Positions 1-64,000 of a stretch of 64,000 nucleotides of DNA are shown one piece after another. The notes below the pieces were generated by a model that was not told the origin of the DNA, did not search any database, and saw only the letters and a list, made by a program, of their open reading frames with translations. How positions within the stretch are numbered: position 1 is the first letter of the stretch; each line of letters opens with the position of its first letter. The stretch spans positions 1-64,000 of the forward strand of contig JAQWJE010000016.1 of NCBI GenBank assembly GCA_029248525.1. Reading direction: 5' to 3'. The DNA comes from Candidatus Binatia bacterium (lineage in GTDB: Bacteria > Desulfobacterota > Binatia > UBA12015). The position numbers and the translations under genes were made by a program.

Positions 1-1
1 G

Positions 2-610
2 AGCAGTTCACTGGAATACGGGCCCCAATCGCACCCGCTGACCGAGTCCAGCCCGCTTGAGCCCATCACCTTCCGCGGCATGACGAAAGCGGCGGCGACG
101 CTGGCTTGCCTCCAGGCGGCTCGCACCGATGGGGTACCGGTCGTTTGCCTGCGTGTGTTTTCGATCTACGGCGCATGGGAGTCTGGACATCGACTCGTAC
201 CGATCGCCATACGAGCGGCCCAAAACGATCTGACGATGCGAATCACTCGGTCGGGCTTCCGTCGCGACCTGATTCATATCGATGACGTCTTGCGTGCCAT
301 TGTCTTGGCGGCGGAGACCCACGGGGGCCTCGGTGAGGCAATCAACATTGGTACCGGCAGGCAGACCTCGAACGAAAAGGTAATCGAAGCGGTCGAAGCG
401 GTGACTGATCGCAAGATCCGCATTCAGCCCGGAGAGTATCCGGCGAGCCCCTCGGACACCGGGCACTGGTCTGCCGACATTTCGAAGGCAGAGCAGCTGT
501 TGGGGTGGCGACCCGAAGTCTCTTTGGCCGAGGGACTGCGCAGGACCGCAATCTGGTTCAGGAACAACGAACATCTCTACCGGGAAACATCCGATGGAAC
601 CCATCCTTGA
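2..610 (+). CDS. NAD-dependent epimerase/dehydratase (extended SDR), 3' part
   Basis: This is the C-terminal 202 residues of an extended short-chain dehydrogenase; the reading frame is open to the left edge, so the Rossmann glycine motif lies outside the window. Visible family features are the SSSLEYG segment at the start, the active-site helix RGMTKAAATL, the RVFSIYG loop, RRDLIHIDDVLRAI and NIGTGRQTSNEKVI, all typical of nucleotide-sugar epimerases and dehydratases. In the usual YxxxK catalytic pair the Lys is present, but the residue four positions upstream is Arg, not Tyr. The stop lies 14 nt inside the following glycosyltransferase gene, so the two are probably co-transcribed and serve surface glycan synthesis. 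The exact substrate cannot be read from this fragment. Confidence 0.85.
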   Translation, partial: SSSLEYGPQSHPLTESSPLEPITFRGMTKAAATLACLQAARTDGVPVVCLRVFSIYGAWESGHRLVPIAIRAAQNDLTMRITRSGFRRDLIHIDDVLRAIVLAAETHGGLGEAINIGTGRQTSNEKVIEAVEAVTDRKIRIQPGEYPASPSDTGHWSADISKAEQLLGWRPEVSLAEGLRRTAIWFRNNEHLYRETSDGTHP

Positions 611-1331
611 GCGAAGCGATACGGCGCTCGACCTGAGCGTCATCCTTCCGGTCTACCGCAACGCCTTTACCTTGCGGGAGATCCATGAGCGCATCGCTGG
701 TGTGTGCCTCCCCAAAGGCGTCCGCTATGAGATCCTCTACGTGAATGATGCCTGCCCCGAGGGCTCCGGTTCCGTGCTCTCGGAGCTGGAGCGGGGATAC
801 CCCGAGATTCGCGTGGTATCTCTGGCGCAAAATGGCGGGCAGCAGCGGGCGATTCTCGCCGGCCTCAAGCAATGTCGGGGCAATCGGGCAGTGGTGATGG
901 ATGCGGACCTGCAGGACCCGCCCGAGGCGATTCCTGCACTACTTAACCACCTCGGCGACGGGGTTTCGGCCGTCTTTGCGGGTCGACAGGGGCGCTATGA
1001 ATCCCCTGCGCGCCTGATGACATCGCGCGTTTTCAAGACGCTCCTCCACCTGCTGTGCGGCGCACCGAAGGATGCTGGGGCATTCGTGCTGATGGACCGG
1101 CGCATGATCGATCGTGTGCTCGCCATGGACGCATCGAGCCCGTTTCTCGTGGCGATGATCGCATGCTCCGGACTTCCAGTGCGCTCCATCCCCGTGGAGC
1201 GTGCGGAGCGACCCGATGGTCAATCCGCCTATGTCGGAGGCATGCGACTCCAAGTAGCGCTCTCAGCTCTGTGGTGGGTACTTCGCTGGCGAACAGGCTT
1301 TGTCCGCACGGAGCCCGACCACCTCAGCTGA
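594..1331 (+). CDS. family 2 glycosyltransferase (dolichyl-phosphate-sugar synthase type)
   Basis: A 245-residue GT-A glycosyltransferase. It opens with the nucleotide-binding strand LSVILPVYRN (about residues 14-23), continues with EILYVNDACPEG and the QNGGQQRAILAG segment, and has the metal-binding DADLQDPPE motif near residue 101, a pattern shared with ArnC/DPM1-like enzymes that move a sugar onto a polyprenyl phosphate. It lacks the two C-terminal transmembrane helices of ArnC/GtrB, so it should be soluble or peripheral. The start overlaps the end of the epimerase gene by 17 nt, which implies translational coupling and a shared glycan pathway. Family assignment is firm; donor and acceptor are unknown. 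Confidence 0.87.
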   Translation: MEPILERSDTALDLSVILPVYRNAFTLREIHERIAGVCLPKGVRYEILYVNDACPEGSGSVLSELERGYPEIRVVSLAQNGGQQRAILAGLKQCRGNRAVVMDADLQDPPEAIPALLNHLGDGVSAVFAGRQGRYESPARLMTSRVFKTLLHLLCGAPKDAGAFVLMDRRMIDRVLAMDASSPFLVAMIACSGLPVRSIPVERAERPDGQSAYVGGMRLQVALSALWWVLRWRTGFVRTEPDHLS

Positions 1332-1401
1332 AGCTGCCGACCGGCCCATCCACTGTCCAAGCTGCAGGGGCAGGTATCGACACTTCAAAATGAAAATTGG
1401 C

Positions 1402-2556
1402 TCACAGGCTGTTTTTGTGGTCCCCCGGCGAAGCAGAAAGGAGATCTGCACCGAACGACGACGGCCATTTCAGGATCGGTTCCCCCTGACGCCCCCGGAT
1501 TGCCTCACGAAACAGAACCGGCATCCCGACCAAGGCAACCAAACCTGAGGTCACCCATGCACGAATCCAGCCTTCATATGTGAGGGATGACGGTTCCGCG
1601 AGGACATAGAAGCTGAGCAGGAGCACGGCCGGGCTTTGCGCGAGCAGGTAGGCCCAAGCCTGAAGGCCCGTGCGGTGCACGTCGCCGGCCACGACGAGCA
1701 ACTTGCGGGAACCGGTCGTCTCCGCACTGCCGCGGGGACGGAAGATCCAGGGGTTCCCGGGCTCGATTGCGTGGAGGAACCTCAGAGCACGATCGCGGGC
1801 GCCTCCACGAGAACAACAAACCTCCATCGAAGCAGGCGGCGACAGGAGTAACAGATACGAAGCTGCGCCGGCCCAAAGAAAGATCTGGTAGTCGAACCCG
1901 GTCCAGGCGAGAATTCCGCAGTGCAGGCTCAAGCCGAGCATTGCGGCCACCGCGTAGCGCCCCCGCAGGATGGCCGCGGCAACTCCCAGCTCAAGAAAGA
2001 TGGTGACGATTCCGAGTAGCCATGGGACGTGAACCTCCCAGCCAAGCTGGACCAGAAGCGTCTGGGCGGGACTTTTCTGGGCAAGCGGGTAGTTGGAGAG
2101 GAAAGAACCATTCCACCAGGAGGCGGCCAGCGCCTTGTTGAACCCGGCGCCCAGATACAGGATCACGATCTGGAGTTTCAGAAAGAGCGCCCCTCGCTCG
2201 GAGCGGTAAAGGGCAAGCAAGAAGAGCAGGCACGCCAAAAAGAGCTTGGTGTGAGCAAAGAGTGCCATATTGTCGATGTCCACAACGAGTTGGACGAGCC
2301 CGAGCAGGAAGCATCCGAAGCGCAAGCCCACGTTGAAGACGATGCAGGCTGCCGAGAGCAACACGGCGACCTGCATGACGTCGAAATAGACGGCATCGGG
2401 AACCTCCAACAGGAATTCGAAGAGCGGAACCCCCCTACGTGGTCGAACCAGATATCCCTTCAAAAACGCAACCAAGAGCAGGATCTTGGCAACGATAACT
2501 GCATGGCGAGGCAGCACCGGGTGCGAGACTTCCAGCGGATTGAAGCGTCGGATCAA
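1402..2556 (-). CDS. multi-pass membrane protein, HTTM (vitamin K-dependent carboxylase)-like
   Basis: About 384 residues with many hydrophobic helices. The segment around VILYLGAGFNKA followed by a WWNG step resembles the HTTM domain found in bacterial relatives of vitamin K-dependent gamma-carboxylase, whose members usually carry an x-Y-x-AG-x-NK helix. The chosen start is a TTG overlapping the TGA of the upstream gene (TTGA) with a GGAG about 8 nt upstream; a GTG at 2571 is the alternative. The open frame continues further upstream, but that part is antisense-type low-quality sequence overlapping the 125-residue gene. No catalytic residue can be assigned, so an enzymatic function is not claimed. 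It probably acts together with the membrane-anchored protein encoded just before it. Confidence 0.6.
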   Translation of the reverse strand: MIRRFNPLEVSHPVLPRHAVIVAKILLLVAFLKGYLVRPRRGVPLFEFLLEVPDAVYFDVMQVAVLLSAACIVFNVGLRFGCFLLGLVQLVVDIDNMALFAHTKLFLACLLFLLALYRSERGALFLKLQIVILYLGAGFNKALAASWWNGSFLSNYPLAQKSPAQTLLVQLGWEVHVPWLLGIVTIFLELGVAAAILRGRYAVAAMLGLSLHCGILAWTGFDYQIFLWAGAASYLLLLSPPASMEVCCSRGGARDRALRFLHAIEPGNPWIFRPRGSAETTGSRKLLVVAGDVHRTGLQAWAYLLAQSPAVLLLSFYVLAEPSSLTYEGWIRAWVTSGLVALVGMPVLFREAIRGRQGEPILKWPSSFGADLLSASPGDHKNSL

Positions 2557-2930
2557 TCTTCCGTCTCCCACCGCCAGGTCCGGAACGGCCCGCCGTCGGT
2601 CGAGATCGTCGCTGTGACTCTCATATCGGAAGACCTTTCGCGTTCGTCCCGTATGCGAAGGACTGCGATGAGGTCTTCCGCAGGTTCGTACCGCCGACCG
2701 CCTGACCGCAATCCGTAGCGCTCGAAGATTTCGCGCGGAGTCAGTTGCCGACCATCCTTTTCGACACGCAGGCGGTATTGGATGATCGTATCGTGAGGCG
2801 CCCAACTCCAGAACGATTCGCGACTGAAACGGCCTTCGACGATTCCTGCCAATTGCGCACTGACCAAAAGCGCCGCAAGAATTTCGCCCAGAGGCCAAGT
2901 CTTTCGTGTCACGCCTCCGGGTATAGCCAC
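2553..2930 (-). CDS. small single-span membrane protein, unknown function
   Basis: About 125 residues from a GTG start that has a GGGAAGGG ribosome site about 6 nt upstream. A hydrophobic helix (LGEILAALLVSAQLAGIVEG, residues about 13-32) is followed by a roughly 90-residue hydrophilic domain with many charged residues and the end WRWETED. The topology suggests one N-terminal anchor with the rest in the periplasm. Its stop overlaps the start of the HTTM-like gene, so the two are translationally coupled, which is the best clue to function: an accessory subunit of that membrane protein. I do not recognise a family. Confidence 0.6.
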   Translation of the reverse strand: MAIPGGVTRKTWPLGEILAALLVSAQLAGIVEGRFSRESFWSWAPHDTIIQYRLRVEKDGRQLTPREIFERYGLRSGGRRYEPAEDLIAVLRIRDERERSSDMRVTATISTDGGPFRTWRWETED

Positions 2931-3032
2931 CCATGCCCTTCCCGCCAAGGGCGAGATACGTCCCCGGTGGCAGAGTGGGGATGGACGAATACAGCGCCAT
3001 CGAGACAAAAAGGGCCTTCATGCTCTCTGAGC

Positions 3033-3044
3033 GCCGCTAGCGGC
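3033..3044. repeat. 12-nt perfect palindrome between divergent genes
   Basis: GCCGCTAGCGGC is a perfect palindrome in the region between the minus-strand membrane gene pair (starting at 2930) and the plus-strand lipoprotein remnant (starting near 3118). It could be an operator or a small hairpin; nothing else in the sequence decides between these. Confidence 0.35.
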
Positions 3045-3117
3045 CTGCTGACCATGGGGGCTGACGCGGCGTTCGTGCGTCTGCAAACCAAAGCAGACTT
3101 TGAGGGAACTCCTCGAA

Positions 3118-3555
3118 TGAAACTAGCCACCTGTCTGCTGCTATCATGTTCTTTGCCGCTTCCTGCGGCGACTCGGACCCCAGCGAACGGGAGCTGATCT
3201 TTGTCCAGACATCAGACGGAGCGATACTCTCCGACTCCACGTTGATCCTCACGGGCATAAACCCGCAGACCGGCTGGTTTACCGATCGCCCCTATCGCGA
3301 GGCAGGGCAGATCCCGACCGAGGAGTTTCTGACGCTTTGGAATGCAGGCGAAAACTCGTTTGCCGACGAACCGCCGAACACCGACTTCACTTGTATGATC
3401 GATGGCGGAGTCCTGAATTACGTTATCGAGCTGACTCAGCCTTCATGCAATAGCGTAGATCGAACGTTCCGATACGAGGTTCGGCAAATCGACATAGCAT
3501 CGAGAGCTTTGATACTTCCACTGATCCGAGCTGCGGCGTGGGTGTGGTGGTCTAG
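3118..3555 (+). pseudogene. frameshifted lipoprotein of the 'TDRP...FLxxW...DPPN' spondin-like family
   Basis: The middle frame (from about 3146) encodes a body with GWFTDRPYREAG, EEFLTLWNAGENSF and EPPNTDF, the signature of a small secreted-protein family found across bacteria. The N-terminus is split. An ATG at 3118 opens MKLATCLLL in another frame, and joining it by one indel near 3140-3147 to MFFAASCGDSD restores a lipoprotein signal with the modified Cys. The C-terminus is also split: the body frame runs on into antisense sequence, whereas the next frame gives SIESFDTSTDPSCGVGVVV and stops at 3553-3555, exactly at the end of the convergent gene. Two indels are therefore inferred; they could be real decay or sequencing errors. 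Confidence 0.6.
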
Positions 3556-4475
3556 GGGGTTTTGCGCGGGTCGGCCAGGCCATAGCGGGTCGTCCCGTCG
3601 GGGTCGCTTGCACAGATCTCGTAGCCTCTGGCGACGCGGGGCGTATCGGCGGCAAAGGCTACGGCCACCTTGTTGGTCGCGTTGCGGGCGATATCCAGCA
3701 CCAATTCGACCCGTGCTGCCGGCTCGAAGTACCTATGGACTCCCTCGATTGTTTCGGGCCGGAGTCGGCCAGGCCGTGCCAGAATTTCGTCGACCAACGC
3801 AAGAGCGGCTTTCTGCATGGGGTCCGCTGCGGTCAAGTTGCCGCTCATGGCGTCGTCGAGCAGAGGGTCGGGCGCGCCGGCCTCGAGCGCCGGCAAGTAG
3901 CGGATCGATTGGCAGAGACGGCATTGGTGATAGCCCGCTCCGCGCAGGCGGATCATCTCGGTCAGAACGGGGTCCAGTGCCTCCAGTTGCGGTACCGCGG
4001 CGATCCACTGGCTGAATGCGTCGTCGAGAGCGGGGGCCGCTCCGAGCGACCGGTCCCGTTGCGGCTCTTCGCTTGTGCCGAAAATGGCATCGAGCGCGAA
4101 CCGGACTCTCGGGACGATGTCGGCAACGTAGAAAATCTGCACCAGAGCGATCGAGCCATTGCCGAATGTGCTGAGGAACTCCTGCCGTTGTTCGTCATGG
4201 ATCCGGGTGACGTCAAAGCTCATCTGCTCGGCAAATCGTAGGCCGGTTGCGGTGGCCGCGTCCTCGGCGAACTCCTCTGCAGGGGCATATGGAACGGGCG
4301 CTAGGTTGTGTCCGGCTGCGATCCGACGCACGGCTTCGGCTGCCAGCGGCAACTGTCCTGCTTTCTGCGCGGCATCCCAGATCGCGTTTTCCAGTTGGTC
4401 GAGTGCCGCGGCTGCCTCCGGGGCGAACCTCGACAGAGCTTCTCTGCCGTGCATGTTCGTCAGTTCCTTTCGCAA
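3552..4475 (-). CDS. carboxymuconolactone decarboxylase / AhpD-like family protein
   Basis: 307 residues, all-helical by appearance. The key feature is GYHQCRLCQSIR (about residues 180-191), a CxxC redox-type motif on a helix as in AhpD and related CMD-family alkylhydroperoxidase-like proteins. The downstream LLDDAMSGNL and LVDEILARPG segments also fit the family. The protein is longer than single-domain AhpD (about 180 residues), with an extra N-terminal helical half, as in two-domain CMD proteins. Two starts are possible (4475 or the internal Met at 4454). It follows the RND outer-membrane factor gene by 56 nt on the same strand and may be the last gene of that operon. Its TAG stop lies in the same CTAG that ends the convergent lipoprotein remnant. 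Confidence 0.72.
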   Translation of the reverse strand: MRKELTNMHGREALSRFAPEAAAALDQLENAIWDAAQKAGQLPLAAEAVRRIAAGHNLAPVPYAPAEEFAEDAATATGLRFAEQMSFDVTRIHDEQRQEFLSTFGNGSIALVQIFYVADIVPRVRFALDAIFGTSEEPQRDRSLGAAPALDDAFSQWIAAVPQLEALDPVLTEMIRLRGAGYHQCRLCQSIRYLPALEAGAPDPLLDDAMSGNLTAADPMQKAALALVDEILARPGRLRPETIEGVHRYFEPAARVELVLDIARNATNKVAVAFAADTPRVARGYEICASDPDGTTRYGLADPRKTP

Positions 4476-4531
4476 ACGATGGGCATTGTTCGCCGCTGTG
4501 GCATCCGGCCGGCACTTGGCTGGGCAGGCGC

Positions 4532-6010
4532 TCAGTCGCTTATGACAGCAGCCGGCGTGGGCTTTGGCGATGCTTCCGTTCCGACCGCCGGCGTGGGTGA
4601 CGGTTTCGGCAGCTCCCAGGCCTCGGTGGTCTGCAGCTCCCAGCCGCCGCCAAGGGCGCGGTAGAGTTGGGCTATGACGGTGAGTTGCTGGGTGCGGGTG
4701 CGGGCCAGATTGATCTGCGCGGGGAAGAGTTCTTGTTGCGCGTCGATCACTTCGAAATAGTTGGCAAGCCCGATTTCGTAGCGCAGGAAAGAGAGATCGA
4801 CGGCATTCTCAAGCGCTCGAACGCTTCTTTCTCGTTCTTCGCGCTGCGCGCGGAGACTGTATTGGATGGTGAGGAGGTTGGAGACCTCGGCAAAGGCTTC
4901 CAGAACAGCCTGCTCGAAGACGGCGACCTCTACCTCCCACGCGGCCACCTGTGCCTGATACTGGCGATAGTTCAAGCCGCCCGTAAAGATCGGACCGGAT
5001 AGCGCGGCCGCGATATTCCAGACGCCAGGGGTGCCATTGAGCATATCGGAGAGGTCCGTGGACGCAGATCCGTAGAGGCTGGAGAGTCCGATTCGTGGAA
5101 AGAAGTTGGCAACCGAAACGCCCACAGACGCATTCGCCGAGATCATGCGATCCTCGGCCTGCTTGAGATCCGGACGTCGTTGCAGCAGCTCCGACGGGAT
5201 CCCGGCGGGTATTTCGGGGACCGTCTTCTGATCGGCGAGTGGTTTCCCTCGGGTGATTTCCGCCGGGTTTTGGCCGAGCAGGACGTTGAGGACATTTTCG
5301 GCCACGACGATCTGGGCATCGAGACTGGGCACCAGGCTGGCGACATCTGCAAGCGCGGCCTCGGCTCGTGCGACCGCGAGTTCGGAGCCGACGCCACCTT
5401 CATATCGCTGCTGGAACAGGTCGAGGGATTTCTGGAAGGCGAGGACCGTCTCTTCGGCAATGGCTTTCTCGCGGTCCAGCTTGAGGAGTTGGAAATAAGC
5501 TTCCGCCACCCCGCTGACCAGCGAGAGCAGTATGCCTCGCTGGGCCTCCTCGGCAGCCCAGAATTGTGCCTCGGCCGCCTCGGAAGAACGTCGGATCCGG
5601 CCCCAGAGGTCGATTTCCCAGGCGAGGTTGAAAGCACCGGTAAACAAATTGTAGGTCTGCGGTTGGCCCCCGGGACGGAAGGGCGCTCTTTGGCGGGAGA
5701 AATCCCCCGAGTAGCCAACTTGCGGCAGCAATTGGGATCGTGCCACACCGATGAAGGCCCGGGACTGCTCGACGCGTGCGGCCGCGGCTCGGAGGTTGAG
5801 ATTCTCGCGGATCGCCCGGTTGACCAGTTTCTGAAGTTCCGGGTCCTCGAAGACTTTCCACCAGGGGAGGTCGGCGAGCGAAGCTCCCTTTTCCACCGGC
5901 ACATCGACGCGAAAGCTCTCGGGTTCGTGGATGTCGGGCGCCTTGTAATCGGGTCCGACAGGACAGCCAACACAGAGCAGCGCGATGGCGAGGGCGATCA
6001 AGCGGTTCAT
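4532..6010 (-). CDS. RND efflux outer-membrane lipoprotein (NodT/OprM family)
   Basis: 492 residues. The start MNRLIALAIALLCVGC is a lipoprotein signal with the modified Cys at 16. GPDYKAPD directly after it and PWWKVFEDPELQKLV are hallmarks of the NodT/OprM family. Two repeats of the outer-membrane efflux domain follow, with long coiled-coil segments and the RRPDLKQAEDRMISANA helix. It would form the trimeric outer-membrane channel of the tripartite pump. Its ATG overlaps the TGA of the pump gene (ATGA), which puts adaptor, pump and channel in one operon. The C-terminus carries a Pro/Thr-rich tail of about 25 residues. Confidence 0.95.
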   Translation of the reverse strand: MNRLIALAIALLCVGCPVGPDYKAPDIHEPESFRVDVPVEKGASLADLPWWKVFEDPELQKLVNRAIRENLNLRAAAARVEQSRAFIGVARSQLLPQVGYSGDFSRQRAPFRPGGQPQTYNLFTGAFNLAWEIDLWGRIRRSSEAAEAQFWAAEEAQRGILLSLVSGVAEAYFQLLKLDREKAIAEETVLAFQKSLDLFQQRYEGGVGSELAVARAEAALADVASLVPSLDAQIVVAENVLNVLLGQNPAEITRGKPLADQKTVPEIPAGIPSELLQRRPDLKQAEDRMISANASVGVSVANFFPRIGLSSLYGSASTDLSDMLNGTPGVWNIAAALSGPIFTGGLNYRQYQAQVAAWEVEVAVFEQAVLEAFAEVSNLLTIQYSLRAQREERERSVRALENAVDLSFLRYEIGLANYFEVIDAQQELFPAQINLARTRTQQLTVIAQLYRALGGGWELQTTEAWELPKPSPTPAVGTEASPKPTPAAVISD

Positions 6011-9000
6011 GGCTTTGCCTCCCCACCGCTGGACGGCAGGCCTTGGTTCCTTGCCTCACGACGCTCCCGCCAGGATTCGACGACATAAAACGACACCGGC
6101 ACAAGGAAGATGCCGATCAGGCTCGAGGCGAGCATCCCGCTCATCACCGCGGTGCCCAGTATATGACGAGCTTCCGCGCCTGATCCGGTGGCCAGCACCA
6201 GTGGCATGACGCCTAGAATGAAGGAGAAAGCGGTCATCATGATCGGCCGCAGCCGCAGCCGTGCTCCGTCGAGTGCGGCCTTTTCGACGGTCTCTCCGGC
6301 TGCGAGTTTATCCCGCGCGAATTCCACGATGAGGATTGCGTTTTTGGCGGACATCCCGACCAGCAGGACCAATCCAATCTGGGCATAGACGTCATTCACA
6401 AGCATGCGTGCCAGCAATCCGACGAAGGCGCCGAAAATTGCGATCGGTGTCGCCAACAGCACGCTGATCGGAAGAGCCCAGCTTTCGTAGAGGGCGGCGA
6501 GAATCAGGAAAACCGCAAGCAGCGAGAGTCCAAAGACCACAACTGGCGAGACCCCTTCGGCCGCGACCTTCTCCTGATAGGACATGCCCATATAGCCGTA
6601 GCCCATGGTGGGCGGCATGGACTGCTCGAAGACCTCTTCGAAAGCCGCCATGCCTTGTCCGGAGCTATACCAGGGCCAGAGCATTCCGTTGATCTGTGCG
6701 GCGCGATGCCCGTTGAAGCGAAGTGTGAACTCCGGACCGAAGCTGCGTTCCATGGTGACAAAGGTCTCCAGAGGAACCATTTCGGCGTTGGAATTCCGCA
6801 CGTAGAAGTTGCTGATATCGCTCGGCTTGGTCCGGTACTCGCCCTCGGCTTGCAGGTAGACCTGCCATGTTCGCCCAAAGCGGTTGAAATAGTTCACAAA
6901 CGAGCCACCCATGAAGGCCTGAAGCGTCTGGTAGACATCCTTGAGTGCGACACCCTGCTTCAGCACCTTGTCTCGGTCGACCCTTGCGAAATACTGCGGC
7001 GTATCGGGTATGAAGGTCGTGGAGACCCGGAAGAATTCTGGTCTCTTCTCAAGTTCCTTGATGAACTTGTCCGTATTGGCGGCAAGTTCCTCGACACTTC
7101 CACCGGCGATATCTTCGAGAACGAATGTCACACCGCCCGACGTGCCAATGCCGGGAATGGCCGGAGGGGAGAAGGAAACGACCTTGGCCTCGGGGATTTT
7201 GCGCGCGAATTGCTGGTTGAGCTTGCGCGCGATTACCTTTGCCTCGAGTCCCTTCGGATCGCGGACGTCCCATGGCTCCAGCGTGATAAACAAGAACGCG
7301 GAGTAGGTGGTGTTCACCTGACTGAGCATGCTGAAGCCGACAATGGTGTTGTAGCCCTCGATCCCATCGGTCTCGGCAAGGATTTTCTCGACCAGTTGGC
7401 TGACTTCGTCGGTCCGCTCCATGGAAGCTGCGTCCGGCAGTTGAATATTCGCAAAGAGATAACCCTGATCTTCTTCCGGCACGAATCCCGTGGGAAGCCG
7501 CGATCCGAGGAAGAGACCGATCCCGCCGAGAATGGCGAGAAAGAGCATCGCGAACTTGGCTTTGTGAATGAGAAATTCGGACCACGAAACGTAGCCATCG
7601 GTCGCACGATCGAAGGTTTTATTGAACCACGCGAAAAACCGCCCGGCTGGGCCTCGCATCGGCTTGCGGGGGCGGAGCAACATCGCGGAGAGGGCCGGGC
7701 TGAGGGTAAGTGCGTTAAAGGAGGAAATCAGCACGGAGACGGCGATGGTCACCGCGAATTGCTGGTAGAGCCTGCCGGTAATACCCGGAATGAAAGCGGT
7801 CGGAACGAAAACAGCAATCAGGATCAATGTCGTGCCGACGATGGGTGCCGTGACTTCCGACATTGCCTTGAGCGTGGCGTCGCGTGGCTCGAGACCACCT
7901 TCGATATTCTTTTCGACAGCTTCGACCACGACGATGGCATCGTCCACGACGATGCCGATCGCGAGCACAAGTCCCAACAGAGATAGAGTGTTGATCGTAA
8001 AGCCGAGCAGCGGGAAAATTGCGAAAGTACCGACAAGGGCCACCGGAACTGCCAGCAATGGAATCAGTGTCGCTCGCCAGCCCTGGAGAAAGATGAAGAC
8101 AACGAAAATGACCAGCGCCAGCGCCTCAACCAGCGTGATGACAATTTCCTTCATCCCCTCGCGAACGGCCTGGGTTGTATCGAGAGAGATCTTGTAGTCC
8201 AGATCGGCCGGGAAGCGCGTCTTCAATTGCTCCATGAGCGCGGTTGCCTGATCCATGGTGTCAATCGCATTCGAACCGGGGTCCTGATAAATCGCCACGA
8301 TGGCCGCCGGCTTTCCGTCAAGCCGCCCGATCACGGAGTAGTTCTGGGCGCCGAGTTGAATTCGCGCGACATCCTTCAGGGTGACGAGCGATCCGTCCGG
8401 ATTCGCGCGGATGATGACATCGCCGAATTCTTCAGGCGTCTTCAACCGGCCTTGGGCACGAACCGTATAGGTGAATTGCTGCCCGGCAGGAATGGGTTCG
8501 GCACCGATCTGCCCCGCGGGGTTCACGGCATTCTGCTGTTGCAGAGCGTCCATGATCTCGGGGATGGTGATTTTCATCTGGGCGAGTTTGTCGGGCTCGA
8601 CCCAAAAGCGCATTGCGTATTGCCCGGAACCGAAGATGTTCACCTGGCCGACGCCCGAGACCCGGGTCATCGGGTCGTTGATATTGATGTAGGCGTAGTT
8701 GGCGAGGAATTCGGCGTCGTAGGTTTCGTTCGGCGAATAGACCGAGAAAAGCGCCAGAGGGCTGGTCGTGGACTTCTTGATGGTGACGCCAAGTTCCTTG
8801 ACCTGCGTCGGGAGTTGAGACTCCGCCTGCTGGTAACGCATCTGGGTCAGGATCTGGTCGGTGTTGGCGTCGGTGCCAACCTCGAAGTTTACACGCAGGG
8901 TACCGATGCCATTGCTCGCATTGGTCGAGTACATATAGAGCATGCCGTCGACGCCGCTCATCTGCTGTTCGATCGGCGTGGAAACGGCTTCCTCGACGGT

Positions 9001-9165
9001 CAGCGCGTCGGCCCCGACGTAGGTTGCGGTGAGCTGGATTTCGGGCGGCGCAATATCCGGGAATTGAGCGATCGGAAGACCGGCCAGCGAAACGACCCCG
9101 AGGAGCGTCATCAAGATCGAAATCACCATCGAAACGATGGGTCGATCGATGAAAAAACGCGACAT
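6007..9165 (-). CDS. RND multidrug efflux pump, HAE1 family (AcrB/MexB-like)
   Basis: 1052 residues, the usual size for hydrophobe/amphiphile efflux RND proteins. It begins with MSRFFIDRPIVSMVISI (first membrane helix and the FIxRPI signature). The proton-relay pair is visible as IVVDDAIVVVEAVE in TM4, and GMSAKNAILIVEFARD is the conserved TM10-11 segment. Two large periplasmic loops separate TM1/2 and TM7/8. It should be the trimeric inner-membrane proton antiporter. It starts 3 nt after the adaptor stop and overlaps the outer-membrane factor start by 4 nt. Substrates cannot be told from sequence; drugs, solvents and bile-like compounds are typical for the family. Confidence 0.96.
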   Translation of the reverse strand: MSRFFIDRPIVSMVISILMTLLGVVSLAGLPIAQFPDIAPPEIQLTATYVGADALTVEEAVSTPIEQQMSGVDGMLYMYSTNASNGIGTLRVNFEVGTDANTDQILTQMRYQQAESQLPTQVKELGVTIKKSTTSPLALFSVYSPNETYDAEFLANYAYININDPMTRVSGVGQVNIFGSGQYAMRFWVEPDKLAQMKITIPEIMDALQQQNAVNPAGQIGAEPIPAGQQFTYTVRAQGRLKTPEEFGDVIIRANPDGSLVTLKDVARIQLGAQNYSVIGRLDGKPAAIVAIYQDPGSNAIDTMDQATALMEQLKTRFPADLDYKISLDTTQAVREGMKEIVITLVEALALVIFVVFIFLQGWRATLIPLLAVPVALVGTFAIFPLLGFTINTLSLLGLVLAIGIVVDDAIVVVEAVEKNIEGGLEPRDATLKAMSEVTAPIVGTTLILIAVFVPTAFIPGITGRLYQQFAVTIAVSVLISSFNALTLSPALSAMLLRPRKPMRGPAGRFFAWFNKTFDRATDGYVSWSEFLIHKAKFAMLFLAILGGIGLFLGSRLPTGFVPEEDQGYLFANIQLPDAASMERTDEVSQLVEKILAETDGIEGYNTIVGFSMLSQVNTTYSAFLFITLEPWDVRDPKGLEAKVIARKLNQQFARKIPEAKVVSFSPPAIPGIGTSGGVTFVLEDIAGGSVEELAANTDKFIKELEKRPEFFRVSTTFIPDTPQYFARVDRDKVLKQGVALKDVYQTLQAFMGGSFVNYFNRFGRTWQVYLQAEGEYRTKPSDISNFYVRNSNAEMVPLETFVTMERSFGPEFTLRFNGHRAAQINGMLWPWYSSGQGMAAFEEVFEQSMPPTMGYGYMGMSYQEKVAAEGVSPVVVFGLSLLAVFLILAALYESWALPISVLLATPIAIFGAFVGLLARMLVNDVYAQIGLVLLVGMSAKNAILIVEFARDKLAAGETVEKAALDGARLRLRPIMMTAFSFILGVMPLVLATGSGAEARHILGTAVMSGMLASSLIGIFLVPVSFYVVESWRERREARNQGLPSSGGEAKP

Positions 9166-9168
9166 GAC

Positions 9169-10356
9169 TCAGTTCCCGCCGTTGGCAGAGGAGGTTGGCG
9201 TTGCCGCGCTGCTCGGAGCGGGCGCCGGCTTCGAGACGACTTTGGAGCCATCTCGAATATCCTGCAGTCCTTCGACGACAACGGTCTCGCCCGGTTTTAT
9301 ACCTTTCTCGATGATCCATAACGTCTTGTAGGTCGGGCCTACCTCGACGGTGCGCATCTCGATGGTATCGCCGCCTTTGACCACGGCGACCTGGAACGTG
9401 CCCTGCATATCCTTCAGCGCTCGTTGGGGCACAACCGTGGCCCCCTTGAGCAGGTCGATCCTGACGCGGACACGAGCGTATTGCCCTGGTCGCAGCAATC
9501 CGTCCGGATTCGGGAAGCCTGTCTCGACGAGAATGGTGCCGGTTTCCGGATTGATGTCACGGCCGAGGGCCAGAAATTTACCGGGGTGTTTGTAGGTTGT
9601 GGCGTCAGTCAGAATCAGAGTGGCCGGGCTGGCGTCGCGCGACGGGTTGTCGATAAGGCTGCGTTTGAGGCGAAGGTATTGCTGTTCGCTGATTGGAAAA
9701 GCGACCTTGATCGGATCGATCGTGGAGACCGTGGTCAATAAATCCGGGGGGCCGACGAGGTCGCCGATCTGGGCTACGGCAATGCCGGCAAGCCCGCGAA
9801 TCGGTGCCTTGATTTTCGACCAGTCGAGGTTGAGCCTGGCTTTTTCGAGGGCCGCGGCGGCTGATTGGACCGAGGCGCGATTCGCGAGCTCAGTCTGCAC
9901 GGCGTCGTCGAGTTCTTTCTGGCTGACAGCCCCTCGCTTCGCGAGCGGCCGGAAACGAGCTACATTAAGGTCGCTCCGCTTGAGCGTGGCCTTGGCCCGA
10001 TCGAGAGCGCCCTCCTTGTTTTTCACGTCGGCCTGAAACTGACGGGGGTCGATTTCGAACATGAGCTCGCCGGAGGCAACCTCGGCGCCGTTCTCGTAGT
10101 TTTGCTTGAGCAGGTATCCCTGAACCTTCGGGCGAATCTGCGCATTGACGTAACCTTCGGTGGTGCCAACCCATTCCCCGTAAATCGGGATATCCATCTG
10201 GGTGCTCTGTGCGGTCAGAACTTCCGGCGTGGGGGCCTTGGGGAGCTCCGGCTTGCCGCAACCCATAGCCACAATCGCCAGAAGCGCGACCAGTCCGGGA
10301 GCTCTTCTTCGGGCTCCTGCGATGGTCCCTCGGGTGGCGTCCGTGGAGGCTTTCAT
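9169..10356 (-). CDS. RND periplasmic adaptor (membrane fusion lipoprotein, AcrA/MexA-like)
   Basis: About 395 residues from the ATG at 10356. A long basic N-region is followed by the hydrophobic stretch GLVALLAIVAMGCGKPE, whose Cys is a lipid-attachment candidate. Family segments follow: IYGEWVGTTEGYVNAQIRPK (lipoyl half), a paired coiled coil (KNKEGALDRAKATLKR ... ASVQSAAAALEKARLNL), the second lipoyl half IKAPIRGLAGIA, then the beta-barrel and membrane-proximal domains ending in a Ser/Ala/Pro tail. An alternative GTG start at about 10401 has a good AAAGGA ribosome site. It is the first gene of the pump operon and would bridge pump and outer-membrane channel. Confidence 0.92.
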   Translation of the reverse strand: MKASTDATRGTIAGARRRAPGLVALLAIVAMGCGKPELPKAPTPEVLTAQSTQMDIPIYGEWVGTTEGYVNAQIRPKVQGYLLKQNYENGAEVASGELMFEIDPRQFQADVKNKEGALDRAKATLKRSDLNVARFRPLAKRGAVSQKELDDAVQTELANRASVQSAAAALEKARLNLDWSKIKAPIRGLAGIAVAQIGDLVGPPDLLTTVSTIDPIKVAFPISEQQYLRLKRSLIDNPSRDASPATLILTDATTYKHPGKFLALGRDINPETGTILVETGFPNPDGLLRPGQYARVRVRIDLLKGATVVPQRALKDMQGTFQVAVVKGGDTIEMRTVEVGPTYKTLWIIEKGIKPGETVVVEGLQDIRDGSKVVSKPAPAPSSAATPTSSANGGN

Positions 10357-10447
10357 GGCCTGAGGGTACCTCGTTCGAAGGTTGGTCTGCACGGTTCTCA
10401 CAAAGGTTCCTTTCGGGTGAAGCTCGCTGGGTCGCAAAATAGGAATC

Positions 10448-10474
10448 CTAGCGAACCTTCGGGAGGGTCGCTAG
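10448..10474. promoter_or_regulatory. 27-nt inverted repeat upstream of the RND operon
   Basis: CTAGCGA (10448-10454) and TCGCTAG (10468-10474) are exact complements, and CCT/AGG inside extends the stem by three pairs after one mismatch. It lies about 90 nt upstream of the adaptor start. It could be the operator of a dimeric repressor of the pump, or a hairpin terminating transcription of the upstream lipoprotein gene: on the minus strand it is followed by TATTTT. No regulator gene is adjacent. Confidence 0.45.
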
Positions 10475-10626
10475 CGGAAAAGGCCTTGTCGGGGGTTGGC
10501 GAGAGCCCCTTTCGTGGCATGTTTCCGCACGGAGACGCCTGTCGGCAGCGAAGCCGAGAATCACTGCTGCCGAGGGCGGGCAGGGCGGTGCCTCGGTAGC
10601 GGCTCGAGGTCGCTGATATTGGCGAG

Positions 10627-12438
10627 CTAGTCGACTTCGACTACGAAATAACTGATCGAGCCCTGGCCCATTTCGTTTTCCGTGGTGACGCCGCCGGTGA
10701 TCGAGCAGCCGTCACAGGAACCGTCGCCGGCACCCGGAGACGTATCGCAGATCGCATCATCGCCGCTTTGGTTGCGCGCCCCGTCGTCACAATTGATCGA
10801 GTAGTCGGCTCCCTCGTTCACGCAGGCATAGGGTTCGCACGTCCCGGGGCCCTGGCTGCCGGGGCCACCGATGCCGTAGGAGATCCGCGAGGCTCGGGTG
10901 ATGGTTTCCGGGTCCGGTTCCCCATCGGGACCGACACCATTGTTGTAGGTGACGCAGAATTCGAGTGTACGGTCGGCTTCGTCCTCGGCGTCGAACTCCA
11001 GCGGTTCCTCAAAAAAGTACTGAGGTGGATCGTTATAGACCAGATTTTCGTAAATGACTGTCTCGCCGTCGGGCATGGTCCACCAGGAGCGCTCTCCGCG
11101 CTGGTGGGTGTGCGAGCTGAAGCTTGTCACACGCGCCCCACGCGGCAGCGTCCGGCTCCAGCACATCGTTTTTTTCGTATAGGCCTTGGCGCCCTCGGAC
11201 ATCAATTGGCCGATAGCGAAGCCGCCTGGCACCGATGTGCCTCGGGACGGATAGATCCGGTCTTCGGCGAAACGGTAGTTCATCCGGGCGTTCATCTCGG
11301 TGTCCTCGTTGGTCAGATTGAAGGCATGAGAATTCCAGCACACGGTCATCTCGCAGGGGGCCTGTTGGTAGACTCCGGGATAGAGGCGCGTCCGGGACTG
11401 TGGCTGTTGGGTGCCGGCGAAGCTGCTCGTGTTGGTTCCGTTGCCCGGGCCGTAGCCGATGCAGGCTGTTGTGGCTTCGATCGGCGTCTGACAGACGCCG
11501 TCGCCGCAGTCGTTGCCGCGCGGATTGCAGATTTCGCCCGCCGAGTCGCCGCCGGTGCAGGTCCAATTGCTGAAGGCTTCGGGGTCGTCATCGCCGCCCC
11601 TCAGAGTCGTGACCGCGGCGTTAATCAGCAGATGATGGCTGTTGGTGTTCTGCCGAATTTCGCGGAAATCGTAGTAGAAGAATTTTCCGTCGGGTGATTT
11701 GTATTCGTCGGGAATCTGTTCGCAGAAATTCTCGAAGCTGCAAAAGCAGATTTCCAGCTCGGTGGATTTGGGCAAGTTGTAGCTGGGCATGACCAGCTGG
11801 ACCCCGGTGCCGTCTTCCGGTTCTTCCAGTGGAAGGATCTGCATGGGCTCGGGCTCGGGGAAGCAACCGGCAACGCGCTCGGCTGTGCCCTCGATCGTGC
11901 CGTCTTCGGGGGCTCCGGATTGAATCCAGAAACGAAGCAGCTCGCGGGCCTCCTCGCTGACGGGGCCGGTCAGCGGCATGGCGCTTCCTCCACTCAGGAT
12001 GATGGAATCGTCGGTCCAGGCGGCGATCTTTCGCCAGAGCTGGCTTTCGTCCCGACTACCTGCCCGGACGAGAAGGAAGTCCGAGCTGAGCGAGGGTTGC
12101 TGGAAAATCGCCTCATGAGAATTGCCTGCAGAAAGATCCAGACCGCCGGAGGGATTGTCGGGGCCATGACATCCCACGCACTCGGGGGTGAAGACCAGTC
12201 TTTGTACCGCGTCAAAGGTGGATTCGAAGGTCTCGTCGCAAGTCGGCTCCTCCGGCTCCGGCTCAGGTTCCGGGTCAGGTTCCGGTTCGGGCGTTTGGAT
12301 CGGCGTCGGCGCATCGGGCGGGGTGCTCTGCGAATCGCTGCTCCCGGATCCGCCACAGGCGATCAGGGAGCCGCAGACGAAAAACAAAGCACCAGCGAGG
12401 AGCCAATTCGCAATCTTGCCCAAAAAATTCGTTGCCAT
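10627..12438 (-). CDS. lipoprotein with cytochrome c domain and copper type II monooxygenase-like domain
   Basis: 603 residues. A lipobox (LIAC, Cys28) is followed by a Glu/Pro-rich spacer (about 50-65). A c-type cytochrome domain has CVGCH at 87-91 and a likely axial Met in SAMP at 154. The larger second part carries NSHHLL (His268-His269), CWNSHAF (His371) and SSHTH (His443, His445), the copper-ligand pattern of ascorbate-dependent monooxygenases such as peptidylglycine alpha-hydroxylating monooxygenase. The C-terminus is Cys-rich (NCDDGARNQSGDD, GDGSCDGCS), like extracellular repeats of myxobacterial surface proteins. It would be anchored outside the inner membrane. Redox coupling of heme and copper domains is inferred; the substrate is unknown. 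Confidence 0.72.
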   Translation of the reverse strand: MATNFLGKIANWLLAGALFFVCGSLIACGGSGSSDSQSTPPDAPTPIQTPEPEPDPEPEPEPEEPTCDETFESTFDAVQRLVFTPECVGCHGPDNPSGGLDLSAGNSHEAIFQQPSLSSDFLLVRAGSRDESQLWRKIAAWTDDSIILSGGSAMPLTGPVSEEARELLRFWIQSGAPEDGTIEGTAERVAGCFPEPEPMQILPLEEPEDGTGVQLVMPSYNLPKSTELEICFCSFENFCEQIPDEYKSPDGKFFYYDFREIRQNTNSHHLLINAAVTTLRGGDDDPEAFSNWTCTGGDSAGEICNPRGNDCGDGVCQTPIEATTACIGYGPGNGTNTSSFAGTQQPQSRTRLYPGVYQQAPCEMTVCWNSHAFNLTNEDTEMNARMNYRFAEDRIYPSRGTSVPGGFAIGQLMSEGAKAYTKKTMCWSRTLPRGARVTSFSSHTHQRGERSWWTMPDGETVIYENLVYNDPPQYFFEEPLEFDAEDEADRTLEFCVTYNNGVGPDGEPDPETITRASRISYGIGGPGSQGPGTCEPYACVNEGADYSINCDDGARNQSGDDAICDTSPGAGDGSCDGCSITGGVTTENEMGQGSISYFVVEVD

Positions 12439-12527
12439 CCGAAAACCCTAGGCGACATCGTTGGAAAATACGAACGGCATCTGCGGAATGGTCGAATCGA
12501 GTGCTTGAGCTGCCAGGAACGCCAGCC

Positions 12528-12565
12528 GAAGCCCCAGGCGCAGACGCGACGCGTCATGGGGCTTC
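12528..12565. terminator. strong hairpin downstream of ssb
   Basis: GAAGCCCCA (12528-12536) and TGGGGCTTC (12557-12565) form a perfect 9-bp stem, and the loop contains a further GACG/CGTC stem. It lies about 86 nt past the ssb stop in the direction of transcription and just before the lipoprotein gene. There is no U-run, so a factor-independent terminator is only one possibility. The rest of 12439-12650 shows no convincing gene. Confidence 0.4.
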
Positions 12566-12650
12566 GACCTGAACCTGATCGTTTCGTTTTCTGAAGCGTT
12601 TCGGCTGGTGTGGTTTCCGCCGTGGTCCGCGCACACCAGTTGCCGAATTT

Positions 12651-13088
12651 TCAGAAGGGTACGTCGCCGCCTGAATCCCCGCCAGCGCCGCCACCGGTGG
12701 GCGCTGGCCCGAAATCGTTGCCGCCGCTATCTCCGCCACTTCCGGGACCGTCCTGGTCGCCCCGGCCTCCGAGAAAACGGACGTCGCGGGCGCGGATCTC
12801 GGTTGTCCAGCGCTTCTGGCCTTCCTTGTCCTCCCAGCTGCGGGTATTGATCTCCCCCTCGACATAGACCTCGCGGCCCTTTGAGAGGTATTTCGAGCAG
12901 ACTTCGGCCTGCGGGCCCCACACCACGATGCGGTGCCATTCCGTCCGGGTCTGTTTCTGGCCCTCTTTGTCTTTCCAGACTGAATCCGTCGCGACATTGA
13001 AATTCGTCACACCGGCTCCCGATTGGGTAAACCGAATTTCGGGATCGGCTCCGAGCCGTCCCACAATAATCGCCTTATTTACTGACAT
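12651..13088 (-). CDS. ssb: single-stranded DNA-binding protein
   Basis: 145 residues from the ATG at 13088, which has a GGAGGAG ribosome site. The OB-fold runs from [17 protein letters not shown] through [26 protein letters not shown] and [16 protein letters not shown] to about residue 105. A Gly/Asp-rich flexible linker follows, and the protein ends in DVPF, the acidic tip that contacts replication and repair partners (DDIPF in E. coli). The same frame stays open far upstream, but that extension is antisense to RNase J and is not coding. It is transcribed divergently from the RNase J gene across a 228-nt gap. Confidence 0.97.
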
Positions 13089-13316
13089 AGCTATACTCCT
13101 CCGACATTGGCGAAACCTGCGGTTTGGGGAATCCGAACCGCTGCTCCGCGTTACACCCTTGCGGGCTTTCAGGCAAAGCCAACCAATCTTCGTGCCAAGT
13201 CCTCTTTGACTTCGCTGCGCCAGAGGCCTAGGTTTCAAGGGGTCCGAAGCGGTTCGGACGATTCGCTTCCGTTGTTGGCTGTGGTGTCGGTGGGGAGCGT
13301 GAGTGGGAGTGTGGTT
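13089..13316. other. divergent intergenic region between ssb and the RNase J gene
   Basis: These 228 nt must hold promoters for both directions. Reading right to left there is a strong ribosome site for ssb; reading left to right there is a run of in-frame GTG codons before the RNase J start. A GGTTCGGATTCC-like string on the minus strand recalls a tRNA T-arm, but no cloverleaf can be built around it. I see no clear sigma-70 hexamers. Confidence 0.4.
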
Positions 13317-14969
13317 GTGGCTGGACCGGTGAGAATCATCCCGTTGGGGGGCTTGGGCGAAATCGGCCTGAATATGCTGCTCGTCGAGTGTGACGGAGCG
13401 GCGGTTGCCATCGACTGCGGGGTCCTGTTTCCGGAGAGGCCCGGTTTGGGCATCGATCTTCTCCTCCCGGACATCACCTACCTGACGGAGCGCCCCGGAT
13501 TGCTCCGTGGGGTCATCCTGACGCACGGGCACGAAGACCATATCGGTGCCTTGCCGAGACTGCTGCAGGAACTCGATGTGCCGGTGTTTGGCCCTCGTTT
13601 GGCGATGGCTCTGGTCGGCGAGAAGTTGCGCCGCCAAGGCGTCACGGCGACGCTGGAAACGTTTACTCCCGGAGCCCATATCCAGATCGGTCCCTTCGAA
13701 ATCGAACCGATTCATGTCACCCATTCGATTGCCGATGCCTGCGCCTTTGCGCTCAAGACGCCGCACGGCACGATCCTTCACTCGGGCGATTTCAAAATCG
13801 ACGAGACCCCCGTGCATGGCCCCGGAGCCGATCTGAAAAGGCTCAGTGAATGGGGAGAGAAGGGTGTCCGCCTGCTGCTTTCGGATTCGACCAATGTGGA
13901 CCAGCACGGTCATTGCGGGTCGGAGTCCGACGTCGGGCCGGCGCTGGAATCGGTGATGCGTAAAATCCCGGGTCGTGTGTTCGTGACGACCTTTGCCTCT
14001 CATCTGCACCGCGTGCAGCAGATCGTGAATGCCAGTGCGGCCTGCGACCGTCGAGTCGCCGTTGCGGGGCGAGGCTTCGAGGATTCCACTCGCCTGGCGC
14101 AGGACCTCGGCTACCTGAAAATGCCCGGCCCCGGATTGATTCGGGCAACCGAAGCAATGCAGTTGCCAGCGGGGAAGGTGACGGTTCTGGTTTCGGGCTC
14201 GCAAGGCGAGCCGAACTCGGCTCTGACTCGAATCAGCGAGGGGCGGTTCAAGAATGTCACGCTTGCGCCGGGAGATGGCGTCATTCTTTCCTCCCGGGTG
14301 ATTCCCGGAAACGAGAGAGGTGTGCACGGGCTGCTGAATCGGATTGCCAAAAGTGGCGCGACTCTGCATCGCGGTGATCGTGAGGGGGTTCATGTATCGG
14401 GGCACGCCCACCGTGACGAATTGCAGACCCTGTTGCGGCTCGTGAAGCCGGAATACTTCGTTCCGGTGCACGGAGAGTACCGGCATCTGGCCTCGCACCG
14501 ATCGCTCGCCGCAGAGACCGGTGTGGCGCGGGATAAATGCATTTTGCTCGAAGACGGCGATGTTCTCGAACTCGATGCCACAGGGGCGCGCACGGGCGAA
14601 CGCGTTGTCGCCGGCCGGGTGCTGCTTGATGCCTCGCGCGAGGGTGAGGTCGGGCTGGAGGTCCTGCGGGACCGTAGTCACCTGTCCAATGACGGATTTG
14701 TCGTGGCGGTCATCGCCATCCACGCCCAGACCGGCGAGATCACCAGTGGTCCGGACCTTGTGACGCGTGGGGTTCTGCGTGGCGAAGACGATTATGTGCT
14801 CCTCGATGAGGCGAAGGCGAATCTGGTGAGCGGCTTGCGAGCCATCGCTCCGGAATCGCGCGCGGATCTGCTGGAGGTCGAGTCCGAGGTCCGTCGGATT
14901 TTGAAGAAATTCTTTTCGAGGGCGAGGCGACGACGTCCCTTGATCGTCCCCCATGTTTTCGAGATGTGA
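13317..14969 (+). CDS. ribonuclease J (metallo-beta-lactamase/beta-CASP RNase)
   Basis: About 550 residues, matching RNase J1/J2 length. The protein begins [19 protein letters not shown], the usual RNase J N-terminus. [13 protein letters not shown] supplies the metal-binding HxHxDH motif, HSGDFKID the later metal ligand, and [10 protein letters not shown] and [10 protein letters not shown] the beta-CASP motifs. The chosen start is the GTG at 13317, 7 nt after GGGAG; several in-frame GTGs upstream are alternatives, but the extra N-terminal sequence is not family-like. RNase J acts in mRNA decay and rRNA/tRNA processing as a 5'-3' exonuclease and endonuclease. It is followed immediately by ftsK. 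Confidence 0.93.
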
Positions 14970-14970
14970 A

Positions 14971-17358
14971 ATGGCTACAAAACCTCCCAAAAAGACCAGA
15001 ACGGTTGCGAAGGTGCGGGCCAAGTCGAAACCGGCGGCGCGTACCAGAGCGAAGTCCAGAGCGCGCGACAAAGCGAAGAGTCGACCTCGCGGCAGCGCAA
15101 AGGTCGCCCGCCTCGAGGAGGTTCCGGCGCCGGGCAAGATGCAGACGCTGGGCCGCGAAGTCCTGGGCGTCGGGGTCGGCCTGCTCGCCGCATTGGTTCT
15201 GGTCGCGGTCGCCTCATACTCTCCCGAAAACCGAGACAACCTGGCTGGGCCCCTGGGCTATGCCATCGCCGACGTTCTCGTTTCTGCGATCGGGATCGCC
15301 GCATATCTGGTGCCGGTCGGGTTGGCCGCCTGGGGCTCGCTGGTCTTTCGCGGTTCTCGAGCCAATATGGGGCCACTCTTCGGGTTGGCGGTCGGGCTGG
15401 GCCTGCTCTCGGGGGCGACCTTGTTGCAGCTGCTGCTCGGGCAATGGCAGGAGATGGAAGCTGGCGGCATTGTCGGCGGTTTCCTGCGGGTTCTGCTGGC
15501 CGATAATTTCGGACCGGCGGGGGCGTGGATGATCACTGGAACCGTTTTTGCGATCAGCGTCTCGATCGCAACGGGTCAGACGTTGCGCGGATTGGCGCAG
15601 AAGACCGGCAAGGCAGCTCGCGGAGGCGCTTCGCGCGTTCGCGACGGTATGCGTCGCAGGCGCGCCGCTGTGCCGATCGAACTGGGCGGCGCCGAGGAGA
15701 TCCAACCCTCCGGGGGCCGGGCCTCGGTCCGTCGTCCGGCGCAGATTCCACCTGAGCCTGCACCGCGGGCAGCGTCTGCGGGAGCTGCGCGCAGAGCACC
15801 GGTGATTTCGACGGCTCCTGGCGATGCCGGGCGGAAAAAGGTTCGCCGACAGGTGGAAATGCGCTTCGACGATGGCAACTACAGCTTGCCGCAATCAAGC
15901 CTTCTGGATTCCCCTCCGGCCAAGGATGATACGGTCAACGAGGAGGCTCTGCAGGGGCAGGCGAAGCGCCTCGAGGCCAAGCTGGGTTCCTTCGGTGTCG
16001 AAGGTGAAGTCATTCAGATTTACCCGGGCCCGGTGATTACAACTTACGAGTTCGAACCAGCACCCGGCGTCAAGGTCGCCCGGATCACCCGATTGGTGGA
16101 CGACCTGACGATGGCCTTGAGTGCGCGAAGCCTCCGAATCGTGGCGCCGATTCCCGGCAAGTCTGTGGTCGGAATCGAGGTCTCGAACGAAAAGCGCGAC
16201 ATGGTCGCGATGCGCGAGATCATCATGGGCGACGGGTTCACCCAGTCCAAAGGCCATCTCGAATTGGCTCTGGGTCACGACACGACCGGCTTGCCGGTCT
16301 GTGCCGATCTGTCCAAGATGCCGCACCTTCTTGTGGCGGGCGCCACGGGTGCCGGTAAATCGGTCTTCCTCAACTCCATGATCACCAGCCTCCTCCTGCG
16401 TTGCACGCCTCGGGATGTGCGCATGGTTTTGATCGACCCCAAGCAGCTCGAGATGGCCCCTTACGAGGATATCCCGCATCTTCTGGTGCCGGTGATTACC
16501 AAGGCCAAGCCGGCGGTCATCGTTCTCAACAATCTGGTCGCTGAAATGGAATTGCGCTACCGGATGATCAAGGAAAAAGGCGTTCGCAGCATCGATGCCT
16601 ACAACAAGAAGATCGCCAAGGAAGAGGCTGCGGGCGAGGGCGGTGGTCCGGTGTCGGGGAGCGGCAGCGACGAGGAGGAAGCGTCGATTCATCAGCATAT
16701 GCCGCGCCTTGTCGTGATCGTCGACGAGTGGGCGGATCTGGTGATGACGCGCAAGGACGCCGAGGAGCCGATCACGCTTCTGGCACAGAAGGCCCGTGCC
16801 GCCGGCATTCACCTCGTGCTGGCAACCCAGCGGCCCTCCGTGGATGTGATTACCGGTATCATCAAGGCAAACTTCCCGGCGCGTATTGCATTTCAGGTCC
16901 GTGCCAAGGTCGACTCCCGAACCATTCTCGACGTGATGGGTGCCGAGCGGCTGCTCGGGATGGGGGATATGCTCTTTCTCTCACCCGGGGCCTCTTCGCT
17001 GCAAAGGCTCCACGGTGCCTTCATCTCGGATGAAGAAGTCGAGCGCATCGTCGATTTCGTCAAGGAACAGGAAGAGCCGCAATACGAGATGGTGATGATG
17101 GAGGATTCCACCCCCGACGAGGAAGGGGGCGGCGAGGGTGGTGGCGATGCCGAACTCGACGACCTCTACGACAAGGCGCTGTCGATTGTTGTGGACTCCG
17201 GGAAAACATCGATTTCCTACCTCCAGCGTCGCTTGCAGATCGGTTATAACCGCTCGGCGCGCATCATCGAGTCGATGGAACGCGAGGGAGCCCTTTCCAG
17301 CCCGGATCATCGCGGGATGCGCGAGATCATCGCGCCGCGAATCGACCCCCAGGATTGA
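14971..17358 (+). CDS. ftsK: DNA translocase FtsK
   Basis: About 795 residues from the ATG one base after the RNase J stop (an upstream in-frame ATG at 14953 overlaps that gene). A Lys/Arg-rich N-terminus is followed by about four membrane helices (to residue about 210), a short basic linker, then the motor: the alpha part, Walker [10 protein letters not shown] near residue 457, Walker [11 protein letters not shown] near 582, [13 protein letters not shown], and at the end the gamma winged-helix domain ([20 protein letters not shown]) that reads polar DNA signals. The linker is much shorter than in E. coli, as in the SpoIIIE-like class. It moves chromosome termini through the division septum. 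A Gly/Ser/Glu insert near residue 555-570 is unusual. Confidence 0.96.
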
Positions 17359-17420
17359 GGTTCTGCCGGGCCCGCTATTTTTCGTGTGCACAGGGGCGCG
17401 ATAGGCCATAGGGTTTCGGG

Positions 17421-18101
17421 ATGGGAAGCCGTCCCCGGATCTGTTGCCGGACTTTATTGATCGTCGCATGCATAAGCCTTTCGGTCGGGGCGAGCGCTGC
17501 GCCCGACCGGGCCGCGACGGCCGTCGAGCTTGTGCAGGCCCGGTACGACGAGACCGCGACGCTTTCCGGCCGCTTCGTGCAGGAAGTTTCGCTCGGTGCG
17601 AGCGGTCGGGTGATCCGCTCCGAAGGAACCCTGAAATTTCACAAGCCGGGACGGATGCGCTGGGAATATGAGGGGCCGGATCCGCAGATCCTGATCGCAG
17701 ATGGCAAGACCCTCTGGATTCATCAACCCGAGGACGCGCAGGTCCTGCGGGCACCCCTGGAACAAGCCTTCGCCTCGAGTACGCCGGTATCCTTCCTGTT
17801 TGGGGTGGCTCGTCTCGGGGAGGATTTTCGGGCGAAAATCCTGCCACCCGGCAGGAATGGTTCTCTGCGCCTCAAGCTGGAGCCCAAAGCACCCGACGCT
17901 CAGGGATCCAGCGGAGTGCTCGTGCTGGAGGTCGACCCGACCACCTACGACCTGCGCGCGGCCGTGGTGCGCGATCCTCTGGGGAATCAAACTCGAGTGG
18001 CTCTCGTGGATATCCGTCGCAACCTGACGCTGGACGACAGTCTTTTTATCTTTGAGCGCCCGCCCGGTACCGATGTGCAGCAGGCGCCCTCGGGTCGATG
18101 A
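17421..18101 (+). CDS. lolA: outer-membrane lipoprotein carrier protein LolA
   Basis: 226 residues with a signal peptide (hydrophobic TLLIVACISLSVGASA). The mature part opens AVELVQARYDETATLSGRFVQE, the standard LolA N-terminus, followed by GTLKFHKPGRMRWEYEGPD and LIADGKTLWIHQPEDAQV, which build the half-barrel that binds lipoprotein acyl chains. LolA carries lipoproteins from LolCDE across the periplasm to the outer membrane, consistent with the many lipobox proteins in this window. It lies 62 nt downstream of ftsK, as in many proteobacteria where ftsK-lolA is conserved. Its stop overlaps the start of the next gene (ATGA). Confidence 0.95.
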   Translation: MGSRPRICCRTLLIVACISLSVGASAAPDRAATAVELVQARYDETATLSGRFVQEVSLGASGRVIRSEGTLKFHKPGRMRWEYEGPDPQILIADGKTLWIHQPEDAQVLRAPLEQAFASSTPVSFLFGVARLGEDFRAKILPPGRNGSLRLKLEPKAPDAQGSSGVLVLEVDPTTYDLRAAVVRDPLGNQTRVALVDIRRNLTLDDSLFIFERPPGTDVQQAPSGR

Positions 18102-19063
18102 GGTCCCGGGCTTTCGGGGTTGGCATCGCGCCGCGGCGCTTCGGGCTCGTCAGTCCCGTGGTAACGCTTCACCCCCGTGCGCATGGCGCATGGGAAGTCT
18201 CGGCCGGGCTGTCCGAGCTGCGCGAGGTGGCGCAAGCCGCCGACCATTCGGGTTATGATTTCCTGACAGCCAGCGAACACGTGGCGATGCCGACAGCCGC
18301 GGTAGGCACGCGCGGCGCTCGCTATTACGACCCGTTGGCGACACTCGGCTACCTGGCTGCGCTGACCAGCGAGATTCGACTTCTCCCGCACGTGGTGGTT
18401 TTGCCCTACGCGCATCCCATGGCGGTGGCCAAGCGCTACGGCACCCTCGATGCGCTCTCGCAGGGCCGTGTCCTTCTGGGCGTCGGGGTTGGCAGTCTGG
18501 AGGAGGAGTTTGAGTTGCTCGGCGTCGATTTCACGGCCCGGGGTGAGCGCTACGAGGAAGCATTGCGGGCGCTGCGAGTAGCTTTGGATGGCGAGACGCC
18601 TTCGTTTCACGGACGCTTTTTCGACTTCGAGGACTTTGTGATGGAGCCCCGCGCCGTGCAGGCAAGGGTGCCGCTGTGGCTGGGTGGGCGCAGTGAGCGA
18701 TCTTTGCGGCGAGCTTTGCTGCTCGGTGAGGGGTGGATCCCGTTCGGTGTTTCGGCATCGCAGTTGCGAGGGTTTCTGGAGCGTGCCGAGGCGTCACCCG
18801 CCGCCCGGGCTCGCATGGAGCGCCGAGCCCCGGCTCTGGAAATTGTAGTCCAACCGGAGCATCCGTTGGATTTGCGTGGGCGCCAGTCGGTCCGGGGATG
18901 CCGCGAGATGTTGGAGGCTTATACGGAAATCGGGGTCACCGGGTTCAAACTTCGCTTTCGGGCAGATACCCTCAGGGAGTTCCTCGCCCAACTGGAAGTC
19001 TTCCGGCATGAAATTGCCGATCCGATGCGAGGGGCCGGACCAGACAAGGACTCGGGGGGATAG
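18098..19063 (+). CDS. LLM-class (probably F420-dependent) oxidoreductase
   Basis: 321 residues of luciferase-like TIM-barrel type. Family segments are ELREVAQAADHSGYDFLTASEHV, LGYLAALTSEIRLLPHVVVLPYAHP, AKRYGTLDALSQGRVLLGVGVG and FDFEDFVMEPRAVQ. The pattern is closest to the mycobacterial-type subgroup that uses coenzyme F420 rather than FMN, but cofactor choice is inferred from family resemblance only. The substrate is unknown. It is translationally coupled to lolA, although no functional link is obvious. Such enzymes are abundant in actinobacteria and in several uncultured Gram-negative phyla. Confidence 0.85.
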   Translation: MRSRAFGVGIAPRRFGLVSPVVTLHPRAHGAWEVSAGLSELREVAQAADHSGYDFLTASEHVAMPTAAVGTRGARYYDPLATLGYLAALTSEIRLLPHVVVLPYAHPMAVAKRYGTLDALSQGRVLLGVGVGSLEEEFELLGVDFTARGERYEEALRALRVALDGETPSFHGRFFDFEDFVMEPRAVQARVPLWLGGRSERSLRRALLLGEGWIPFGVSASQLRGFLERAEASPAARARMERRAPALEIVVQPEHPLDLRGRQSVRGCREMLEAYTEIGVTGFKLRFRADTLREFLAQLEVFRHEIADPMRGAGPDKDSGG

Positions 19064-19067
19064 CGAA

Positions 19068-19553
19068 TTGCCATCATTTGATGTGGTTTCGACCGTAGAT
19101 ATGCAGGAAGTCGCAAACGCGCTGCAGCAGGCGCGTCGCGAAGTTGAGCAGCGTTATGATTTCAAGGGCTCGAACACCGAAATCGAGCAGGATGACGAGG
19201 GGATCAAGATTACCTCATCGGATGACTACAAGGTGACGGCTGTGGTCGACGTCCTGCAGACCAAGCTGCTCAAGCGCGGCGTGGATCTCAAGTTTCTGGA
19301 GTACGAAAAGGCCGAACCCGCGGCCGGCGGTCGGGCTCGTCAGGTGGTGCGCATCCAGCAAGGACTGGACAAGGAGGCTGCCAAGGAGGTGGTGAAGGCC
19401 ATCAAGGCGGAAAAGCTCAAGGTACAAGCGCAAGTTCAGGATGATCAGGTCCGTGTCACGGGGAAAAAGCGCGACGAGTTGCAGTCGGTGATGGCCTTGC
19501 TCAAGGGACTCGACTTCCGTCGCCCGCTCCAATTCGTGAATCTGCGAGATTAG
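19068..19553 (+). CDS. YajQ family nucleotide-binding protein
   Basis: 161 residues from a TTG start preceded by GGGGGGA. The sequence begins PSFDVVSTVDMQEVANALQQ, the conserved YajQ N-terminus, and continues with RYDFKGSNTEIE, LLKRGVDLKFLEY, KLKVQAQVQDDQVRVTGKKRDELQ and ends DFRRPLQFVNLRD. The family has two ferredoxin-like domains; some members bind cyclic di-GMP and act as transcriptional co-regulators (shown in Xanthomonas and Pseudomonas). It starts only 4 nt after the LLM gene and belongs to the same operon. Confidence 0.95.
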   Translation: MPSFDVVSTVDMQEVANALQQARREVEQRYDFKGSNTEIEQDDEGIKITSSDDYKVTAVVDVLQTKLLKRGVDLKFLEYEKAEPAAGGRARQVVRIQQGLDKEAAKEVVKAIKAEKLKVQAQVQDDQVRVTGKKRDELQSVMALLKGLDFRRPLQFVNLRD

Positions 19554-19652
19554 GAGTTTCGGGCCGAAATCGCAGACCGTTGACATGAGAGGTCCTGACC
19601 CCTAATGTTCCGCGCCGACTGAGTTTTTTTTCGAACTCAAGCGCACGGACTT

Positions 19653-20078
19653 ATGAGAAAAGCATTTCTGAACAAGCAGCAAAAATCCCTCCTCGAGATT
19701 CGCGGGCAGGTTCTTGTCGATATTTCGGATGACGCCAAGCAGGGTATGGGCGCGGAAAAGGACGATGGTCGAGATACCTATGACCTCGCCAGCGACGAGC
19801 GTGATCGCGATATCGGCATGATTCTTTCCAATCGCGATCGAGACAAACTCGCCCAGATCGATGGGGCTCTGACCCGGATCAACAAGGGTTCCTACGGCAT
19901 CTGCGAGGAATGCGAGCTCGATATCGCCGAGGATCGCCTCAAGGCGCTTCCTTTCTCCCGCCTCTGCGTGATTTGTCAGGCGGACAAGGAGAAGGAGGCT
20001 CGCCAGACCCGTCGGCCGGACGAAGAACGCAGTTACCGCCGCATGGGTGGTGGCGAAGGCGACGAGGCGGGCGAGTAG
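19653..20078 (+). CDS. DksA/TraR family C4 zinc-finger protein
   Basis: 141 residues. An N-terminal coiled coil carries DTYDLA, the DxxDxA tip motif by which DksA reaches into the RNA polymerase secondary channel. The C-terminus holds a four-Cys zinc finger, GICEECELDI ... RLCVICQADKE. The length matches DksA (about 150). DksA works with ppGpp to retune transcription, notably of ribosomal operons; in delta-type bacteria several paralogues are common, so specificity is uncertain. It is separated by about 100 nt from YajQ, with an A/T-rich stretch just upstream that may hold its own promoter. Confidence 0.93.
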   Translation: MRKAFLNKQQKSLLEIRGQVLVDISDDAKQGMGAEKDDGRDTYDLASDERDRDIGMILSNRDRDKLAQIDGALTRINKGSYGICEECELDIAEDRLKALPFSRLCVICQADKEKEARQTRRPDEERSYRRMGGGEGDEAGE

Positions 20079-20107
20079 CCGAATCGGGCGAGGCTCCACC
20101 CGCCGGG

Positions 20108-21391
20108 GTGTCGGAGCAGTTGTATGCGGATGTCACCGCAATTTTCGAGGCCGCCTTGCGAGGAGTCGATCCTTTCCGGCTGGTGCGGGGTTCTCTTCGG
20201 GTAAAAGAGGGCCTGCTTGTCGTCGGCAGTCCGACTCGAGGAGCCGTGCTTCCCCTGCGGAGTCTTTTTGTTGCCGGTGCCGGAAAGGCGTCGGCCGGGA
20301 TGGCGGCAGCGGTGGCCAGTCGTGTGCCGGAGGCCCGCGGTCTTGTCATTCGGCCACCGGGAGGAGCGCCGAATCCCTCCGGCGGAATCAGGCAATTTGA
20401 GGGGAACCACCCCACGCCGGGCATGGAGAGTTTCCACGCGGCGGAAGCTTTGCTCGAGGCCGTGGCGCGGACCCCCGAGGATACCGACGTTCTGTTTCTT
20501 CTCTCGGGCGGTGCGTCGGCTCTTCTCTCCCAGCCTTGCCCCGGAATCTCACGCGACCAGAAAATGTCTTTCACCGAGCAGATGCTGCGCGCAGGTGCGC
20601 CGATCGGTCTTTTGAATCGCGCGAGGATGCGTCTGTCCGCCCTCAAGGGAGGGCGTTTCCTCGACAGGGTCGCCCCCCGCCGCGTGACGACGTTGGCGCT
20701 CTCGGACGTGCCGGGTGGGGCGAGGTGGGAAATTGGCTCGGGCCCGACCTGCTCGCCACCCAAGCGAATTTGGGCCGAGGACCTTCGCCCGGAGCTGCGG
20801 CGACTTCTTGGTGGTGAGGCACTCACGCCGGAGTTGGAGCAGCGGATGGGGCCGGGCGTGTCGCCTGCTGGCAGCGATTCGCCGGGGCCGTGGTTGTCGA
20901 TCGGGGATAACACCCGAGCCCGGCAGGCTGCAGCTCGCGAGGCCAGACGTCGGCGCTACGGGACGCGCGTTTCCCGCTATCGTCTCCGGGGTGAAGCCTC
21001 GGTCGCGGCCGATCAGGTGCTTGCGGAGCTCGCAATTCAGCCCGAATCTGTCTCCTGCGTCGTTTTTGGGGGCGAAACGACAGTCGCGGTAGGGGATGCC
21101 TCGGGCTCCGGCGGGCGCAGTCAGGAGCTCGCTCTCGCGGCGGTCCCGGGGCTATCTGGGGGCGGATGGGTTCTCCTGGCGGCCGGAACTGACGGAGTCG
21201 ACGGAGTCAGCGGGGCGGCCGGGGGCGTTGTTGGCCCAGGAACGTTGCCGTTTTTGGGCTCCCGCGCGGTGGCTGCGGGCCTGCGGGCGCACGATTCTGC
21301 AACGGTACTGGCAAAGGCGGGCGGACTGCTCGTGACGGGCCCGACGGGGACGAATGTGGGTGATCTCGTCGTGGCCGTGCGTTCGGCTTGA
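20108..21391 (+). CDS. glycerate 2-kinase (DUF4147/MOFRL type)
   Basis: About 427 residues from a GTG start. The N-terminal DUF4147 domain shows FVAGAGKASAGMAAAV, GNHPTPG, LFLLSGGASALLSQP and RMRLSALKGGRF with VTTLALSDVPGG, all hallmarks of the GckA/TtuD family; the C-terminal MOFRL domain follows (VFGGETTVAVGDASGSGGRSQELAL ... AAGTDGVDG). These enzymes phosphorylate glycerate at C2 in the serine cycle, tartrate use or glycerate salvage. 3-Phosphoglycerate dehydrogenase (serA) lies 4 kb downstream, but no operon link is visible. The open frame extends upstream over the zinc-finger gene; that part is not family-like. Confidence 0.92.
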   Translation: MSEQLYADVTAIFEAALRGVDPFRLVRGSLRVKEGLLVVGSPTRGAVLPLRSLFVAGAGKASAGMAAAVASRVPEARGLVIRPPGGAPNPSGGIRQFEGNHPTPGMESFHAAEALLEAVARTPEDTDVLFLLSGGASALLSQPCPGISRDQKMSFTEQMLRAGAPIGLLNRARMRLSALKGGRFLDRVAPRRVTTLALSDVPGGARWEIGSGPTCSPPKRIWAEDLRPELRRLLGGEALTPELEQRMGPGVSPAGSDSPGPWLSIGDNTRARQAAAREARRRRYGTRVSRYRLRGEASVAADQVLAELAIQPESVSCVVFGGETTVAVGDASGSGGRSQELALAAVPGLSGGGWVLLAAGTDGVDGVSGAAGGVVGPGTLPFLGSRAVAAGLRAHDSATVLAKAGGLLVTGPTGTNVGDLVVAVRSA

Positions 21392-21397
21392 AAAAAC

Positions 21398-21446
21398 AAC
21401 GTTTTATAAATCTTGACCGTGTAATTTGAACGTTTTATGAGTTGAC
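21398..21446 (+). promoter_or_regulatory. tandem direct repeat with -35-like elements
   Basis: AACGTTTTAT occurs at 21398-21407 and again at 21429-21438, 31 nt apart (three helical turns), each followed by a TTGAC at 21413 and 21442. In an otherwise GC-rich region this AT-rich pair looks like tandem operator/promoter units upstream of the kinase-fold gene at 21608. Confidence 0.5.
21413..21441 (+). promoter_or_regulatory. sigma-70-like promoter
   Basis: TTGACC (21413-21418) and TATGAG (21436-21441) are separated by 17 nt. A second TTGACA (21442-21447) follows, with weak -10 candidates (TACTAG/TAGCGT) around 21462-21470. Either would give a leader of 130 nt or more before the gene at 21608. 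Confidence 0.5.
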
Positions 21447-21607
21447 AAATCTCGCTTAAAATACTAGCGTCCGAGTCGATTCAGCAGGGGGTCGTGGTTT
21501 AATCCCGGATTTTCATGGAGGAATATCGATCTTCCTGAAGGCACAGAGCTCCCTGTAGAATGTGACGTATTCATTTTCAGAAATCCCGCGCGGAAGGGTC
21601 ACGACGC

Positions 21608-22720
21608 ATGCAGCAAAATCTCCCCGACAAGAAGGCCATGGCCGAAATGCTCGATGGTTATGGCTTTGGACGGATCCAATCAGTCGCGGAAGCGCCGCAG
21701 CCCTGGGCGCCCAATACCAGCGGGAGGCGAGACGTTCTGGTCGCAGCCGGTCGTCGCAAATACATTGTGCGCTTCGAGGCCGCTCGCCCCGAGGTGGATT
21801 TGCGGCGCGAGGTGGATTTGCAGATCTTTCTCAACAAGAACGGTTTCCCGTGCCCGCAGCCGCTTCCGGATCGTAATAGCCGTCATCTGAAATCCGTTGG
21901 TGACGAGGTGGTGGTTGCCTATCGGCATATCGACGGGAGAGTTCGGAATTCCGAAGACCTCACACACGCCCAGATCGAGAATATCGGGAAGTCGCTCGCC
22001 GAACTCCATGTGATCGGCAAGGGCTACAAAAAGGGTATCGACTCGCGGTTCAGCTACGCGCGAGTTGCTGAATCTTACGGTCAGATTCGCAACGGCTTGC
22101 CGCCCTATTTCAAGAAGATCAAGCGGACATTCGATGAAGAGGTCGAATATCTTGGCGGTTATCTCGAGGGAAAACTCCCCAAGGGAGTGATCCATGGCGA
22201 AATGCTCGACGAGGGAATCCTTCTCAAGGGTGAACGTCTCGTCGGGATTCTCAACTTCGGGGCTGCTTGCCGAGGCAAGCTGATCTATGATCTCGCGTGT
22301 GCGATCAATGCCGTCTGCTTTATCAAGGGCGCCTATGATCTGAAGCGATTCGAAACTCTGATTGCCGGCTACGAGCAGGTGCGGACGCTTTCGCTGGCCG
22401 AATGGGACGCATTCCCCAACGAATTGCGCTTCTCCGCCTTGCGGTTCTCGATCGCCTTTCTGGTGGACCTGGCACGCAGGCCCGATGCCGAGGATTGTCT
22501 GGCGGCGATCACCGAAGAGCGCGTCGGACAGAAAGACCCCGAGGCCGCCGTGACACGCAAGATGATCGGCTTCGAGAAATACCTTGCCCGGCTGCAGATT
22601 TTACGCCGCGAGCGCGATGGCGGCATGGAGCCCCTGCTCCTCGCGATGGCGACCGGCTACGATTACCGACGCTACCAAAAAGTGAAGGCGACCACGCGGG
22701 CGGCCAAGGCAATCAAGTAG
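21608..22720 (+). CDS. kinase-fold protein of the homoserine kinase type II / APH family, probable pseudokinase
   Basis: 370 residues aligning by motif to type II homoserine kinases and aminoglycoside-phosphotransferase folds: KYIVRFEA in the N-lobe, EVDLQIFLNKNGFPCPQP, GKSLAELHVIGKG, then GVIHGEMLDEGILLKGERL and VGILNFGAACRGKLIYDLACAINAVC. In active members the loop reads HxDxxxxN and the metal site IDF. Here these are His196-Gly-Glu198, Gly203 instead of Asn, and Asn216 instead of Asp, so all three catalytic or metal-binding positions are changed. The fold is kept and the sequence is not otherwise decayed, which suggests a ligand-binding or regulatory role. The gene stands alone behind an AT-rich, repeat-bearing promoter region. 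Confidence 0.75.
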   Translation: MQQNLPDKKAMAEMLDGYGFGRIQSVAEAPQPWAPNTSGRRDVLVAAGRRKYIVRFEAARPEVDLRREVDLQIFLNKNGFPCPQPLPDRNSRHLKSVGDEVVVAYRHIDGRVRNSEDLTHAQIENIGKSLAELHVIGKGYKKGIDSRFSYARVAESYGQIRNGLPPYFKKIKRTFDEEVEYLGGYLEGKLPKGVIHGEMLDEGILLKGERLVGILNFGAACRGKLIYDLACAINAVCFIKGAYDLKRFETLIAGYEQVRTLSLAEWDAFPNELRFSALRFSIAFLVDLARRPDAEDCLAAITEERVGQKDPEAAVTRKMIGFEKYLARLQILRRERDGGMEPLLLAMATGYDYRRYQKVKATTRAAKAIK

Positions 22721-22809
22721 GTTGAGGTTTTTGTGGTCGACCGTATTGGTTGGCCCGGATTTAGCCGGTGTCACGATCCTCTCGTGGCCCTCCGGCTTGA
22801 GGGGGCAGT

Positions 22810-23433
22810 ATGGCTAGGAACCAGAAAAGATTTCTTCTGGCATCATTGATTTTAGTTTTCGCGCAGGCCTGCAGCGGCCCGATGGTTCGCGTCGATTTCG
22901 ATCCCGCCGAAAACTACGAGGCCATGAAGAAATGGGCCTGGCTGCCGGCCGGTGAGAGTGATCCGAAAAACCGCAAGGAGCGCAACGATCTGATTGAGCG
23001 TCGGATTCGATCAGCGATCAGCCAGGACATGACCAGCAAGGGCTACGCCAAGGCCTTCACCGACGATGCTGATTTTCTCATCGCCTATGACACCGTCGTC
23101 GATCAGAAAACTTCGGTTACTTCGACCCCGGGCTACGTCGGCACCAGCATGGGAGCTTATCCCGGCTATGGATACGGCAGGGCCGCCTACTCCCCCTACG
23201 GCTATGGCCGGTATGGCGGTTATGGCTACGGGGTCGCCATACCGCCCCAACAGACCGTGCGCAGCTATGACGAGGGGACCCTGATCATCGATTTCCTCGA
23301 CCACCGCGACATGAAGTTGTTCTGGCGTGGCTCTTTCTCGGCGAAGCTCTCCCGCCATCCCACGCAACAGTCCACGACCGACACGATTCAGGATGCCGTC
23401 AAGCGGATTCTTGCCAAGTTTCCCCCGGAGTGA
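22810..23433 (+). CDS. DUF4136 family lipoprotein
   Basis: 207 residues with a lipobox (FAQAC, Cys21) and a GAGGGGG ribosome site. VRVDFDPAENYEAMKKWAWLP, ERRIRSAISQDMTSKGYAKA and DADFLIAYDTVV are characteristic of DUF4136, and the C-terminus (GTLIIDFLDHRDMKLFWRGSF) completes it. A 40-residue Gly/Tyr/Pro-rich insert (GYGYGRAAYSPYGYGRYGGY) interrupts the domain. Members are outer-membrane or periplasmic lipoproteins of unknown function. It converges on a TolC-family gene; the two stops are 12 nt apart and share one hairpin. Confidence 0.85.
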   Translation: MARNQKRFLLASLILVFAQACSGPMVRVDFDPAENYEAMKKWAWLPAGESDPKNRKERNDLIERRIRSAISQDMTSKGYAKAFTDDADFLIAYDTVVDQKTSVTSTPGYVGTSMGAYPGYGYGRAAYSPYGYGRYGGYGYGVAIPPQQTVRSYDEGTLIIDFLDHRDMKLFWRGSFSAKLSRHPTQQSTTDTIQDAVKRILAKFPPE

Positions 23434-23436
23434 GCG

Positions 23437-23456
23437 GGTGGTCTAGAAAGACCACC
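23437..23456. terminator. bidirectional hairpin between convergent genes
   Basis: GGTGGTCT (23437-23444) pairs perfectly with AGACCACC (23449-23456) around an AGAA loop. It begins 4 nt after the DUF4136 stop and contains the TAG stop (23443-23445) and last codons of the minus-strand TolC gene. As it is symmetric it could end transcription from both sides, though there is no strong U-run. Confidence 0.55.
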
Positions 23457-25206
23457 AGGGAAAGTCCGTCTCCCCGCGACCGGCGATCTCGACGTTATAA
23501 CGATCGAGGATCGTGCCTTGCGAGCGTTCGAAGCGCGCCAGCGAGTTGTTGTAGTCGATCACTGAGCGAATCTCGGCGAGCTTGGAAGCCGCAACGTCGT
23601 TCTGGAACTTGAGAAGGTCGGTGGTAGTGGCCATCCCGACATCGTAGCGTTTCATCTGGTTGCGCAGGTTTTCTTCGCTCAGCTCGCGAGCCAGACGCGT
23701 TGCCGACATCCGTTGGACATCGGACTGCACATCGCCGAAAGCCTGACTGACATCGAGAGCGACATCGGAGATCTGTTGGCGATAGCGCGCCGACATCTGC
23801 TCTCTCTGGATCCGTGCCTGACGGTAACCGGCTTCGGCGGCGGCATTCCCGATGGGCACCTCGATTCGCACCCCTGCGGTATAAGAGTAGTAGTCCCCGC
23901 CGACCATTCGATCGAGTGCTTTGCCATAGCTGCCGGCGAATTGGTCGTTGTAGGGCTGGCCAGTAAAGTCGTTGATGCCCGGACGGACGGTGCCGCCGAG
24001 ACCGTTGAGGCCACCGGCGCCATAGACGTCCAACCGAGGCAGAACCTGGTTCTTGTTCAGGGCGACCCGCAGGTCGCCACCCCGGACCGCAAGACGAGAA
24101 GCCTCTATTTCCGGTCGCTTTTGCATGGCGACCTCGATGGCGGCGCCGAGTTCGGGAAGTTCTCTGGGGGAATGGGTGGGGGCTTCCACCGGCTGGACGC
24201 GTCGGGGGAAGAATTCACTTTGGCCCGGCAGGTACACCATGTTTTGGAGATTACGTTTGGCGTGCTCGAGTATATTCGCTGCGACGATTACGTCTTCGTT
24301 GCGGCGTGCGGCCTCGGCTTCGCTTTCCTGAACCGCAACGGGCGGCAGGACGCCGACGTCCACCCGGGTTCGGTTGTCCCGGACGGTCTTGAGGGCCAAT
24401 TCAAAGGAGCCCTGCAGGACATCGAGGCTCTCTTCCTTGAGCACGACATCCCAATACGCGCGGATAACGATGGTGATGAAATTCGCGACATTGGTCCGGT
24501 AGCCCTCGACGGCTGCATCCGTCGACGTTTCGGCCAGCCGGATGCGCAAGGTTGAGAAATACAGGCCGAAGTCGCGCAGCAGCGGCTGGTTGATGGTCAA
24601 CGAGGCCTGCGGTGTCAGGGTTGGATTGAGATCGAAGAAGGTGTTGTCCGTGGTGAACTTTCGGTTGGTCCATTGGGCTTCGATAAAGGCGCCTGTGCGG
24701 ACCATCTTCCGCACCGAAAGATCCCAATTGGTAGAATACTGCTGGAGAACGTTCGCGCCCTGCAGAAGGCTCGATGAGGGCTCGGCCAATCGGCCGAAAT
24801 TTGCATCGCTTCCAAGGATCGGGTCGAATTGAGCAGTGGCTGCCAGAATCCCCTGCTCCTCGAAAAGCGGTTGAAGGGATTCGCTGAGCAGTCGGGGGTT
24901 GTGAGCCAAAGCTGTCGTGACCACCTCGCGTAGCGTCAGGCGCGCTGGTTGCAGCGGGTTGCCCGGAACGACCGGCAATCGCTGCTCGCGTGCGGGATAT
25001 TCCCACTGCGAGCTGAGCATGGCCCAGACCGACGGGTTCTCGATCAGCGCGGCCTTTTCGGCCGCGGTTGCCCCGGCAATCAGGCCGGATGCGGCGAGAG
25101 ATTGATTCTCGGACTCGGCGACTTCAGCAGCAGCAACTGGCGAAGCGAGCGCCAGAATTGCAAGAGCCGTTGCCCCTCGGACGAGACGTTTCCATCGAAG
25201 TTGCAT
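23443..25206 (-). CDS. TolC family outer-membrane channel protein
   Basis: About 587 residues from the ATG at 25206, with a signal peptide (ATALAILALASPVAAAE). After an N-terminal extension of about 85 residues, LTLREVVTTALAHNPRL opens the outer-membrane efflux domain; repeated helices (EAEAARRNEDVIVAANILEHAKRNLQ, QKRPEIEASRLAVRGGDLRVALNKNQVLPRLDVYG, GYRQARIQREQMSARYRQQ) are typical coiled-coil barrels. It should form a trimeric outer-membrane/periplasmic exit duct. No inner-membrane transporter gene is adjacent, so its partner is encoded elsewhere. It is divergent from serA. Confidence 0.88.
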   Translation of the reverse strand: MQLRWKRLVRGATALAILALASPVAAAEVAESENQSLAASGLIAGATAAEKAALIENPSVWAMLSSQWEYPAREQRLPVVPGNPLQPARLTLREVVTTALAHNPRLLSESLQPLFEEQGILAATAQFDPILGSDANFGRLAEPSSSLLQGANVLQQYSTNWDLSVRKMVRTGAFIEAQWTNRKFTTDNTFFDLNPTLTPQASLTINQPLLRDFGLYFSTLRIRLAETSTDAAVEGYRTNVANFITIVIRAYWDVVLKEESLDVLQGSFELALKTVRDNRTRVDVGVLPPVAVQESEAEAARRNEDVIVAANILEHAKRNLQNMVYLPGQSEFFPRRVQPVEAPTHSPRELPELGAAIEVAMQKRPEIEASRLAVRGGDLRVALNKNQVLPRLDVYGAGGLNGLGGTVRPGINDFTGQPYNDQFAGSYGKALDRMVGGDYYSYTAGVRIEVPIGNAAAEAGYRQARIQREQMSARYRQQISDVALDVSQAFGDVQSDVQRMSATRLARELSEENLRNQMKRYDVGMATTTDLLKFQNDVAASKLAEIRSVIDYNNSLARFERSQGTILDRYNVEIAGRGETDFPWWSF

Positions 25207-25391
25207 GGTAACCACACTTTTTCGGGTATCGGCGCCGGACGGGGATGTCAATTTCAGCGAAACGGCCGGCAGGTAGCGCGGGGCTCTGGGCGGCTCTGCC
25301 GGGCGATCTCTTGAACGCCTTTCGGGGTCTGTTAGCCAGTAGGGTGAGGAACCGATCGGCGTATTCCTTCGATTTCATCTACGGTTCCGAA

Positions 25392-25410
25392 CCCCCCTCG
25401 CCGAGGGGGG
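25392..25410. repeat. GC-rich hairpin in the TolC/serA intergenic region
   Basis: CCCCCCT (25392-25398) and AGGGGGG (25404-25410) form a 7-bp stem with a 5-nt loop, about 60 nt before the serA start. It may lie in the serA leader and act as an attenuator or pause site. The remaining intergenic sequence (25207-25471) shows no gene. Confidence 0.4.
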
Positions 25411-25471
25411 CACTCTCTTTCCCGCGGCTGGCGAACGGCCTTGCAAGTCTTTTGAGGTTCATAAAATCGGA

Positions 25472-27079
25472 ATGTCATATCGCGTTCTAGTTTCGGACAA
25501 ATTAGCCCCCGAAGGGCTCGAAATCCTGGCATCCCGGAAGGATCTGGAACTGCATGATCGGCCCGGTCTGTCAGCCGAAGAACTGCTGGAGATCATTCCG
25601 GAATTTGATGGGCTGGTGATTCGCAGCGGTACCCGCGTGACCGCCGAGGTGATCGCGGCCGCGACCCGTCTCAAGGTCATCGGTCGAGCGGGAATTGGCG
25701 TCGACAATGTGGACGTACCGGCGGCCACCCGTCGCGGCATCGTGGTCATGAATACCCCCGGTGGCAACAATACGACGACAGCCGAACATACGATTTCTCT
25801 GCTGCTCTCGCTCGCGCGACATATCCCGCAGGCCTACGCTTCGCTGACCAACGGCAAATGGGAGCGCTCCAAGTTCACCGGGATCGAAGTTGCGGGCAAG
25901 ACGCTGGGCGTGATCGGTCTGGGGAATATCGGTCGGATCGTTGCCGATCGCGGTGCAGGGCTGTCGATGAAAGTGATTGCCTACGATCCCTTCGTGACGC
26001 CTGAGACCATGCCGCTGGATGCCGAATTGGTCTCCCTCGATGATCTCTACGCACGTGCGGATTTCGTCACGGTGCACGTGCCGATGACCAACGACACGCG
26101 AGGCCTTATCGGGACCGAGGCTATCTCCAAAATGAAACCCGGCGTGCGCATCATTAATTGCGCTCGCGGTGGGATCGTGGACGAGAGCGCTCTGGCCGAA
26201 GGAATCCGTTCCGGCAAAGTTGCTGGCGCGGCGCTGGATGTCTTTGTCGAGGAGCCACCGCTGGGGAATCCGTTGTTGGAAATGCCCGAGGTGATCGCGA
26301 CCCCGCATCTCGGTGCCTCCACGGGCGAGGCGCAGGTGAACGTGGCCATCGCGATCGCCGAGCAGGTATCGCACTATCTCGAGACAGGTGCGATTACCGC
26401 GGCCATCAATATGCCGGCCCTCACCTCCGAGCAACGCGAGGTTCTGGGTCCGTACCTCGAGCTGGGAGAACGACTCGGCTCGTTGGCCTCGCAGCTCGCC
26501 GCGAACGAGAAGGGTGCCGGTGCCGGGACTCCGGTGAAGGTCGGCATCGAGTATCGTGGCGACGCCGCTGACCTCGGGACCAAGACTTTGACGGCCGCCA
26601 TTCTGCGTGGACTTCTGCGGCCGATTCTCGGAGACGATTTGAACTACGTCAGCGCGCCGGCCGTGGCCCGCGAGCGAGGCATCGATGTTGAGGAAATTCA
26701 TTCCTCGAAACGAAGTGATTTCCGTAATCGAGTTTCCGTCAAAGTCGAGTTCGCCGGTGGTTCCCGCCACGATGTCGCCGGGGCCGTCTTTGCCAGCCGG
26801 TTCGGTCGAATTGTGAAAATCAATGATTTCTATCTGGAAGCTGTACCCGAGGGGATCATCCTGATGTTGCAGAACCGGGATGTTCCCGGAGTCGTCGGGA
26901 AAGTGGGCACTCTCTTGGGGGTCAATGGCGTGAATATTGCGCGCCTCGAGCTCGCTAGCGACGGGGATAGCGAGATGGCCGTTTCCCTTTTTCACGTCGA
27001 CGACGAGGTTCCCGAAGAAGTCCTGGAACAGCTCCGCGGTGCTGCGGAAATCGTATCCGCTGGCGTGATTCGTTTCTGA
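25472..27079 (+). CDS. serA: D-3-phosphoglycerate dehydrogenase (long form)
   Basis: 535 residues, the type-1 length. It has the substrate domain (MSYRVLVSDKLAPEGLEIL), the NAD-binding motif GVIGLGNIGRIVADR near residues 146-160, catalytic NCARGGIVDE with the Arg, the Glu in VEEPPLGNPL and His in ATPHLGAST, then an intervening domain (about 320-450) and a C-terminal ACT domain (PEGIILMLQNRDVPGVVGKVG) that usually senses serine. It catalyses the first step of serine synthesis, oxidation of 3-phosphoglycerate to phosphohydroxypyruvate. purA follows after 16 nt, so the two are likely co-transcribed. Confidence 0.97.
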   Translation: MSYRVLVSDKLAPEGLEILASRKDLELHDRPGLSAEELLEIIPEFDGLVIRSGTRVTAEVIAAATRLKVIGRAGIGVDNVDVPAATRRGIVVMNTPGGNNTTTAEHTISLLLSLARHIPQAYASLTNGKWERSKFTGIEVAGKTLGVIGLGNIGRIVADRGAGLSMKVIAYDPFVTPETMPLDAELVSLDDLYARADFVTVHVPMTNDTRGLIGTEAISKMKPGVRIINCARGGIVDESALAEGIRSGKVAGAALDVFVEEPPLGNPLLEMPEVIATPHLGASTGEAQVNVAIAIAEQVSHYLETGAITAAINMPALTSEQREVLGPYLELGERLGSLASQLAANEKGAGAGTPVKVGIEYRGDAADLGTKTLTAAILRGLLRPILGDDLNYVSAPAVARERGIDVEEIHSSKRSDFRNRVSVKVEFAGGSRHDVAGAVFASRFGRIVKINDFYLEAVPEGIILMLQNRDVPGVVGKVGTLLGVNGVNIARLELASDGDSEMAVSLFHVDDEVPEEVLEQLRGAAEIVSAGVIRF

Positions 27080-27095
27080 ACGGAGGCAAAGATCA

Positions 27096-28388
27096 ATGTC
27101 GAGCCTGGTGATTGTTGGCACCCAATGGGGTGATGAGGGAAAAGGGAAGGTCGTTGACCGCTTTGCCTCCCATGCAGATGTCTGTGTCCGATTTCAGGGC
27201 GGCAATAATGCTGGCCATACTCTGGTTGTCGGCAAGGAAAAAACGGTCGTTCATCTGATTCCGGCTGGAGTTCTTCATGGGCAAACAGTCTGCGTGCTCG
27301 GGCCTGGCGTCGTCATTGACCCCAAAGTTCTGGTTGGCGAGATCGATGGCTTGCAGGCCAGAGGCTACCTGAGCGAAACAGCTCAGCTCCGGATCGACGA
27401 GCGGGCGCATGTCATTCTCCCTGTCCATCGCGCGCTTGATGCGGCGCGAGAAAAAGGCGCCGGCGCCGGCGCGATCGGCACCACGGGCCGCGGCATTGGC
27501 CCGTGTTACGAGGACAAGGCCGCCCGCCGCGGTGTGCGTATGGTGGATTTGATCCAGCCCGAGTTCTTCCGCGAAAGAGTCGCCGGGATTCTGGCCGAAC
27601 GGAATCTGCTGCTCGAGTCCTATGGTGCAGAACCGCAGTCGGTCGATGCGATCTGTGACGAGTATGCTGCCTACGCCGAGAGACTGGCTCCGCATATTAC
27701 GGATACCGTGTCCTATGTCGCTGCCGAAAGTCAGGCCAATCGTCGCATCCTCTTTGAGGGGGCTCAGGCCGCCATGCTCGATATCGACCACGGGACGTAT
27801 CCTTTTGTGACGTCCTCGAATACGCTCTCGGGAGCCGTAGGTACGGGTGGCGGCATCGCGCCGCGCCACCTCGGACGTGTTCTCGGAATCGCAAAAGCCT
27901 ATACGACCCGCGTCGGGGCAGGGGCTTTCCCCACCGAACTCACCGACGAAACCGGGGAGCGCCTTCGCGAAGCAGGTGGCGAATTTGGCGCCACCACGGG
28001 GCGACCTCGTCGCTGTGGCTGGTTCGATGCGGTTGTCGTGCGTCAGGCCGCCCGGCTCTCCGGTCTTTCGGGTATCGCGCTGACCAAACTGGACGTTCTA
28101 TCGGGATTAGGAAAATTGAAGATCTGCGTCGGCTACGATTGTAAGGGGACTCGCTTCGATCGAATGCCGGCCAGCGTGCAGGGACTGGCCGAGGCTCGTC
28201 CGATCTACGAAGAGATCGACGGCTGGACGGGTGATTTGTCGGGGGCCCGTGCGGTCGAGGACCTGCCCCGCGAGGCACGCTTGTATATCAAGCGCATCGA
28301 GGAGCTCACTGCGACGCCAGTGACCTTGATCTCGGTTGGTGCGGAACGAGACGAGACAATTTTATTGCGGGACCCCTTCCCGGTTTGA
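27096..28388 (+). CDS. purA: adenylosuccinate synthetase
   Basis: 430 residues, the standard length. The phosphate loop GTQWGDEGKGKVVD, NNAGHTLVV, GTTGRGIGPCYEDKAAR, FEGAQAAMLDIDHGTYPFVTSS, TRVGAGAFPTEL and the C-terminal SVGAERDETI are all PurA signatures, including the catalytic Asp and His of GDEGKGK and GHT. It joins IMP and aspartate using GTP, the committed step to AMP. It has a GGAGG ribosome site and sits directly downstream of serA. Confidence 0.98.
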   Translation: MSSLVIVGTQWGDEGKGKVVDRFASHADVCVRFQGGNNAGHTLVVGKEKTVVHLIPAGVLHGQTVCVLGPGVVIDPKVLVGEIDGLQARGYLSETAQLRIDERAHVILPVHRALDAAREKGAGAGAIGTTGRGIGPCYEDKAARRGVRMVDLIQPEFFRERVAGILAERNLLLESYGAEPQSVDAICDEYAAYAERLAPHITDTVSYVAAESQANRRILFEGAQAAMLDIDHGTYPFVTSSNTLSGAVGTGGGIAPRHLGRVLGIAKAYTTRVGAGAFPTELTDETGERLREAGGEFGATTGRPRRCGWFDAVVVRQAARLSGLSGIALTKLDVLSGLGKLKICVGYDCKGTRFDRMPASVQGLAEARPIYEEIDGWTGDLSGARAVEDLPREARLYIKRIEELTATPVTLISVGAERDETILLRDPFPV

Positions 28389-28456
28389 GGAGTCGGGAAT
28401 CGCGATGGCTGCGACGTCCCGATCGGATTGACCGCTCGGGAGGGGACGGTTAATCG

Positions 28457-29395
28457 ATGACTATGGCCGCCGCTGTCGTCACAGAGGAATTGCGTCGCAC
28501 CTACGACGGGCGCGAGGCCGTTCGGGGTATCTCCCTGACGATCCCCGAGGGGGAAATTTTTGGCCTTCTGGGTCCGAATGGAGCCGGAAAAACCACCACC
28601 CTTTCGATGATTTCGACCCGCATCCGGCCCACTTCCGGGGACGCATGGGTGTGCGGGAAGCACGTCGTAAAAGAGGTGCACCGCGCCCGCCGTTTTTTGA
28701 ACGTAGCCCCTCAGGAAGAGGCTCATTATCCCACGTTGACGGCGGAAGAGAACCTGCAGTTTTTTGCTCGGCTCTATGGCGTCCCGACAGCCAAGCGTGG
28801 GGCCCTGGTTGAGAAAGCGCTCGCGGTTGTCGAATTGCAGGGGCGCCGGCATGACCGCGTGGGCACGTTTTCGGGAGGGATGCGTCGCCGGCTGAATCTG
28901 GGTTGCGCGCTTGTCAGTGGGCCTCGTGTGGTTCTTTTGGACGAGCCAACTGTGGGCGTGGACCCTCAGTCGCGCGCTCATATTTTCGATGCTGTCCGCC
29001 GCTTGCGTGAGGAGGGACTCACGATCCTCTACACAACGCATTATCTCGCCGAGGCGGAGGAGCTTTGTGACCGCATTGGTGTGATTGACGAGGGGAAGAT
29101 TGTCGCTCTGGGTACGATTCCCGAGCTTTTGGCCGGCTCACGGACGCGCGAGGTCGTCGAGCTCCGTTTTCCGATGGGGATGACGTCACTTCCGATTGTC
29201 GAGAATCATCCCGAGGTCGAGAAGGTCGAATTTCACGGTCCTCTGGTGCGTATTTATGCTCGTCATGCGCAGCCGCTTCTTGCAACGGTCTGCGCTCCGG
29301 GCGCGCTGGCGGAAGAGCTTGTGCAGATCAAGGTCACACCTGTCTCTCTGGAAACCATTTTCATGGAAATTACCGGCAAGGAGCTGCGCGATTGA
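28457..29395 (+). CDS. ABC-2 type exporter, ATP-binding subunit
   Basis: 312 residues of the DrrA/CcmA-like class. Walker A is GPNGAGKTTT (about residues 39-48), the signature is FSGGM, Walker B is VVLLDEPTVGVDP, and the switch His is in TTHYL. A C-terminal extension of about 85 residues (ELRFPMGMTSLPIVENHP ... LETIFMEITGKELRD) is typical of ABC-2 export ATPases. It is the first gene of a tight five-gene operon: its TGA overlaps the TTG start of the MlaC-like gene. It would energise the permease encoded at 30021. An alternative ATG lies two codons downstream. Confidence 0.95.
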   Translation: MTMAAAVVTEELRRTYDGREAVRGISLTIPEGEIFGLLGPNGAGKTTTLSMISTRIRPTSGDAWVCGKHVVKEVHRARRFLNVAPQEEAHYPTLTAEENLQFFARLYGVPTAKRGALVEKALAVVELQGRRHDRVGTFSGGMRRRLNLGCALVSGPRVVLLDEPTVGVDPQSRAHIFDAVRRLREEGLTILYTTHYLAEAEELCDRIGVIDEGKIVALGTIPELLAGSRTREVVELRFPMGMTSLPIVENHPEVEKVEFHGPLVRIYARHAQPLLATVCAPGALAEELVQIKVTPVSLETIFMEITGKELRD

Positions 29396-30024
29396 TAGTT
29401 CGAGTCACGGAAATATTGCGCAAGATCAAGTTGGTTTGTTTGTTCGCATGCTTGACGGTTTCCCCGGTTTCGGCGGCCGAGACCTATTTGGTCGAAGGGC
29501 CAATGCGGCATACTCAGGAAATCTTGCAGAGTTCCAATACCATCGTCACCGGTCCCGGAGATCGCGATGCGAAATTGATCAAGCTGAAGGTTCTGCTGCG
29601 GGACTTTCTCGATACCGATGCGCTGGGCCGGAGATCGATGGGCAAGCACCTGGAAGGGGTGAGTCCCGAGCAGGAAGCCCGATTTCTTTCGCTATTTCGG
29701 GATCTTTTTGTTCGGACCTACGTCCAACGGCTGCTTCTTTTTGATGTGCCTGAATTTGCTTACGGCGACGAGCGAATCGTCGGCGATACCGCGGAAGTCG
29801 AAACAGAGATCGTCACCGACCGCGATCGCTTCGGCGTGGACTACGATCTGCGCAAAACAAAAGACGGCTGGGCCGCCACGGATATCCGGATCGAAGACGT
29901 CAGCCTCGGCGCAAACTTCCGATCCCAATTTGATCGCGCGCTCTCCAAGGATTCTCTCGACGGATTACTCGACCGTCTCGATCGTAAACTTCACGGAAAG
30001 AAGCCTCCCGCGCCCAGCCAATGA
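29392..30024 (+). CDS. Ttg2D/MlaC-like periplasmic (lipid-binding) protein
   Basis: 210 residues from a TTG start overlapping the preceding stop, with AAGGAG 8 nt upstream. A signal peptide (LVCLFACLTVSPVSAAE) is followed by IKLKVLLRDFLDTDALGRRSMGKHL, EARFLSLFRDLFVRTYVQRLL, AEVETEIVTDRDRFGVDYDLRKTKDGWAATDIRIEDVSLGANFRSQF, matching the MlaC/Ttg2D fold, a pocket that holds phospholipid acyl chains. MlaC normally partners with MlaFEDB and an MCE ring; here the partners are an ABC-2 permease and a TolC channel and there is no MCE protein. A role as soluble carrier of the exported lipid-like substrate is my inference. Confidence 0.82.
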   Translation: MIVRVTEILRKIKLVCLFACLTVSPVSAAETYLVEGPMRHTQEILQSSNTIVTGPGDRDAKLIKLKVLLRDFLDTDALGRRSMGKHLEGVSPEQEARFLSLFRDLFVRTYVQRLLLFDVPEFAYGDERIVGDTAEVETEIVTDRDRFGVDYDLRKTKDGWAATDIRIEDVSLGANFRSQFDRALSKDSLDGLLDRLDRKLHGKKPPAPSQ

Positions 30025-31121
30025 TTGCGGTCTTCTGGAAAGACCTTCGCCTGATCCTGCGGGATCCCTGGGCGCTCGGTTTCGCACTTCTGGTGCCGAT
30101 TTTCGTGATCACGGTTATCGCTGCCGCCCTGTTTTCCAGCGGCGATGATACACCACGCATAACGATTCCGATCGTGGATGAAGACAGAGGGCCTGTGGCC
30201 GGAGCGTTCCGGAAACTCCTCGGCGAGCATGCGATTGTCGAGGTCATGGATCGCGAGCGCGCCGAGAATATGGTCGCGGTGCAAAACCGTGCGCCGGCAG
30301 CGCTGGTGTTCCCCCCCGGTCTGAGTCGGCGCTATCTTCAGGGGCGACCGAGCGTGGTGGAACTGCTCACGGACCCCGCGGAACCCGAAGGAGTGCAGGC
30401 GGTCAAGGTACTGCTTCTGCTGATGGACAAGGAAGCGGCAGCTCTCGCCGATCCCCTGACCGACGATATGATGGTGATCGAGGAACGTAACCTCACGGGA
30501 AACCGCACGGCGATCTCCGATTTCGAGGCGAACGTGCCCGGCTTCACGATCATGTTCACGCTTCTGGCGATCATTTTTGGTGTGTCGATGGGGCTGCATG
30601 AGGAACGGGAATGGGGGACTCTGCCCAGATTGCTGGTAGCCCCCGCAGGCTTCACCTGGATTCTATGCGGGAAATTAGGTGCGCGTTTTGTGCTCGGGTT
30701 TGGGCAATTGGTCCTGCTTCTGCTTTGGGCCCATTTTCTCTTTGATGTGTCTCTGGGCCCGTCCGTGAGCGGTTTTCTCCTGCTTTCGGCAATGATCGTC
30801 CTTGGCTGCGTCACGCTGGGGTTGGTGGTGGGCGGGATCGCCCGGACCCGGGAGCAGGCACAATCGCTGGGCTTGGCCGCGATGATGATCTGGTCGGGGA
30901 TGGGTGGCCTTTTCTGGCCGCCGGATATGATGCCGAATGGGCTGCGACTGGCTGCCGAGGGGTTTTTTACCACTTGGGCTATGCGGGGGATGAATGATCT
31001 CGTGCTAAGAGATCAGGGGTTGGCGGGTATCGCAGACACGCTAGGTGTCCTTTTTATATTCGGAGTCGGGACTCTTCTGATCGGTCTCTGGATTTTCAGG
31101 GTACGCCATAGCGCGCGTTAG
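30021..31121 (+). CDS. ABC-2 type exporter, permease subunit
   Basis: 366 residues. An N-terminal helix (WALGFALLVPIFVITVIAAALF) is followed by a periplasmic domain of about 140 residues, then five hydrophobic segments (from FTIMFTLLAIIFGVSMGLHEE on) with the ABC-2 family motif EEREWGTLPRLLVAPAGFTWILCGKLGA. This is the YhhJ/DrrB-like architecture, in which the large loop docks with periplasmic partners. The start overlaps the MlaC-like stop (ATGA) and the TolC gene follows 9 nt after its stop, so the complex likely spans both membranes. The substrate is unknown. Confidence 0.93.
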   Translation: MIAVFWKDLRLILRDPWALGFALLVPIFVITVIAAALFSSGDDTPRITIPIVDEDRGPVAGAFRKLLGEHAIVEVMDRERAENMVAVQNRAPAALVFPPGLSRRYLQGRPSVVELLTDPAEPEGVQAVKVLLLLMDKEAAALADPLTDDMMVIEERNLTGNRTAISDFEANVPGFTIMFTLLAIIFGVSMGLHEEREWGTLPRLLVAPAGFTWILCGKLGARFVLGFGQLVLLLLWAHFLFDVSLGPSVSGFLLLSAMIVLGCVTLGLVVGGIARTREQAQSLGLAAMMIWSGMGGLFWPPDMMPNGLRLAAEGFFTTWAMRGMNDLVLRDQGLAGIADTLGVLFIFGVGTLLIGLWIFRVRHSAR

Positions 31122-31130
31122 GACGACGAG

Positions 31131-32597
31131 TTGGGCGAACACGGAATGTTTTCGAAAGGCGACAGGCAGCGAGCACTTGGAGCGGCGATGGCCGTGGTCC
31201 TCTGCCTTGTCTCGGTCACGTTGGCCTCGGCCGCACCGATCGATACCGAAGCCCGCGACGTCCGTCTCGAGAAGCGTTCCTTGCCTACATGGATTCGAGG
31301 TGCTCTGGCTGCTGCGCCGGAGATGGTCGTGGCGCGGAGCGAGGTGACCATTCGCGAGAGAGGTCTGGGGACGGCTCAGGCGGCGCGATTTCTCCCCGAG
31401 TTTCATGCCTTGAGCTTGTCGGGGGTCAGCAAGCGGGCCCGCGGCACTGTGAATGCGCCATTGGATACCGTCGATACCAATGCGTACGGACCGTTTACCC
31501 AAGTCGAGGTTCAATTCGTTCAGCCTTTGTTTACCTGGGGGAAAATCACCTCCAATATCGAGGCCGCTGCGCGAGCGGTGGACGCACAGATGGCGGCCGG
31601 CGAGCGCACCGGGAACGCGATTGTCGAGCAAACCAAGGAACTTTACTTCAACATCCTTCTTGCGCGGACCCTAGGGGGGATCGTGGCCGAGACCGCGAAG
31701 GGGTTTGATGACGCCCTCGAGACGGCACGCGAGCGCCGTGAGGACGGGGATGCGGATATTACGGAACTCGATATTCTCTACTTGCGCGTCGGGCGCGCAG
31801 AGATCAAGAAGCAAATCCCACGACTGGAAGTGAGCGAGCGCATCGCCCTGGAGGCGCTGCGAATTCTTGCCGGGGAACCCCGTCGGGATCCACTCGATGT
31901 CGGCGAGCGCTTTCTCGATCCAGTGCCGGCGAAGGTTCGGGAGTTGGCTTATTACGAGGAGCAACTCTTCTCGCAAAGTCCGCAGTGGAAGCAGCTGCAG
32001 TTTGGCATTGAAGCCAAGTCCAGCCAGCGAGATGCCCTGGAGGCTGACTACTACCCAAGCTTCTTCCTCAGCGGGACGTTTGCCTACAGCTATGCCCCCA
32101 AGCGGAAGCGACAGCTGAACCCCTTCGCCTGGGACCAATTCAACTATTTGCGGGGGCCCGGTGGTGTGCTCGGGATTCGTTGGCCGCTCAATTTCCATCT
32201 TACCGAGGCTCGTGTCTCGGCGGCGCAGGCCGAAGTGGAAAAGCTGCATGCGGAGAGTCGCCGCGCCCGCTCGGGGCTGGAACTGGAGCTTCAGGAGGCC
32301 TACGACGGAGTGACGCAGGCTCGCGAGTCGCTGGAGGTCCTCGAGGACGGGCGGAAGGCAGGGCGCGCCATCCTGACCTTGTCGGTGACGAACTTCGATA
32401 TCGGTATTGGGGACGCCTCCGAGATCCTGCAGGCTTTGGGGAATTACGCTCGTGTTTCCTCAAGCTACTACGACAGCGTTCGCCAATACGATATGGCTTT
32501 GGCCAAGCTGACGCGGGTCACCGGCGAAGAAGTGATGGTGCTCGAAGGAATTCTGCCCGGCTACCGTTGGGTTGCCGAAGGAAGTCGTCGCGAGTGA
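31131..32597 (+). CDS. TolC family outer-membrane channel protein of the ABC-2 operon
   Basis: 488 residues from a TTG (AGGA 7 nt upstream; ATG at 31146 is the alternative). It has a signal peptide (AMAVVLCLVSVTLASAAP). The body has TolC-type helices: MVVARSEVTIRERGLGTAQAARFLPEF, VQPLFTWGKITSNIEAAARAVDAQ, YFNILLARTLGGIVAETAKGFDDALETARERREDGDA, and VSAAQAEVEKLHAESRRARSGLELELQEAYDGVTQARE. QPLFTWGK is the usual first transmembrane strand. Placed after the ABC-2 permease, it should give the exporter an outer-membrane exit. Its TGA overlaps the GTG of the next gene. Confidence 0.9.
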   Translation: MGEHGMFSKGDRQRALGAAMAVVLCLVSVTLASAAPIDTEARDVRLEKRSLPTWIRGALAAAPEMVVARSEVTIRERGLGTAQAARFLPEFHALSLSGVSKRARGTVNAPLDTVDTNAYGPFTQVEVQFVQPLFTWGKITSNIEAAARAVDAQMAAGERTGNAIVEQTKELYFNILLARTLGGIVAETAKGFDDALETARERREDGDADITELDILYLRVGRAEIKKQIPRLEVSERIALEALRILAGEPRRDPLDVGERFLDPVPAKVRELAYYEEQLFSQSPQWKQLQFGIEAKSSQRDALEADYYPSFFLSGTFAYSYAPKRKRQLNPFAWDQFNYLRGPGGVLGIRWPLNFHLTEARVSAAQAEVEKLHAESRRARSGLELELQEAYDGVTQARESLEVLEDGRKAGRAILTLSVTNFDIGIGDASEILQALGNYARVSSSYYDSVRQYDMALAKLTRVTGEEVMVLEGILPGYRWVAEGSRRE

Positions 32598-33433
32598 CGG
32601 TGGACTCGCCGGCGGGCGCGGTGATTGTCCCGGCCTACCTGCGCCAACCGGAGGACGTTGCGATTCTGGCAGGAACGCTCGGCGACCTTCCGGGATCCGT
32701 ACGCCGGTGCATTGTGGTGGCTCAGGCCGGGCCGGAAGGCTTGCCTCCATTGCTGGATTTGCCCTCGGATCAGCGTTTGCGCGTGGTGCGCCTGCCGGCG
32801 GGAGTCGGGAAATGGCCGGCTTTCGCAGAGGGTCTGGCGCATCTCGACGGTGACGAGAGCTGGGTGGCCGTACTGGATGCCGATGGCGCATTCCCCGGAC
32901 ATTGTCTGGAGAGTCTCGCGGCTCGGATGGTCTCCGGGCCGTTCTCTCATGTCATCGGTACACGGCCACCTGACGCGATCGACCTTCGGGCACCCGGGAC
33001 CGATGGGTCGCGTTTGCGCATTCATCTGGAAGCTTTTTCCAATACCTTGGCGTTGCTCACGCTGGAGCGCAGCACCGATCCGGCGTTTCGGAATGCAGAC
33101 CTCCAATGCGGGCTTCATTTGTTCGAGGCGGGTCGTCTGCGCGGCCTGGAACCTGCTTCCTGGCCGTTTTACGGCGGGGAGTTGCAGCTCTTTCACGATT
33201 CCCTGCAGGCCGGTTATACGGTTGGTTTCGCACCGATCGACGTTGCGGAAAACCCGGTTTCGACCTACCCCCTCGAGGCCATTGTCGACGGCCTTTTTCA
33301 GCTGCCTTTTCTGGCGACCGCGGATGCGAGCTTGCGTGAGCGCGCGCTTGCGGAGACCCCGATCTTGTATCCGGACTGGCCGCTCGATCCGGCCATGCTC
33401 GTTGCGGATCTCGAGCCGCTCCTGTCCCGTTAG
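32594..33433 (+). CDS. glycosyltransferase-like (GT-A fold) protein, last gene of the export operon
   Basis: About 279 residues from a GTG that overlaps the TolC stop (GTGA). AVIVPAYLRQPEDVAILAGTL resembles the opening strand of family-2 glycosyltransferases, GVGKWPAFAEGLAHL the nucleotide-binding helix, and WVAVLDADGAFPG the DxD metal motif. Later parts (NADLQCGLHLFEAGRLRGL, PFYGGELQLFHDSLQAGYTVGFAPIDV) also suit the fold. There are no membrane helices. Coupling to the exporter suggests it builds or modifies the exported substrate, perhaps a glycolipid. The family call is moderate because overall similarity is weak. Confidence 0.68.
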   Translation: MTVDSPAGAVIVPAYLRQPEDVAILAGTLGDLPGSVRRCIVVAQAGPEGLPPLLDLPSDQRLRVVRLPAGVGKWPAFAEGLAHLDGDESWVAVLDADGAFPGHCLESLAARMVSGPFSHVIGTRPPDAIDLRAPGTDGSRLRIHLEAFSNTLALLTLERSTDPAFRNADLQCGLHLFEAGRLRGLEPASWPFYGGELQLFHDSLQAGYTVGFAPIDVAENPVSTYPLEAIVDGLFQLPFLATADASLRERALAETPILYPDWPLDPAMLVADLEPLLSR

Positions 33434-33443
33434 GCCTTGCCTC

Positions 33444-33575
33444 TCACGCCAGATCGTCGAACTCGGGGGGGACTCGCTTTTCCTGAGGCTCGGGCTCGGC
33501 CTGGGAGAGTTTCCAGACAAGGCCCAACCCAGCAATGAACCCAATCGAGAGTAAAGTGATTGCTAGTGTGGCCAT
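33444..33575 (-). CDS. 43-residue single-span membrane protein
   Basis: A short gene of 43 codons with a GAGGA ribosome site 6 nt before its ATG. Residues 2-21 (ATLAITLLSIGFIAGLGLVW) form one membrane helix; the rest is a charged Pro/Glu tail ending EFDDLA. It starts 9 nt after the fabI stop on the same strand, so it is probably co-transcribed. The clean helix-plus-tail design and good ribosome site support a real gene. Function is unknown; it could be a membrane tether or regulatory peptide. Confidence 0.6.
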   Translation of the reverse strand: MATLAITLLSIGFIAGLGLVWKLSQAEPEPQEKRVPPEFDDLA

Positions 33576-33584
33576 ATGACTTCC

Positions 33585-34358
33585 TCAGACTCCCAGAATG
33601 CTCAGGCCGGCATCGACCTTCAGAACTTGTCCCGTGATCCCGCTGCCGCCGTCCCCGGCCAGAAGGGCACAAAGTTCGGCCACATCCTGAGTGGAAATAT
33701 TTCGACCCAGCGGGGACTTGGATTCGGATAGCTTGAGCATATCACGAAAATTACGGATCCCGGCGGCACTTAACGTTTTAATCGGTCCGGGGCTGACTGC
33801 ATTGACGCGGATATTTTCCGGACCGAGGTCGGCTGCGAGATAGCGGGTCGCGGATTCGAGGGCTGCCTTGGCGACACCCATGACATTGTAGTTGGGGAAA
33901 ACGCGCTGGCTCCCATCGAAGGTCAGAGTCACGATCGATCCGCCACCAGCGGAGATCATCAGTGGACGCGCACCGCGTGACAGTGAAACGAGGGAATAGG
34001 CGCTGACGTCGAGCGCAAGGCGGAAGCCTTCGCGGCTGGTATCGACAAAGCGGCCCATCAGATCCTGACGGTCCGCAAAGGCGATGGCGTGGATCAGGAT
34101 ATCCAGCCCGCCCCATTTCGCGTCGATCGCCTCGTACATCGCGGCTATCTGGTCGTCCTGAGAGGCGTCGCAAGGCAGAACCAGATCGGCCCCGATTTTA
34201 TCGGCCAACGGCCGCACACGCTTTTCCAGGGTATCCCCGAGAAAGGTCAGGGCGACCTGAGCCCCTTCGGCGGCGAGTTTCTGCGTGATGCCCCAGGCGA
34301 TGCTGCGTTCGTTCGCGACTCCGAGGACGAGGGCTCTTTTTCCTTCCAATGACGGCAT
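33585..34358 (-). CDS. fabI: enoyl-[acyl-carrier-protein] reductase, FabI type
   Basis: 257 residues, the usual FabI length. The NADH site is LVLGVANERSIAWGI with the characteristic SIAWGI. The catalytic residues are in PNYNVMGVAKAALE, the FabI spacing Tyr-x6-Lys, and RVNAVSPGPIKTLSAAGI is the substrate loop region. FabI carries out the last reduction of each fatty-acid elongation round and is the triclosan target. ILIHAIAFADRQDL also matches. The gene is followed by a tiny membrane-protein gene. Confidence 0.97.
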   Translation of the reverse strand: MPSLEGKRALVLGVANERSIAWGITQKLAAEGAQVALTFLGDTLEKRVRPLADKIGADLVLPCDASQDDQIAAMYEAIDAKWGGLDILIHAIAFADRQDLMGRFVDTSREGFRLALDVSAYSLVSLSRGARPLMISAGGGSIVTLTFDGSQRVFPNYNVMGVAKAALESATRYLAADLGPENIRVNAVSPGPIKTLSAAGIRNFRDMLKLSESKSPLGRNISTQDVAELCALLAGDGGSGITGQVLKVDAGLSILGV

Positions 34359-34481
34359 ACACTGGTTATCGCGGAAACCAGCCTGCCATTCAATTTGGCG
34401 TCACTCGGTGCGCGGTTTGCCATCGTGGGGTGCGAGCCGGATACGAGGCGATGCGGCCTCGGGGCGCGACTTTCCCGGGGT

Positions 34482-34835
34482 TCAGCGGGTTTTTCGGTAG
34501 GTAGGGTCGGGCGGCATCAGGCGCTTCTGCTTGCCGCGTCCTGCATAGATGGGCTTGGCTTTCTCGTAATAATAGCGCCCGCGACGATTGTAGGCTTTGC
34601 CGCCGCGGGGTTTTGCCGTGGGGTCGGGGACTGTGGCGCGGAGTGTCGCCGGTTGCTTCAGCCGAGGGTCGGGGATCGGCGGCCGCCGCATGATGCGACC
34701 ACGTTCCTTTTGCGTTCGCTTGACCCGAAGGTTCTTGGGGTCGCCCACGCGGCCGCCAGCGGCTGTGCTCACAACGGGGGCGAGAAGAAAGGCCAGCGAG
34801 ATTGCCAAAGCTGTGAATTTTTTAAAAGAGATCAT
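34482..34835 (-). CDS. small secreted basic protein, unknown function
   Basis: 117 residues with a clear signal peptide (FTALAISLAFLLAPVVSTAAGG). The mature part is strongly basic and rich in Arg, Lys, Pro and Tyr (KRTQKERGRIMRRPP, AYNRRGRYYYEKAK), suggesting an unfolded or nucleic-acid/polyanion-binding surface protein. Its ATG overlaps the stop of the giant beta-helix gene (ATGA), so it is translated with it and may assist or decorate it. I recognise no family. Confidence 0.7.
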   Translation of the reverse strand: MISFKKFTALAISLAFLLAPVVSTAAGGRVGDPKNLRVKRTQKERGRIMRRPPIPDPRLKQPATLRATVPDPTAKPRGGKAYNRRGRYYYEKAKPIYAGRGKQKRLMPPDPTYRKTR

Positions 34836-37800
34836 TGGTGTACTCCGAGATCTGCGATGCCCGTATCGGGGGCTCCATGCTTTGCCTGCGTCGAGCTCTG
34901 GTCGACACCAAGTGCGGAAGCCTCATCTGATCCTTTATCGATCGCTGGGCTTCCAAGCGATAGCGAAAGATCATCATCGGCCCAACCGATCCCGCCCGCG
35001 ATGCCGTCGGGGCCCTCCGGGTCGCGATAGAGTGGGTCCGAATTCGTCAGTATATCCGGGGAAGATGCGGCACTTTGGGGGTAAATATCCATCCGATTAT
35101 TGCCTAGAAGAAGGTGGTGCAATGAGGACGCTTCGCCCGCGCGTGCCCTCATATGGACGCCCCAGCCCGCGTGCCCGGTCACGATCGAATCGCGAAATTC
35201 CAGATCCGGGCTCCGCCGCAAGGAGATGCCGGTTCGGCCAGCGCCCTGAATCGTTACGAATTCGATCAGACCCGAGCTTCTGGACATTCCGATGCCGCCA
35301 CGCAAGCAGGCCGTCACCTGCACATTTCGAATCAGAACCTCGGTGGCTCGAACTCCATAAATTCCGGTGCGACGACAACCGCTTAATGTCACCGAGTCGA
35401 TCGTTACGCCGGGGTTTCCGCGCAGAGTGATTCCGTCACTGCGGACGTTGGTGATGCTGAGATCCTGCAAATGAATATTTTCGGCTTGCCGATAGAGGCT
35501 GATGCCGCGCCGCCCGCCATCGATCGCCAGGTTCCGGATCTCTACCCGGGCTGCTCGGACCCGGATCGCATCGCGTCTGGAATCGGGCTTGAGTGTCGTC
35601 GAGCCCAGAGAGTCACTGCCGAGAACGGTGACGTCCGATACCCGGATATCCATGGCCTCATTCCAAACGCCGGCACCGATGATCAGAGTATCTCCGGGCA
35701 CCAATTGGCGCAGCGCGTGCCGTATCGTAGCCCACGGCGTTGAGGCATTCGCCGCCTCGATGCGGGTATATTCGTCATTGCCGATAGTGGCATCGACATG
35801 GAGCAGCGCCGATGTGCTGGCGTCTCGCCATTGAATGGCCGCGAGAGAACGCGCGCCGTTTGCATAATGATAACCGAGGTCCGCCATGCCGAGGTCTGGT
35901 GTGCCCGAAGCCGCGGTGGTTCCGGTAAGCCCGAGAAGGAGCGCCTGATCAGAGCCGGCATCCACGGCCAGACTTTGGATGGTCTGCCCGGATCCGATCT
36001 GACTCAGCCGGAAATCGTCATCGCGCCAGGCTGCGCCGCCCAGAGTACCATCGACGCCAGCGGGGCTCAGGAAGTGCGGGTTGACCCAGATATTTCCCGT
36101 ACAGCTTTGGCAGAAAAGAGCCTCGTCAGGCGAGATGGCCAGAGCCGGATCGGACGGGTTCCAGAACCCATTATGCTGAAGGACGACGTCCGAGTTTTCA
36201 ATCTTGAGACCGATACCGATCGCGTCCGTGATGAGGTTGTCCCGGATGGTCCCGGCAGAGTTTTCCAGGCGAAGATTACCAACCGCGTTGTTTGTGATGG
36301 TGTTGGCAGCCACGAGGTTATTCTCGGAGATCGGCGGCACATCGTCATCGCTGGCACTGCTATTGTCCAGAGAGATCCCCCACTCGCCGTTTCCGTATAC
36401 GAGATTGTTTTCCAGTTCGATCCCGGCCGAACGACGAAGTTTGATGCCGGCATAAAGGTTGCTGGCGGCGATTGTATTTTCGATGCGGATACCCTCGGAC
36501 TCGAAAATACGAATGCCGTCGCCATTTGACTCGAGAACGATGCAATTTCGGATCCGTAATCCGGTGGATCCGGTCAGAGCGGAGATCCCGGTCGAGGCGC
36601 CGCGGATCCGCAGTCCGTCGAGAGTGATATCTTCGGCCTCAATCGTGAAGCCCGTGGTCGGTTCCAGTGCTCCTGTTTCGGTATCTTTCTGCGGTAGCGG
36701 TTCCAGGACAATGCTATCGGGTGTTTCGGCCTTGATCGTAATTCCATTTCGCTTGATCTGGACGGACTCCCGATAGACGCCCGGCAGGAGAATAATCGTA
36801 TCGCCTTCTTCGGCCCGGCTGACCGCGTAGAGCAGGGTGGCCCATGGGGTCATGGGGTTGCGTGCGGTGGCCGAGGTGCGCGGTTCGTCTTCGGTCCCGT
36901 CCGATCCGAATTGAGAGCTTACAAAAAAGGTTCCGCGCAAGCTGGCGGGATCGAAGGCGGCGCTGCTCGGAACCGCGATCGCCAGGCTGGCATCTGCATG
37001 GAATCCCGGATCAGCGACGCCAACATCGGGTGCGCGATCAATGCTTGTTGATCCATCGATGCCGGCCGTGATCGTTTCCGCCGATCCGCGGTCGATGACA
37101 AGACTGTTTCTGCTTTGGCCGGCGCCGATATTTGAGAGGAAAAAGCTGTCGTCCAACCATCCGGAACCGCCGAGATGTGCATCCGGGCCGGCTGGATCGA
37201 CGTATTTGGGGCTGTGCCCGATATAATCCCAGAAAAAGATATTCTCGGAATCGTTTTCGCGATCGCGGTCGCGTTGGTTGAAAGCGAAGGCATTATGATG
37301 CGCGAAGATCTCCTCGCCTTTGAGGTAGAGCCCCAGATCCTGTTGATTCGAAATGATATTATCGCGGACTTCAGCGCTCGCACCTACAATGCGAATTCCA
37401 TCGTTGTTGGCATGTACCGTATTGAAAGCGAGAAGGTTGTCGGTCGAATTGGGAAGCGTCGGCTTGGACTCGGATCCTGTTTCGTTGTCGACCGAGATGG
37501 CCCAGCCGCCATTGGTATAGATCCGATTGTTTCGAACAAATAGTTTGTCGCTGCGCAGCAGGAGCAGGCCTGTCTGGCCTGCATTGGTGACGACGGAGGA
37601 GTCGACCCAGACGTCACTGCTGTCCTCGACCTTGATGCCGGTCGTCTCGGCATTGACGGAAGCTACCTGGCGAATCCTCAATCCGGTGGTGTTTACGGCC
37701 TTGAGCGACTGCGCGCCTCCCTCGATGGTGAGGTTCTCGATCGCGACGTGATCATGGCCTTCGATGCTGATGCCCAGTTCGCCGCTTGGGGGAAGCAGTC

Positions 37801-40800
37801 GCGTGGCCCCCGGGGTCGTGCTGCCAAAAAGACGGATGCCGGCGCTCTGGATGCTGATGTTCTCGCTATAATCGCCCGGGGCAATTTCGAGGCTGTCGCC
37901 GGGGGCAAGTTGGCGAACTGCGTAACGGATTGTTCGCCAGGCTGTTTCGGAATGGATCGCGTCGCCGCTCGGGTTGGAATTGTCGCCGTCAGGCGCCACC
38001 TTGAATACGGCACCCGTCCCCGTGATTGCACTGAAGGCAACAGTCGTGGCTGGCTGTGCTTGTGTGCTGGTGGCATCTCGGTGGTAGCCCAGATCCGCCC
38101 GCCCCAAATCGAGGTTGCCATCGCGGGTGACGCTTCCCGAGATATCGGCCTCGACGCTGTCGGCGCGCGCCGATCCGCTGTCGAGGAGCGCGCTGTTTCG
38201 GGCGTCGCCGGCCGCGATGGAGAGAAGTCGATAATCGCGAGCGAGGCTGTCGACGAAATCGGGTTCTCGGGAGAGGTTCGACCAGCGTCGCGCTTCCTGT
38301 CCGGATGCTTCGTCGAAGAGCGAGTTTGGACCGAATATATTATTATGGTGGACATCGACAGGCGCGGTGTCGGTCTTGATGCCCGCGCCCCCGGCACCCA
38401 CGACAATATTATCGCGGACGCGGCCGGTGGCGTTGGCCAGTCGAATCCCGCCCTTGACGAATTGAGCCACCGTATTGAAGGCTACCAGCGTGCCATGCAC
38501 GACTGCGGCCCCCTGAGCGGTATCCACCTGAATGGCCCAGTCGCCTGATGCCGTGACGAGGTTATTGCGTATATAGAGACTCGGGCTGTCGGTGCCGTAG
38601 ATGCCGCGGGAGGCAGCACCATGAACCTTGTTGCTGTCCACGATTCCTTCGCTGCTGCGGGTGATCTTGATGCCCGTATTCGTAGGTTCGACGATTTCAT
38701 TCGATCGAATCTGAAGACGCTCCGCCCGGTCGGCGCGAATCCCGTACCGCGCGTTCTCGATCCGGAAGCCCTCGATCGTGATATCATCATGCTCGACCAG
38801 GAATCCATTTTCGCCCCCCGCCATGATGGTCACCTGAGGGTCGGCGAGGAGGGTCACACCTTCGTTCGATGTCTCCACGGCTTCGTTGTAGGTCCCGGCG
38901 CTTACCCGGACAGTATCGCCGCTGCGAGCACTATTGGAGCGCAGCGCTTGCCCGATCGTTTTCCAGGGACTTGCCGGGTCCATCGCCTCGAGGACATGTC
39001 GCTCGTCGTCGCCGGTTGCGGCATTGACGAAAAAGCCACGCACGAGATTCGACGGAGCATCGCCTGGAACGGCGATCGTCGTACTGCCCGTGGCGTTCGC
39101 GTGGTAGCCAAGGTCCGCGATGGCCTGATCGATTACGCCATCGACGCGCGTGGTGCCCGAGATATAGGCCTCGCTGGTGGTGCCGGAGCCGGCATCGATG
39201 GCGGGGCTTTGCGCGGTATCGCCGGCGGCCAATTGTTGCAGGCGGAAATCTCCAGCGTCGCTATCCCGGAAGAGTGGGTCTTGGGAGAGGTTGGCCCACC
39301 CCACGGGCTCCGCATCCGAGGACGTATCGTACCCTCTGGGGTTCGCGAACACCAAATTATGGTGGAGAAGAAGCGGTAGTGTGTTTGTCTTGATGCCTCG
39401 TCCTGAATTCGATGTGACGATATTATTGCGTATCTCGCCGGTAGCGTTCTGGAAAGCAATGCCGCCATGCGCCGTCGTTGTGCCGTTGCCATGCACGGTA
39501 TTGGACGAAACCAGATTTGCGACGTTGGTGAAGGCAGCGATCTCGCTGCGAACGCGTATGCCCCATTCCCCACAATCGGTGACGAGGTTGTTATGAACCC
39601 AGTTTCTGCCGCCGCCCACTGTGCCATTGATTTCGCTGGTCTGCACCGCGATGCCGTCGAGTTTTGCTTGCCGAACGATGGACCCTTCAACGATTGAATC
39701 ATAGGTGTCCCGGAGCACGATGGCCTTGCCCGAAATTTTCTCGCTTCCGATGGGAGCCTCGACGAGCAGCGATTGCAGGTGGACGCGATAGATCGAGCGG
39801 TCGCTGTCTTCGGGCGCAACGCGAACTCCTTCCAACGAAGCGCGCACCGTGAGTCCAACAACATGAACATCGTCAGCTTCGACTCGAATGCCGATCGCTC
39901 CCGGCGGGGCGTCAATGACACCAGCGCCCGGGGTCGCGCTTTGCAGAGTGACGCCCGCGGTCTCTATCTCGACAGCTTCCTCGCAAGAACCACCGACAAG
40001 CGAAATCGTATCTCCGGGGACGGCCTGTCCCAGCGCCTTGCCGATTGTCGCCCAACCATCCCAGGCACGCCCGGCTTCCCACCGACTGCGCTGATCGTCT
40101 CCAAAGCGGCAGTCTACAAAATAATGCTGGTCGATCGGCAGGGGAATGGCACTGATATCGTCGCCGAATATGCCACTATTCTGGTGAAAACCCGGGTCGG
40201 CCATCTCCTGATCCGGAAGGCCGTCCCGTCGCGTGGAGCCGCTGATGTCGGCGGTCCCGATCGGGGCGCTGCCCCGGTCGAGCAATAGGCTGTCCTGAGA
40301 ATCGCCCGCTGCGATCTGTTGGAGTCGGAAATCACCCGCGAGACTGTCGACAAAACCAGGGTTCAGGCTGCGATTGCTGACCCATAGGTCGAAACCGCTG
40401 GGCATAATATAATTGTTCTGTCCGGTGGTGCCGTTGTTCCAGGAGTTGTTGTGGTGGACGAGGCTGCCGGCGCCCGGGTCCGAGACGCGGAGACCACTGA
40501 GGCTTTGGTCGGCAATGATATTGTCGCGAATCTCGCCCTCGGCGTTGTTCAGGCGAATCCCTTGGCGGTTGCCGACGACTGTATTGAAAACGATCAGATT
40601 CCCGCTGGACAGTGGCGGCGGAAACGCGGTCGAGTTGGGGTCGTTCTCAAAGTCGATTGCCCATGAGGCCTGATCGTCAAGGCTGCCGCCGGTAATCAGA
40701 TTGTTGCGAACGGTAGCGTGGCTGGTCAGCCTGAGCTGGATTCCGCGCCCCCCGGCACCCACGATCTGGTTGTTTTCGAGAATGATCCCCTGCCCATGAC

Positions 40801-42397
40801 GAACGGTGATGGCATCGAATTGGAGGCCGGCGTCCGGACGTCCTTCGATTTGAAGATTCCGCAGAGTGATCCCGGTGAGAGTCTCGTCGTCTTTTGTGGG
40901 GGCGGCCAGAATGCCCCGGTGATCGCTGAGGATGCGCAGGCCATCGAGCGTAATGCCGCTGTTCTGGATCAGAAACGCATTGGTGCCGGAGGGGCCTATG
41001 ACCGTCACCGAACCCGCGACGTGAGCCTGCACGGTGATATCGTCACGGTCAATCTGGATTTCTTCGGTTGGCGAGCAGGTGCCCTCCTGTACGGTGACGA
41101 TGTTCCGTGGGCCGGCTCCGAGCACGCCGCGGCGAATAGACCGCCACGGAGTCGCCGGATTCCGAGCAGTAGCTGCATTACGCGCATCATCTCCGTCGCT
41201 GCAGTTGACGAAATATTCCAGACCCACTCCGGGCGTGGGGGCGGGCGTGGGGGCGGGCGTGGGCGCCGGGGTGGCTGCGGCGGGCGGTACTCCTGTCGAG
41301 GCGGACGCCTCGACGTGCCGGCCGAGGTCGGCCAGGCCTGTATCAGGCGCGAGGTCGGTCCGGATCGAACCGTTGATATCGGCCACCGAAACCTCCGCGT
41401 CACCCGCATCGATGGCCGGGCTGTTTGCGGCGACACGATAATCTCCGTTCCCGGCAAACAGCGGGTCCGCCTCGATCAGATTCCAGATCAGAGGCTCCTG
41501 GTCGGTATCGAAATCGATGGTCAGAGATTGTGCCCAGATCAGGTTGTGGTGAATGAAGGTCGGCGCGGTATCGACTTTGATCGCACGACCGGCATTGCTG
41601 GCGAGAATATTGTTGCGGATCTCGCCGGTCGCGTTCTCGAATCGCAACCCACCATGCGTGGCGAGGACACCGTTTTGTATGACGGTGTTGAAGGATGCGA
41701 GATGGTTGGTTCCGGGGGGGAAGATCTCCGAGTCTCCGCCATCCACCTCGATGCCCCATTCCTGATTCTCGGTGACGAGATTGTTGCGCACGTAGGAGGG
41801 TGCACTTCGTTCGATCAAGATTCCCCGAGAGCCATTATTGTGGGCCTCGGTGTTTTCGACGCGCACATTCTGCGAGTTGGTGATGTGAATTCCGTTTTTG
41901 GCGGCATCGCGAATGATGCAATTGCGGATGATCAGTCCGTTGGCGGTGTCGGCTCGCAAGCCATGGCGACCACCACGAATCTCGAGGCCGTCCAGCGTGA
42001 AATCTTCATGTTCCACATAAAGGCCCGCGCTGTCCGCGGGGGCTTCGAGAATGGCCCCGGATGCACCTTGCAAGGTGATGCCGGCATAGGCTGATTCCAG
42101 CGATTCGAGATACAAGCCTGCAGCGACGTGGATGGTATGCGGCCCGCCGCTGTTTTGCACCGAGCGCAGGGCATGCCCTATGGTGGCCCACGGTTGCTCA
42201 GGGTTCTGCGCCTGCAGCGCTGTGAAGCTGTCTGATCCGGTTGCGCGATCGACATGGAAATCCAAAGCCAGCACCGTTGCCGGCATTTGCAGGCCGAGGA
42301 CCATCCCCACCAGGATCGCGATCCGCTGCAGGGGCTTTCGGCACGAAGGCCTGTCATCGGGGCTTTGCCCTGCCTGTATTTGCTCCAAATTAAACAC
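34832..42397 (-). CDS. giant secreted right-handed parallel beta-helix protein with seven modules
   Basis: 2521 residues from a GTG start, with an N-region of about 24 residues and then a signal peptide (IAILVGMVLGLQMPATVLA). Seven modules of about 325-376 residues begin near residues 46, 391, 755, 1118, 1461, 1820 and 2196. Each opens with a strand plus G-x-D/N and PWxTIxxAL (for example FFVNAATGDDER, SPWKTIGQALRS), then parallel beta-helix coils such as GIRLANATGRVRDNIV and VRNNLVT, and closes with a SGSTxxDGxxDxGxADLGYH-type stretch. A Pro/Ala/Thr linker joins modules 1 and 2. The fold recalls polysaccharide lyases, NosD and DUF1565 proteins, so binding or cleavage of polysaccharide, or an adhesive fibre, is possible. 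No anchor motif ends the chain. Confidence 0.85.
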   Translation of the reverse strand: MFNLEQIQAGQSPDDRPSCRKPLQRIAILVGMVLGLQMPATVLALDFHVDRATGSDSFTALQAQNPEQPWATIGHALRSVQNSGGPHTIHVAAGLYLESLESAYAGITLQGASGAILEAPADSAGLYVEHEDFTLDGLEIRGGRHGLRADTANGLIIRNCIIRDAAKNGIHITNSQNVRVENTEAHNNGSRGILIERSAPSYVRNNLVTENQEWGIEVDGGDSEIFPPGTNHLASFNTVIQNGVLATHGGLRFENATGEIRNNILASNAGRAIKVDTAPTFIHHNLIWAQSLTIDFDTDQEPLIWNLIEADPLFAGNGDYRVAANSPAIDAGDAEVSVADINGSIRTDLAPDTGLADLGRHVEASASTGVPPAAATPAPTPAPTPAPTPGVGLEYFVNCSDGDDARNAATARNPATPWRSIRRGVLGAGPRNIVTVQEGTCSPTEEIQIDRDDITVQAHVAGSVTVIGPSGTNAFLIQNSGITLDGLRILSDHRGILAAPTKDDETLTGITLRNLQIEGRPDAGLQFDAITVRHGQGIILENNQIVGAGGRGIQLRLTSHATVRNNLITGGSLDDQASWAIDFENDPNSTAFPPPLSSGNLIVFNTVVGNRQGIRLNNAEGEIRDNIIADQSLSGLRVSDPGAGSLVHHNNSWNNGTTGQNNYIMPSGFDLWVSNRSLNPGFVDSLAGDFRLQQIAAGDSQDSLLLDRGSAPIGTADISGSTRRDGLPDQEMADPGFHQNSGIFGDDISAIPLPIDQHYFVDCRFGDDQRSRWEAGRAWDGWATIGKALGQAVPGDTISLVGGSCEEAVEIETAGVTLQSATPGAGVIDAPPGAIGIRVEADDVHVVGLTVRASLEGVRVAPEDSDRSIYRVHLQSLLVEAPIGSEKISGKAIVLRDTYDSIVEGSIVRQAKLDGIAVQTSEINGTVGGGRNWVHNNLVTDCGEWGIRVRSEIAAFTNVANLVSSNTVHGNGTTTAHGGIAFQNATGEIRNNIVTSNSGRGIKTNTLPLLLHHNLVFANPRGYDTSSDAEPVGWANLSQDPLFRDSDAGDFRLQQLAAGDTAQSPAIDAGSGTTSEAYISGTTRVDGVIDQAIADLGYHANATGSTTIAVPGDAPSNLVRGFFVNAATGDDERHVLEAMDPASPWKTIGQALRSNSARSGDTVRVSAGTYNEAVETSNEGVTLLADPQVTIMAGGENGFLVEHDDITIEGFRIENARYGIRADRAERLQIRSNEIVEPTNTGIKITRSSEGIVDSNKVHGAASRGIYGTDSPSLYIRNNLVTASGDWAIQVDTAQGAAVVHGTLVAFNTVAQFVKGGIRLANATGRVRDNIVVGAGGAGIKTDTAPVDVHHNNIFGPNSLFDEASGQEARRWSNLSREPDFVDSLARDYRLLSIAAGDARNSALLDSGSARADSVEADISGSVTRDGNLDLGRADLGYHRDATSTQAQPATTVAFSAITGTGAVFKVAPDGDNSNPSGDAIHSETAWRTIRYAVRQLAPGDSLEIAPGDYSENISIQSAGIRLFGSTTPGATRLLPPSGELGISIEGHDHVAIENLTIEGGAQSLKAVNTTGLRIRQVASVNAETTGIKVEDSSDVWVDSSVVTNAGQTGLLLLRSDKLFVRNNRIYTNGGWAISVDNETGSESKPTLPNSTDNLLAFNTVHANNDGIRIVGASAEVRDNIISNQQDLGLYLKGEEIFAHHNAFAFNQRDRDRENDSENIFFWDYIGHSPKYVDPAGPDAHLGGSGWLDDSFFLSNIGAGQSRNSLVIDRGSAETITAGIDGSTSIDRAPDVGVADPGFHADASLAIAVPSSAAFDPASLRGTFFVSSQFGSDGTEDEPRTSATARNPMTPWATLLYAVSRAEEGDTIILLPGVYRESVQIKRNGITIKAETPDSIVLEPLPQKDTETGALEPTTGFTIEAEDITLDGLRIRGASTGISALTGSTGLRIRNCIVLESNGDGIRIFESEGIRIENTIAASNLYAGIKLRRSAGIELENNLVYGNGEWGISLDNSSASDDDVPPISENNLVAANTITNNAVGNLRLENSAGTIRDNLITDAIGIGLKIENSDVVLQHNGFWNPSDPALAISPDEALFCQSCTGNIWVNPHFLSPAGVDGTLGGAAWRDDDFRLSQIGSGQTIQSLAVDAGSDQALLLGLTGTTAASGTPDLGMADLGYHYANGARSLAAIQWRDASTSALLHVDATIGNDEYTRIEAANASTPWATIRHALRQLVPGDTLIIGAGVWNEAMDIRVSDVTVLGSDSLGSTTLKPDSRRDAIRVRAARVEIRNLAIDGGRRGISLYRQAENIHLQDLSITNVRSDGITLRGNPGVTIDSVTLSGCRRTGIYGVRATEVLIRNVQVTACLRGGIGMSRSSGLIEFVTIQGAGRTGISLRRSPDLEFRDSIVTGHAGWGVHMRARAGEASSLHHLLLGNNRMDIYPQSAASSPDILTNSDPLYRDPEGPDGIAGGIGWADDDLSLSLGSPAIDKGSDEASALGVDQSSTQAKHGAPDTGIADLGVHQ
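41231..41266. repeat. three tandem 12-nt units encoding a Pro-rich linker
   Basis: GGGCGTGGGGGC is repeated twice exactly and once with one change. On the coding (minus) strand each unit encodes Ala-Pro-Thr-Pro. The unit-length repeat is prone to slippage, so linker length may vary between strains. Confidence 0.85.
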
Positions 42398-42761
42398 GTT
42401 AATGAAATCTCGACTGAATCGTTTGACGCGGTAGTTTTCCCGGAATTCGTAAATATGCTCGGGTTTTTCGAGAAATCGGGAGACTCATGCCCGGAGGCGA
42501 TGAGCCCCCCGTTCTCGACTAGCCCTGGTAAATTCGGGATTTTGCCGTCCGCCCACGGTCGGCTGTGCACCCTCTGGCTGCTGGTCGCCAGATCAGCAGC
42601 AGGAATACTTCCCGATTCTACCCTTAGATTCGGCGAAAAGCTGCCCGAAGACCACGTATCGCTATCGGTCGATACGTCACGCGAGTGCTCGAAAGCTCTC
42701 CAGCGTGCCAAGGATCTCGCACCCGGGCGGCAAAACGCCTTTTATGGGGAGTATCGGCAGG
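42398..42761. other. 364-nt region upstream of the beta-helix gene without a clear gene
   Basis: No convincing coding sequence on either strand. On the minus strand a frame ending at 42677 gives LPILPIKGVLPPGCEILGTL, which could be the displaced C-terminus of the preceding small secreted protein if that gene carries a frameshift. The remainder probably contains the promoter or leader of the beta-helix gene; no clear -35/-10 pair or known riboswitch is seen. Confidence 0.4.
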
Positions 42762-43118
42762 TCAGCCGGGTCGTATGAGCGGTTCGGGGGCCCGCGTCGG
42801 GATTTTCGCCGCCGCAAAGGCTTGCGTGTTCGATCCAGTGCCGCCAATGTGGGACGCAATCATGACGGGCAGGATCGCAACGGACGAAAAAGTCTTGCTG
42901 GAAAAGGCTGTATCCAGAAGCGGGGGGGCCTCATTCAGGTGGCTCCCAGCGTGCAAGCTGCCGGTTTCCCCGGAGCTTTCTTTCGATAGCTCGCTCCCGG
43001 AGTTGCCTGCGAAGCCGCCTCCTGCGGGGCCTTCAGGCATGGGCTGGACGAAAGCAAAGCACGCAAGTGCCATGATCGTCACCACGGTCGCCCAACTTCT
43101 GACAAAACTTCGACTCAT
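42762..43118 (-). CDS. small secreted protein, unknown function
   Basis: About 118 residues from the ATG at 43118 (AGAGGAA lies rather far upstream). A signal sequence (SWATVVTIMALACFAFVQP) is followed by a Gly/Ser/Glu-rich, probably disordered stretch (GFAGNSGSELSKESSGETGS) and a mildly hydrophobic segment VAILPVMIASHIGG. It heads the minus-strand cluster of secreted proteins that includes the giant beta-helix gene. No family is recognised and the C-terminus may be shifted, see the neighbouring region. Confidence 0.45.
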   Translation of the reverse strand: MSRSFVRSWATVVTIMALACFAFVQPMPEGPAGGGFAGNSGSELSKESSGETGSLHAGSHLNEAPPLLDTAFSSKTFSSVAILPVMIASHIGGTGSNTQAFAAAKIPTRAPEPLIRPG

Positions 43119-43243
43119 TTCAATAGCAATTCCTCTGCAAAGCTGGAGCCAATCGGGCCCAGAGAACATGGCACTTCCGCGGCCTTCAAATCGTGCACTT
43201 TTGCGCGGTGCCGCGTAAATGCGCGACCGATTATAGGTGATAT

Positions 43244-44146
43244 ATGCTATCCAGATCCGTGAGAACTCGATTTTGCGGCCTTTTTCTGGCTTTTCTCGTA
43301 TTTGGGGCGTTTGCCACGGCAAATGCAGCAGGAAATGGGCCGAATCTGACCGAGCCCGACGCGTATCTGGTGATGCCGATGGTCGCCGAAGGCAACTACA
43401 CGACGTTCTTCATGATCAGTAATGTGGGTGCATCGGATGGTTCCCCGGAAGATCCGGAGCCTGTCGAAATCCAGTGGGATTTTTATGACGCCTCGGGCGA
43501 GCTGCTGGAGAGCGTCAGTCGCTACGTCCTCGGCGAGGGCGGCACGGATATCGTGGATCCGAGTTCCATTCGTTCCAAAGACGAAGATGGAACGCTGGGC
43601 CCACCGATCTCCCTTTTGGGTCGCAATGGCTTCGTTGTGGTCGGCGACTGGGAGGATGAGCCGCGTTTGATCGGCAACTTTACCGTGGCGAATACGCAGA
43701 CCTCGGCGGCCTGGGGAGCCGCGGCCGTCGGGCTGGGAGTCCATGGGCGGCTGAATTCCGGCGATGAGGCGGTGGGGACAACGTTCAAGATCGATGATCT
43801 CGAGGACAACCTTCTGGTGGTGATCGGCATCAACGACGAGGGATTCCTCCCGGAGTCCCTGACCGATGGATTTGCGCCCGAGGAAGACGAAGAAATCCTG
43901 AAACTGGAAATCCGTCTCCAGAACAACCAGATCTTCAACCCTTCGGCCGACCAGGCCATAAGGAATCTGGCGGCGAGCGCATTTTTCTCGACACTCGAGG
44001 AGCTCTTCCCGCGGGCAAACCCCGGGCTCTCGGGCACCATCGCGATTCGGCCGACGGACAGATCGACCAAGCTGCTGGCTTTTTATGGTCAGGCGGTCGG
44101 ACCCTATGGCGCGGGGCAGACCTTCCGGATGGTTCCTCAGAAGTGA
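43244..44146 (+). CDS. secreted protein of unknown function
   Basis: 300 residues with a signal peptide (FCGLFLAFLVFGAFATANA) and an AGGTGA ribosome site. The mature part is acidic and likely beta-rich: PDAYLVMPMVAEGNYTTFFMISNVG, PVEIQWDFYDASGELLESVSRYVL, RLIGNFTVANTQT, LSGTIAIRPTDRSTKLLAFYGQAVG. The pattern 'value plus TTFFMISNVG' resembles immunoglobulin-like domains in bacterial surface proteins, but I cannot name a family. It has no Cys in the mature part and no anchor. It is divergent from the beta-helix cluster, and its TGA overlaps the thiD GTG. Confidence 0.78.
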   Translation: MLSRSVRTRFCGLFLAFLVFGAFATANAAGNGPNLTEPDAYLVMPMVAEGNYTTFFMISNVGASDGSPEDPEPVEIQWDFYDASGELLESVSRYVLGEGGTDIVDPSSIRSKDEDGTLGPPISLLGRNGFVVVGDWEDEPRLIGNFTVANTQTSAAWGAAAVGLGVHGRLNSGDEAVGTTFKIDDLEDNLLVVIGINDEGFLPESLTDGFAPEEDEEILKLEIRLQNNQIFNPSADQAIRNLAASAFFSTLEELFPRANPGLSGTIAIRPTDRSTKLLAFYGQAVGPYGAGQTFRMVPQK

Positions 44147-44907
44147 GAGCGCTGACCATCGCGGGGGCGGATCCTAGTGGTGGCGGGGGGCTCCAGCGCG
44201 ATCTGACGAGCTTTGCCGCGCTGGGGGTTGAGGGGCTCGGGGTTCTTGCGTCTCTGACGGCGCAAAATACGACCGGGGTTTCGGAAACTCTGACCGTACC
44301 CGGGGCCTTTGTGGCCCGACAAATCGATACTTTGCTGGCCGATCTCCCGCCCGCGGCCACCAAGACCGGCCTTTTACTTTCTGTGGACGTCGTCGAGGTG
44401 ATCGCTCGGACAGCAAGTCGACTTGGCCCGTTGGTGGTCGACCCGGTGCTGATCACCACCGCCGGGCAGGCGCTCGTGGACGCCGATGTGCAGGAAGCGA
44501 TTCGCAGGCAGCTCCTTCCGGTGACCACACTGGTGACACCGAACCTTGCCGAGGCGGCCGCATTGGTCGGCTTTTCTGTGGTGGACCGGCCCTCCATGCA
44601 CGCGGCCGCCCAGGCGCTTTTGGGCTATGGGGCCGCGTCGGTTCTGGTGAAAGGCGGCCATCTCGACGGAGCTCCGATCGATCTCCTGGTCAGCCCGACA
44701 GGAGTCGAGGAGTTCGTTGAACCTCGAATTCAGGTGCCGGATGTTCGTGGGACCGGTTGTGCGCTCTCGGCCGCGATTGTGGCGGGGTTGGTCCAGGGGC
44801 GCTCGATGAGCGCGGCTGTGGCTCAGGCGCGAGGTTTTGTGCGCGCCGGGTTGGCCGCGGCGGCACCCGCCGGTCAAGGCGCCTGGCACCTGGGTCGTCC
44901 GGGCTGA
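44143..44907 (+). CDS. thiD: hydroxymethylpyrimidine/phosphomethylpyrimidine kinase
   Basis: 254 residues from a GTG overlapping the upstream stop (GTGA). LTIAGADPSGGGGLQRDL is the ThiD substrate site, LASLTAQNTTGV follows, PNLAEAAALVGF and VLVKGGHLDG are ribokinase-fold elements, and DVRGTGCALSAAIVAGLVQG holds the anion hole and catalytic residues (Cys in GTGC). It phosphorylates HMP and HMP-phosphate in thiamine synthesis. The conserved Gln after Gly-Gly-Gly-Gly-Leu fits. Other thiamine genes are not in the window; its coupling to a secreted protein gene looks accidental. Confidence 0.94.
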   Translation: MRALTIAGADPSGGGGLQRDLTSFAALGVEGLGVLASLTAQNTTGVSETLTVPGAFVARQIDTLLADLPPAATKTGLLLSVDVVEVIARTASRLGPLVVDPVLITTAGQALVDADVQEAIRRQLLPVTTLVTPNLAEAAALVGFSVVDRPSMHAAAQALLGYGAASVLVKGGHLDGAPIDLLVSPTGVEEFVEPRIQVPDVRGTGCALSAAIVAGLVQGRSMSAAVAQARGFVRAGLAAAAPAGQGAWHLGRPG

Positions 44908-44961
44908 GAACTCCGATATCAGGCGCTCGCACGCGCGGTGCCGGGGGTGTAAGGAAGGCCC

Positions 44962-45858
44962 GTGTCCAACGATTCGCGCCCCGTCAGAGTCGCTCTCGTC
45001 CAGATGGCTTGTCAGGAGGAGCCCTCTGCCAATTTGCAAAGGGCCCTGAGACTGGTCGAAGAAGCCGCTGGCAAGGGGGCGCAGATCGTCTGCCTCCCGG
45101 AGCTCTTTCGGACGCGCTATTTTTGTCAGTCCGAAGATCACGCGAACTTCGCGCTTGCGGAATCCATTCCGGGTCCGACCACGGAGGTCTTGGCGGCGAC
45201 CGCGAAACGACTCGGTGTGGTTCTGGTCGGATCAGTTTTCGAGCGTCGTGCCGCCGGTCTCTATCATAATACGGCCTGTGTCTTTGACGCGGACGGCCGG
45301 ATGGTCGGGATTTATCGCAAGGCTCATATTCCTGATGATCCGCTGTACTACGAGAAGTTTTATTTCACCCCCGGCGATACCGGATATCGTTCTTTTGCAA
45401 CGAAATTCGGGCGGATCGGCGTTCTGGTGTGTTGGGATCAGTGGTTCCCCGAAGCCGCCCGGCTGGCCACGCTGGCAGGCGCCGAGATTCTGTTTTATCC
45501 CACGGCGATCGGTTGGCATGCGGAGGAGAAAGATTCTCACGGCGCGACGCAATTTTCGGCATGGCAGACGGTCCAGAGGGGCCATGCGATAGCCAACGGG
45601 ATTTTCACCGCGGCACCCAATCGGGTGGGCGTGGAGGGCACCGTCGAGTTTTGGGGCGGCTCGTTTGTGACGGCACCAAGTGGCGAAGTCCTGGCTGCAG
45701 CTTCCTCCGGGAGTGAGGAAGTCCTCATCGCGGATTGCCGCCTTGGCGCAATCGAGGAGACGCGCCAGCATTGGCCATTCCTGCGAGACCGTCGCGTGGA
45801 TACCTACGCCGGGCTGCTGCGCCTCGCTGATGATGAAGGCGACGAGACCGGGGAATGA
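44962..45858 (+). CDS. aguB: N-carbamoylputrescine amidase (nitrilase superfamily)
   Basis: 298 residues from a GTG with AAGGAAGG upstream. The nitrilase triad is visible: Glu in VCLPELFRTRYFCQ, Lys in GIYRKAHIPDDP and Cys in GVLVCWDQWFPEAARL. YYEKFYFTPGD and YPTAIGWH are diagnostic of AguB among the family. It hydrolyses N-carbamoylputrescine to putrescine, CO2 and ammonia. It overlaps agmatine deiminase by ATGA, so the two steps from agmatine to putrescine are co-translated. Confidence 0.95.
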   Translation: MSNDSRPVRVALVQMACQEEPSANLQRALRLVEEAAGKGAQIVCLPELFRTRYFCQSEDHANFALAESIPGPTTEVLAATAKRLGVVLVGSVFERRAAGLYHNTACVFDADGRMVGIYRKAHIPDDPLYYEKFYFTPGDTGYRSFATKFGRIGVLVCWDQWFPEAARLATLAGAEILFYPTAIGWHAEEKDSHGATQFSAWQTVQRGHAIANGIFTAAPNRVGVEGTVEFWGGSFVTAPSGEVLAAASSGSEEVLIADCRLGAIEETRQHWPFLRDRRVDTYAGLLRLADDEGDETGE

Positions 45859-46901
45859 GTTCCCCTCCGTCCGGATTTCGTTGGCCAGCCGAATGGGAGC
45901 CTCATGCAGCAACCTGGCTGGTATGGCCCCATAACCCTGACACCTGGCCTGGAAAGCTCTCGCGTATCCCGCCGGTTTTTGCGCAAATGGTTCGAGCCTT
46001 GCTCCCCGGTGAGCGTGTCGAGATCCTCGTCCGCACGGCGGCGGAGCAAGCGGCGGCTGAATTTGTATTGACGGAGCACCGAGCGCTTGGCGCAGGCGTT
46101 CGATTTCACATGATTGACTCCAACGATTCGTGGGTTCGTGATCATGGGCCAGTTTTTCTTCGCAATGAAGCTGGCACCCTGCGCGCTCTGGACTGGGGTT
46201 ATAATGCTTGGGGCGCAAAGTACCCGGATTGGGCTGCCGACGCGCTCGTGGCGGTTCGTATCGCCGATCAACTTGATCTGGAGGTCCAGCGGCCCGGAAT
46301 TATTCTGGAGGGGGGATCGATCGATGGCGATGGTCAGGGGACGGTGCTCACCACCGAGTCCTGTCTTCTCAACCCGAACCGGAATCCCGGCCTGAAACGT
46401 CCGGATGTCGAGGGCCAGTTGGCTCGTTATCTGGGCGCTGAAAAGGTTCTCTGGCTGGGCGAGGGGATTGCGGGGGATGATACCGACGGACATATCGATG
46501 ATCTGACGCGCTTTGTGGCGCCGGGTGTGGTGGTGACGGCCATCGAGACAAATCCCGAGGATGCCAATTATGGACCGCTGCAGGAAAACCGCGATCGTCT
46601 GTCGGGCATGCGGGACGCGACCGGCCGTGTGCTGGAAGTCGTGGAGCTTCCGATGCCGGCACCGCTCCGAGAAAACGATCTCCGCTTGCCCGCTTCCTAC
46701 GCGAATTTCTATATCGCCAACGGGGTCGTACTGGTCCCGGTTTTCGAGGATGCGGCCGATGCCCGAGCGCTTGGAGTGCTGGGCGAATTATTGCCCGACC
46801 GGGCGATTGTCGGGATCCCCGCAAGGGATCTGGTGCTCGGCCTTGGCGCCTGCCACTGCCTGACCCAGCAGCAACCCGCCGACGGCCCCGGTAGCTGCTG
46901 A
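45855..46901 (+). CDS. aguA: agmatine deiminase
   Basis: 348 residues. FRWPAEWEPHAATWLVWPHN is the family N-terminus, NDSWVRDHGPVF and GGSIDGDGQGTVLTTESCLLNPNRNP follow, DDTDGHIDDLTRF carries the catalytic His and Asp, and LGACHCLTQQQP the catalytic Cys near the C-terminus. It converts agmatine to N-carbamoylputrescine plus ammonia; AguB then completes putrescine. This is the alternative to the agmatinase route. A weak GGGCC/GGCCC hairpin about 25 nt downstream (46923-46940) may end the operon. Confidence 0.96.
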   Translation: MSSPPSGFRWPAEWEPHAATWLVWPHNPDTWPGKLSRIPPVFAQMVRALLPGERVEILVRTAAEQAAAEFVLTEHRALGAGVRFHMIDSNDSWVRDHGPVFLRNEAGTLRALDWGYNAWGAKYPDWAADALVAVRIADQLDLEVQRPGIILEGGSIDGDGQGTVLTTESCLLNPNRNPGLKRPDVEGQLARYLGAEKVLWLGEGIAGDDTDGHIDDLTRFVAPGVVVTAIETNPEDANYGPLQENRDRLSGMRDATGRVLEVVELPMPAPLRENDLRLPASYANFYIANGVVLVPVFEDAADARALGVLGELLPDRAIVGIPARDLVLGLGACHCLTQQQPADGPGSC

Positions 46902-47031
46902 GCGAGCCCTTTTGGGGGGATAGGGCCGACCCTTTGGCCCTCCGAAAGAGGCGGGTTTGCCGCGAAATGCCTGTGGCAGGGATTCGGCAGGCCCCCGTTC
47001 ACATTCCATCATTCTTCGTTAAGCTACGACT

Positions 47032-48846
47032 GTGGCGATCAACGAAGACAAGTCGAAAACCGAAGTTTCCATGGACGAAATGCGCGAACGTTACCGTCAT
47101 GAGCGCGAGAAAAGACTGCGCTCTGATGGAATGGCGCAGTTTCAGGAGTTCAAGGGGGCGTTTGCCTCTTTCGACGAGGATCCCTTTGTCGAGCCCGGTT
47201 TCTCTCGGGAGCCTATCGTCGCCGAGCATGAAGTCGTGATTGTGGGCGGCGGTTTTGGCGGCATGCTCACGGCCGTCAATCTGATCCGGGAGGGTGTCGA
47301 GGACTTCACGATTGTCGAGAAGGGCGGGGACTTCGGCGGGACCTGGTACTGGAATCGTTACCCCGGATGTATGTGCGATGTAGAGTCCTACACATACTTG
47401 CCGCTGCTTGAGGAAACCGGCTACATGCCTACCGAGAGGTACGCGAGTGCAACCGAGATCTTCGAGCATTGCCAGCGGATCGGAAACCATTTCGACCTCT
47501 ACCGACGCGCCATGTTCCAGACTGAAATCGAGGGTGCGGTCTGGAACGATGTCGACCATCGGTGGACGATCACCACCAGTCGGGGCGATACGTTGACCAC
47601 GAAGTTCTTCGTGGCTGCCGGCGGAATCCTGCACAAGGCCAAACTGCCGGGCATCCCGGGCATCAACGATTTCGAGGGGCATACCTTCCACACCAGTCGT
47701 TGGGACTATGCCTACACCGGAGGAAGCGCGACCGAGCCCATGGCCAAGCTCGCCGACAAGCGCGTCGGGATCATCGGGACCGGTGCAACCGGCGTCCAGG
47801 CCGTACCTCAACTCGCCCGGGTGGCGAAAGAAGTCTACGTCTTCCAGCGCACGCCCTCGGGCGTTGGCGTGCGGGATAATGGACCGACAGATGCGGAGTG
47901 GTTTCAATCGCTGAAGCCCGGCTGGCAGGATGAGCGGATGTCGAACTTTACGGCCGCCGTGACCGGAGAAAAGCCCGAGGTGGATCTCGTCTCGGATGGT
48001 TGGACGGATGTTTTGTGGGTCAACACTCAGGACCCTGCGGTCAACGAGGGTCTCGAATTCGAGGACCTCGAGCGAATCGACTTCGAAGTCATGCAGCGAT
48101 TGCGGGATCGCGTCGATGCGACGATCGAGGACCCCGCGACGGCCGAAAAGCTCAAGGCCTGGTACGGCAAGCACTGCAAACGGGTCACCTTCCATGACGA
48201 TTATCTGCCGGCTTTCAACGAACCGAATGTCGAGCTGGTCGATACCGACGGTCTGGGGGTCAAGCAGGTGACACCGAAGGGGGTCGTGGTCGGCGATACC
48301 GAGTACCCGATCGACCTGCTGATTTTTGCCTCCGGATTTGAGGTCACGACACCTCTGGTGCAGCGACTGGGCTTCGATCCGGTCGGCCGAAACGGCCAGA
48401 CGCTCAGCGAGCGTTGGGAGGATGGCGCTCGGACCCTGCATGGAATTCTATCGGCCGATTTTCCGAATATGCTGGTGATCAGCACCGTCCAGGCCGGGTT
48501 CGGCACGAACTTCGTTCATTTCCTCTCGGAGTCCTCCAAGCACGTAGCCTGGTTGGTTGGCGCCTGTCATGCCGAAAAGATCGAGAGCATCGAAGCCACG
48601 CCCGAGGCTGAGGAGGAGTGGATTGCCACCCTCTGGACAGTTGCCCGAGGCCTCGCACGGTATTCGTCGGTCTGCACGCCGGGTTACTACAATGGGGAGG
48701 GGATTGTGACCAAGGCGGCGGCCCGCAATGTCACCTATCCGGGAAATCTCCAGCACTATATCGATTATTTGATCCGGTGGCGGGATGCAGGCGGTTTCGT
48801 AGGCGCTCGAGTGGTTCGCGCGGGCGAGGGGCCGGCGAAGTCCTAG
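47032..48846 (+). CDS. flavin-dependent Baeyer-Villiger monooxygenase
   Basis: 604 residues from a GTG start. An N-terminal stretch of about 65 residues precedes the FAD motif [38 protein letters not shown] is the cyclohexanone-monooxygenase-type active-site region. The fingerprint [13 protein letters not shown] matches FxGxxxHxxxW exactly, and the NADPH motif is [18 protein letters not shown]. Enzymes of this class insert oxygen next to a carbonyl in cyclic, aromatic or long-chain ketones. The N-terminal extension and the [10 protein letters not shown] insert point to the longer (phenylacetone/steroid-type) subgroup. It stands alone, so the substrate is open. Confidence 0.93.
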
Positions 48847-48850
48847 GTCG

Positions 48851-48866
48851 CTAGCCTCCCGGCTAG
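48851..48866. terminator. hairpin at convergent stops
   Basis: CTAGCC (48851-48856) and GGCTAG (48861-48866) flank a TCCC loop. It starts 4 nt past the monooxygenase stop and includes the TAG stop of the minus-strand membrane protein gene, as in the 23437-23456 hairpin. Confidence 0.45.
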
Positions 48867-50029
48867 GGCGTCGTGCTGATGGACCCCCACACGTTGAGGG
48901 TGATCGCGATCGTGCTGGCTGCAGCGAGCAAGGGATACCAACCGCGTCCGTCTCGAGTGAAAGCCGAGAGCGCGACCGGGAGGAGGAGCGGCATGAGATC
49001 GAGCATGTAGCGGGAGCCGAATTGCGTCGAGCCCTGATAGGAGTAGACGAGGTAGAAGCTGAACATGCAGATCAGCGCGGGGATGCCGGCGCGCACCAGA
49101 GGAGGTCGCCAGCACGGCAGGAAAACCCCGATCAGGAATGGGCTCAGAAAAAAGAGCGTTTGCCCGCCGGAGTGGAACCTGAGGAATGGAGGTTCCGCGA
49201 GGATCTCCGGCATCGCTGTGGTGTAGAAGACGAGATTGGCCCACACATAGCTGGCCGAGAAGTCGATGGAGGTATGGGTCCATTCCGACCAGGCTGCAGT
49301 ATAGCTGTTTTGAAACGGGTCTCCGAAAAGAGCTGTATTATATCCGAGAATGAGCAGCCCGGGCGGCAGACAGCCGAGGGCAAAGCGAAGCACGTTATGC
49401 AGTGCCTCCCGTTGGTTCTGCGATCCGAACCAGGCCAGCAGTGCAAAGGCGGGAGCGGCAAAGAGAATTGAATAGCGGATCTGGGCGGCGATCATGAAGC
49501 ATATCCCGGCCAGCACGAATTGCTTTCGCAGCGCCGCAAAAATCAAGGCGCCAACGAAGAAGAAATTTCCTTCGCTATGCATGAGCAGCCAGACGCTGCC
49601 CACCCGTGCGCTATGGAAAGTCGAGGTGCCGAGCACGTAGAGCACGGGCGCGACCAGTCGCAGGGGACGCAACGTCGGGATGCCGGCAAAGAGTCGATAG
49701 AATAGAACGGCGGTCAGGAAAATGAGTGCCGAATTGAAGACGGTCTGGCCGAAGCCGTTGCCTCCCAGCGCAGCAAAGGGAACCATCACGAGTGTCGCCA
49801 TCGGCGGATAACTGAGATACTTGCGCCCCTCGAACGTGAAGGTCTCCATCCAGCGAATCCTGTCGGGAAGGTCGAAATTCCCCTCGAGGATTCGATCGGC
49901 CACCACCATGGGGCCGTTATAGGGGTTGGTCCGGGCCGGTGGCGTGACCGTGATCAGGATCGCGGCCAGAAGGGCGAAGACTACAGCGGCGTGCAGGCGT
50001 TCGTCCTGCAGCCACTTCATGCATCGCAT
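48863..50029 (-). CDS. polytopic membrane protein, possibly GT-C glycosyltransferase-like
   Basis: About 388 residues from the ATG at 50029 (50020 is an alternative). Roughly ten hydrophobic helices follow a short N-terminus; after the first there is a periplasmic loop PPARTNPYNGPMVVADRILEGNFDLPDRIRW and KYLSYPPMATLVMVPFAALGG, the placement seen in GT-C glycosyltransferases that take sugars from polyprenyl phosphates. LVYSYQGSTQFGSRYMLDLMPLLLP near the C-terminus also recurs in such proteins. No acidic catalytic pair can be assigned with confidence. It is downstream of the EF-P-like gene by 16 nt. Confidence 0.6.
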   Translation of the reverse strand: MRCMKWLQDERLHAAVVFALLAAILITVTPPARTNPYNGPMVVADRILEGNFDLPDRIRWMETFTFEGRKYLSYPPMATLVMVPFAALGGNGFGQTVFNSALIFLTAVLFYRLFAGIPTLRPLRLVAPVLYVLGTSTFHSARVGSVWLLMHSEGNFFFVGALIFAALRKQFVLAGICFMIAAQIRYSILFAAPAFALLAWFGSQNQREALHNVLRFALGCLPPGLLILGYNTALFGDPFQNSYTAAWSEWTHTSIDFSASYVWANLVFYTTAMPEILAEPPFLRFHSGGQTLFFLSPFLIGVFLPCWRPPLVRAGIPALICMFSFYLVYSYQGSTQFGSRYMLDLMPLLLPVALSAFTRDGRGWYPLLAAASTIAITLNVWGSISTTP

Positions 50030-50045
50030 CCGTGGCCTGCGCGCA

Positions 50046-50618
50046 TCAGCCTTTGACCCGGGAGATGAAACGCGATTCGCGAGTATCGACTTGTACCAAT
50101 TCGCCGTTCTCCAGGTAGGCGGGTACCTGGATTTCGACACCCGTCTCGAGGGTCGCTGGTTTGGTCTGCGCTTGCGCGGTCGCACCCTTGATGGACGGCG
50201 CTGTCTCGGTGACCAGAAGGTTGACGGTATTGGGCAGGTCGACGCCGAGGACCTCGTCTCCCATCACCATGGAGCGAATGCCCTCGAGCCCTTCCTTGAG
50301 GAACCCGGCGGCATCGCCGAGAGCTTCTGTGGTGAGAGCAAATTGCTCGTAGCTGGCGGTGTCCATGAAATGGAACTCGCCTGCATCGGAGTAGAGGAAT
50401 TGCACCGCCTTGAACTCGAGATTGGCCTCGGCGACCTTGTCGCCTCCACGGAAGGATTTCTCCAGCACCTGACCGGTCCGGAGGTTGCGTACCTTGATCT
50501 TGGAGATGGAAGACGCACCTCTTGCCGAGGGGCTTTGCACCGCTACGTCCGTAATCGAGTAGGGGTCGCCATCAATCATGATGCGGACACCGCGCTTGAA
50601 ATCACCTGTGGAAATCAT
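50046..50618 (-). CDS. elongation factor P-like protein of the EfpL (YeiP) subgroup
   Basis: 190 residues with three EF-P beta-barrel domains. The loop that reaches the ribosomal peptidyl-transferase centre reads QSPSARGAS with Arg33 at its tip, as in E. coli YeiP/EfpL (SPTARGA), not the PGKG of Lys-modified EF-P or the PGRG of Arg-rhamnosylated EF-P. Domain III, ETAPSIKGATAQAQTKPATLETGVEIQVPAYL, is also closest to YeiP. EF-P proteins rescue ribosomes stalled at polyproline; EfpL is reported to help at further motifs and to use unmodified Arg. Pro-rich proteins in this window are possible clients. Confidence 0.9.
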   Translation of the reverse strand: MISTGDFKRGVRIMIDGDPYSITDVAVQSPSARGASSISKIKVRNLRTGQVLEKSFRGGDKVAEANLEFKAVQFLYSDAGEFHFMDTASYEQFALTTEALGDAAGFLKEGLEGIRSMVMGDEVLGVDLPNTVNLLVTETAPSIKGATAQAQTKPATLETGVEIQVPAYLENGELVQVDTRESRFISRVKG

Positions 50619-50705
50619 GCTCTTGATCTAACGATGCGGGCATCGAATTGCATCGTCAGGATTCGTTTCTGCAAAAACTCCTGCTTGCGATAGAATCTCT
50701 TCCGG

Positions 50706-51386
50706 ATGGCTCGGGTCGATCATAAATCTGTGGTGGTGGTCTTCGCCCGGGAACCTGTTCCCGGAGGCGTCAAAACCAGACTCGCCGCCAGTGTCGGTGA
50801 CGCGGCTGCGCTGGCCTTCTACCGCGCATTCCTCGAAGATTTACTCGCTGAGCTGCAGAGAGGTACCTGGAGTCTGCGGGTTGCGGTGGCGGGGGATCCC
50901 GAACGATTTGCCGCGACCTTCGGGCTTGATCCGGCGATTTGTCTGTCGCAGGGCGAGGGGGATCTGGGTGCCCGCATGGAGACTGCATTCCGCAGCCTGC
51001 TGGGCGCCGGTTCGTGGGATCGTTGCTTGCTCGTGGGGTCCGATATGCCCCAGCTGGCCGTCAAGGATCTGGCGCTCGCCGATGCGGCGCTTGCGATGGG
51101 GGAGGCGGATGTCGTTCTCGGTCCCGCATTGGATGGCGGATATTATCTGGTCGGGATGGCACGGCCGCATCCGATCTTCTCCGGGGTTTCGTGGAGCACC
51201 GCGGGGGTTCTTCGGCAGACCCGGGAGCTGGCACGGCAACTGGGCCTCCGGACAAAGCTGCTTGCCGAGGCCTTCGACGTGGACACCGCGGAAGACCTTC
51301 AGCGACTCGGCTCCTGGCTGAAGGATGCCCATCCGGGGGCTTTGCCCCGAACACGGGTGGTTTGGCGCGACTTTTCCCGCCCGTGA
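50706..51386 (+). CDS. DUF2064 / TIGR04282 family nucleotidyl- or glycosyltransferase
   Basis: 226 residues. FAREPVPGGVKTRLAASVG is the conserved N-terminal loop, LLVGSDMPQL the metal region, ADVVLGPALDGGYYLVGMARP and FDVDTAEDLQRL the C-terminal signature. The fold is GT-A, related to CofC and MobA nucleotidyltransferases. Members have been linked to arsenosugar and other small glycosides, but most are uncharacterised. It is divergent from the EfpL gene and precedes an M16 peptidase gene. Confidence 0.85.
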   Translation: MARVDHKSVVVVFAREPVPGGVKTRLAASVGDAAALAFYRAFLEDLLAELQRGTWSLRVAVAGDPERFAATFGLDPAICLSQGEGDLGARMETAFRSLLGAGSWDRCLLVGSDMPQLAVKDLALADAALAMGEADVVLGPALDGGYYLVGMARPHPIFSGVSWSTAGVLRQTRELARQLGLRTKLLAEAFDVDTAEDLQRLGSWLKDAHPGALPRTRVVWRDFSRP

Positions 51387-51453
51387 CGGTTTTTCAGTCC
51401 CTTTTGACCGAGGCTGGCTTGCGTCCTTGGCGAGATTCCCGTTCCACAGGGGA

Positions 51454-52662
51454 GTGATTGCAAAATCTTCGATCCATGACTTCGAGCTGGCGGGACTCCG
51501 GGTCTTGCTCGAAACCACCGAAAGTCCTCTGGTGGCCGTCTGCCTGAGCATCGGTGCCGGAGCGCGCTTTGATGGCGACAAGCCGGGGCTGGCTCATATG
51601 AGCGAACATATGCTCTTTCAGGGAACGGAGAAATTCGACCAGTTGGCACTGAATCGGCGTGCCGCGGAAGTCGGAGGCGGTCATAACGCCTTTACCGGCT
51701 ACGACACCATCGCGATCAGTATGGAATCGTTTCCGGAGTCGCTTGGCCAGGCTCTCGAAATTCTGTTCGAGCAATTTTATGGCAGCGAGGTGGACCCCGG
51801 TCGTTTCCGCAAGGAGAGGCATATCGTTCTCGACGAGATTCGGGGCGTGCGGGAAGATCCTTTCGAGAGTCTTGGCGAGCGCGCTTGGCGCGAATTCTTC
51901 GCCGATCCGATCGGACACCCGATCGCCGGGACAGCCGGCTCCGTGCGCGGTTTGGCGGCCGCCGATGTGCGAGATTTCTATCGACGCTATTTTGTAAATG
52001 CGAATGCCGTTTTATCCGTTGTGGGCGACGTTGATCGTCGGAGTTTGCAACGACTCCTGACTCCGTGGCTCGATCGTTCGAAGGTCGGGCGGCGACGGCG
52101 TACCTCGCGGATTCGGCCCGGTCGGGGGAGGCCCTCTCGCCTGCGATCGCGGTCAGGCGGTCAGTCGCACGTCTATCGTCTGCAGGAGATCGATCGCCAG
52201 CCCCGGAATTTTCTCGCCGTGCAGGTAGCTCTGGATCTGGTTGGCGCCGACCCGGACAGCCATCTCTTTCAGGCGATTCGGGAAGAGCACGGATTGGGCT
52301 ACGATGTGGCAGCTGATGCGGAGTGGGGCGCGGGATTTGCTGCGATCATGCTCTCGGCGAGTGCCGGGCCCGGTGAGGGACGCTCGTTGGCGAAAGTCCT
52401 CGACGACGTCTTGCGGGTCTCCGCCGATGAGGGATTTTCCACCGATGATTTGCAGCGGGCGCGGCTGAAAAGGCGCTACGAGCATGCGTTGTTGGCCGAG
52501 CGCCGGCTCGACCGGGCGATCGCACGGGCCGAATCCGCCTTGACCGGTTTTCCCTCGCTCGAAGAAACGCGCGCGATCCTTGACGATTTGGGTCACGACG
52601 AGATCCTGCGGGCGTGGCGCAAGGCTGTGGGCGGCCGCGGGCTCGTCTGCTTGCGGGATTGA
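51454..52662 (+). CDS. M16 family zinc peptidase (insulinase/processing-peptidase-like)
   Basis: About 402 residues. HMSEHMLFQGTEKF holds the inverted zinc motif HxxEH and EIRGVREDPFESL the downstream Glu ligand; ALNRRAAEVGGGHNAFTGYD and GHPIAGTAGSVRGLAAADVRDFYRRYFVNANAVLSVVGDVD are standard M16 segments. The C-terminal half is the non-catalytic repeat domain. An Arg-rich stretch (about residues 210-235) joins the halves. The start is uncertain: the GTG at 51454 lacks room for its ribosome site and a TTG at 51427 is possible. No signal peptide is seen. It could form dimers like bacterial PqqL/YmxG-type peptidases; the substrate is unknown. Confidence 0.87.
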   Translation: MIAKSSIHDFELAGLRVLLETTESPLVAVCLSIGAGARFDGDKPGLAHMSEHMLFQGTEKFDQLALNRRAAEVGGGHNAFTGYDTIAISMESFPESLGQALEILFEQFYGSEVDPGRFRKERHIVLDEIRGVREDPFESLGERAWREFFADPIGHPIAGTAGSVRGLAAADVRDFYRRYFVNANAVLSVVGDVDRRSLQRLLTPWLDRSKVGRRRRTSRIRPGRGRPSRLRSRSGGQSHVYRLQEIDRQPRNFLAVQVALDLVGADPDSHLFQAIREEHGLGYDVAADAEWGAGFAAIMLSASAGPGEGRSLAKVLDDVLRVSADEGFSTDDLQRARLKRRYEHALLAERRLDRAIARAESALTGFPSLEETRAILDDLGHDEILRAWRKAVGGRGLVCLRD

Positions 52663-52744
52663 TTCGGCCCGCACGGCGGGGGCCCCGGGAGGCTCTGATT
52701 TCCGGAATTGGCTGTTCCCGCAGCGGCTTGTTTAAGTCGTATGC

Positions 52745-54280
52745 GTGGAGCAACGTAATCAACTCGCGGTCTTTATCGATTTCGACAATATCGAAATCGG
52801 TGTGAAGTCGACTCTCAACACGACCCTCGATCTTTCGATGGTACTGGATGCCCTCAAGGAGCGGGGCGAGGTCGTCTCCAAGAGCGCCTATGGGGATTGG
52901 GCTCGCGCCGGTACCCATAGCCGTACGCTCACCGATCACGCTGTTCATATGGTGCAGCGGAACGTCACCCCCCGGGGCGACAAGAACGGCGCCGACATCA
53001 ATTTGGTCGTCGATGCACTGGAAATGTGCTTCACCCACCCACATATCGACGGATTTGCCATCGTCGGGGGTGATTCCGATTTCATCGCGCTCGTCGAGAA
53101 ACTCAAGCAATTTGGCAAGCGCGTGTATATCGTCGGGGGCCGCGGTTTCACCAGCGGCACCATGCAGCGCAACTGTCACGAGTTCATTTCCTACGAGAAC
53201 TTGCTCGGAGGAGGACGTGGCGGTCGTGGCGGCGGGCAGAACCGCGGTGGCGGTGGTGGCCGCATGTCGCTCGACAAGGGCTTCGAAAAGGTCCAGCGCG
53301 CCCTCAAGATTCTCGCCGACAAAGGTGTGCAGCCCCAACTCGGTCCGATTAAAAGCACGCTTCTGCAGCTGGACTCCACGTTCAGCGAGCGGGATTTTGG
53401 CGTCTCTTCCTTCCGAGAGTTCATCCAGAAGCTGGCCGATAAACGCCTGCTTTCGATGAAGCGCATCGATCAGGGCTATCTCGTGGAATCCACCAGCGAT
53501 AGCGTCCCGGAACGTGCCCCGGAGAGTTCCTCAAAGGACGAAGCCGCCTCGGAGGAAACTCCGGAAGCCGGCAAAGAGTCGGCTGCGACAGCACCGGCCA
53601 GCGCCCCCGAGGCACCGGCGGCGCCCGCGTCGACCGAGCCGATACCGCCCGAGGAAGGATTGAAACTCCTGGGCCAGGCGGCCGCAAATCTGGCGGAGAA
53701 GCGATCCGGAAAACCCGTCTATGTCCGCCATCTGGCGCAGGAACTTCGCGCGATTGTCGGCGAGTTTGACGAATCTCGGTTCGGTTTCCGCACCCTTACG
53801 GAAATGGCTCACGAGGCCCAAAAGGCGGGCCTCCTCAGCATGCAGCGCGACCGGGTGGGTGCCTGGCGGGTGACCGCCACAGCGGGCGGGAATGCGACGG
53901 CCGAGACCAGCGAGGCCACCAGCCCGGCTGCGGAGGCAGAGAAGTCCGAGGCCTTGTCGAGCGAAACGGAATCCAACGTGGACGAGGCCGCCGACGCGGG
54001 CACGAACGACGCTTCCCCGGCGGGGGCGGATGCCGAAGAAAAGGAAGCGGCGGCGACGCCGGCCAGGACGGGCACCAAAAAGACCGCTGCCAAGAAAGCT
54101 ACTGCCAAAAAGACCGCCGCCAAGAAGACGACTTCCAAGGCGACGACCAAGAAGGCAACCACGAAAAAGGCCACAACCAAGAAGACTACGGCCAAGAAGG
54201 CAGGCACCAAGAAAGCCGCCACCAAGAAGACGACCGCCAAGAAGGCCACGACCAAAAAGGCCGACGACAGCGATTCCTGA
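52745..54280 (+). CDS. NYN-domain RNase-like protein with RGG box, two OST-HTH (LOTUS) domains and H1-like tail
   Basis: 511 residues from a GTG. Residues 7-152 are an NYN (PIN-like) domain: VFIDFDNIE (Asp12, Asp14), KNGADINLVVDALE (Asp84) and IVGGDSDF (Asp110, Asp112) supply the acidic metal site. Residues 155-173 are an RGG-type Gly/Arg box. Residues 178-248 and 304-378 look like two OST-HTH/LOTUS domains (QPQLGPIKSTLLQLDSTFSE, DFGVSSFREFIQKL; RFGFRTLTEMAHEAQKAGLL), separated by a Pro/Glu/Ala linker. Residues 443-506 are a repeated AKKTTAKK-type Lys/Ala/Thr tail like histone H1. The order recalls animal MARF1/limkain b1. An RNA-binding endonuclease is inferred. Confidence 0.88.
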   Translation: MEQRNQLAVFIDFDNIEIGVKSTLNTTLDLSMVLDALKERGEVVSKSAYGDWARAGTHSRTLTDHAVHMVQRNVTPRGDKNGADINLVVDALEMCFTHPHIDGFAIVGGDSDFIALVEKLKQFGKRVYIVGGRGFTSGTMQRNCHEFISYENLLGGGRGGRGGGQNRGGGGGRMSLDKGFEKVQRALKILADKGVQPQLGPIKSTLLQLDSTFSERDFGVSSFREFIQKLADKRLLSMKRIDQGYLVESTSDSVPERAPESSSKDEAASEETPEAGKESAATAPASAPEAPAAPASTEPIPPEEGLKLLGQAAANLAEKRSGKPVYVRHLAQELRAIVGEFDESRFGFRTLTEMAHEAQKAGLLSMQRDRVGAWRVTATAGGNATAETSEATSPAAEAEKSEALSSETESNVDEAADAGTNDASPAGADAEEKEAAATPARTGTKKTAAKKATAKKTAAKKTTSKATTKKATTKKATTKKTTAKKAGTKKAATKKTTAKKATTKKADDSDS

Positions 54281-54300
54281 AAACTAGCCGCGAGGGTCGA

Positions 54301-54330
54301 TGCGAGAACGCCGCCGGCCCTTGTCTCGCA
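54301..54330. terminator. hairpin between convergent NYN and SNF2 genes
   Basis: TGCGAGA (54301-54307) and TCTCGCA (54324-54330) form a 7-bp stem with a 16-nt loop in the 58-nt gap between the two converging genes. There is no U-run. Confidence 0.35.
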
Positions 54331-54338
54331 AGACCTCT

Positions 54339-57300
54339 CTAGCCGAAGGCGATCAGTTCGCGGATATCTTCTTCCGTCAGGCGCGGCAGGGTGGTTTCGG
54401 ACTCGTCGATCACGGCCCGAGCCAGGGCTCGCTTCTCCTCTTTCATCCGCTGGATGCCTTCTTCGATCGTCCCCTGGGCTACGATGCGATAGACCGAGAC
54501 CGTGCGGGTCTGGCCGATACGATGGGCGCGGTCAGTCGCCTGATCTTCGACGGCCGGGTTCCACCATGGGTCCATATGGATAACCACATCCGCTGCTGCC
54601 AGATTGATCCCTGTGCCGCCCGCCTTGAGACTGAGCAAAAATACCGGCATATCCCCGTCGCGGAAACCATCGAGGACTTTCTCTCGATTGCGGGTCCGCC
54701 CGTCCAGATACGCATACTCCGTTCCGCTCGCCTCGAGCTCCTTGCGGAGAAGGCTGAGGAACTCGACGAATTGGCTGAACACGAGAGCGCGGCGACCACT
54801 GGCGACGACTTCGGCCACCAGTTCCCGGAAGGCGCCCAATTTCGCTGAATGGTCCGGCTTCTGGGAGGCATCGATCAGCCTTGGATCACAAGCCATCTGG
54901 CGGAGGCGCAGGAGTGCCGTGAGAACCAGCATGCGATTGGCATCCAGGCCCCCGTTGTCGAGACGCCCTTCCAGATCGGCGCGGGTGGCTTCGGCCAGCG
55001 CGGCGTAGGCCTTGCGCTGTTCGGGAGTCAGTTGCACCACAACATCCGTTTCGACCTTGGCGGGCAGGTCGGATTGGACTTCCTGCTTGGTTCGACGCAG
55101 AACGAAGGGCCGGATGCGTGCGCGCAGCGCGGCCGCTTCCTCACTACGGGCGGGCGATGGTGCAGCACGATTCTCACCGGCTTCAATTACGGCTTCCGTG
55201 ACTGGTCGTTCGTACCGCCGGGAGAAATTCCGCCAGGTACCGAGCATGCCTGCGTTGGCAAAGTCCAGGATGGACCAAAGTTCGAGCAGTCGGTTCTCCA
55301 CTGGGGTTCCCGTCAATCCAAGGCGTGCCTCGGCTGACAGGGCTTTTGCTGCGGCGGTCGTGGCTGCCGTATGGTTTTTGATGTGCTGTGCTTCGTCGAG
55401 CACGACGTAGCGGAAGGGAATATCTTTCAGCCGGTCGACATCGCGGCGGAGCAGGGCGTAGGTCGTCACGACCATATCGCTGGTGCCGACATCCTCATAG
55501 CGTTCGTGCCGCTCGGCGCCGTGCAGCAGAACCCCGTTGATTCCCGGAGTGAATTTCTTGGCTTCGCGGATCCAGTTCGGAGCCACCGAGGTGGGGGCGA
55601 CCACCAGCGTGGGTGCCTGGCCGTCGCGGTGCTTGCGCCAGTTGAGCAGGGCCAGCGTCTGCACGGTTTTTCCGAGTCCCATATCGTCAGCGAGAATTCC
55701 TCCCAGCTCGAGTTCGGCAAGGAACTGCAACCATGCGAGACCGGTTAGCTGATAGGGGCGCAGATCCGCGTTCAACCCCGGGGCCATTTCCGGCTCGGCG
55801 GCGACCTCGAGCTCACGCAGCCGATGGATCCACTCGCCCACGGTGGGCTCGAGCTCCACCGAGTCCGTCAGCTCTCCGAGATGTTCCAACTCGCCCAGAG
55901 CCGTGCGGGAAAGCTCGGCCGAACCCGTCTCCGAGAGGGCTTCCGGCAGTGAAGCCGCCAGACTGGCGACCTTGTCGCCCAATTCGGCAACGCTTCCGTC
56001 CGATAGCTGGACCCAGCGACGTCGTGCACCCAAGGCGTCACGAATGGCGTCGACGTCAGCCTCGACCCCATCAGCGGCGATCTTCAGCGCCACATCGAGG
56101 AGTCGACCGCGGCCCTGCCGCACGCTCATGGACGAGCGGAGGGAGCCACGCGCCACGATTTTACCGATATCGGGCGGTGTGAGGACTTCCTGTAAATCGT
56201 TGTCTTCGCCGACCTTGCGGACCAATTCCCGGAGATCGTGCAGGTAGAATCGAACCGCCCGGTCATCGCGGGCGCGCCAGGTGGCCTCATCTTCGGGCGA
56301 GGGTTTCGTTTTTTTGCGTCGGCTGACGGCAGGGAGCCGCAGAGGCGTGGCGGCCAGCAGGGCCAGAGCCCGCCGTTCCCGGTCCGCGTCTCGCGTCTCA
56401 TCATCGATATCCGCGACAGTCTCGTTATTCAGGACGTAGCTTTTGTCGGCGTAATTGGCGCGGAGGAGCGCACGGACTTCAAATGCTGTGCCTTCGACTT
56501 CGAGGCTGATCCGGGGGCGCGGGAGGGGGGGGAGACCGAGAGCCTCGCGAGGGGGCAGGTGAACGCCCTCCTCCTCAAAGCTTTGCCGCAAAAGAACGGG
56601 AAGCTCCCGAATCTCGGATTCCGTGAACGTGATCCAGGGCTGGCTCGAGAGACGAGAGAGTGCGATCGGGCCGACGTCTTCCGCGAGTCGCGCGAAGGTT
56701 CGGCGAGGCGGGGAGTAGATCCAGGAAGTGGAGCCTCGCAACAGAATCGCTTCCTCGAAAGGAATGCCATCGCTGCCGTCCGGGCGTTCCCAGAAGGCTT
56801 CCATGACGTAGGTTTTTTCCTCCAACTCTTCGGCGTCCTGCTCTTCCGGCAGGCCGAGCAAGCGCGCGAAAGCCCGACGCCCGGTCTCGCCGAATTCGTC
56901 TTCGTAGGCGCTGCGTGCTTTTTCCAGCCGCTCTTTTTCTTCGACAACTTCGGCGCGGCGCTCCTGCAGAATCGGATGCCGTTCGGCCTCCCCCGGCTCT
57001 GCGGCACGAAACACCAGCGAAGGCTTGCGGACGATCTCGTCGAATTTGATTTCACCGTCTTCGCCCGGTGCCTCGAGGATCAGATCCGCTTCTGCGGCGC
57101 GGGCGAGGAAGAGACAGGCGTTCTCGTTTTCGGCAAGAAAATCGCGCTGGCCGACAGGCGAACGCACGAGGCTTTCGAAGACACGCCACTCGCGGGCCGG
57201 CAGGCGGCGACCATCGAGGTCATCCGGGGTAAACGGACGTTTCTCCCCGGGAGGATGGACTTCGATGCGCAGGCGGGCCGGGTCATCAAAGACGTTTTCG

Positions 57301-57542
57301 CCGGGAGGCTCGACGCGGACGACGTAACGGGCATCGCCGAGGGGGCGCAATGGGCCTCTCCGACGCCAGGCCTCGAAGGTCTCGTCAAGGAGGTCCGCGA
57401 CACCCGGGTTTATGGCCTCGTCGGCCAGAGCTTCCAAATCGACCTCATGTTCGAAGGCTTTGCCGCGTGCGAGGCGACGCTGCTCCAGCTCTTTGGGGTC
57501 TGTTGGGGTCGACGAGAGGTTTCTATCAACAAGGCGAGACAT
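54339..57542 (-). CDS. SNF2/RapA-family DNA-dependent ATPase (helicase-like)
   Basis: About 1067 residues from the ATG at 57542. The first 600 residues are an acidic, coiled region typical of bacterial SNF2 proteins. The motor follows: motif I ILADDMGLGKTVQTLALL, motif II VVLDEAQHIKN (DEAQ), motif III LGLTGTPVENRLLELWSILDF, motif V SLKAGGTGINLAAADVV and motif VI DQATDRAHRIGQTRTVSVYRIV, all intact. SNF2 proteins translocate on DNA to remodel protein complexes; the bacterial function is poorly known. It is convergent with the NYN gene and divergent from the YHS-like gene. No nuclease or methyltransferase neighbour suggests a defence island. Confidence 0.93.
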   Translation of the reverse strand: MSRLVDRNLSSTPTDPKELEQRRLARGKAFEHEVDLEALADEAINPGVADLLDETFEAWRRRGPLRPLGDARYVVRVEPPGENVFDDPARLRIEVHPPGEKRPFTPDDLDGRRLPAREWRVFESLVRSPVGQRDFLAENENACLFLARAAEADLILEAPGEDGEIKFDEIVRKPSLVFRAAEPGEAERHPILQERRAEVVEEKERLEKARSAYEDEFGETGRRAFARLLGLPEEQDAEELEEKTYVMEAFWERPDGSDGIPFEEAILLRGSTSWIYSPPRRTFARLAEDVGPIALSRLSSQPWITFTESEIRELPVLLRQSFEEEGVHLPPREALGLPPLPRPRISLEVEGTAFEVRALLRANYADKSYVLNNETVADIDDETRDADRERRALALLAATPLRLPAVSRRKKTKPSPEDEATWRARDDRAVRFYLHDLRELVRKVGEDNDLQEVLTPPDIGKIVARGSLRSSMSVRQGRGRLLDVALKIAADGVEADVDAIRDALGARRRWVQLSDGSVAELGDKVASLAASLPEALSETGSAELSRTALGELEHLGELTDSVELEPTVGEWIHRLRELEVAAEPEMAPGLNADLRPYQLTGLAWLQFLAELELGGILADDMGLGKTVQTLALLNWRKHRDGQAPTLVVAPTSVAPNWIREAKKFTPGINGVLLHGAERHERYEDVGTSDMVVTTYALLRRDVDRLKDIPFRYVVLDEAQHIKNHTAATTAAAKALSAEARLGLTGTPVENRLLELWSILDFANAGMLGTWRNFSRRYERPVTEAVIEAGENRAAPSPARSEEAAALRARIRPFVLRRTKQEVQSDLPAKVETDVVVQLTPEQRKAYAALAEATRADLEGRLDNGGLDANRMLVLTALLRLRQMACDPRLIDASQKPDHSAKLGAFRELVAEVVASGRRALVFSQFVEFLSLLRKELEASGTEYAYLDGRTRNREKVLDGFRDGDMPVFLLSLKAGGTGINLAAADVVIHMDPWWNPAVEDQATDRAHRIGQTRTVSVYRIVAQGTIEEGIQRMKEEKRALARAVIDESETTLPRLTEEDIRELIAFG

Positions 57543-57645
57543 CGGAACGTAAAACTGTAACTGCGGGGGGCCGGTGTGACAACGGGTAGCTCCCGACTTG
57601 CGTAGCGGGCCCGCTTGGCGCAAAAAGATAGTTGTGGAGACCTTG

Positions 57646-58014
57646 ATGAAGAACCGTTCGCGATTGAATGTCCTGCTCGCAGCCCTCGGGTGTGTGGGGT
57701 TGATGGCCGCCAGTCTGGCTGCAGCGCAGGGGGTGGCTCTGGAAAAAGTTCAGCCCAAAATGGTCTGTATGGTCAATGATACTCTGTTTCCCAGGGAGCA
57801 GATTCCGGTCGAGGTGGATGGGAAGACCTATTTTGGCTGCTGCGAGATGTGCAAGGGCCGATTGGCCGAGGATGCGAGCATCCGATCGGCAAAGGATCCC
57901 GTATCGGGCGCCTCGGTGGACAAGGCGCTCGCGGTGATCGGGGCCGCGCCCGACGGCAAAGTTCAATATTTTCTTACCGAAGAGACGTTTTCTCGATACA
58001 ATCAGGGTTCCTAG
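57646..58014 (+). CDS. secreted tandem YHS-like (metal-binding type) protein
   Basis: 122 residues from the ATG at 57646 with GGAG upstream. A signal peptide (VLLAALGCVGLMAASLAAAQ) precedes a first YHS/TRASH-like unit with KMVCMVND and TYFGCCEMCKGRL, giving four Cys for metal binding. A second unit, KDPVSGASVDKALAVIG ... VQYFLTEETFSRY, follows the YHS pattern, but its Cys are replaced by Ser and Thr. The first unit could bind copper or another soft metal in the periplasm. The gene precedes the Smr gene by 24 nt; a shared transcript is possible. Confidence 0.72.
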   Translation: MKNRSRLNVLLAALGCVGLMAASLAAAQGVALEKVQPKMVCMVNDTLFPREQIPVEVDGKTYFGCCEMCKGRLAEDASIRSAKDPVSGASVDKALAVIGAAPDGKVQYFLTEETFSRYNQGS

Positions 58015-58038
58015 GGACCTCAGGAGAGAAAAGCGATT

Positions 58039-58569
58039 ATGTCGTCCGACCGACGAAAAGATGAAGCCTCCGAATCCAAGGGGCTCGATGCAGATGCAGA
58101 TTGGCTGAATGCCATCAGCGACGTCGAAAAGATCGATGCGGCTACCAGCGGCCCTGATATCGTCGATTCAGAGCCGACAACGGGTTTGGCGGAGCGCTTC
58201 CGCCAACGTCAGCACGTTGAGCCGACTCTCACCGAAGATCCGGGTCTTTCGATCGATCCTCACTCGATGGAGCGCATTCGCCGCGGCAAGATGCCGATCG
58301 AGGCTCAGGTGGACCTTCATGGGTGCACTCAGGAAGAAGCTCTCAGTTCGGTGAACGAATTTCTCGAAGAGTCCTGGAACGCCAAGCGACGTCTGGTTCT
58401 GGTGATCACTGGCAAAGGTACCGCGCGCGATGGTGGAGGCGTGCTGCGTTCGGCAGTTCCTCGCTGGATCACCGACGGCCGATTTCGCAGTTGTCTGGTC
58501 GGGATCAGTGCCGCCGACAACCGCCACGGCGGCGATGGGGCAGTCTATGTCATGCTGCGCAAGCAGTAG
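58039..58569 (+). CDS. Smr domain protein (MutS2 C-terminal-like)
   Basis: 176 residues. An acidic, probably disordered N-terminus (about 1-80) is followed by the Smr domain: VDLHGCTQEEALSSVNEFLEES (DLHG motif), RLVLVITGKG (the TGKG motif) and RFRSCLVGISAADNRHGGDGAVYVMLRK. Free-standing Smr proteins such as E. coli SmrA/SmrB are endonucleases; SmrB cleaves mRNA at collided ribosomes. The DLHG His and GKG loop are intact, so nuclease activity is plausible. It starts 24 nt after the YHS-like gene. Confidence 0.92.
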   Translation: MSSDRRKDEASESKGLDADADWLNAISDVEKIDAATSGPDIVDSEPTTGLAERFRQRQHVEPTLTEDPGLSIDPHSMERIRRGKMPIEAQVDLHGCTQEEALSSVNEFLEESWNAKRRLVLVITGKGTARDGGGVLRSAVPRWITDGRFRSCLVGISAADNRHGGDGAVYVMLRKQ

Positions 58570-58672
58570 CCCAAGGTCTTCGGGATAAAGACCGTTCGCA
58601 AACTGCCGATATAAAAGCAGGCTCTTCCACCTTCGGGAATGGCCTCCGCCACAGTTTCAGGGAGACTTTTGC

Positions 58673-59695
58673 ATGTCACGCTATCGCCAGCTTTTGCAGG
58701 AAATTGAATCCGAGCCCCGCCGTTGGCTGGTGACAGGTGCCGCAGGTTTCATCGGCTCCCATTTGGTCGAAACCCTTTTGCGTGCTGGACAAAATGTAGT
58801 CGGTCTGGATTCTTTCGCGACCGGTCATGCCCATAATCTCGATAAGGTTCGCGCCTTGGTCGGATCCGAGTCGGCGGGCCGATTCACTTTCATCGAAGGA
58901 GATATTCGCGAGGAGGAAGACTGCAAGCGCGCCTGTGACGGGGTGCAGCACGTTCTGCATCAGGCGGCCCTTGGTTCGGTGCCGCGCTCGCTGGAAGATC
59001 CGATTGCGAGTCATGCCGCGAATGTCGACGGCTTTTTGAAAATGGCCAATGCCGCCCGGGTCAGCGGCGTGGATTCCATGGTCTACGCTTCGTCGTCGAG
59101 CGTTTATGGCGACCATCCGGCTCTGCCCAAGGTCGAGGATGCCATCGGCAATCCGCTTTCCCCCTATGCTTCCACCAAGTTGATCGACGAGATCTACGCC
59201 AGCACCATGCACCGTTGCTACGGGATGCAGATTGCCGGCTTGCGCTATTTTAACGTGGTGGGGACGCGCCAGGATCCCAACGGTGCCTATGCGGCGGTGA
59301 TTCCGCGCTGGATTCGGATCTTCCTCGAAGGCGGTACGCCCGAGATTTTCGGCGATGGAGAGACCTCGCGCGACTTCTGCCCGGTGGGGAATGTCGTACA
59401 GGCGAATTTATTGGCGGCGACCACCGAGGCCGCCGGCGGTGAGGTCTTCAACATCGCACTCGGCGGGCGCATGACTTTGACCGAACTCTATGGCCATCTG
59501 CGCGATGCCCTGGTCGCTCAGGGTGTGCCTTGCGGGGATCGCGACGCGATTTACAAGGAATTTCGGAGTGGCGACGTCCGGCATAGCCACGCGAATATCG
59601 ACAAGGCCGTAGCCCTGCTGGGATACGAGCCGGAGTTTACTCTCGCTGACGGGTTGGGGCTGACCGTCGCCGGCTTCGTGGCTGCCGAGGATTGA
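58673..59695 (+). CDS. UDP-N-acetylglucosamine/UDP-glucose 4-epimerase (WbpP/Gne type)
   Basis: 340 residues with a GGGAG ribosome site. The NAD site is WLVTGAAGFIGSHLVETLL, FATGHAHNL matches the WbpP group, YASSSSVYGDHPALPKVE and SPYASTKLIDE carry the Ser and the intact YxxxK pair, and RYFNVVGTRQDPNGAYAAVIPRWI is the substrate loop. The group interconverts UDP-GlcNAc and UDP-GalNAc and supplies O-antigen or capsule precursors. It stands alone between Smr and ClC genes and contrasts with the Tyr-less SDR at the start of the window. Confidence 0.93.
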   Translation: MSRYRQLLQEIESEPRRWLVTGAAGFIGSHLVETLLRAGQNVVGLDSFATGHAHNLDKVRALVGSESAGRFTFIEGDIREEEDCKRACDGVQHVLHQAALGSVPRSLEDPIASHAANVDGFLKMANAARVSGVDSMVYASSSSVYGDHPALPKVEDAIGNPLSPYASTKLIDEIYASTMHRCYGMQIAGLRYFNVVGTRQDPNGAYAAVIPRWIRIFLEGGTPEIFGDGETSRDFCPVGNVVQANLLAATTEAAGGEVFNIALGGRMTLTELYGHLRDALVAQGVPCGDRDAIYKEFRSGDVRHSHANIDKAVALLGYEPEFTLADGLGLTVAGFVAAED

Positions 59696-59753
59696 GCCCA
59701 TTTTGACCATTTCCCTGTTGCTCCTGTCCCGCATGCGTTAGGGGAGATGAGCG

Positions 59754-61379
59754 ATGGCGGCGGGTGAAAATAGCGAGACAACAGCCAAGGACGCTGCACC
59801 CAATCCGGAGGTCACCCCCCGTGCGGCCCGCCGGCAAATGCGGGATTTCCTGCGCGTCCACGAGCAGCGTCGACGCCAGCTGCCTCGCGCACTTCTGGTC
59901 GGATTGCTCGCTGGCCTGGTTGCCGTCGGCTTCCAGTTCATGCTCGTGCAGGCCGACGGCGTCCGGGATCGGCTGGTTTTATTCTCCTACGATGTCGGCT
60001 GGTGGGGCTTTTTGCTCCCGATGGGCTTTGGTGCTCTCGGCGTTTCCTTCGCGTTGGTTTTGGTCAGCTCCTTCGAGCCGGATGCCGCCGGCAGCGGCAT
60101 TCCTCACCTGAAGGCGGTTCTGCATCATTTGCGTGGATTCCGCTGGCAGCGGATCCTTCCCGTCAAATTTATTGGTGGGATCGCGGCGATCGGCAGTGGT
60201 TTGGCTCTGGGACGAGAGGGCCCCACCATTCAGATGGGTGGGGCGATCGGCCAGATGGTGAGCCGTTGGTTCAAAAGTACTCCACGCGAAAGCCAGACAT
60301 TGATGGCGGCTGGTGCTGGCGCGGGGCTATCGGCGGCCTTTAATGCACCCTTGGCGGGGCTGGTCTTTGTTCTGGAGGAAGTCCAGCGAGACTTCGCCCC
60401 GGCTGTGTTTACGGTGACGCTGATCGCTTCTGTGACCGCCGATGTGACCGCTCGTTATCTGCTCGGCCACCAACCGGTATTTACGATCGGCGACGTGCCG
60501 ATCCCGTCGCTGGCTTCCTTGCCGGTGTCGCTGTTTCTTGGAGTGGCGGCGGCGATCGTGGGCGTTTTCTTCAACCGGGCGATGATCTGGACGGTTGATT
60601 TTTACAAAAACTTTGCGCATTGGCCGCGCTGGCAGCTCGGTGCCGTTGTTGGCGCGGGCGTTGGGCTCGTCGGCTATTTTGTGCCGGGTTCGCTGGCCGG
60701 CGGCCACCACCTTGTGGAAGCCACCATCGCCGGAAAGCTCGGTCTGATGATGCTGCTGGGTTTTTTCTTTCTGCGCTTCGGTTTGACGATGGCCAGCTAC
60801 GGGAGTGGGGCACCGGGCGGGATCTTCGCGCCCATGTTGGTTCTCGGCGCTGCTTTGGGCAGCTTCACGGGGCAAATTTCCCATTCCCTCATGCCCGAGA
60901 TCGTGACCCACCCGGAAACATTTGCCGTCGTTGGCATGGCGGCTCTTTTCACCGCAATCGTTCGGGCCCCCCTGACGGGCATTGTCTTGATGGTGGAGAT
61001 GACCGGCGAGTACGATCTGGTTCTTCCCTTGTTGATTGCCTCGCTGACCGCAGGCGGCATCGCGGACTATCTCGGTGACAAACCGATCTATGAGGTTCTG
61101 CTCAAGCGGGATCTGACGCGTTGGCAGGAAAAACCTCAATTGGCAGAGACTTTATTGCTCGAATTGACGGTCAGCCCGTCATCGCCTTTCGATGGTAAGG
61201 AAGTTCGTGAACTGGGTCTGCCCCCGGGCTGTATTCTGATTACCGTGCATCGGGGTCTGAACGCCGAGGTACCTACCGCGACCTTCAAGCTGCAGGCCGG
61301 AGATCGGATCACGGTTGTGGTCGCACCGCAGGCGGCCGCGGCTGTTGGATTGCTCCACGACGGAACTGGCGCCACATAA
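59754..61379 (+). CDS. ClC-family chloride channel or H+/Cl- antiporter with C-terminal TrkA-C domain
   Basis: 541 residues. Selectivity-filter motifs are GSGIPHLKAVLH (usual GSGIPE with His at the last place), GREGPTIQMGGAIG with the gating Glu, and GSGAPGGIFAPMLVLGAALG. About ten membrane helices fill residues 35-440. The C-terminal 80 residues (LLELTVSPSSPFDGKEVRELGLPPGCILITVHRG ... GDRITVVVAP) form a TrkA-C (RCK-C) domain, known in a subset of bacterial ClCs as a ligand-sensing module. It probably exchanges Cl- or another anion for protons in acid or anion stress. Confidence 0.94.
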   Translation: MAAGENSETTAKDAAPNPEVTPRAARRQMRDFLRVHEQRRRQLPRALLVGLLAGLVAVGFQFMLVQADGVRDRLVLFSYDVGWWGFLLPMGFGALGVSFALVLVSSFEPDAAGSGIPHLKAVLHHLRGFRWQRILPVKFIGGIAAIGSGLALGREGPTIQMGGAIGQMVSRWFKSTPRESQTLMAAGAGAGLSAAFNAPLAGLVFVLEEVQRDFAPAVFTVTLIASVTADVTARYLLGHQPVFTIGDVPIPSLASLPVSLFLGVAAAIVGVFFNRAMIWTVDFYKNFAHWPRWQLGAVVGAGVGLVGYFVPGSLAGGHHLVEATIAGKLGLMMLLGFFFLRFGLTMASYGSGAPGGIFAPMLVLGAALGSFTGQISHSLMPEIVTHPETFAVVGMAALFTAIVRAPLTGIVLMVEMTGEYDLVLPLLIASLTAGGIADYLGDKPIYEVLLKRDLTRWQEKPQLAETLLLELTVSPSSPFDGKEVRELGLPPGCILITVHRGLNAEVPTATFKLQAGDRITVVVAPQAAAAVGLLHDGTGAT

Positions 61380-61476
61380 CTCGGTCCCCGGGGTCTTTCG
61401 GGATTCTCGCCGGATTTGATCCCGAATCTTCGCCGGGCTGGTTCTTCGGCGCTGGACGGTTTAAAAGAAGATCGCC

Positions 61477-62295
61477 ATGAGTGAATTTTCCTTGCATCCC
61501 TTGAATGATGGTTTTTCCTGGGCCACTCCGCCCGGTCCTTACCGTCGCATCCGTCCCGAGCAGGCCGAATCCTGGAACGAGCAGGGTTTTCTGGTCGTCG
61601 AGGATGCCTTCTCGCCGGAAGTCATGGCTCGCGTGATCAGCGAGATCGATCCCTTCGAGGCGCAGGTGGAAGCCTTCCTGCAAATGCAGCAGGACGGAAA
61701 ATTATTCATCGCTCGCTCGGGAGAGATTACTTTCACAACCCACTTGGTGACTCGGTCGGCGTATTTGCGGGACTTCGCCGCGGGGCCCGTATTTCAGGAC
61801 CTCGTTCACGATCTGGTCGGGAATCGGGTACGCCTCTACTGGGATCAGGCGGTCTACAAGAAGCCGGAAAACCCATCCGAGTTTCCCTGGCATCAGGACA
61901 ACGGCTACACCTTCGTGCGGCCCCAGCAGTATCTGACTTGCTGGGTCTCGCTGACCGATGCGACCGAAGAGAACGGCTGCCCGTGGGTGGTGCCAGGTGT
62001 TCATCGCCACGGAACCCTCGCTCATGAAATGACCGAACTCGGTTGGCGTTGCCTCGACAAGCCCGCGGATGCTGTGCCGGTGCCTGTTCGGGCGGGCTCG
62101 ATCGTCGTATTTTCGAGTTTGACGCCGCATCGTACGGGCCCCAATAGCTCGGACGGCGTCCGTAAATCCTACATTTTGCAATACGCCCCGGACGGCGCGC
62201 AGGTGATTCAGGACGATACCGAGGTCCCCTGTGATGCTCCGGAGCGTCAGTTTCTGGTGCTGGAAGACGGCGGCTCTCCCGGGTCGAACGCCTAG
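61477..62295 (+). CDS. phytanoyl-CoA dioxygenase (PhyH) family oxygenase
   Basis: 272 residues. The Fe(II) facial triad is visible as WHQDNGYTFV (His and Asp) and SLTPHRTGPNSS (distal His), followed by Arg for 2-oxoglutarate. NEQGFLVVEDAFSPEVM is the usual N-terminal helix and YLTCWVSLTDATEENGCPWVVPGVHRHG the central core strand. The family hydroxylates many substrates (fatty acyl-CoA, ectoine, natural products) with 2-oxoglutarate and O2. No operon partner gives a clue to the substrate. It converges on pstA. Confidence 0.9.
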   Translation: MSEFSLHPLNDGFSWATPPGPYRRIRPEQAESWNEQGFLVVEDAFSPEVMARVISEIDPFEAQVEAFLQMQQDGKLFIARSGEITFTTHLVTRSAYLRDFAAGPVFQDLVHDLVGNRVRLYWDQAVYKKPENPSEFPWHQDNGYTFVRPQQYLTCWVSLTDATEENGCPWVVPGVHRHGTLAHEMTELGWRCLDKPADAVPVPVRAGSIVVFSSLTPHRTGPNSSDGVRKSYILQYAPDGAQVIQDDTEVPCDAPERQFLVLEDGGSPGSNA

Positions 62296-62348
62296 GGTAC
62301 GGGCTGCCGCAGCGCTGCTGTCGCGGGTATCCGTCGGGTTCGATTCGC

Positions 62349-63974
62349 CTAGACGGCGCTGGTGGCGTAACGGGCGCGGAGCTTGTTGCGGTAGACGATG
62401 GCGACCAGATTCATCAGGGTCACGACCGTCACCAGCAGAAGTGCAGTGGCAAAGACCAGCGGCTGGGCGGCCTCGACGTTCGGGCTCTGAAAGCCCACAT
62501 CGTAGATGTGGAAGCCCAGGTGCATGAATTTTCTCTCCAGGTGGATGAAGGGTGCATGGTGGTCGATCGGGAGCGTCGGGGCCAGCTTGACCATCCCGAC
62601 AATCATCAAGGGTGCGACTTCGCCGGCCGCGCGAGCCATTGCGAGAATCATTCCCGTCAGAATTCCGGGCGCGGCGGCGGGAACGACCACCTTCCATGTC
62701 GTTTCGAATTTGGTGGCACCCAGCGCCAGCGAGCCCTCGCGGACCGCTCGTGGGACGGCCGCCAGGCCTTCTTCGGTGGCGACAATCACCACCGGGACCG
62801 TAAGGAGGGCCAGCGTCAGGCTGCCCCAGAAGATGCCACCCGTCCCGAATGTCGGGGTCGGTAGAGACTCGGGATAAAAGATTTGATCGAGACTGCCGCC
62901 GATCCCGTAGACAAAAAATCCGAGGCCGAAAACGCCAAAGACGATGGAGGGGACGCCGGCAAGGTTGTTGACGGCGATACGAACGGCACGAACGGCCGGA
63001 CCCTCAGTCGCATATTCGCGCAAATAGAGGGCGGCGAGCACGCCGAAGGGAGCCACCAGGAAAGCGAGGATGAAGACCATCATGACGGTTCCGAAAATCG
63101 CCGGAAAAATGCCGCCTTCTGTATTGGATTCGCGGGGGTCGTCACTGATGAACTCCCAGATTTTTGCGAAATAGAGGCGCACGGCGTCGGCGGTACTCAG
63201 GGCATTGGGGTGCACGGCACGAACGACTTCGCCGATCGGCATTTCCATCGATCGCCCGTTGCTGCTTTTCATGACCAGCGTCCCGAGCGCCAGCGCATCG
63301 CGTCGAGCGAATAGTTCCGTCGCGGCAATTTCGTATGCGGCTTGCGCGCGAGTTTCGGCCTTGTCGATCGTGGCGAATTCCGCTGCGGCCCGGTCGGGCG
63401 CGAGGTCCTGCAGGGCGACTCGCTTGCGCTCCAGGCGCAGTTGTTCGATCTCGTGGTTCAGGTCGCCGATGGGGCCCTTCTCAAGGTGCTCGGCTGCTTC
63501 GCGCTGGGCGGTTTTTTCGGCGTGCAGGGCCGGGAAGGCTGCGGCTACAGCTTCAGGACCCTGTGCGAGCACGATCCCGTCCCGCCGAATCTCGTGCATG
63601 GTGCCGTAGAAGTTGCCCCACTCGAGTCGTTCGAGGACGGTTGCATCGGCTGGCGTGGTTTTAGAGGCGATATCGGCATCGTCGATCCAGAGGAAGTCCA
63701 TGCCGTAAAGATCCCGGTTGCCGACCTTGATCCGCGTGCGGGTGGCCCCCTCTTTATCGGGGATCTCTTCGTTTCCCCAGACTTCTCCGAGATGTGTGGT
63801 CCCGTCCTGCATGGAGAAGAGCACGACTTGCTTCTGCCAGAAATAAGCCAACCCATTGACGGCGATCAGATATACCAGTCCGATTGTCAGGAGAAGGTTG
63901 AGGGCCAGCGCTCCCCCGCAGAACCACGTGAAGATTTGCCCGAAGCGATCTGTGCCATTGCCAGTTTTTTTCAT
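62349..63974 (-). CDS. pstA: phosphate ABC transporter permease PstA (long form)
   Basis: 541 residues. TM1 (residues about 15-40) is followed by about 240 residues of periplasmic, partly coiled-coil domain (DUF3333-like), then five membrane helices with the ABC permease motif EGLAAVPRAVREGSLALGATKFETTWKVVVPAAAPGI. LARMAAGEVAPLM-type and YDVGFQSPNVEAAQP segments are PstA-specific. With PstC and PstB it imports phosphate at high affinity. E. coli PstA is under 300 residues; the long form occurs in many gamma- and delta-type bacteria. Its ATG overlaps the pstC stop (TGATG). Confidence 0.95.
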   Translation of the reverse strand: MKKTGNGTDRFGQIFTWFCGGALALNLLLTIGLVYLIAVNGLAYFWQKQVVLFSMQDGTTHLGEVWGNEEIPDKEGATRTRIKVGNRDLYGMDFLWIDDADIASKTTPADATVLERLEWGNFYGTMHEIRRDGIVLAQGPEAVAAAFPALHAEKTAQREAAEHLEKGPIGDLNHEIEQLRLERKRVALQDLAPDRAAAEFATIDKAETRAQAAYEIAATELFARRDALALGTLVMKSSNGRSMEMPIGEVVRAVHPNALSTADAVRLYFAKIWEFISDDPRESNTEGGIFPAIFGTVMMVFILAFLVAPFGVLAALYLREYATEGPAVRAVRIAVNNLAGVPSIVFGVFGLGFFVYGIGGSLDQIFYPESLPTPTFGTGGIFWGSLTLALLTVPVVIVATEEGLAAVPRAVREGSLALGATKFETTWKVVVPAAAPGILTGMILAMARAAGEVAPLMIVGMVKLAPTLPIDHHAPFIHLERKFMHLGFHIYDVGFQSPNVEAAQPLVFATALLLVTVVTLMNLVAIVYRNKLRARYATSAV

Positions 63975-64000
63975 CAGAGTTTGCCGTAGCGCTCGCGAAG
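63974..64000 (-). CDS. pstC: 3' end of pstC (phosphate ABC transporter permease)
   Basis: Only the last eight codons (LRERYGKL) and the TGA are in the window. The basic RxRYG-type ending and the TGATG overlap with pstA fit pstC, which precedes pstA in nearly all pst operons. The assignment rests mainly on context. Confidence 0.6.
   Translation of the reverse strand, partial: LRERYGKL

Follow-up and report, generated by a model that had tools for sequence, protein, structure and literature searches.

A five-gene locus in the genome of an uncultured member of the class Binatia probably encodes an MCE-free, ABC-2-powered lipid exporter of the Mla type that stands beside the classical Mla system. 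We put the probability of this reading at roughly 0.6, and we infer both the substrate and the direction of transport. Comparison across the class shows, at the level of gene content and order, that a conserved triad (ATPase, MlaC-family carrier and ABC-2 permease), accompanied by a single outer-membrane partner (MlaA or a dedicated TolC), coexists with MlaE-type systems. The carrier is of a type that ordinarily serves a different class of transporter, and some relatives add genes that look capable of producing a sulfate-bearing lipid; together these features point to a lipid route to the surface of uncultured Binatia that has so far gone unrecognised.

Organisation of the five-gene locus

The window, the whole stretch of 64,000 nucleotides of contig C16 that was analysed, carries the five genes on the plus strand at positions 28457–33433. 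Three of them form the core: an ABC-2 type ATPase (28457..29395; PF00005, ABC_tran, 109 bits), an MlaC-family periplasmic carrier (29392..30024; TTG start; PF05494, 113 bits against a cut-off of 26) and an ABC-2 permease with an N-terminal periplasmic domain (30021..31121; PF12698, ABC2_membrane_3, 106 bits). The fourth gene, the dedicated partner in the window's family, encodes a TolC-type outer membrane channel (OEP; 31131..32597; TTG start; PF02321, 128 bits), and the fifth, a species-specific addition, encodes a GT2-like protein (32594..33433; GTG start; PF00535, Glycos_transf_2, 46 bits against a cut-off of 23.3). All five proteins score above their Pfam cut-offs. The successive junctions measure -4, -4, +9 and -4 nt, in agreement with the earlier note on this DNA, which had described them as overlapping or shorter than 10 nt. 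The ATPase and the permease are thus one gene apart within one operon, and this part is contiguous in relatives. Flanking the operon are genes that we take to be serA- and purA-like upstream and fabI-like downstream, the last on the opposite strand.

The best NCBIfam model for the ATPase is DrrA (280 bits, under its cut-off of 312), and stretches of its translation that we take to be the Walker A, signature and Walker B motifs are legible by eye. The N-terminus of the MlaC-like protein reads, by eye, like a signal peptide. In a profile comparison, the permease hits 3cni (5e-6), which is a putative ABC type-2 transporter domain, and the model of the permease (pLDDT 58) is too poor to judge its fold. 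In a contig search that returned permeases of close relatives only (5 loci), the permease is 100% identical to a copy on contig DLYX01000120.1 (isolate UBA12015) and has a 61% relative in another Candidatus Binatia.

The absence of MCE and MlaE proteins from the locus, as originally claimed, is borne out in three ways. No MCE protein is found by Pfam among the five genes; the MCE matches of the genome lie on contigs C38, C39, C50 and C52, none of them on C16; and tblastn with the genome's own MlaE as query detects no MlaE in the 64-kb window, nor in 32 stretches around the triads of relatives. In addition, Pfam finds neither an adaptor of the HlyD/MacA-type family nor an MMPL pump among the five operon proteins.

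Two other features of the surroundings are recorded here. A second OEP/TolC-family gene (23443–25251, minus strand; PF02321, 120 bits) lies a few kb upstream, and its position is kept in relatives (L036–L038). Adjoining the operon's downstream neighbour is a gene (34832–42397, minus strand) for a 2521-aa protein built from multiple stretches of right-handed beta-helix (PF13229, 339 bits, NosD-like).

A conserved triad across six families

A profile of 17 operon-type MlaC sequences, which come from 17 of the 31 genomes later found to hold the triad, was run on 148 Binatia genomes. Operon-type MlaC proteins are present in 31 of these at 212 to 325 bits, separated by a sharp gap from the next matches (at most 138 bits), and the 31 genomes span six families (f1, f11, f13, f15, f8 and f9). 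The ATPase lies directly upstream of MlaC in every one of the 31 (30/30 returned loci plus G476), and 30 have the permease as the next gene downstream (29/30 returned loci plus G476). In the remaining genome, G486, the locus runs into a contig edge, and another of its contigs has a triad-group permease at its edge. The permease profile, built like the MlaC profile from members of the group it finds, recovers the same 31 genomes at triad level, with G004 and G486 as partial matches; among the 148 genomes, the triad-level permease family never occurs without a triad-type MlaC. Spacings within the triads of relatives range mostly from slight overlaps to 65 nt.

As a control, 12 loci of other Binatia MlaC genes (L022–L033) were inspected over 2.4–3.6 kb: the triad permease is found at none of them, and one has a weak ATPase match (28% identity). 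In the MlaC tree, the 28 triad sequences form one clade (support 100/98), and the nearest sequence outside this carrier clade, the MlaC of G018, is weakly placed (86/58) on a long branch. Because the order of the triad is conserved across relatives, a chance arrangement is excluded. The earlier note had named the loss of MlaC from this position in relatives as grounds for rejecting its proposal; the gene is found in the same position there.

Beyond the class, a phylum search with the permease profile matched at least nine of 395 genomes at 1e-40, with the best five candidates scored in many of the genomes. Among the candidates scored, only the window genome (G000) and G019 reach triad level, and the other matches give at most 218 bits, save the window genome's own permease paralog. 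In a plasmid collection, the permease matched eight records at 22–27% identity and MlaC matched two at ~30%; in the neighbourhood on an Azoarcus plasmid, the sole annotated one of three examined, no ABC transporter gene is listed apart from MlaC.

The GT2-like gene has a different distribution. It occurs in 2 of the 148 genomes, both of the same species, and was rejected as a component of the system; from this distribution, it is a recent, local addition at the species level. Since the GT gene is unconserved, the conserved unit comprises the three core genes and TolC. A search for the five families in this order had been proposed at the outset, and it keeps the ATPase-MlaC-permease order and gives up the five-gene set. 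The claim that all five genes make one system therefore stands for the triad with TolC and is not supported for the GT gene.

TolC or MlaA as the outer-membrane partner

We searched 39 selected genomes, 31 with the triad and eight without it, at E <=1e-25 with a profile built from eight TolC sequences of the window's family. Every one of the 24 triad genomes from f1, f11, f13 and f15 has the TolC subfamily in single copy; it is matched in none of the seven triad genomes of f8 and f9, and in one of the eight non-triad genomes tested (G018). In 22 of the 24, TolC lies on the same contig as the triad or as a triad permease or ATPase that borders a contig edge; in the remaining two, G001 and G482, it is found near a contig end. 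The orientation varies: TolC lies downstream on the same strand in f1, is divergent in f11, f13 and f15, and lies upstream on the same strand in G056. The earlier view that TolC belongs with the ABC-2 and MlaC genes thus holds in four families.

In f8 and f9, MlaA adjoins the triad in five of seven genomes, as identified by Pfam in three (178–203 bits) and by BLAST in two (42–56% identity). Neither MlaA nor TolC was found beside the triad of G476 in the stretches examined, and the triad locus of G453 is cut on one side by a contig end. There is no case, in the stretches examined, of TolC and MlaA both beside one triad, and on a concatenated tree the TolC/MlaA state requires two changes. The MlaA genes of the window genome lie only on C50 and C38, none beside the window triad.

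In G018, a TolC gene of this subfamily is oriented divergently to an MlaC gene (L214, 7782–9846), with no adjoining ABC-2 pump, near what is presumably an lptB-rpoN-hpf-like cluster. This arrangement hints that the pairing of TolC with MlaC may be the older state.

Three MlaC genes and the fold of the carrier

MlaE is present in 146 of the 148 class genomes, including all 31 triad genomes, and we rejected on this ground the idea that the triad replaces classical Mla. The window genome has a classical Mla operon on C50 (ATPase, MlaE, MCE, MlaA and MlaC). A second set, on C38 (L057, 8077–12487), consists of neighbouring genes for MlaC, MlaA (encoded on the opposite strand) and a pump of the MMPL family and has no MCE. 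The three MlaC genes of the genome, on C50, C38 and C16, therefore go with three motors, MlaE/MCE, MMPL and ABC-2, respectively. The concern that an MCE/MlaE operon elsewhere might be the true user of the window's MlaC loses its force, as the C50 operon has its own MlaC and MlaA.

An AlphaFold2 model of the carrier, made from five sequences, has a mean pLDDT of 80. By VIA-align, it superimposes on MlaC/Ttg2D structures with Z scores of 16 to 21 over 168–170 residues (rmsd 2.1 to 3.5, 18–23% identity), several of them titled as phospholipid-bound, and on the MlaC chains of the OmpC-MlaA-MlaC and MlaC-MlaD complexes with a Z score of 13. From this fold match, the carrier is predicted to bind phospholipid. 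Its best NCBIfam model is HpnM, at 58.3 bits against a cut-off of 160.1. The earlier proposal of a lipid-type periplasmic carrier within an ABC-2 operon free of MCE and MlaE is sustained by the contiguity of the genes and the absence of MlaE.

A permease paralog, a sulfotransferase and lipid enzymes

In G056, seven genes form one run with overlaps of 1 to 4 nt, in the order CDP-alcohol phosphatidyltransferase, HpnL-like membrane protein, Sulfotransfer_3, TolC, ATPase, MlaC and permease. In G038, sulfotransferase and HpnL-like genes lie ~1 kb from an MlaA-ATPase-MlaC-permease set, and in G019 the lipid enzymes are clustered but far from the triad. The HpnL-like protein beside the sulfotransferase scores 309 and 338 bits, over the HpnL cut-off of 196. 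For the phosphatidyltransferase, the NCBIfam matches, archaetidylinositol and phosphatidylinositol phosphate synthases, reach no more than 53 bits where the cut-offs are 170–180, too weak for the head group to be named.

A paralog of the permease (437–487 bits) is present in 12 of 14 genomes of the window's family, and in all 12 the sulfotransferase lies beside it. The phosphatidyltransferase, HpnL-like protein, sulfotransferase and paralog occur all together in 7 of the 12, and several of the others are cut by contig ends. In the window genome, the corresponding locus on C52 (L115, 5323–8719) holds the HpnL-like and Sulfotransfer_3 genes along with another permease, which shares 47% identity with that of the window, and no phosphatidyltransferase within the 9.9 kb examined. 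No ATPase match was found beside the paralog in the stretches examined, so the paralog may share the ATPase of the triad.

Orthologs of the sulfotransferase were found in 15 of the 148 genomes (665–748 bits; the next match is at 542), 13 of which have the triad (Fisher p = 1e-8, shared ancestry ignored). Outside the window's family, all three sulfotransferase genomes have the triad (Fisher p = 0.0025, shared ancestry likewise ignored). Of the 31 genomes with the triad, 18 lack the ortholog; G006 and G010 carry the sulfotransferase and the permease paralog but neither the triad nor the dedicated TolC.

Proposed mechanism and alternatives

In the proposed mechanism, the ATPase and the ABC-2 permease would extract a lipid from the inner membrane; the paralog that has no adjoining ATPase may be the permease's partner in the window's family. 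The MlaC-like protein would hold the acyl chains in its pocket and ferry the lipid across the periplasm, where TolC or MlaA would take it over for delivery to the outer leaflet or the outside of the cell. The cargo, more speculatively, could be a sulfated phospholipid where the CDP-alcohol phosphatidyltransferase, the HpnL-like protein and the sulfotransferase occur. Outward transport is what the family of the pump would imply, ABC-2 pumps being a class generally held to be exporters. We know of no TolC that conducts lipids of such a kind.

Among the alternatives, a clearance or solvent-tolerance pump is unlikely, although it has the most to recommend it. Here the MlaC-like protein would pick up a toxic amphiphile or a misplaced lipid in the periplasm or at the outer membrane and pass it to the ABC-2 pump from the periplasmic side for expulsion through TolC. 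TolC is the usual exit for small-molecule pumps and is dedicated in the 24 genomes above, MlaC relatives are also called toluene-tolerance proteins, and the best model for the ATPase is that of a drug exporter. Such a pump would be expected to have a HlyD/MacA-type adaptor, which the five genes lack, and both the replacement of TolC by MlaA in f8 and f9 and the lipid-enzyme operon of G056 point instead to lipid trafficking.

The lipid enzymes also bear on an ABC-2 counterpart of HpnM/HpnN that transports hopanoids. The HpnM model is the best for the carrier, and the membrane protein beside the sulfotransferase passes the HpnL cut-off; however, the carrier stays far below the HpnM cut-off, the G056 operon encodes a phospholipid enzyme, and the C38 MlaC-MlaA-MMPL set, which we take to resemble the HpnM/HpnN arrangement, is a separate locus. 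We regard hopanoid transport as very improbable, marginally more so than the idea of a spare carrier, in which MlaC serves MCE systems elsewhere and is merely co-transcribed with an unrelated ABC-2/TolC exporter. The genome does have four MCE loci, three of which (L116, L117 and L118) have no MlaC nearby by BLAST in the stretches examined, and its MlaC genes are dispersed over three contigs. A spare carrier, itself improbable, is difficult to reconcile with the contiguous triad in 31 genomes of six families, with a triad-level permease that always has its MlaC, with the C50 system's own MlaC, and with the presence of MlaE in 146 genomes as against triad MlaC in 31.

If the lipid-exporter reading is extended, the triad would represent a third motor for MlaC-type carriers, after MlaE/MCE and RND/MMPL: an ABC-2 pump driving an Mla-like pathway forwards. 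Its cargo would be a lipid dedicated to the surface, sulfated phospholipid in certain lineages, which would be placed in the outer leaflet or delivered to the exterior, and TolC and MlaA would be exits able to stand in for each other. We offer this wider proposal tentatively, at somewhat less than even odds.

Relation to known systems

Like the Mla pathway of Escherichia coli (MlaFEDB, MlaC and MlaA-OmpC), the triad has an MlaC-fold carrier and an ABC ATPase, and in f8 and f9 it has MlaA beside it. Unlike that pathway, the window has an ABC-2 permease in place of MlaE, TolC in place of MlaA and no MCE protein (MlaD) at the locus, and the triad coexists with classical MlaE systems. HpnM/HpnN-type sets share the combination of an MlaC relative with a non-MCE motor, an RND/MMPL pump, whereas the motor of the triad is ABC-2 and its carrier falls below the HpnM cut-off. 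ABC-2 exporters that work with TolC include those of the YbhFSR-, RbbA/YhhJ-, DrrAB- and NodIJ-like types. The window shares with them the ATPase and ABC2_membrane_3 permease families and a TolC-type channel, but MlaC occupies the place where an HlyD/MFP adaptor is expected; compared with a tripartite ABC-adaptor-TolC efflux pump, the operon has the channel and lacks the adaptor.

Veillonella parvula and other Negativicutes are described as having an MlaEFD-TolC-TamB operon, with MlaE, a bridge-forming MlaD and neither MlaC nor MlaA (PMC10665443). That operon, as described there, also has a TolC gene adjoining lipid-transport genes (PMC10665443). The window differs in having MlaC and an ABC-2 pump and no MCE protein at the locus. 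The recently described Mpc of Brucella abortus, a chimeric Mla-Pqi system, likewise departs from the classical Mla layout; it consists of Mla- and Pqi-like parts, and its abstract mentions no ABC-2 motor (PMC12436622). In the open-access literature, searched mostly at the level of titles and abstracts, we found no description of a system of MlaC with an ABC-2 pump, with or without TolC, and nothing on a sulfotransferase together with HpnL. In the main text of the Binatota genome paper, the terms sulfotransferase, hopanoid, TolC, transporter and outer membrane have zero occurrences (PMC8262859).

The direction of phospholipid transport by Mla is debated, and a review calls lipid delivery to the outer membrane a black box (PMC10212509). 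According to the same review, hypothetical forward transport via MlaA would deliver lipids to the outer leaflet, a result that the review considers to make no sense for ordinary phospholipids (PMC10212509). With a lipid meant for the surface, such delivery would be just what is wanted. The combination of MlaC with an ABC-2 pump and MlaA or TolC would make the direction testable with a motor of expected polarity and, if our reading is true, the Mla carrier would be a module that combines with different motors and outer-membrane exits. In addition, the link to the sulfotransferase names a lipid class to seek. Sulfotransferase matches at E <1e-60 number eight in the window genome (4.3 Mb) and at least 12 in G487, and sulfation, as judged from such gene counts, seems expanded in parts of the Binatia class.
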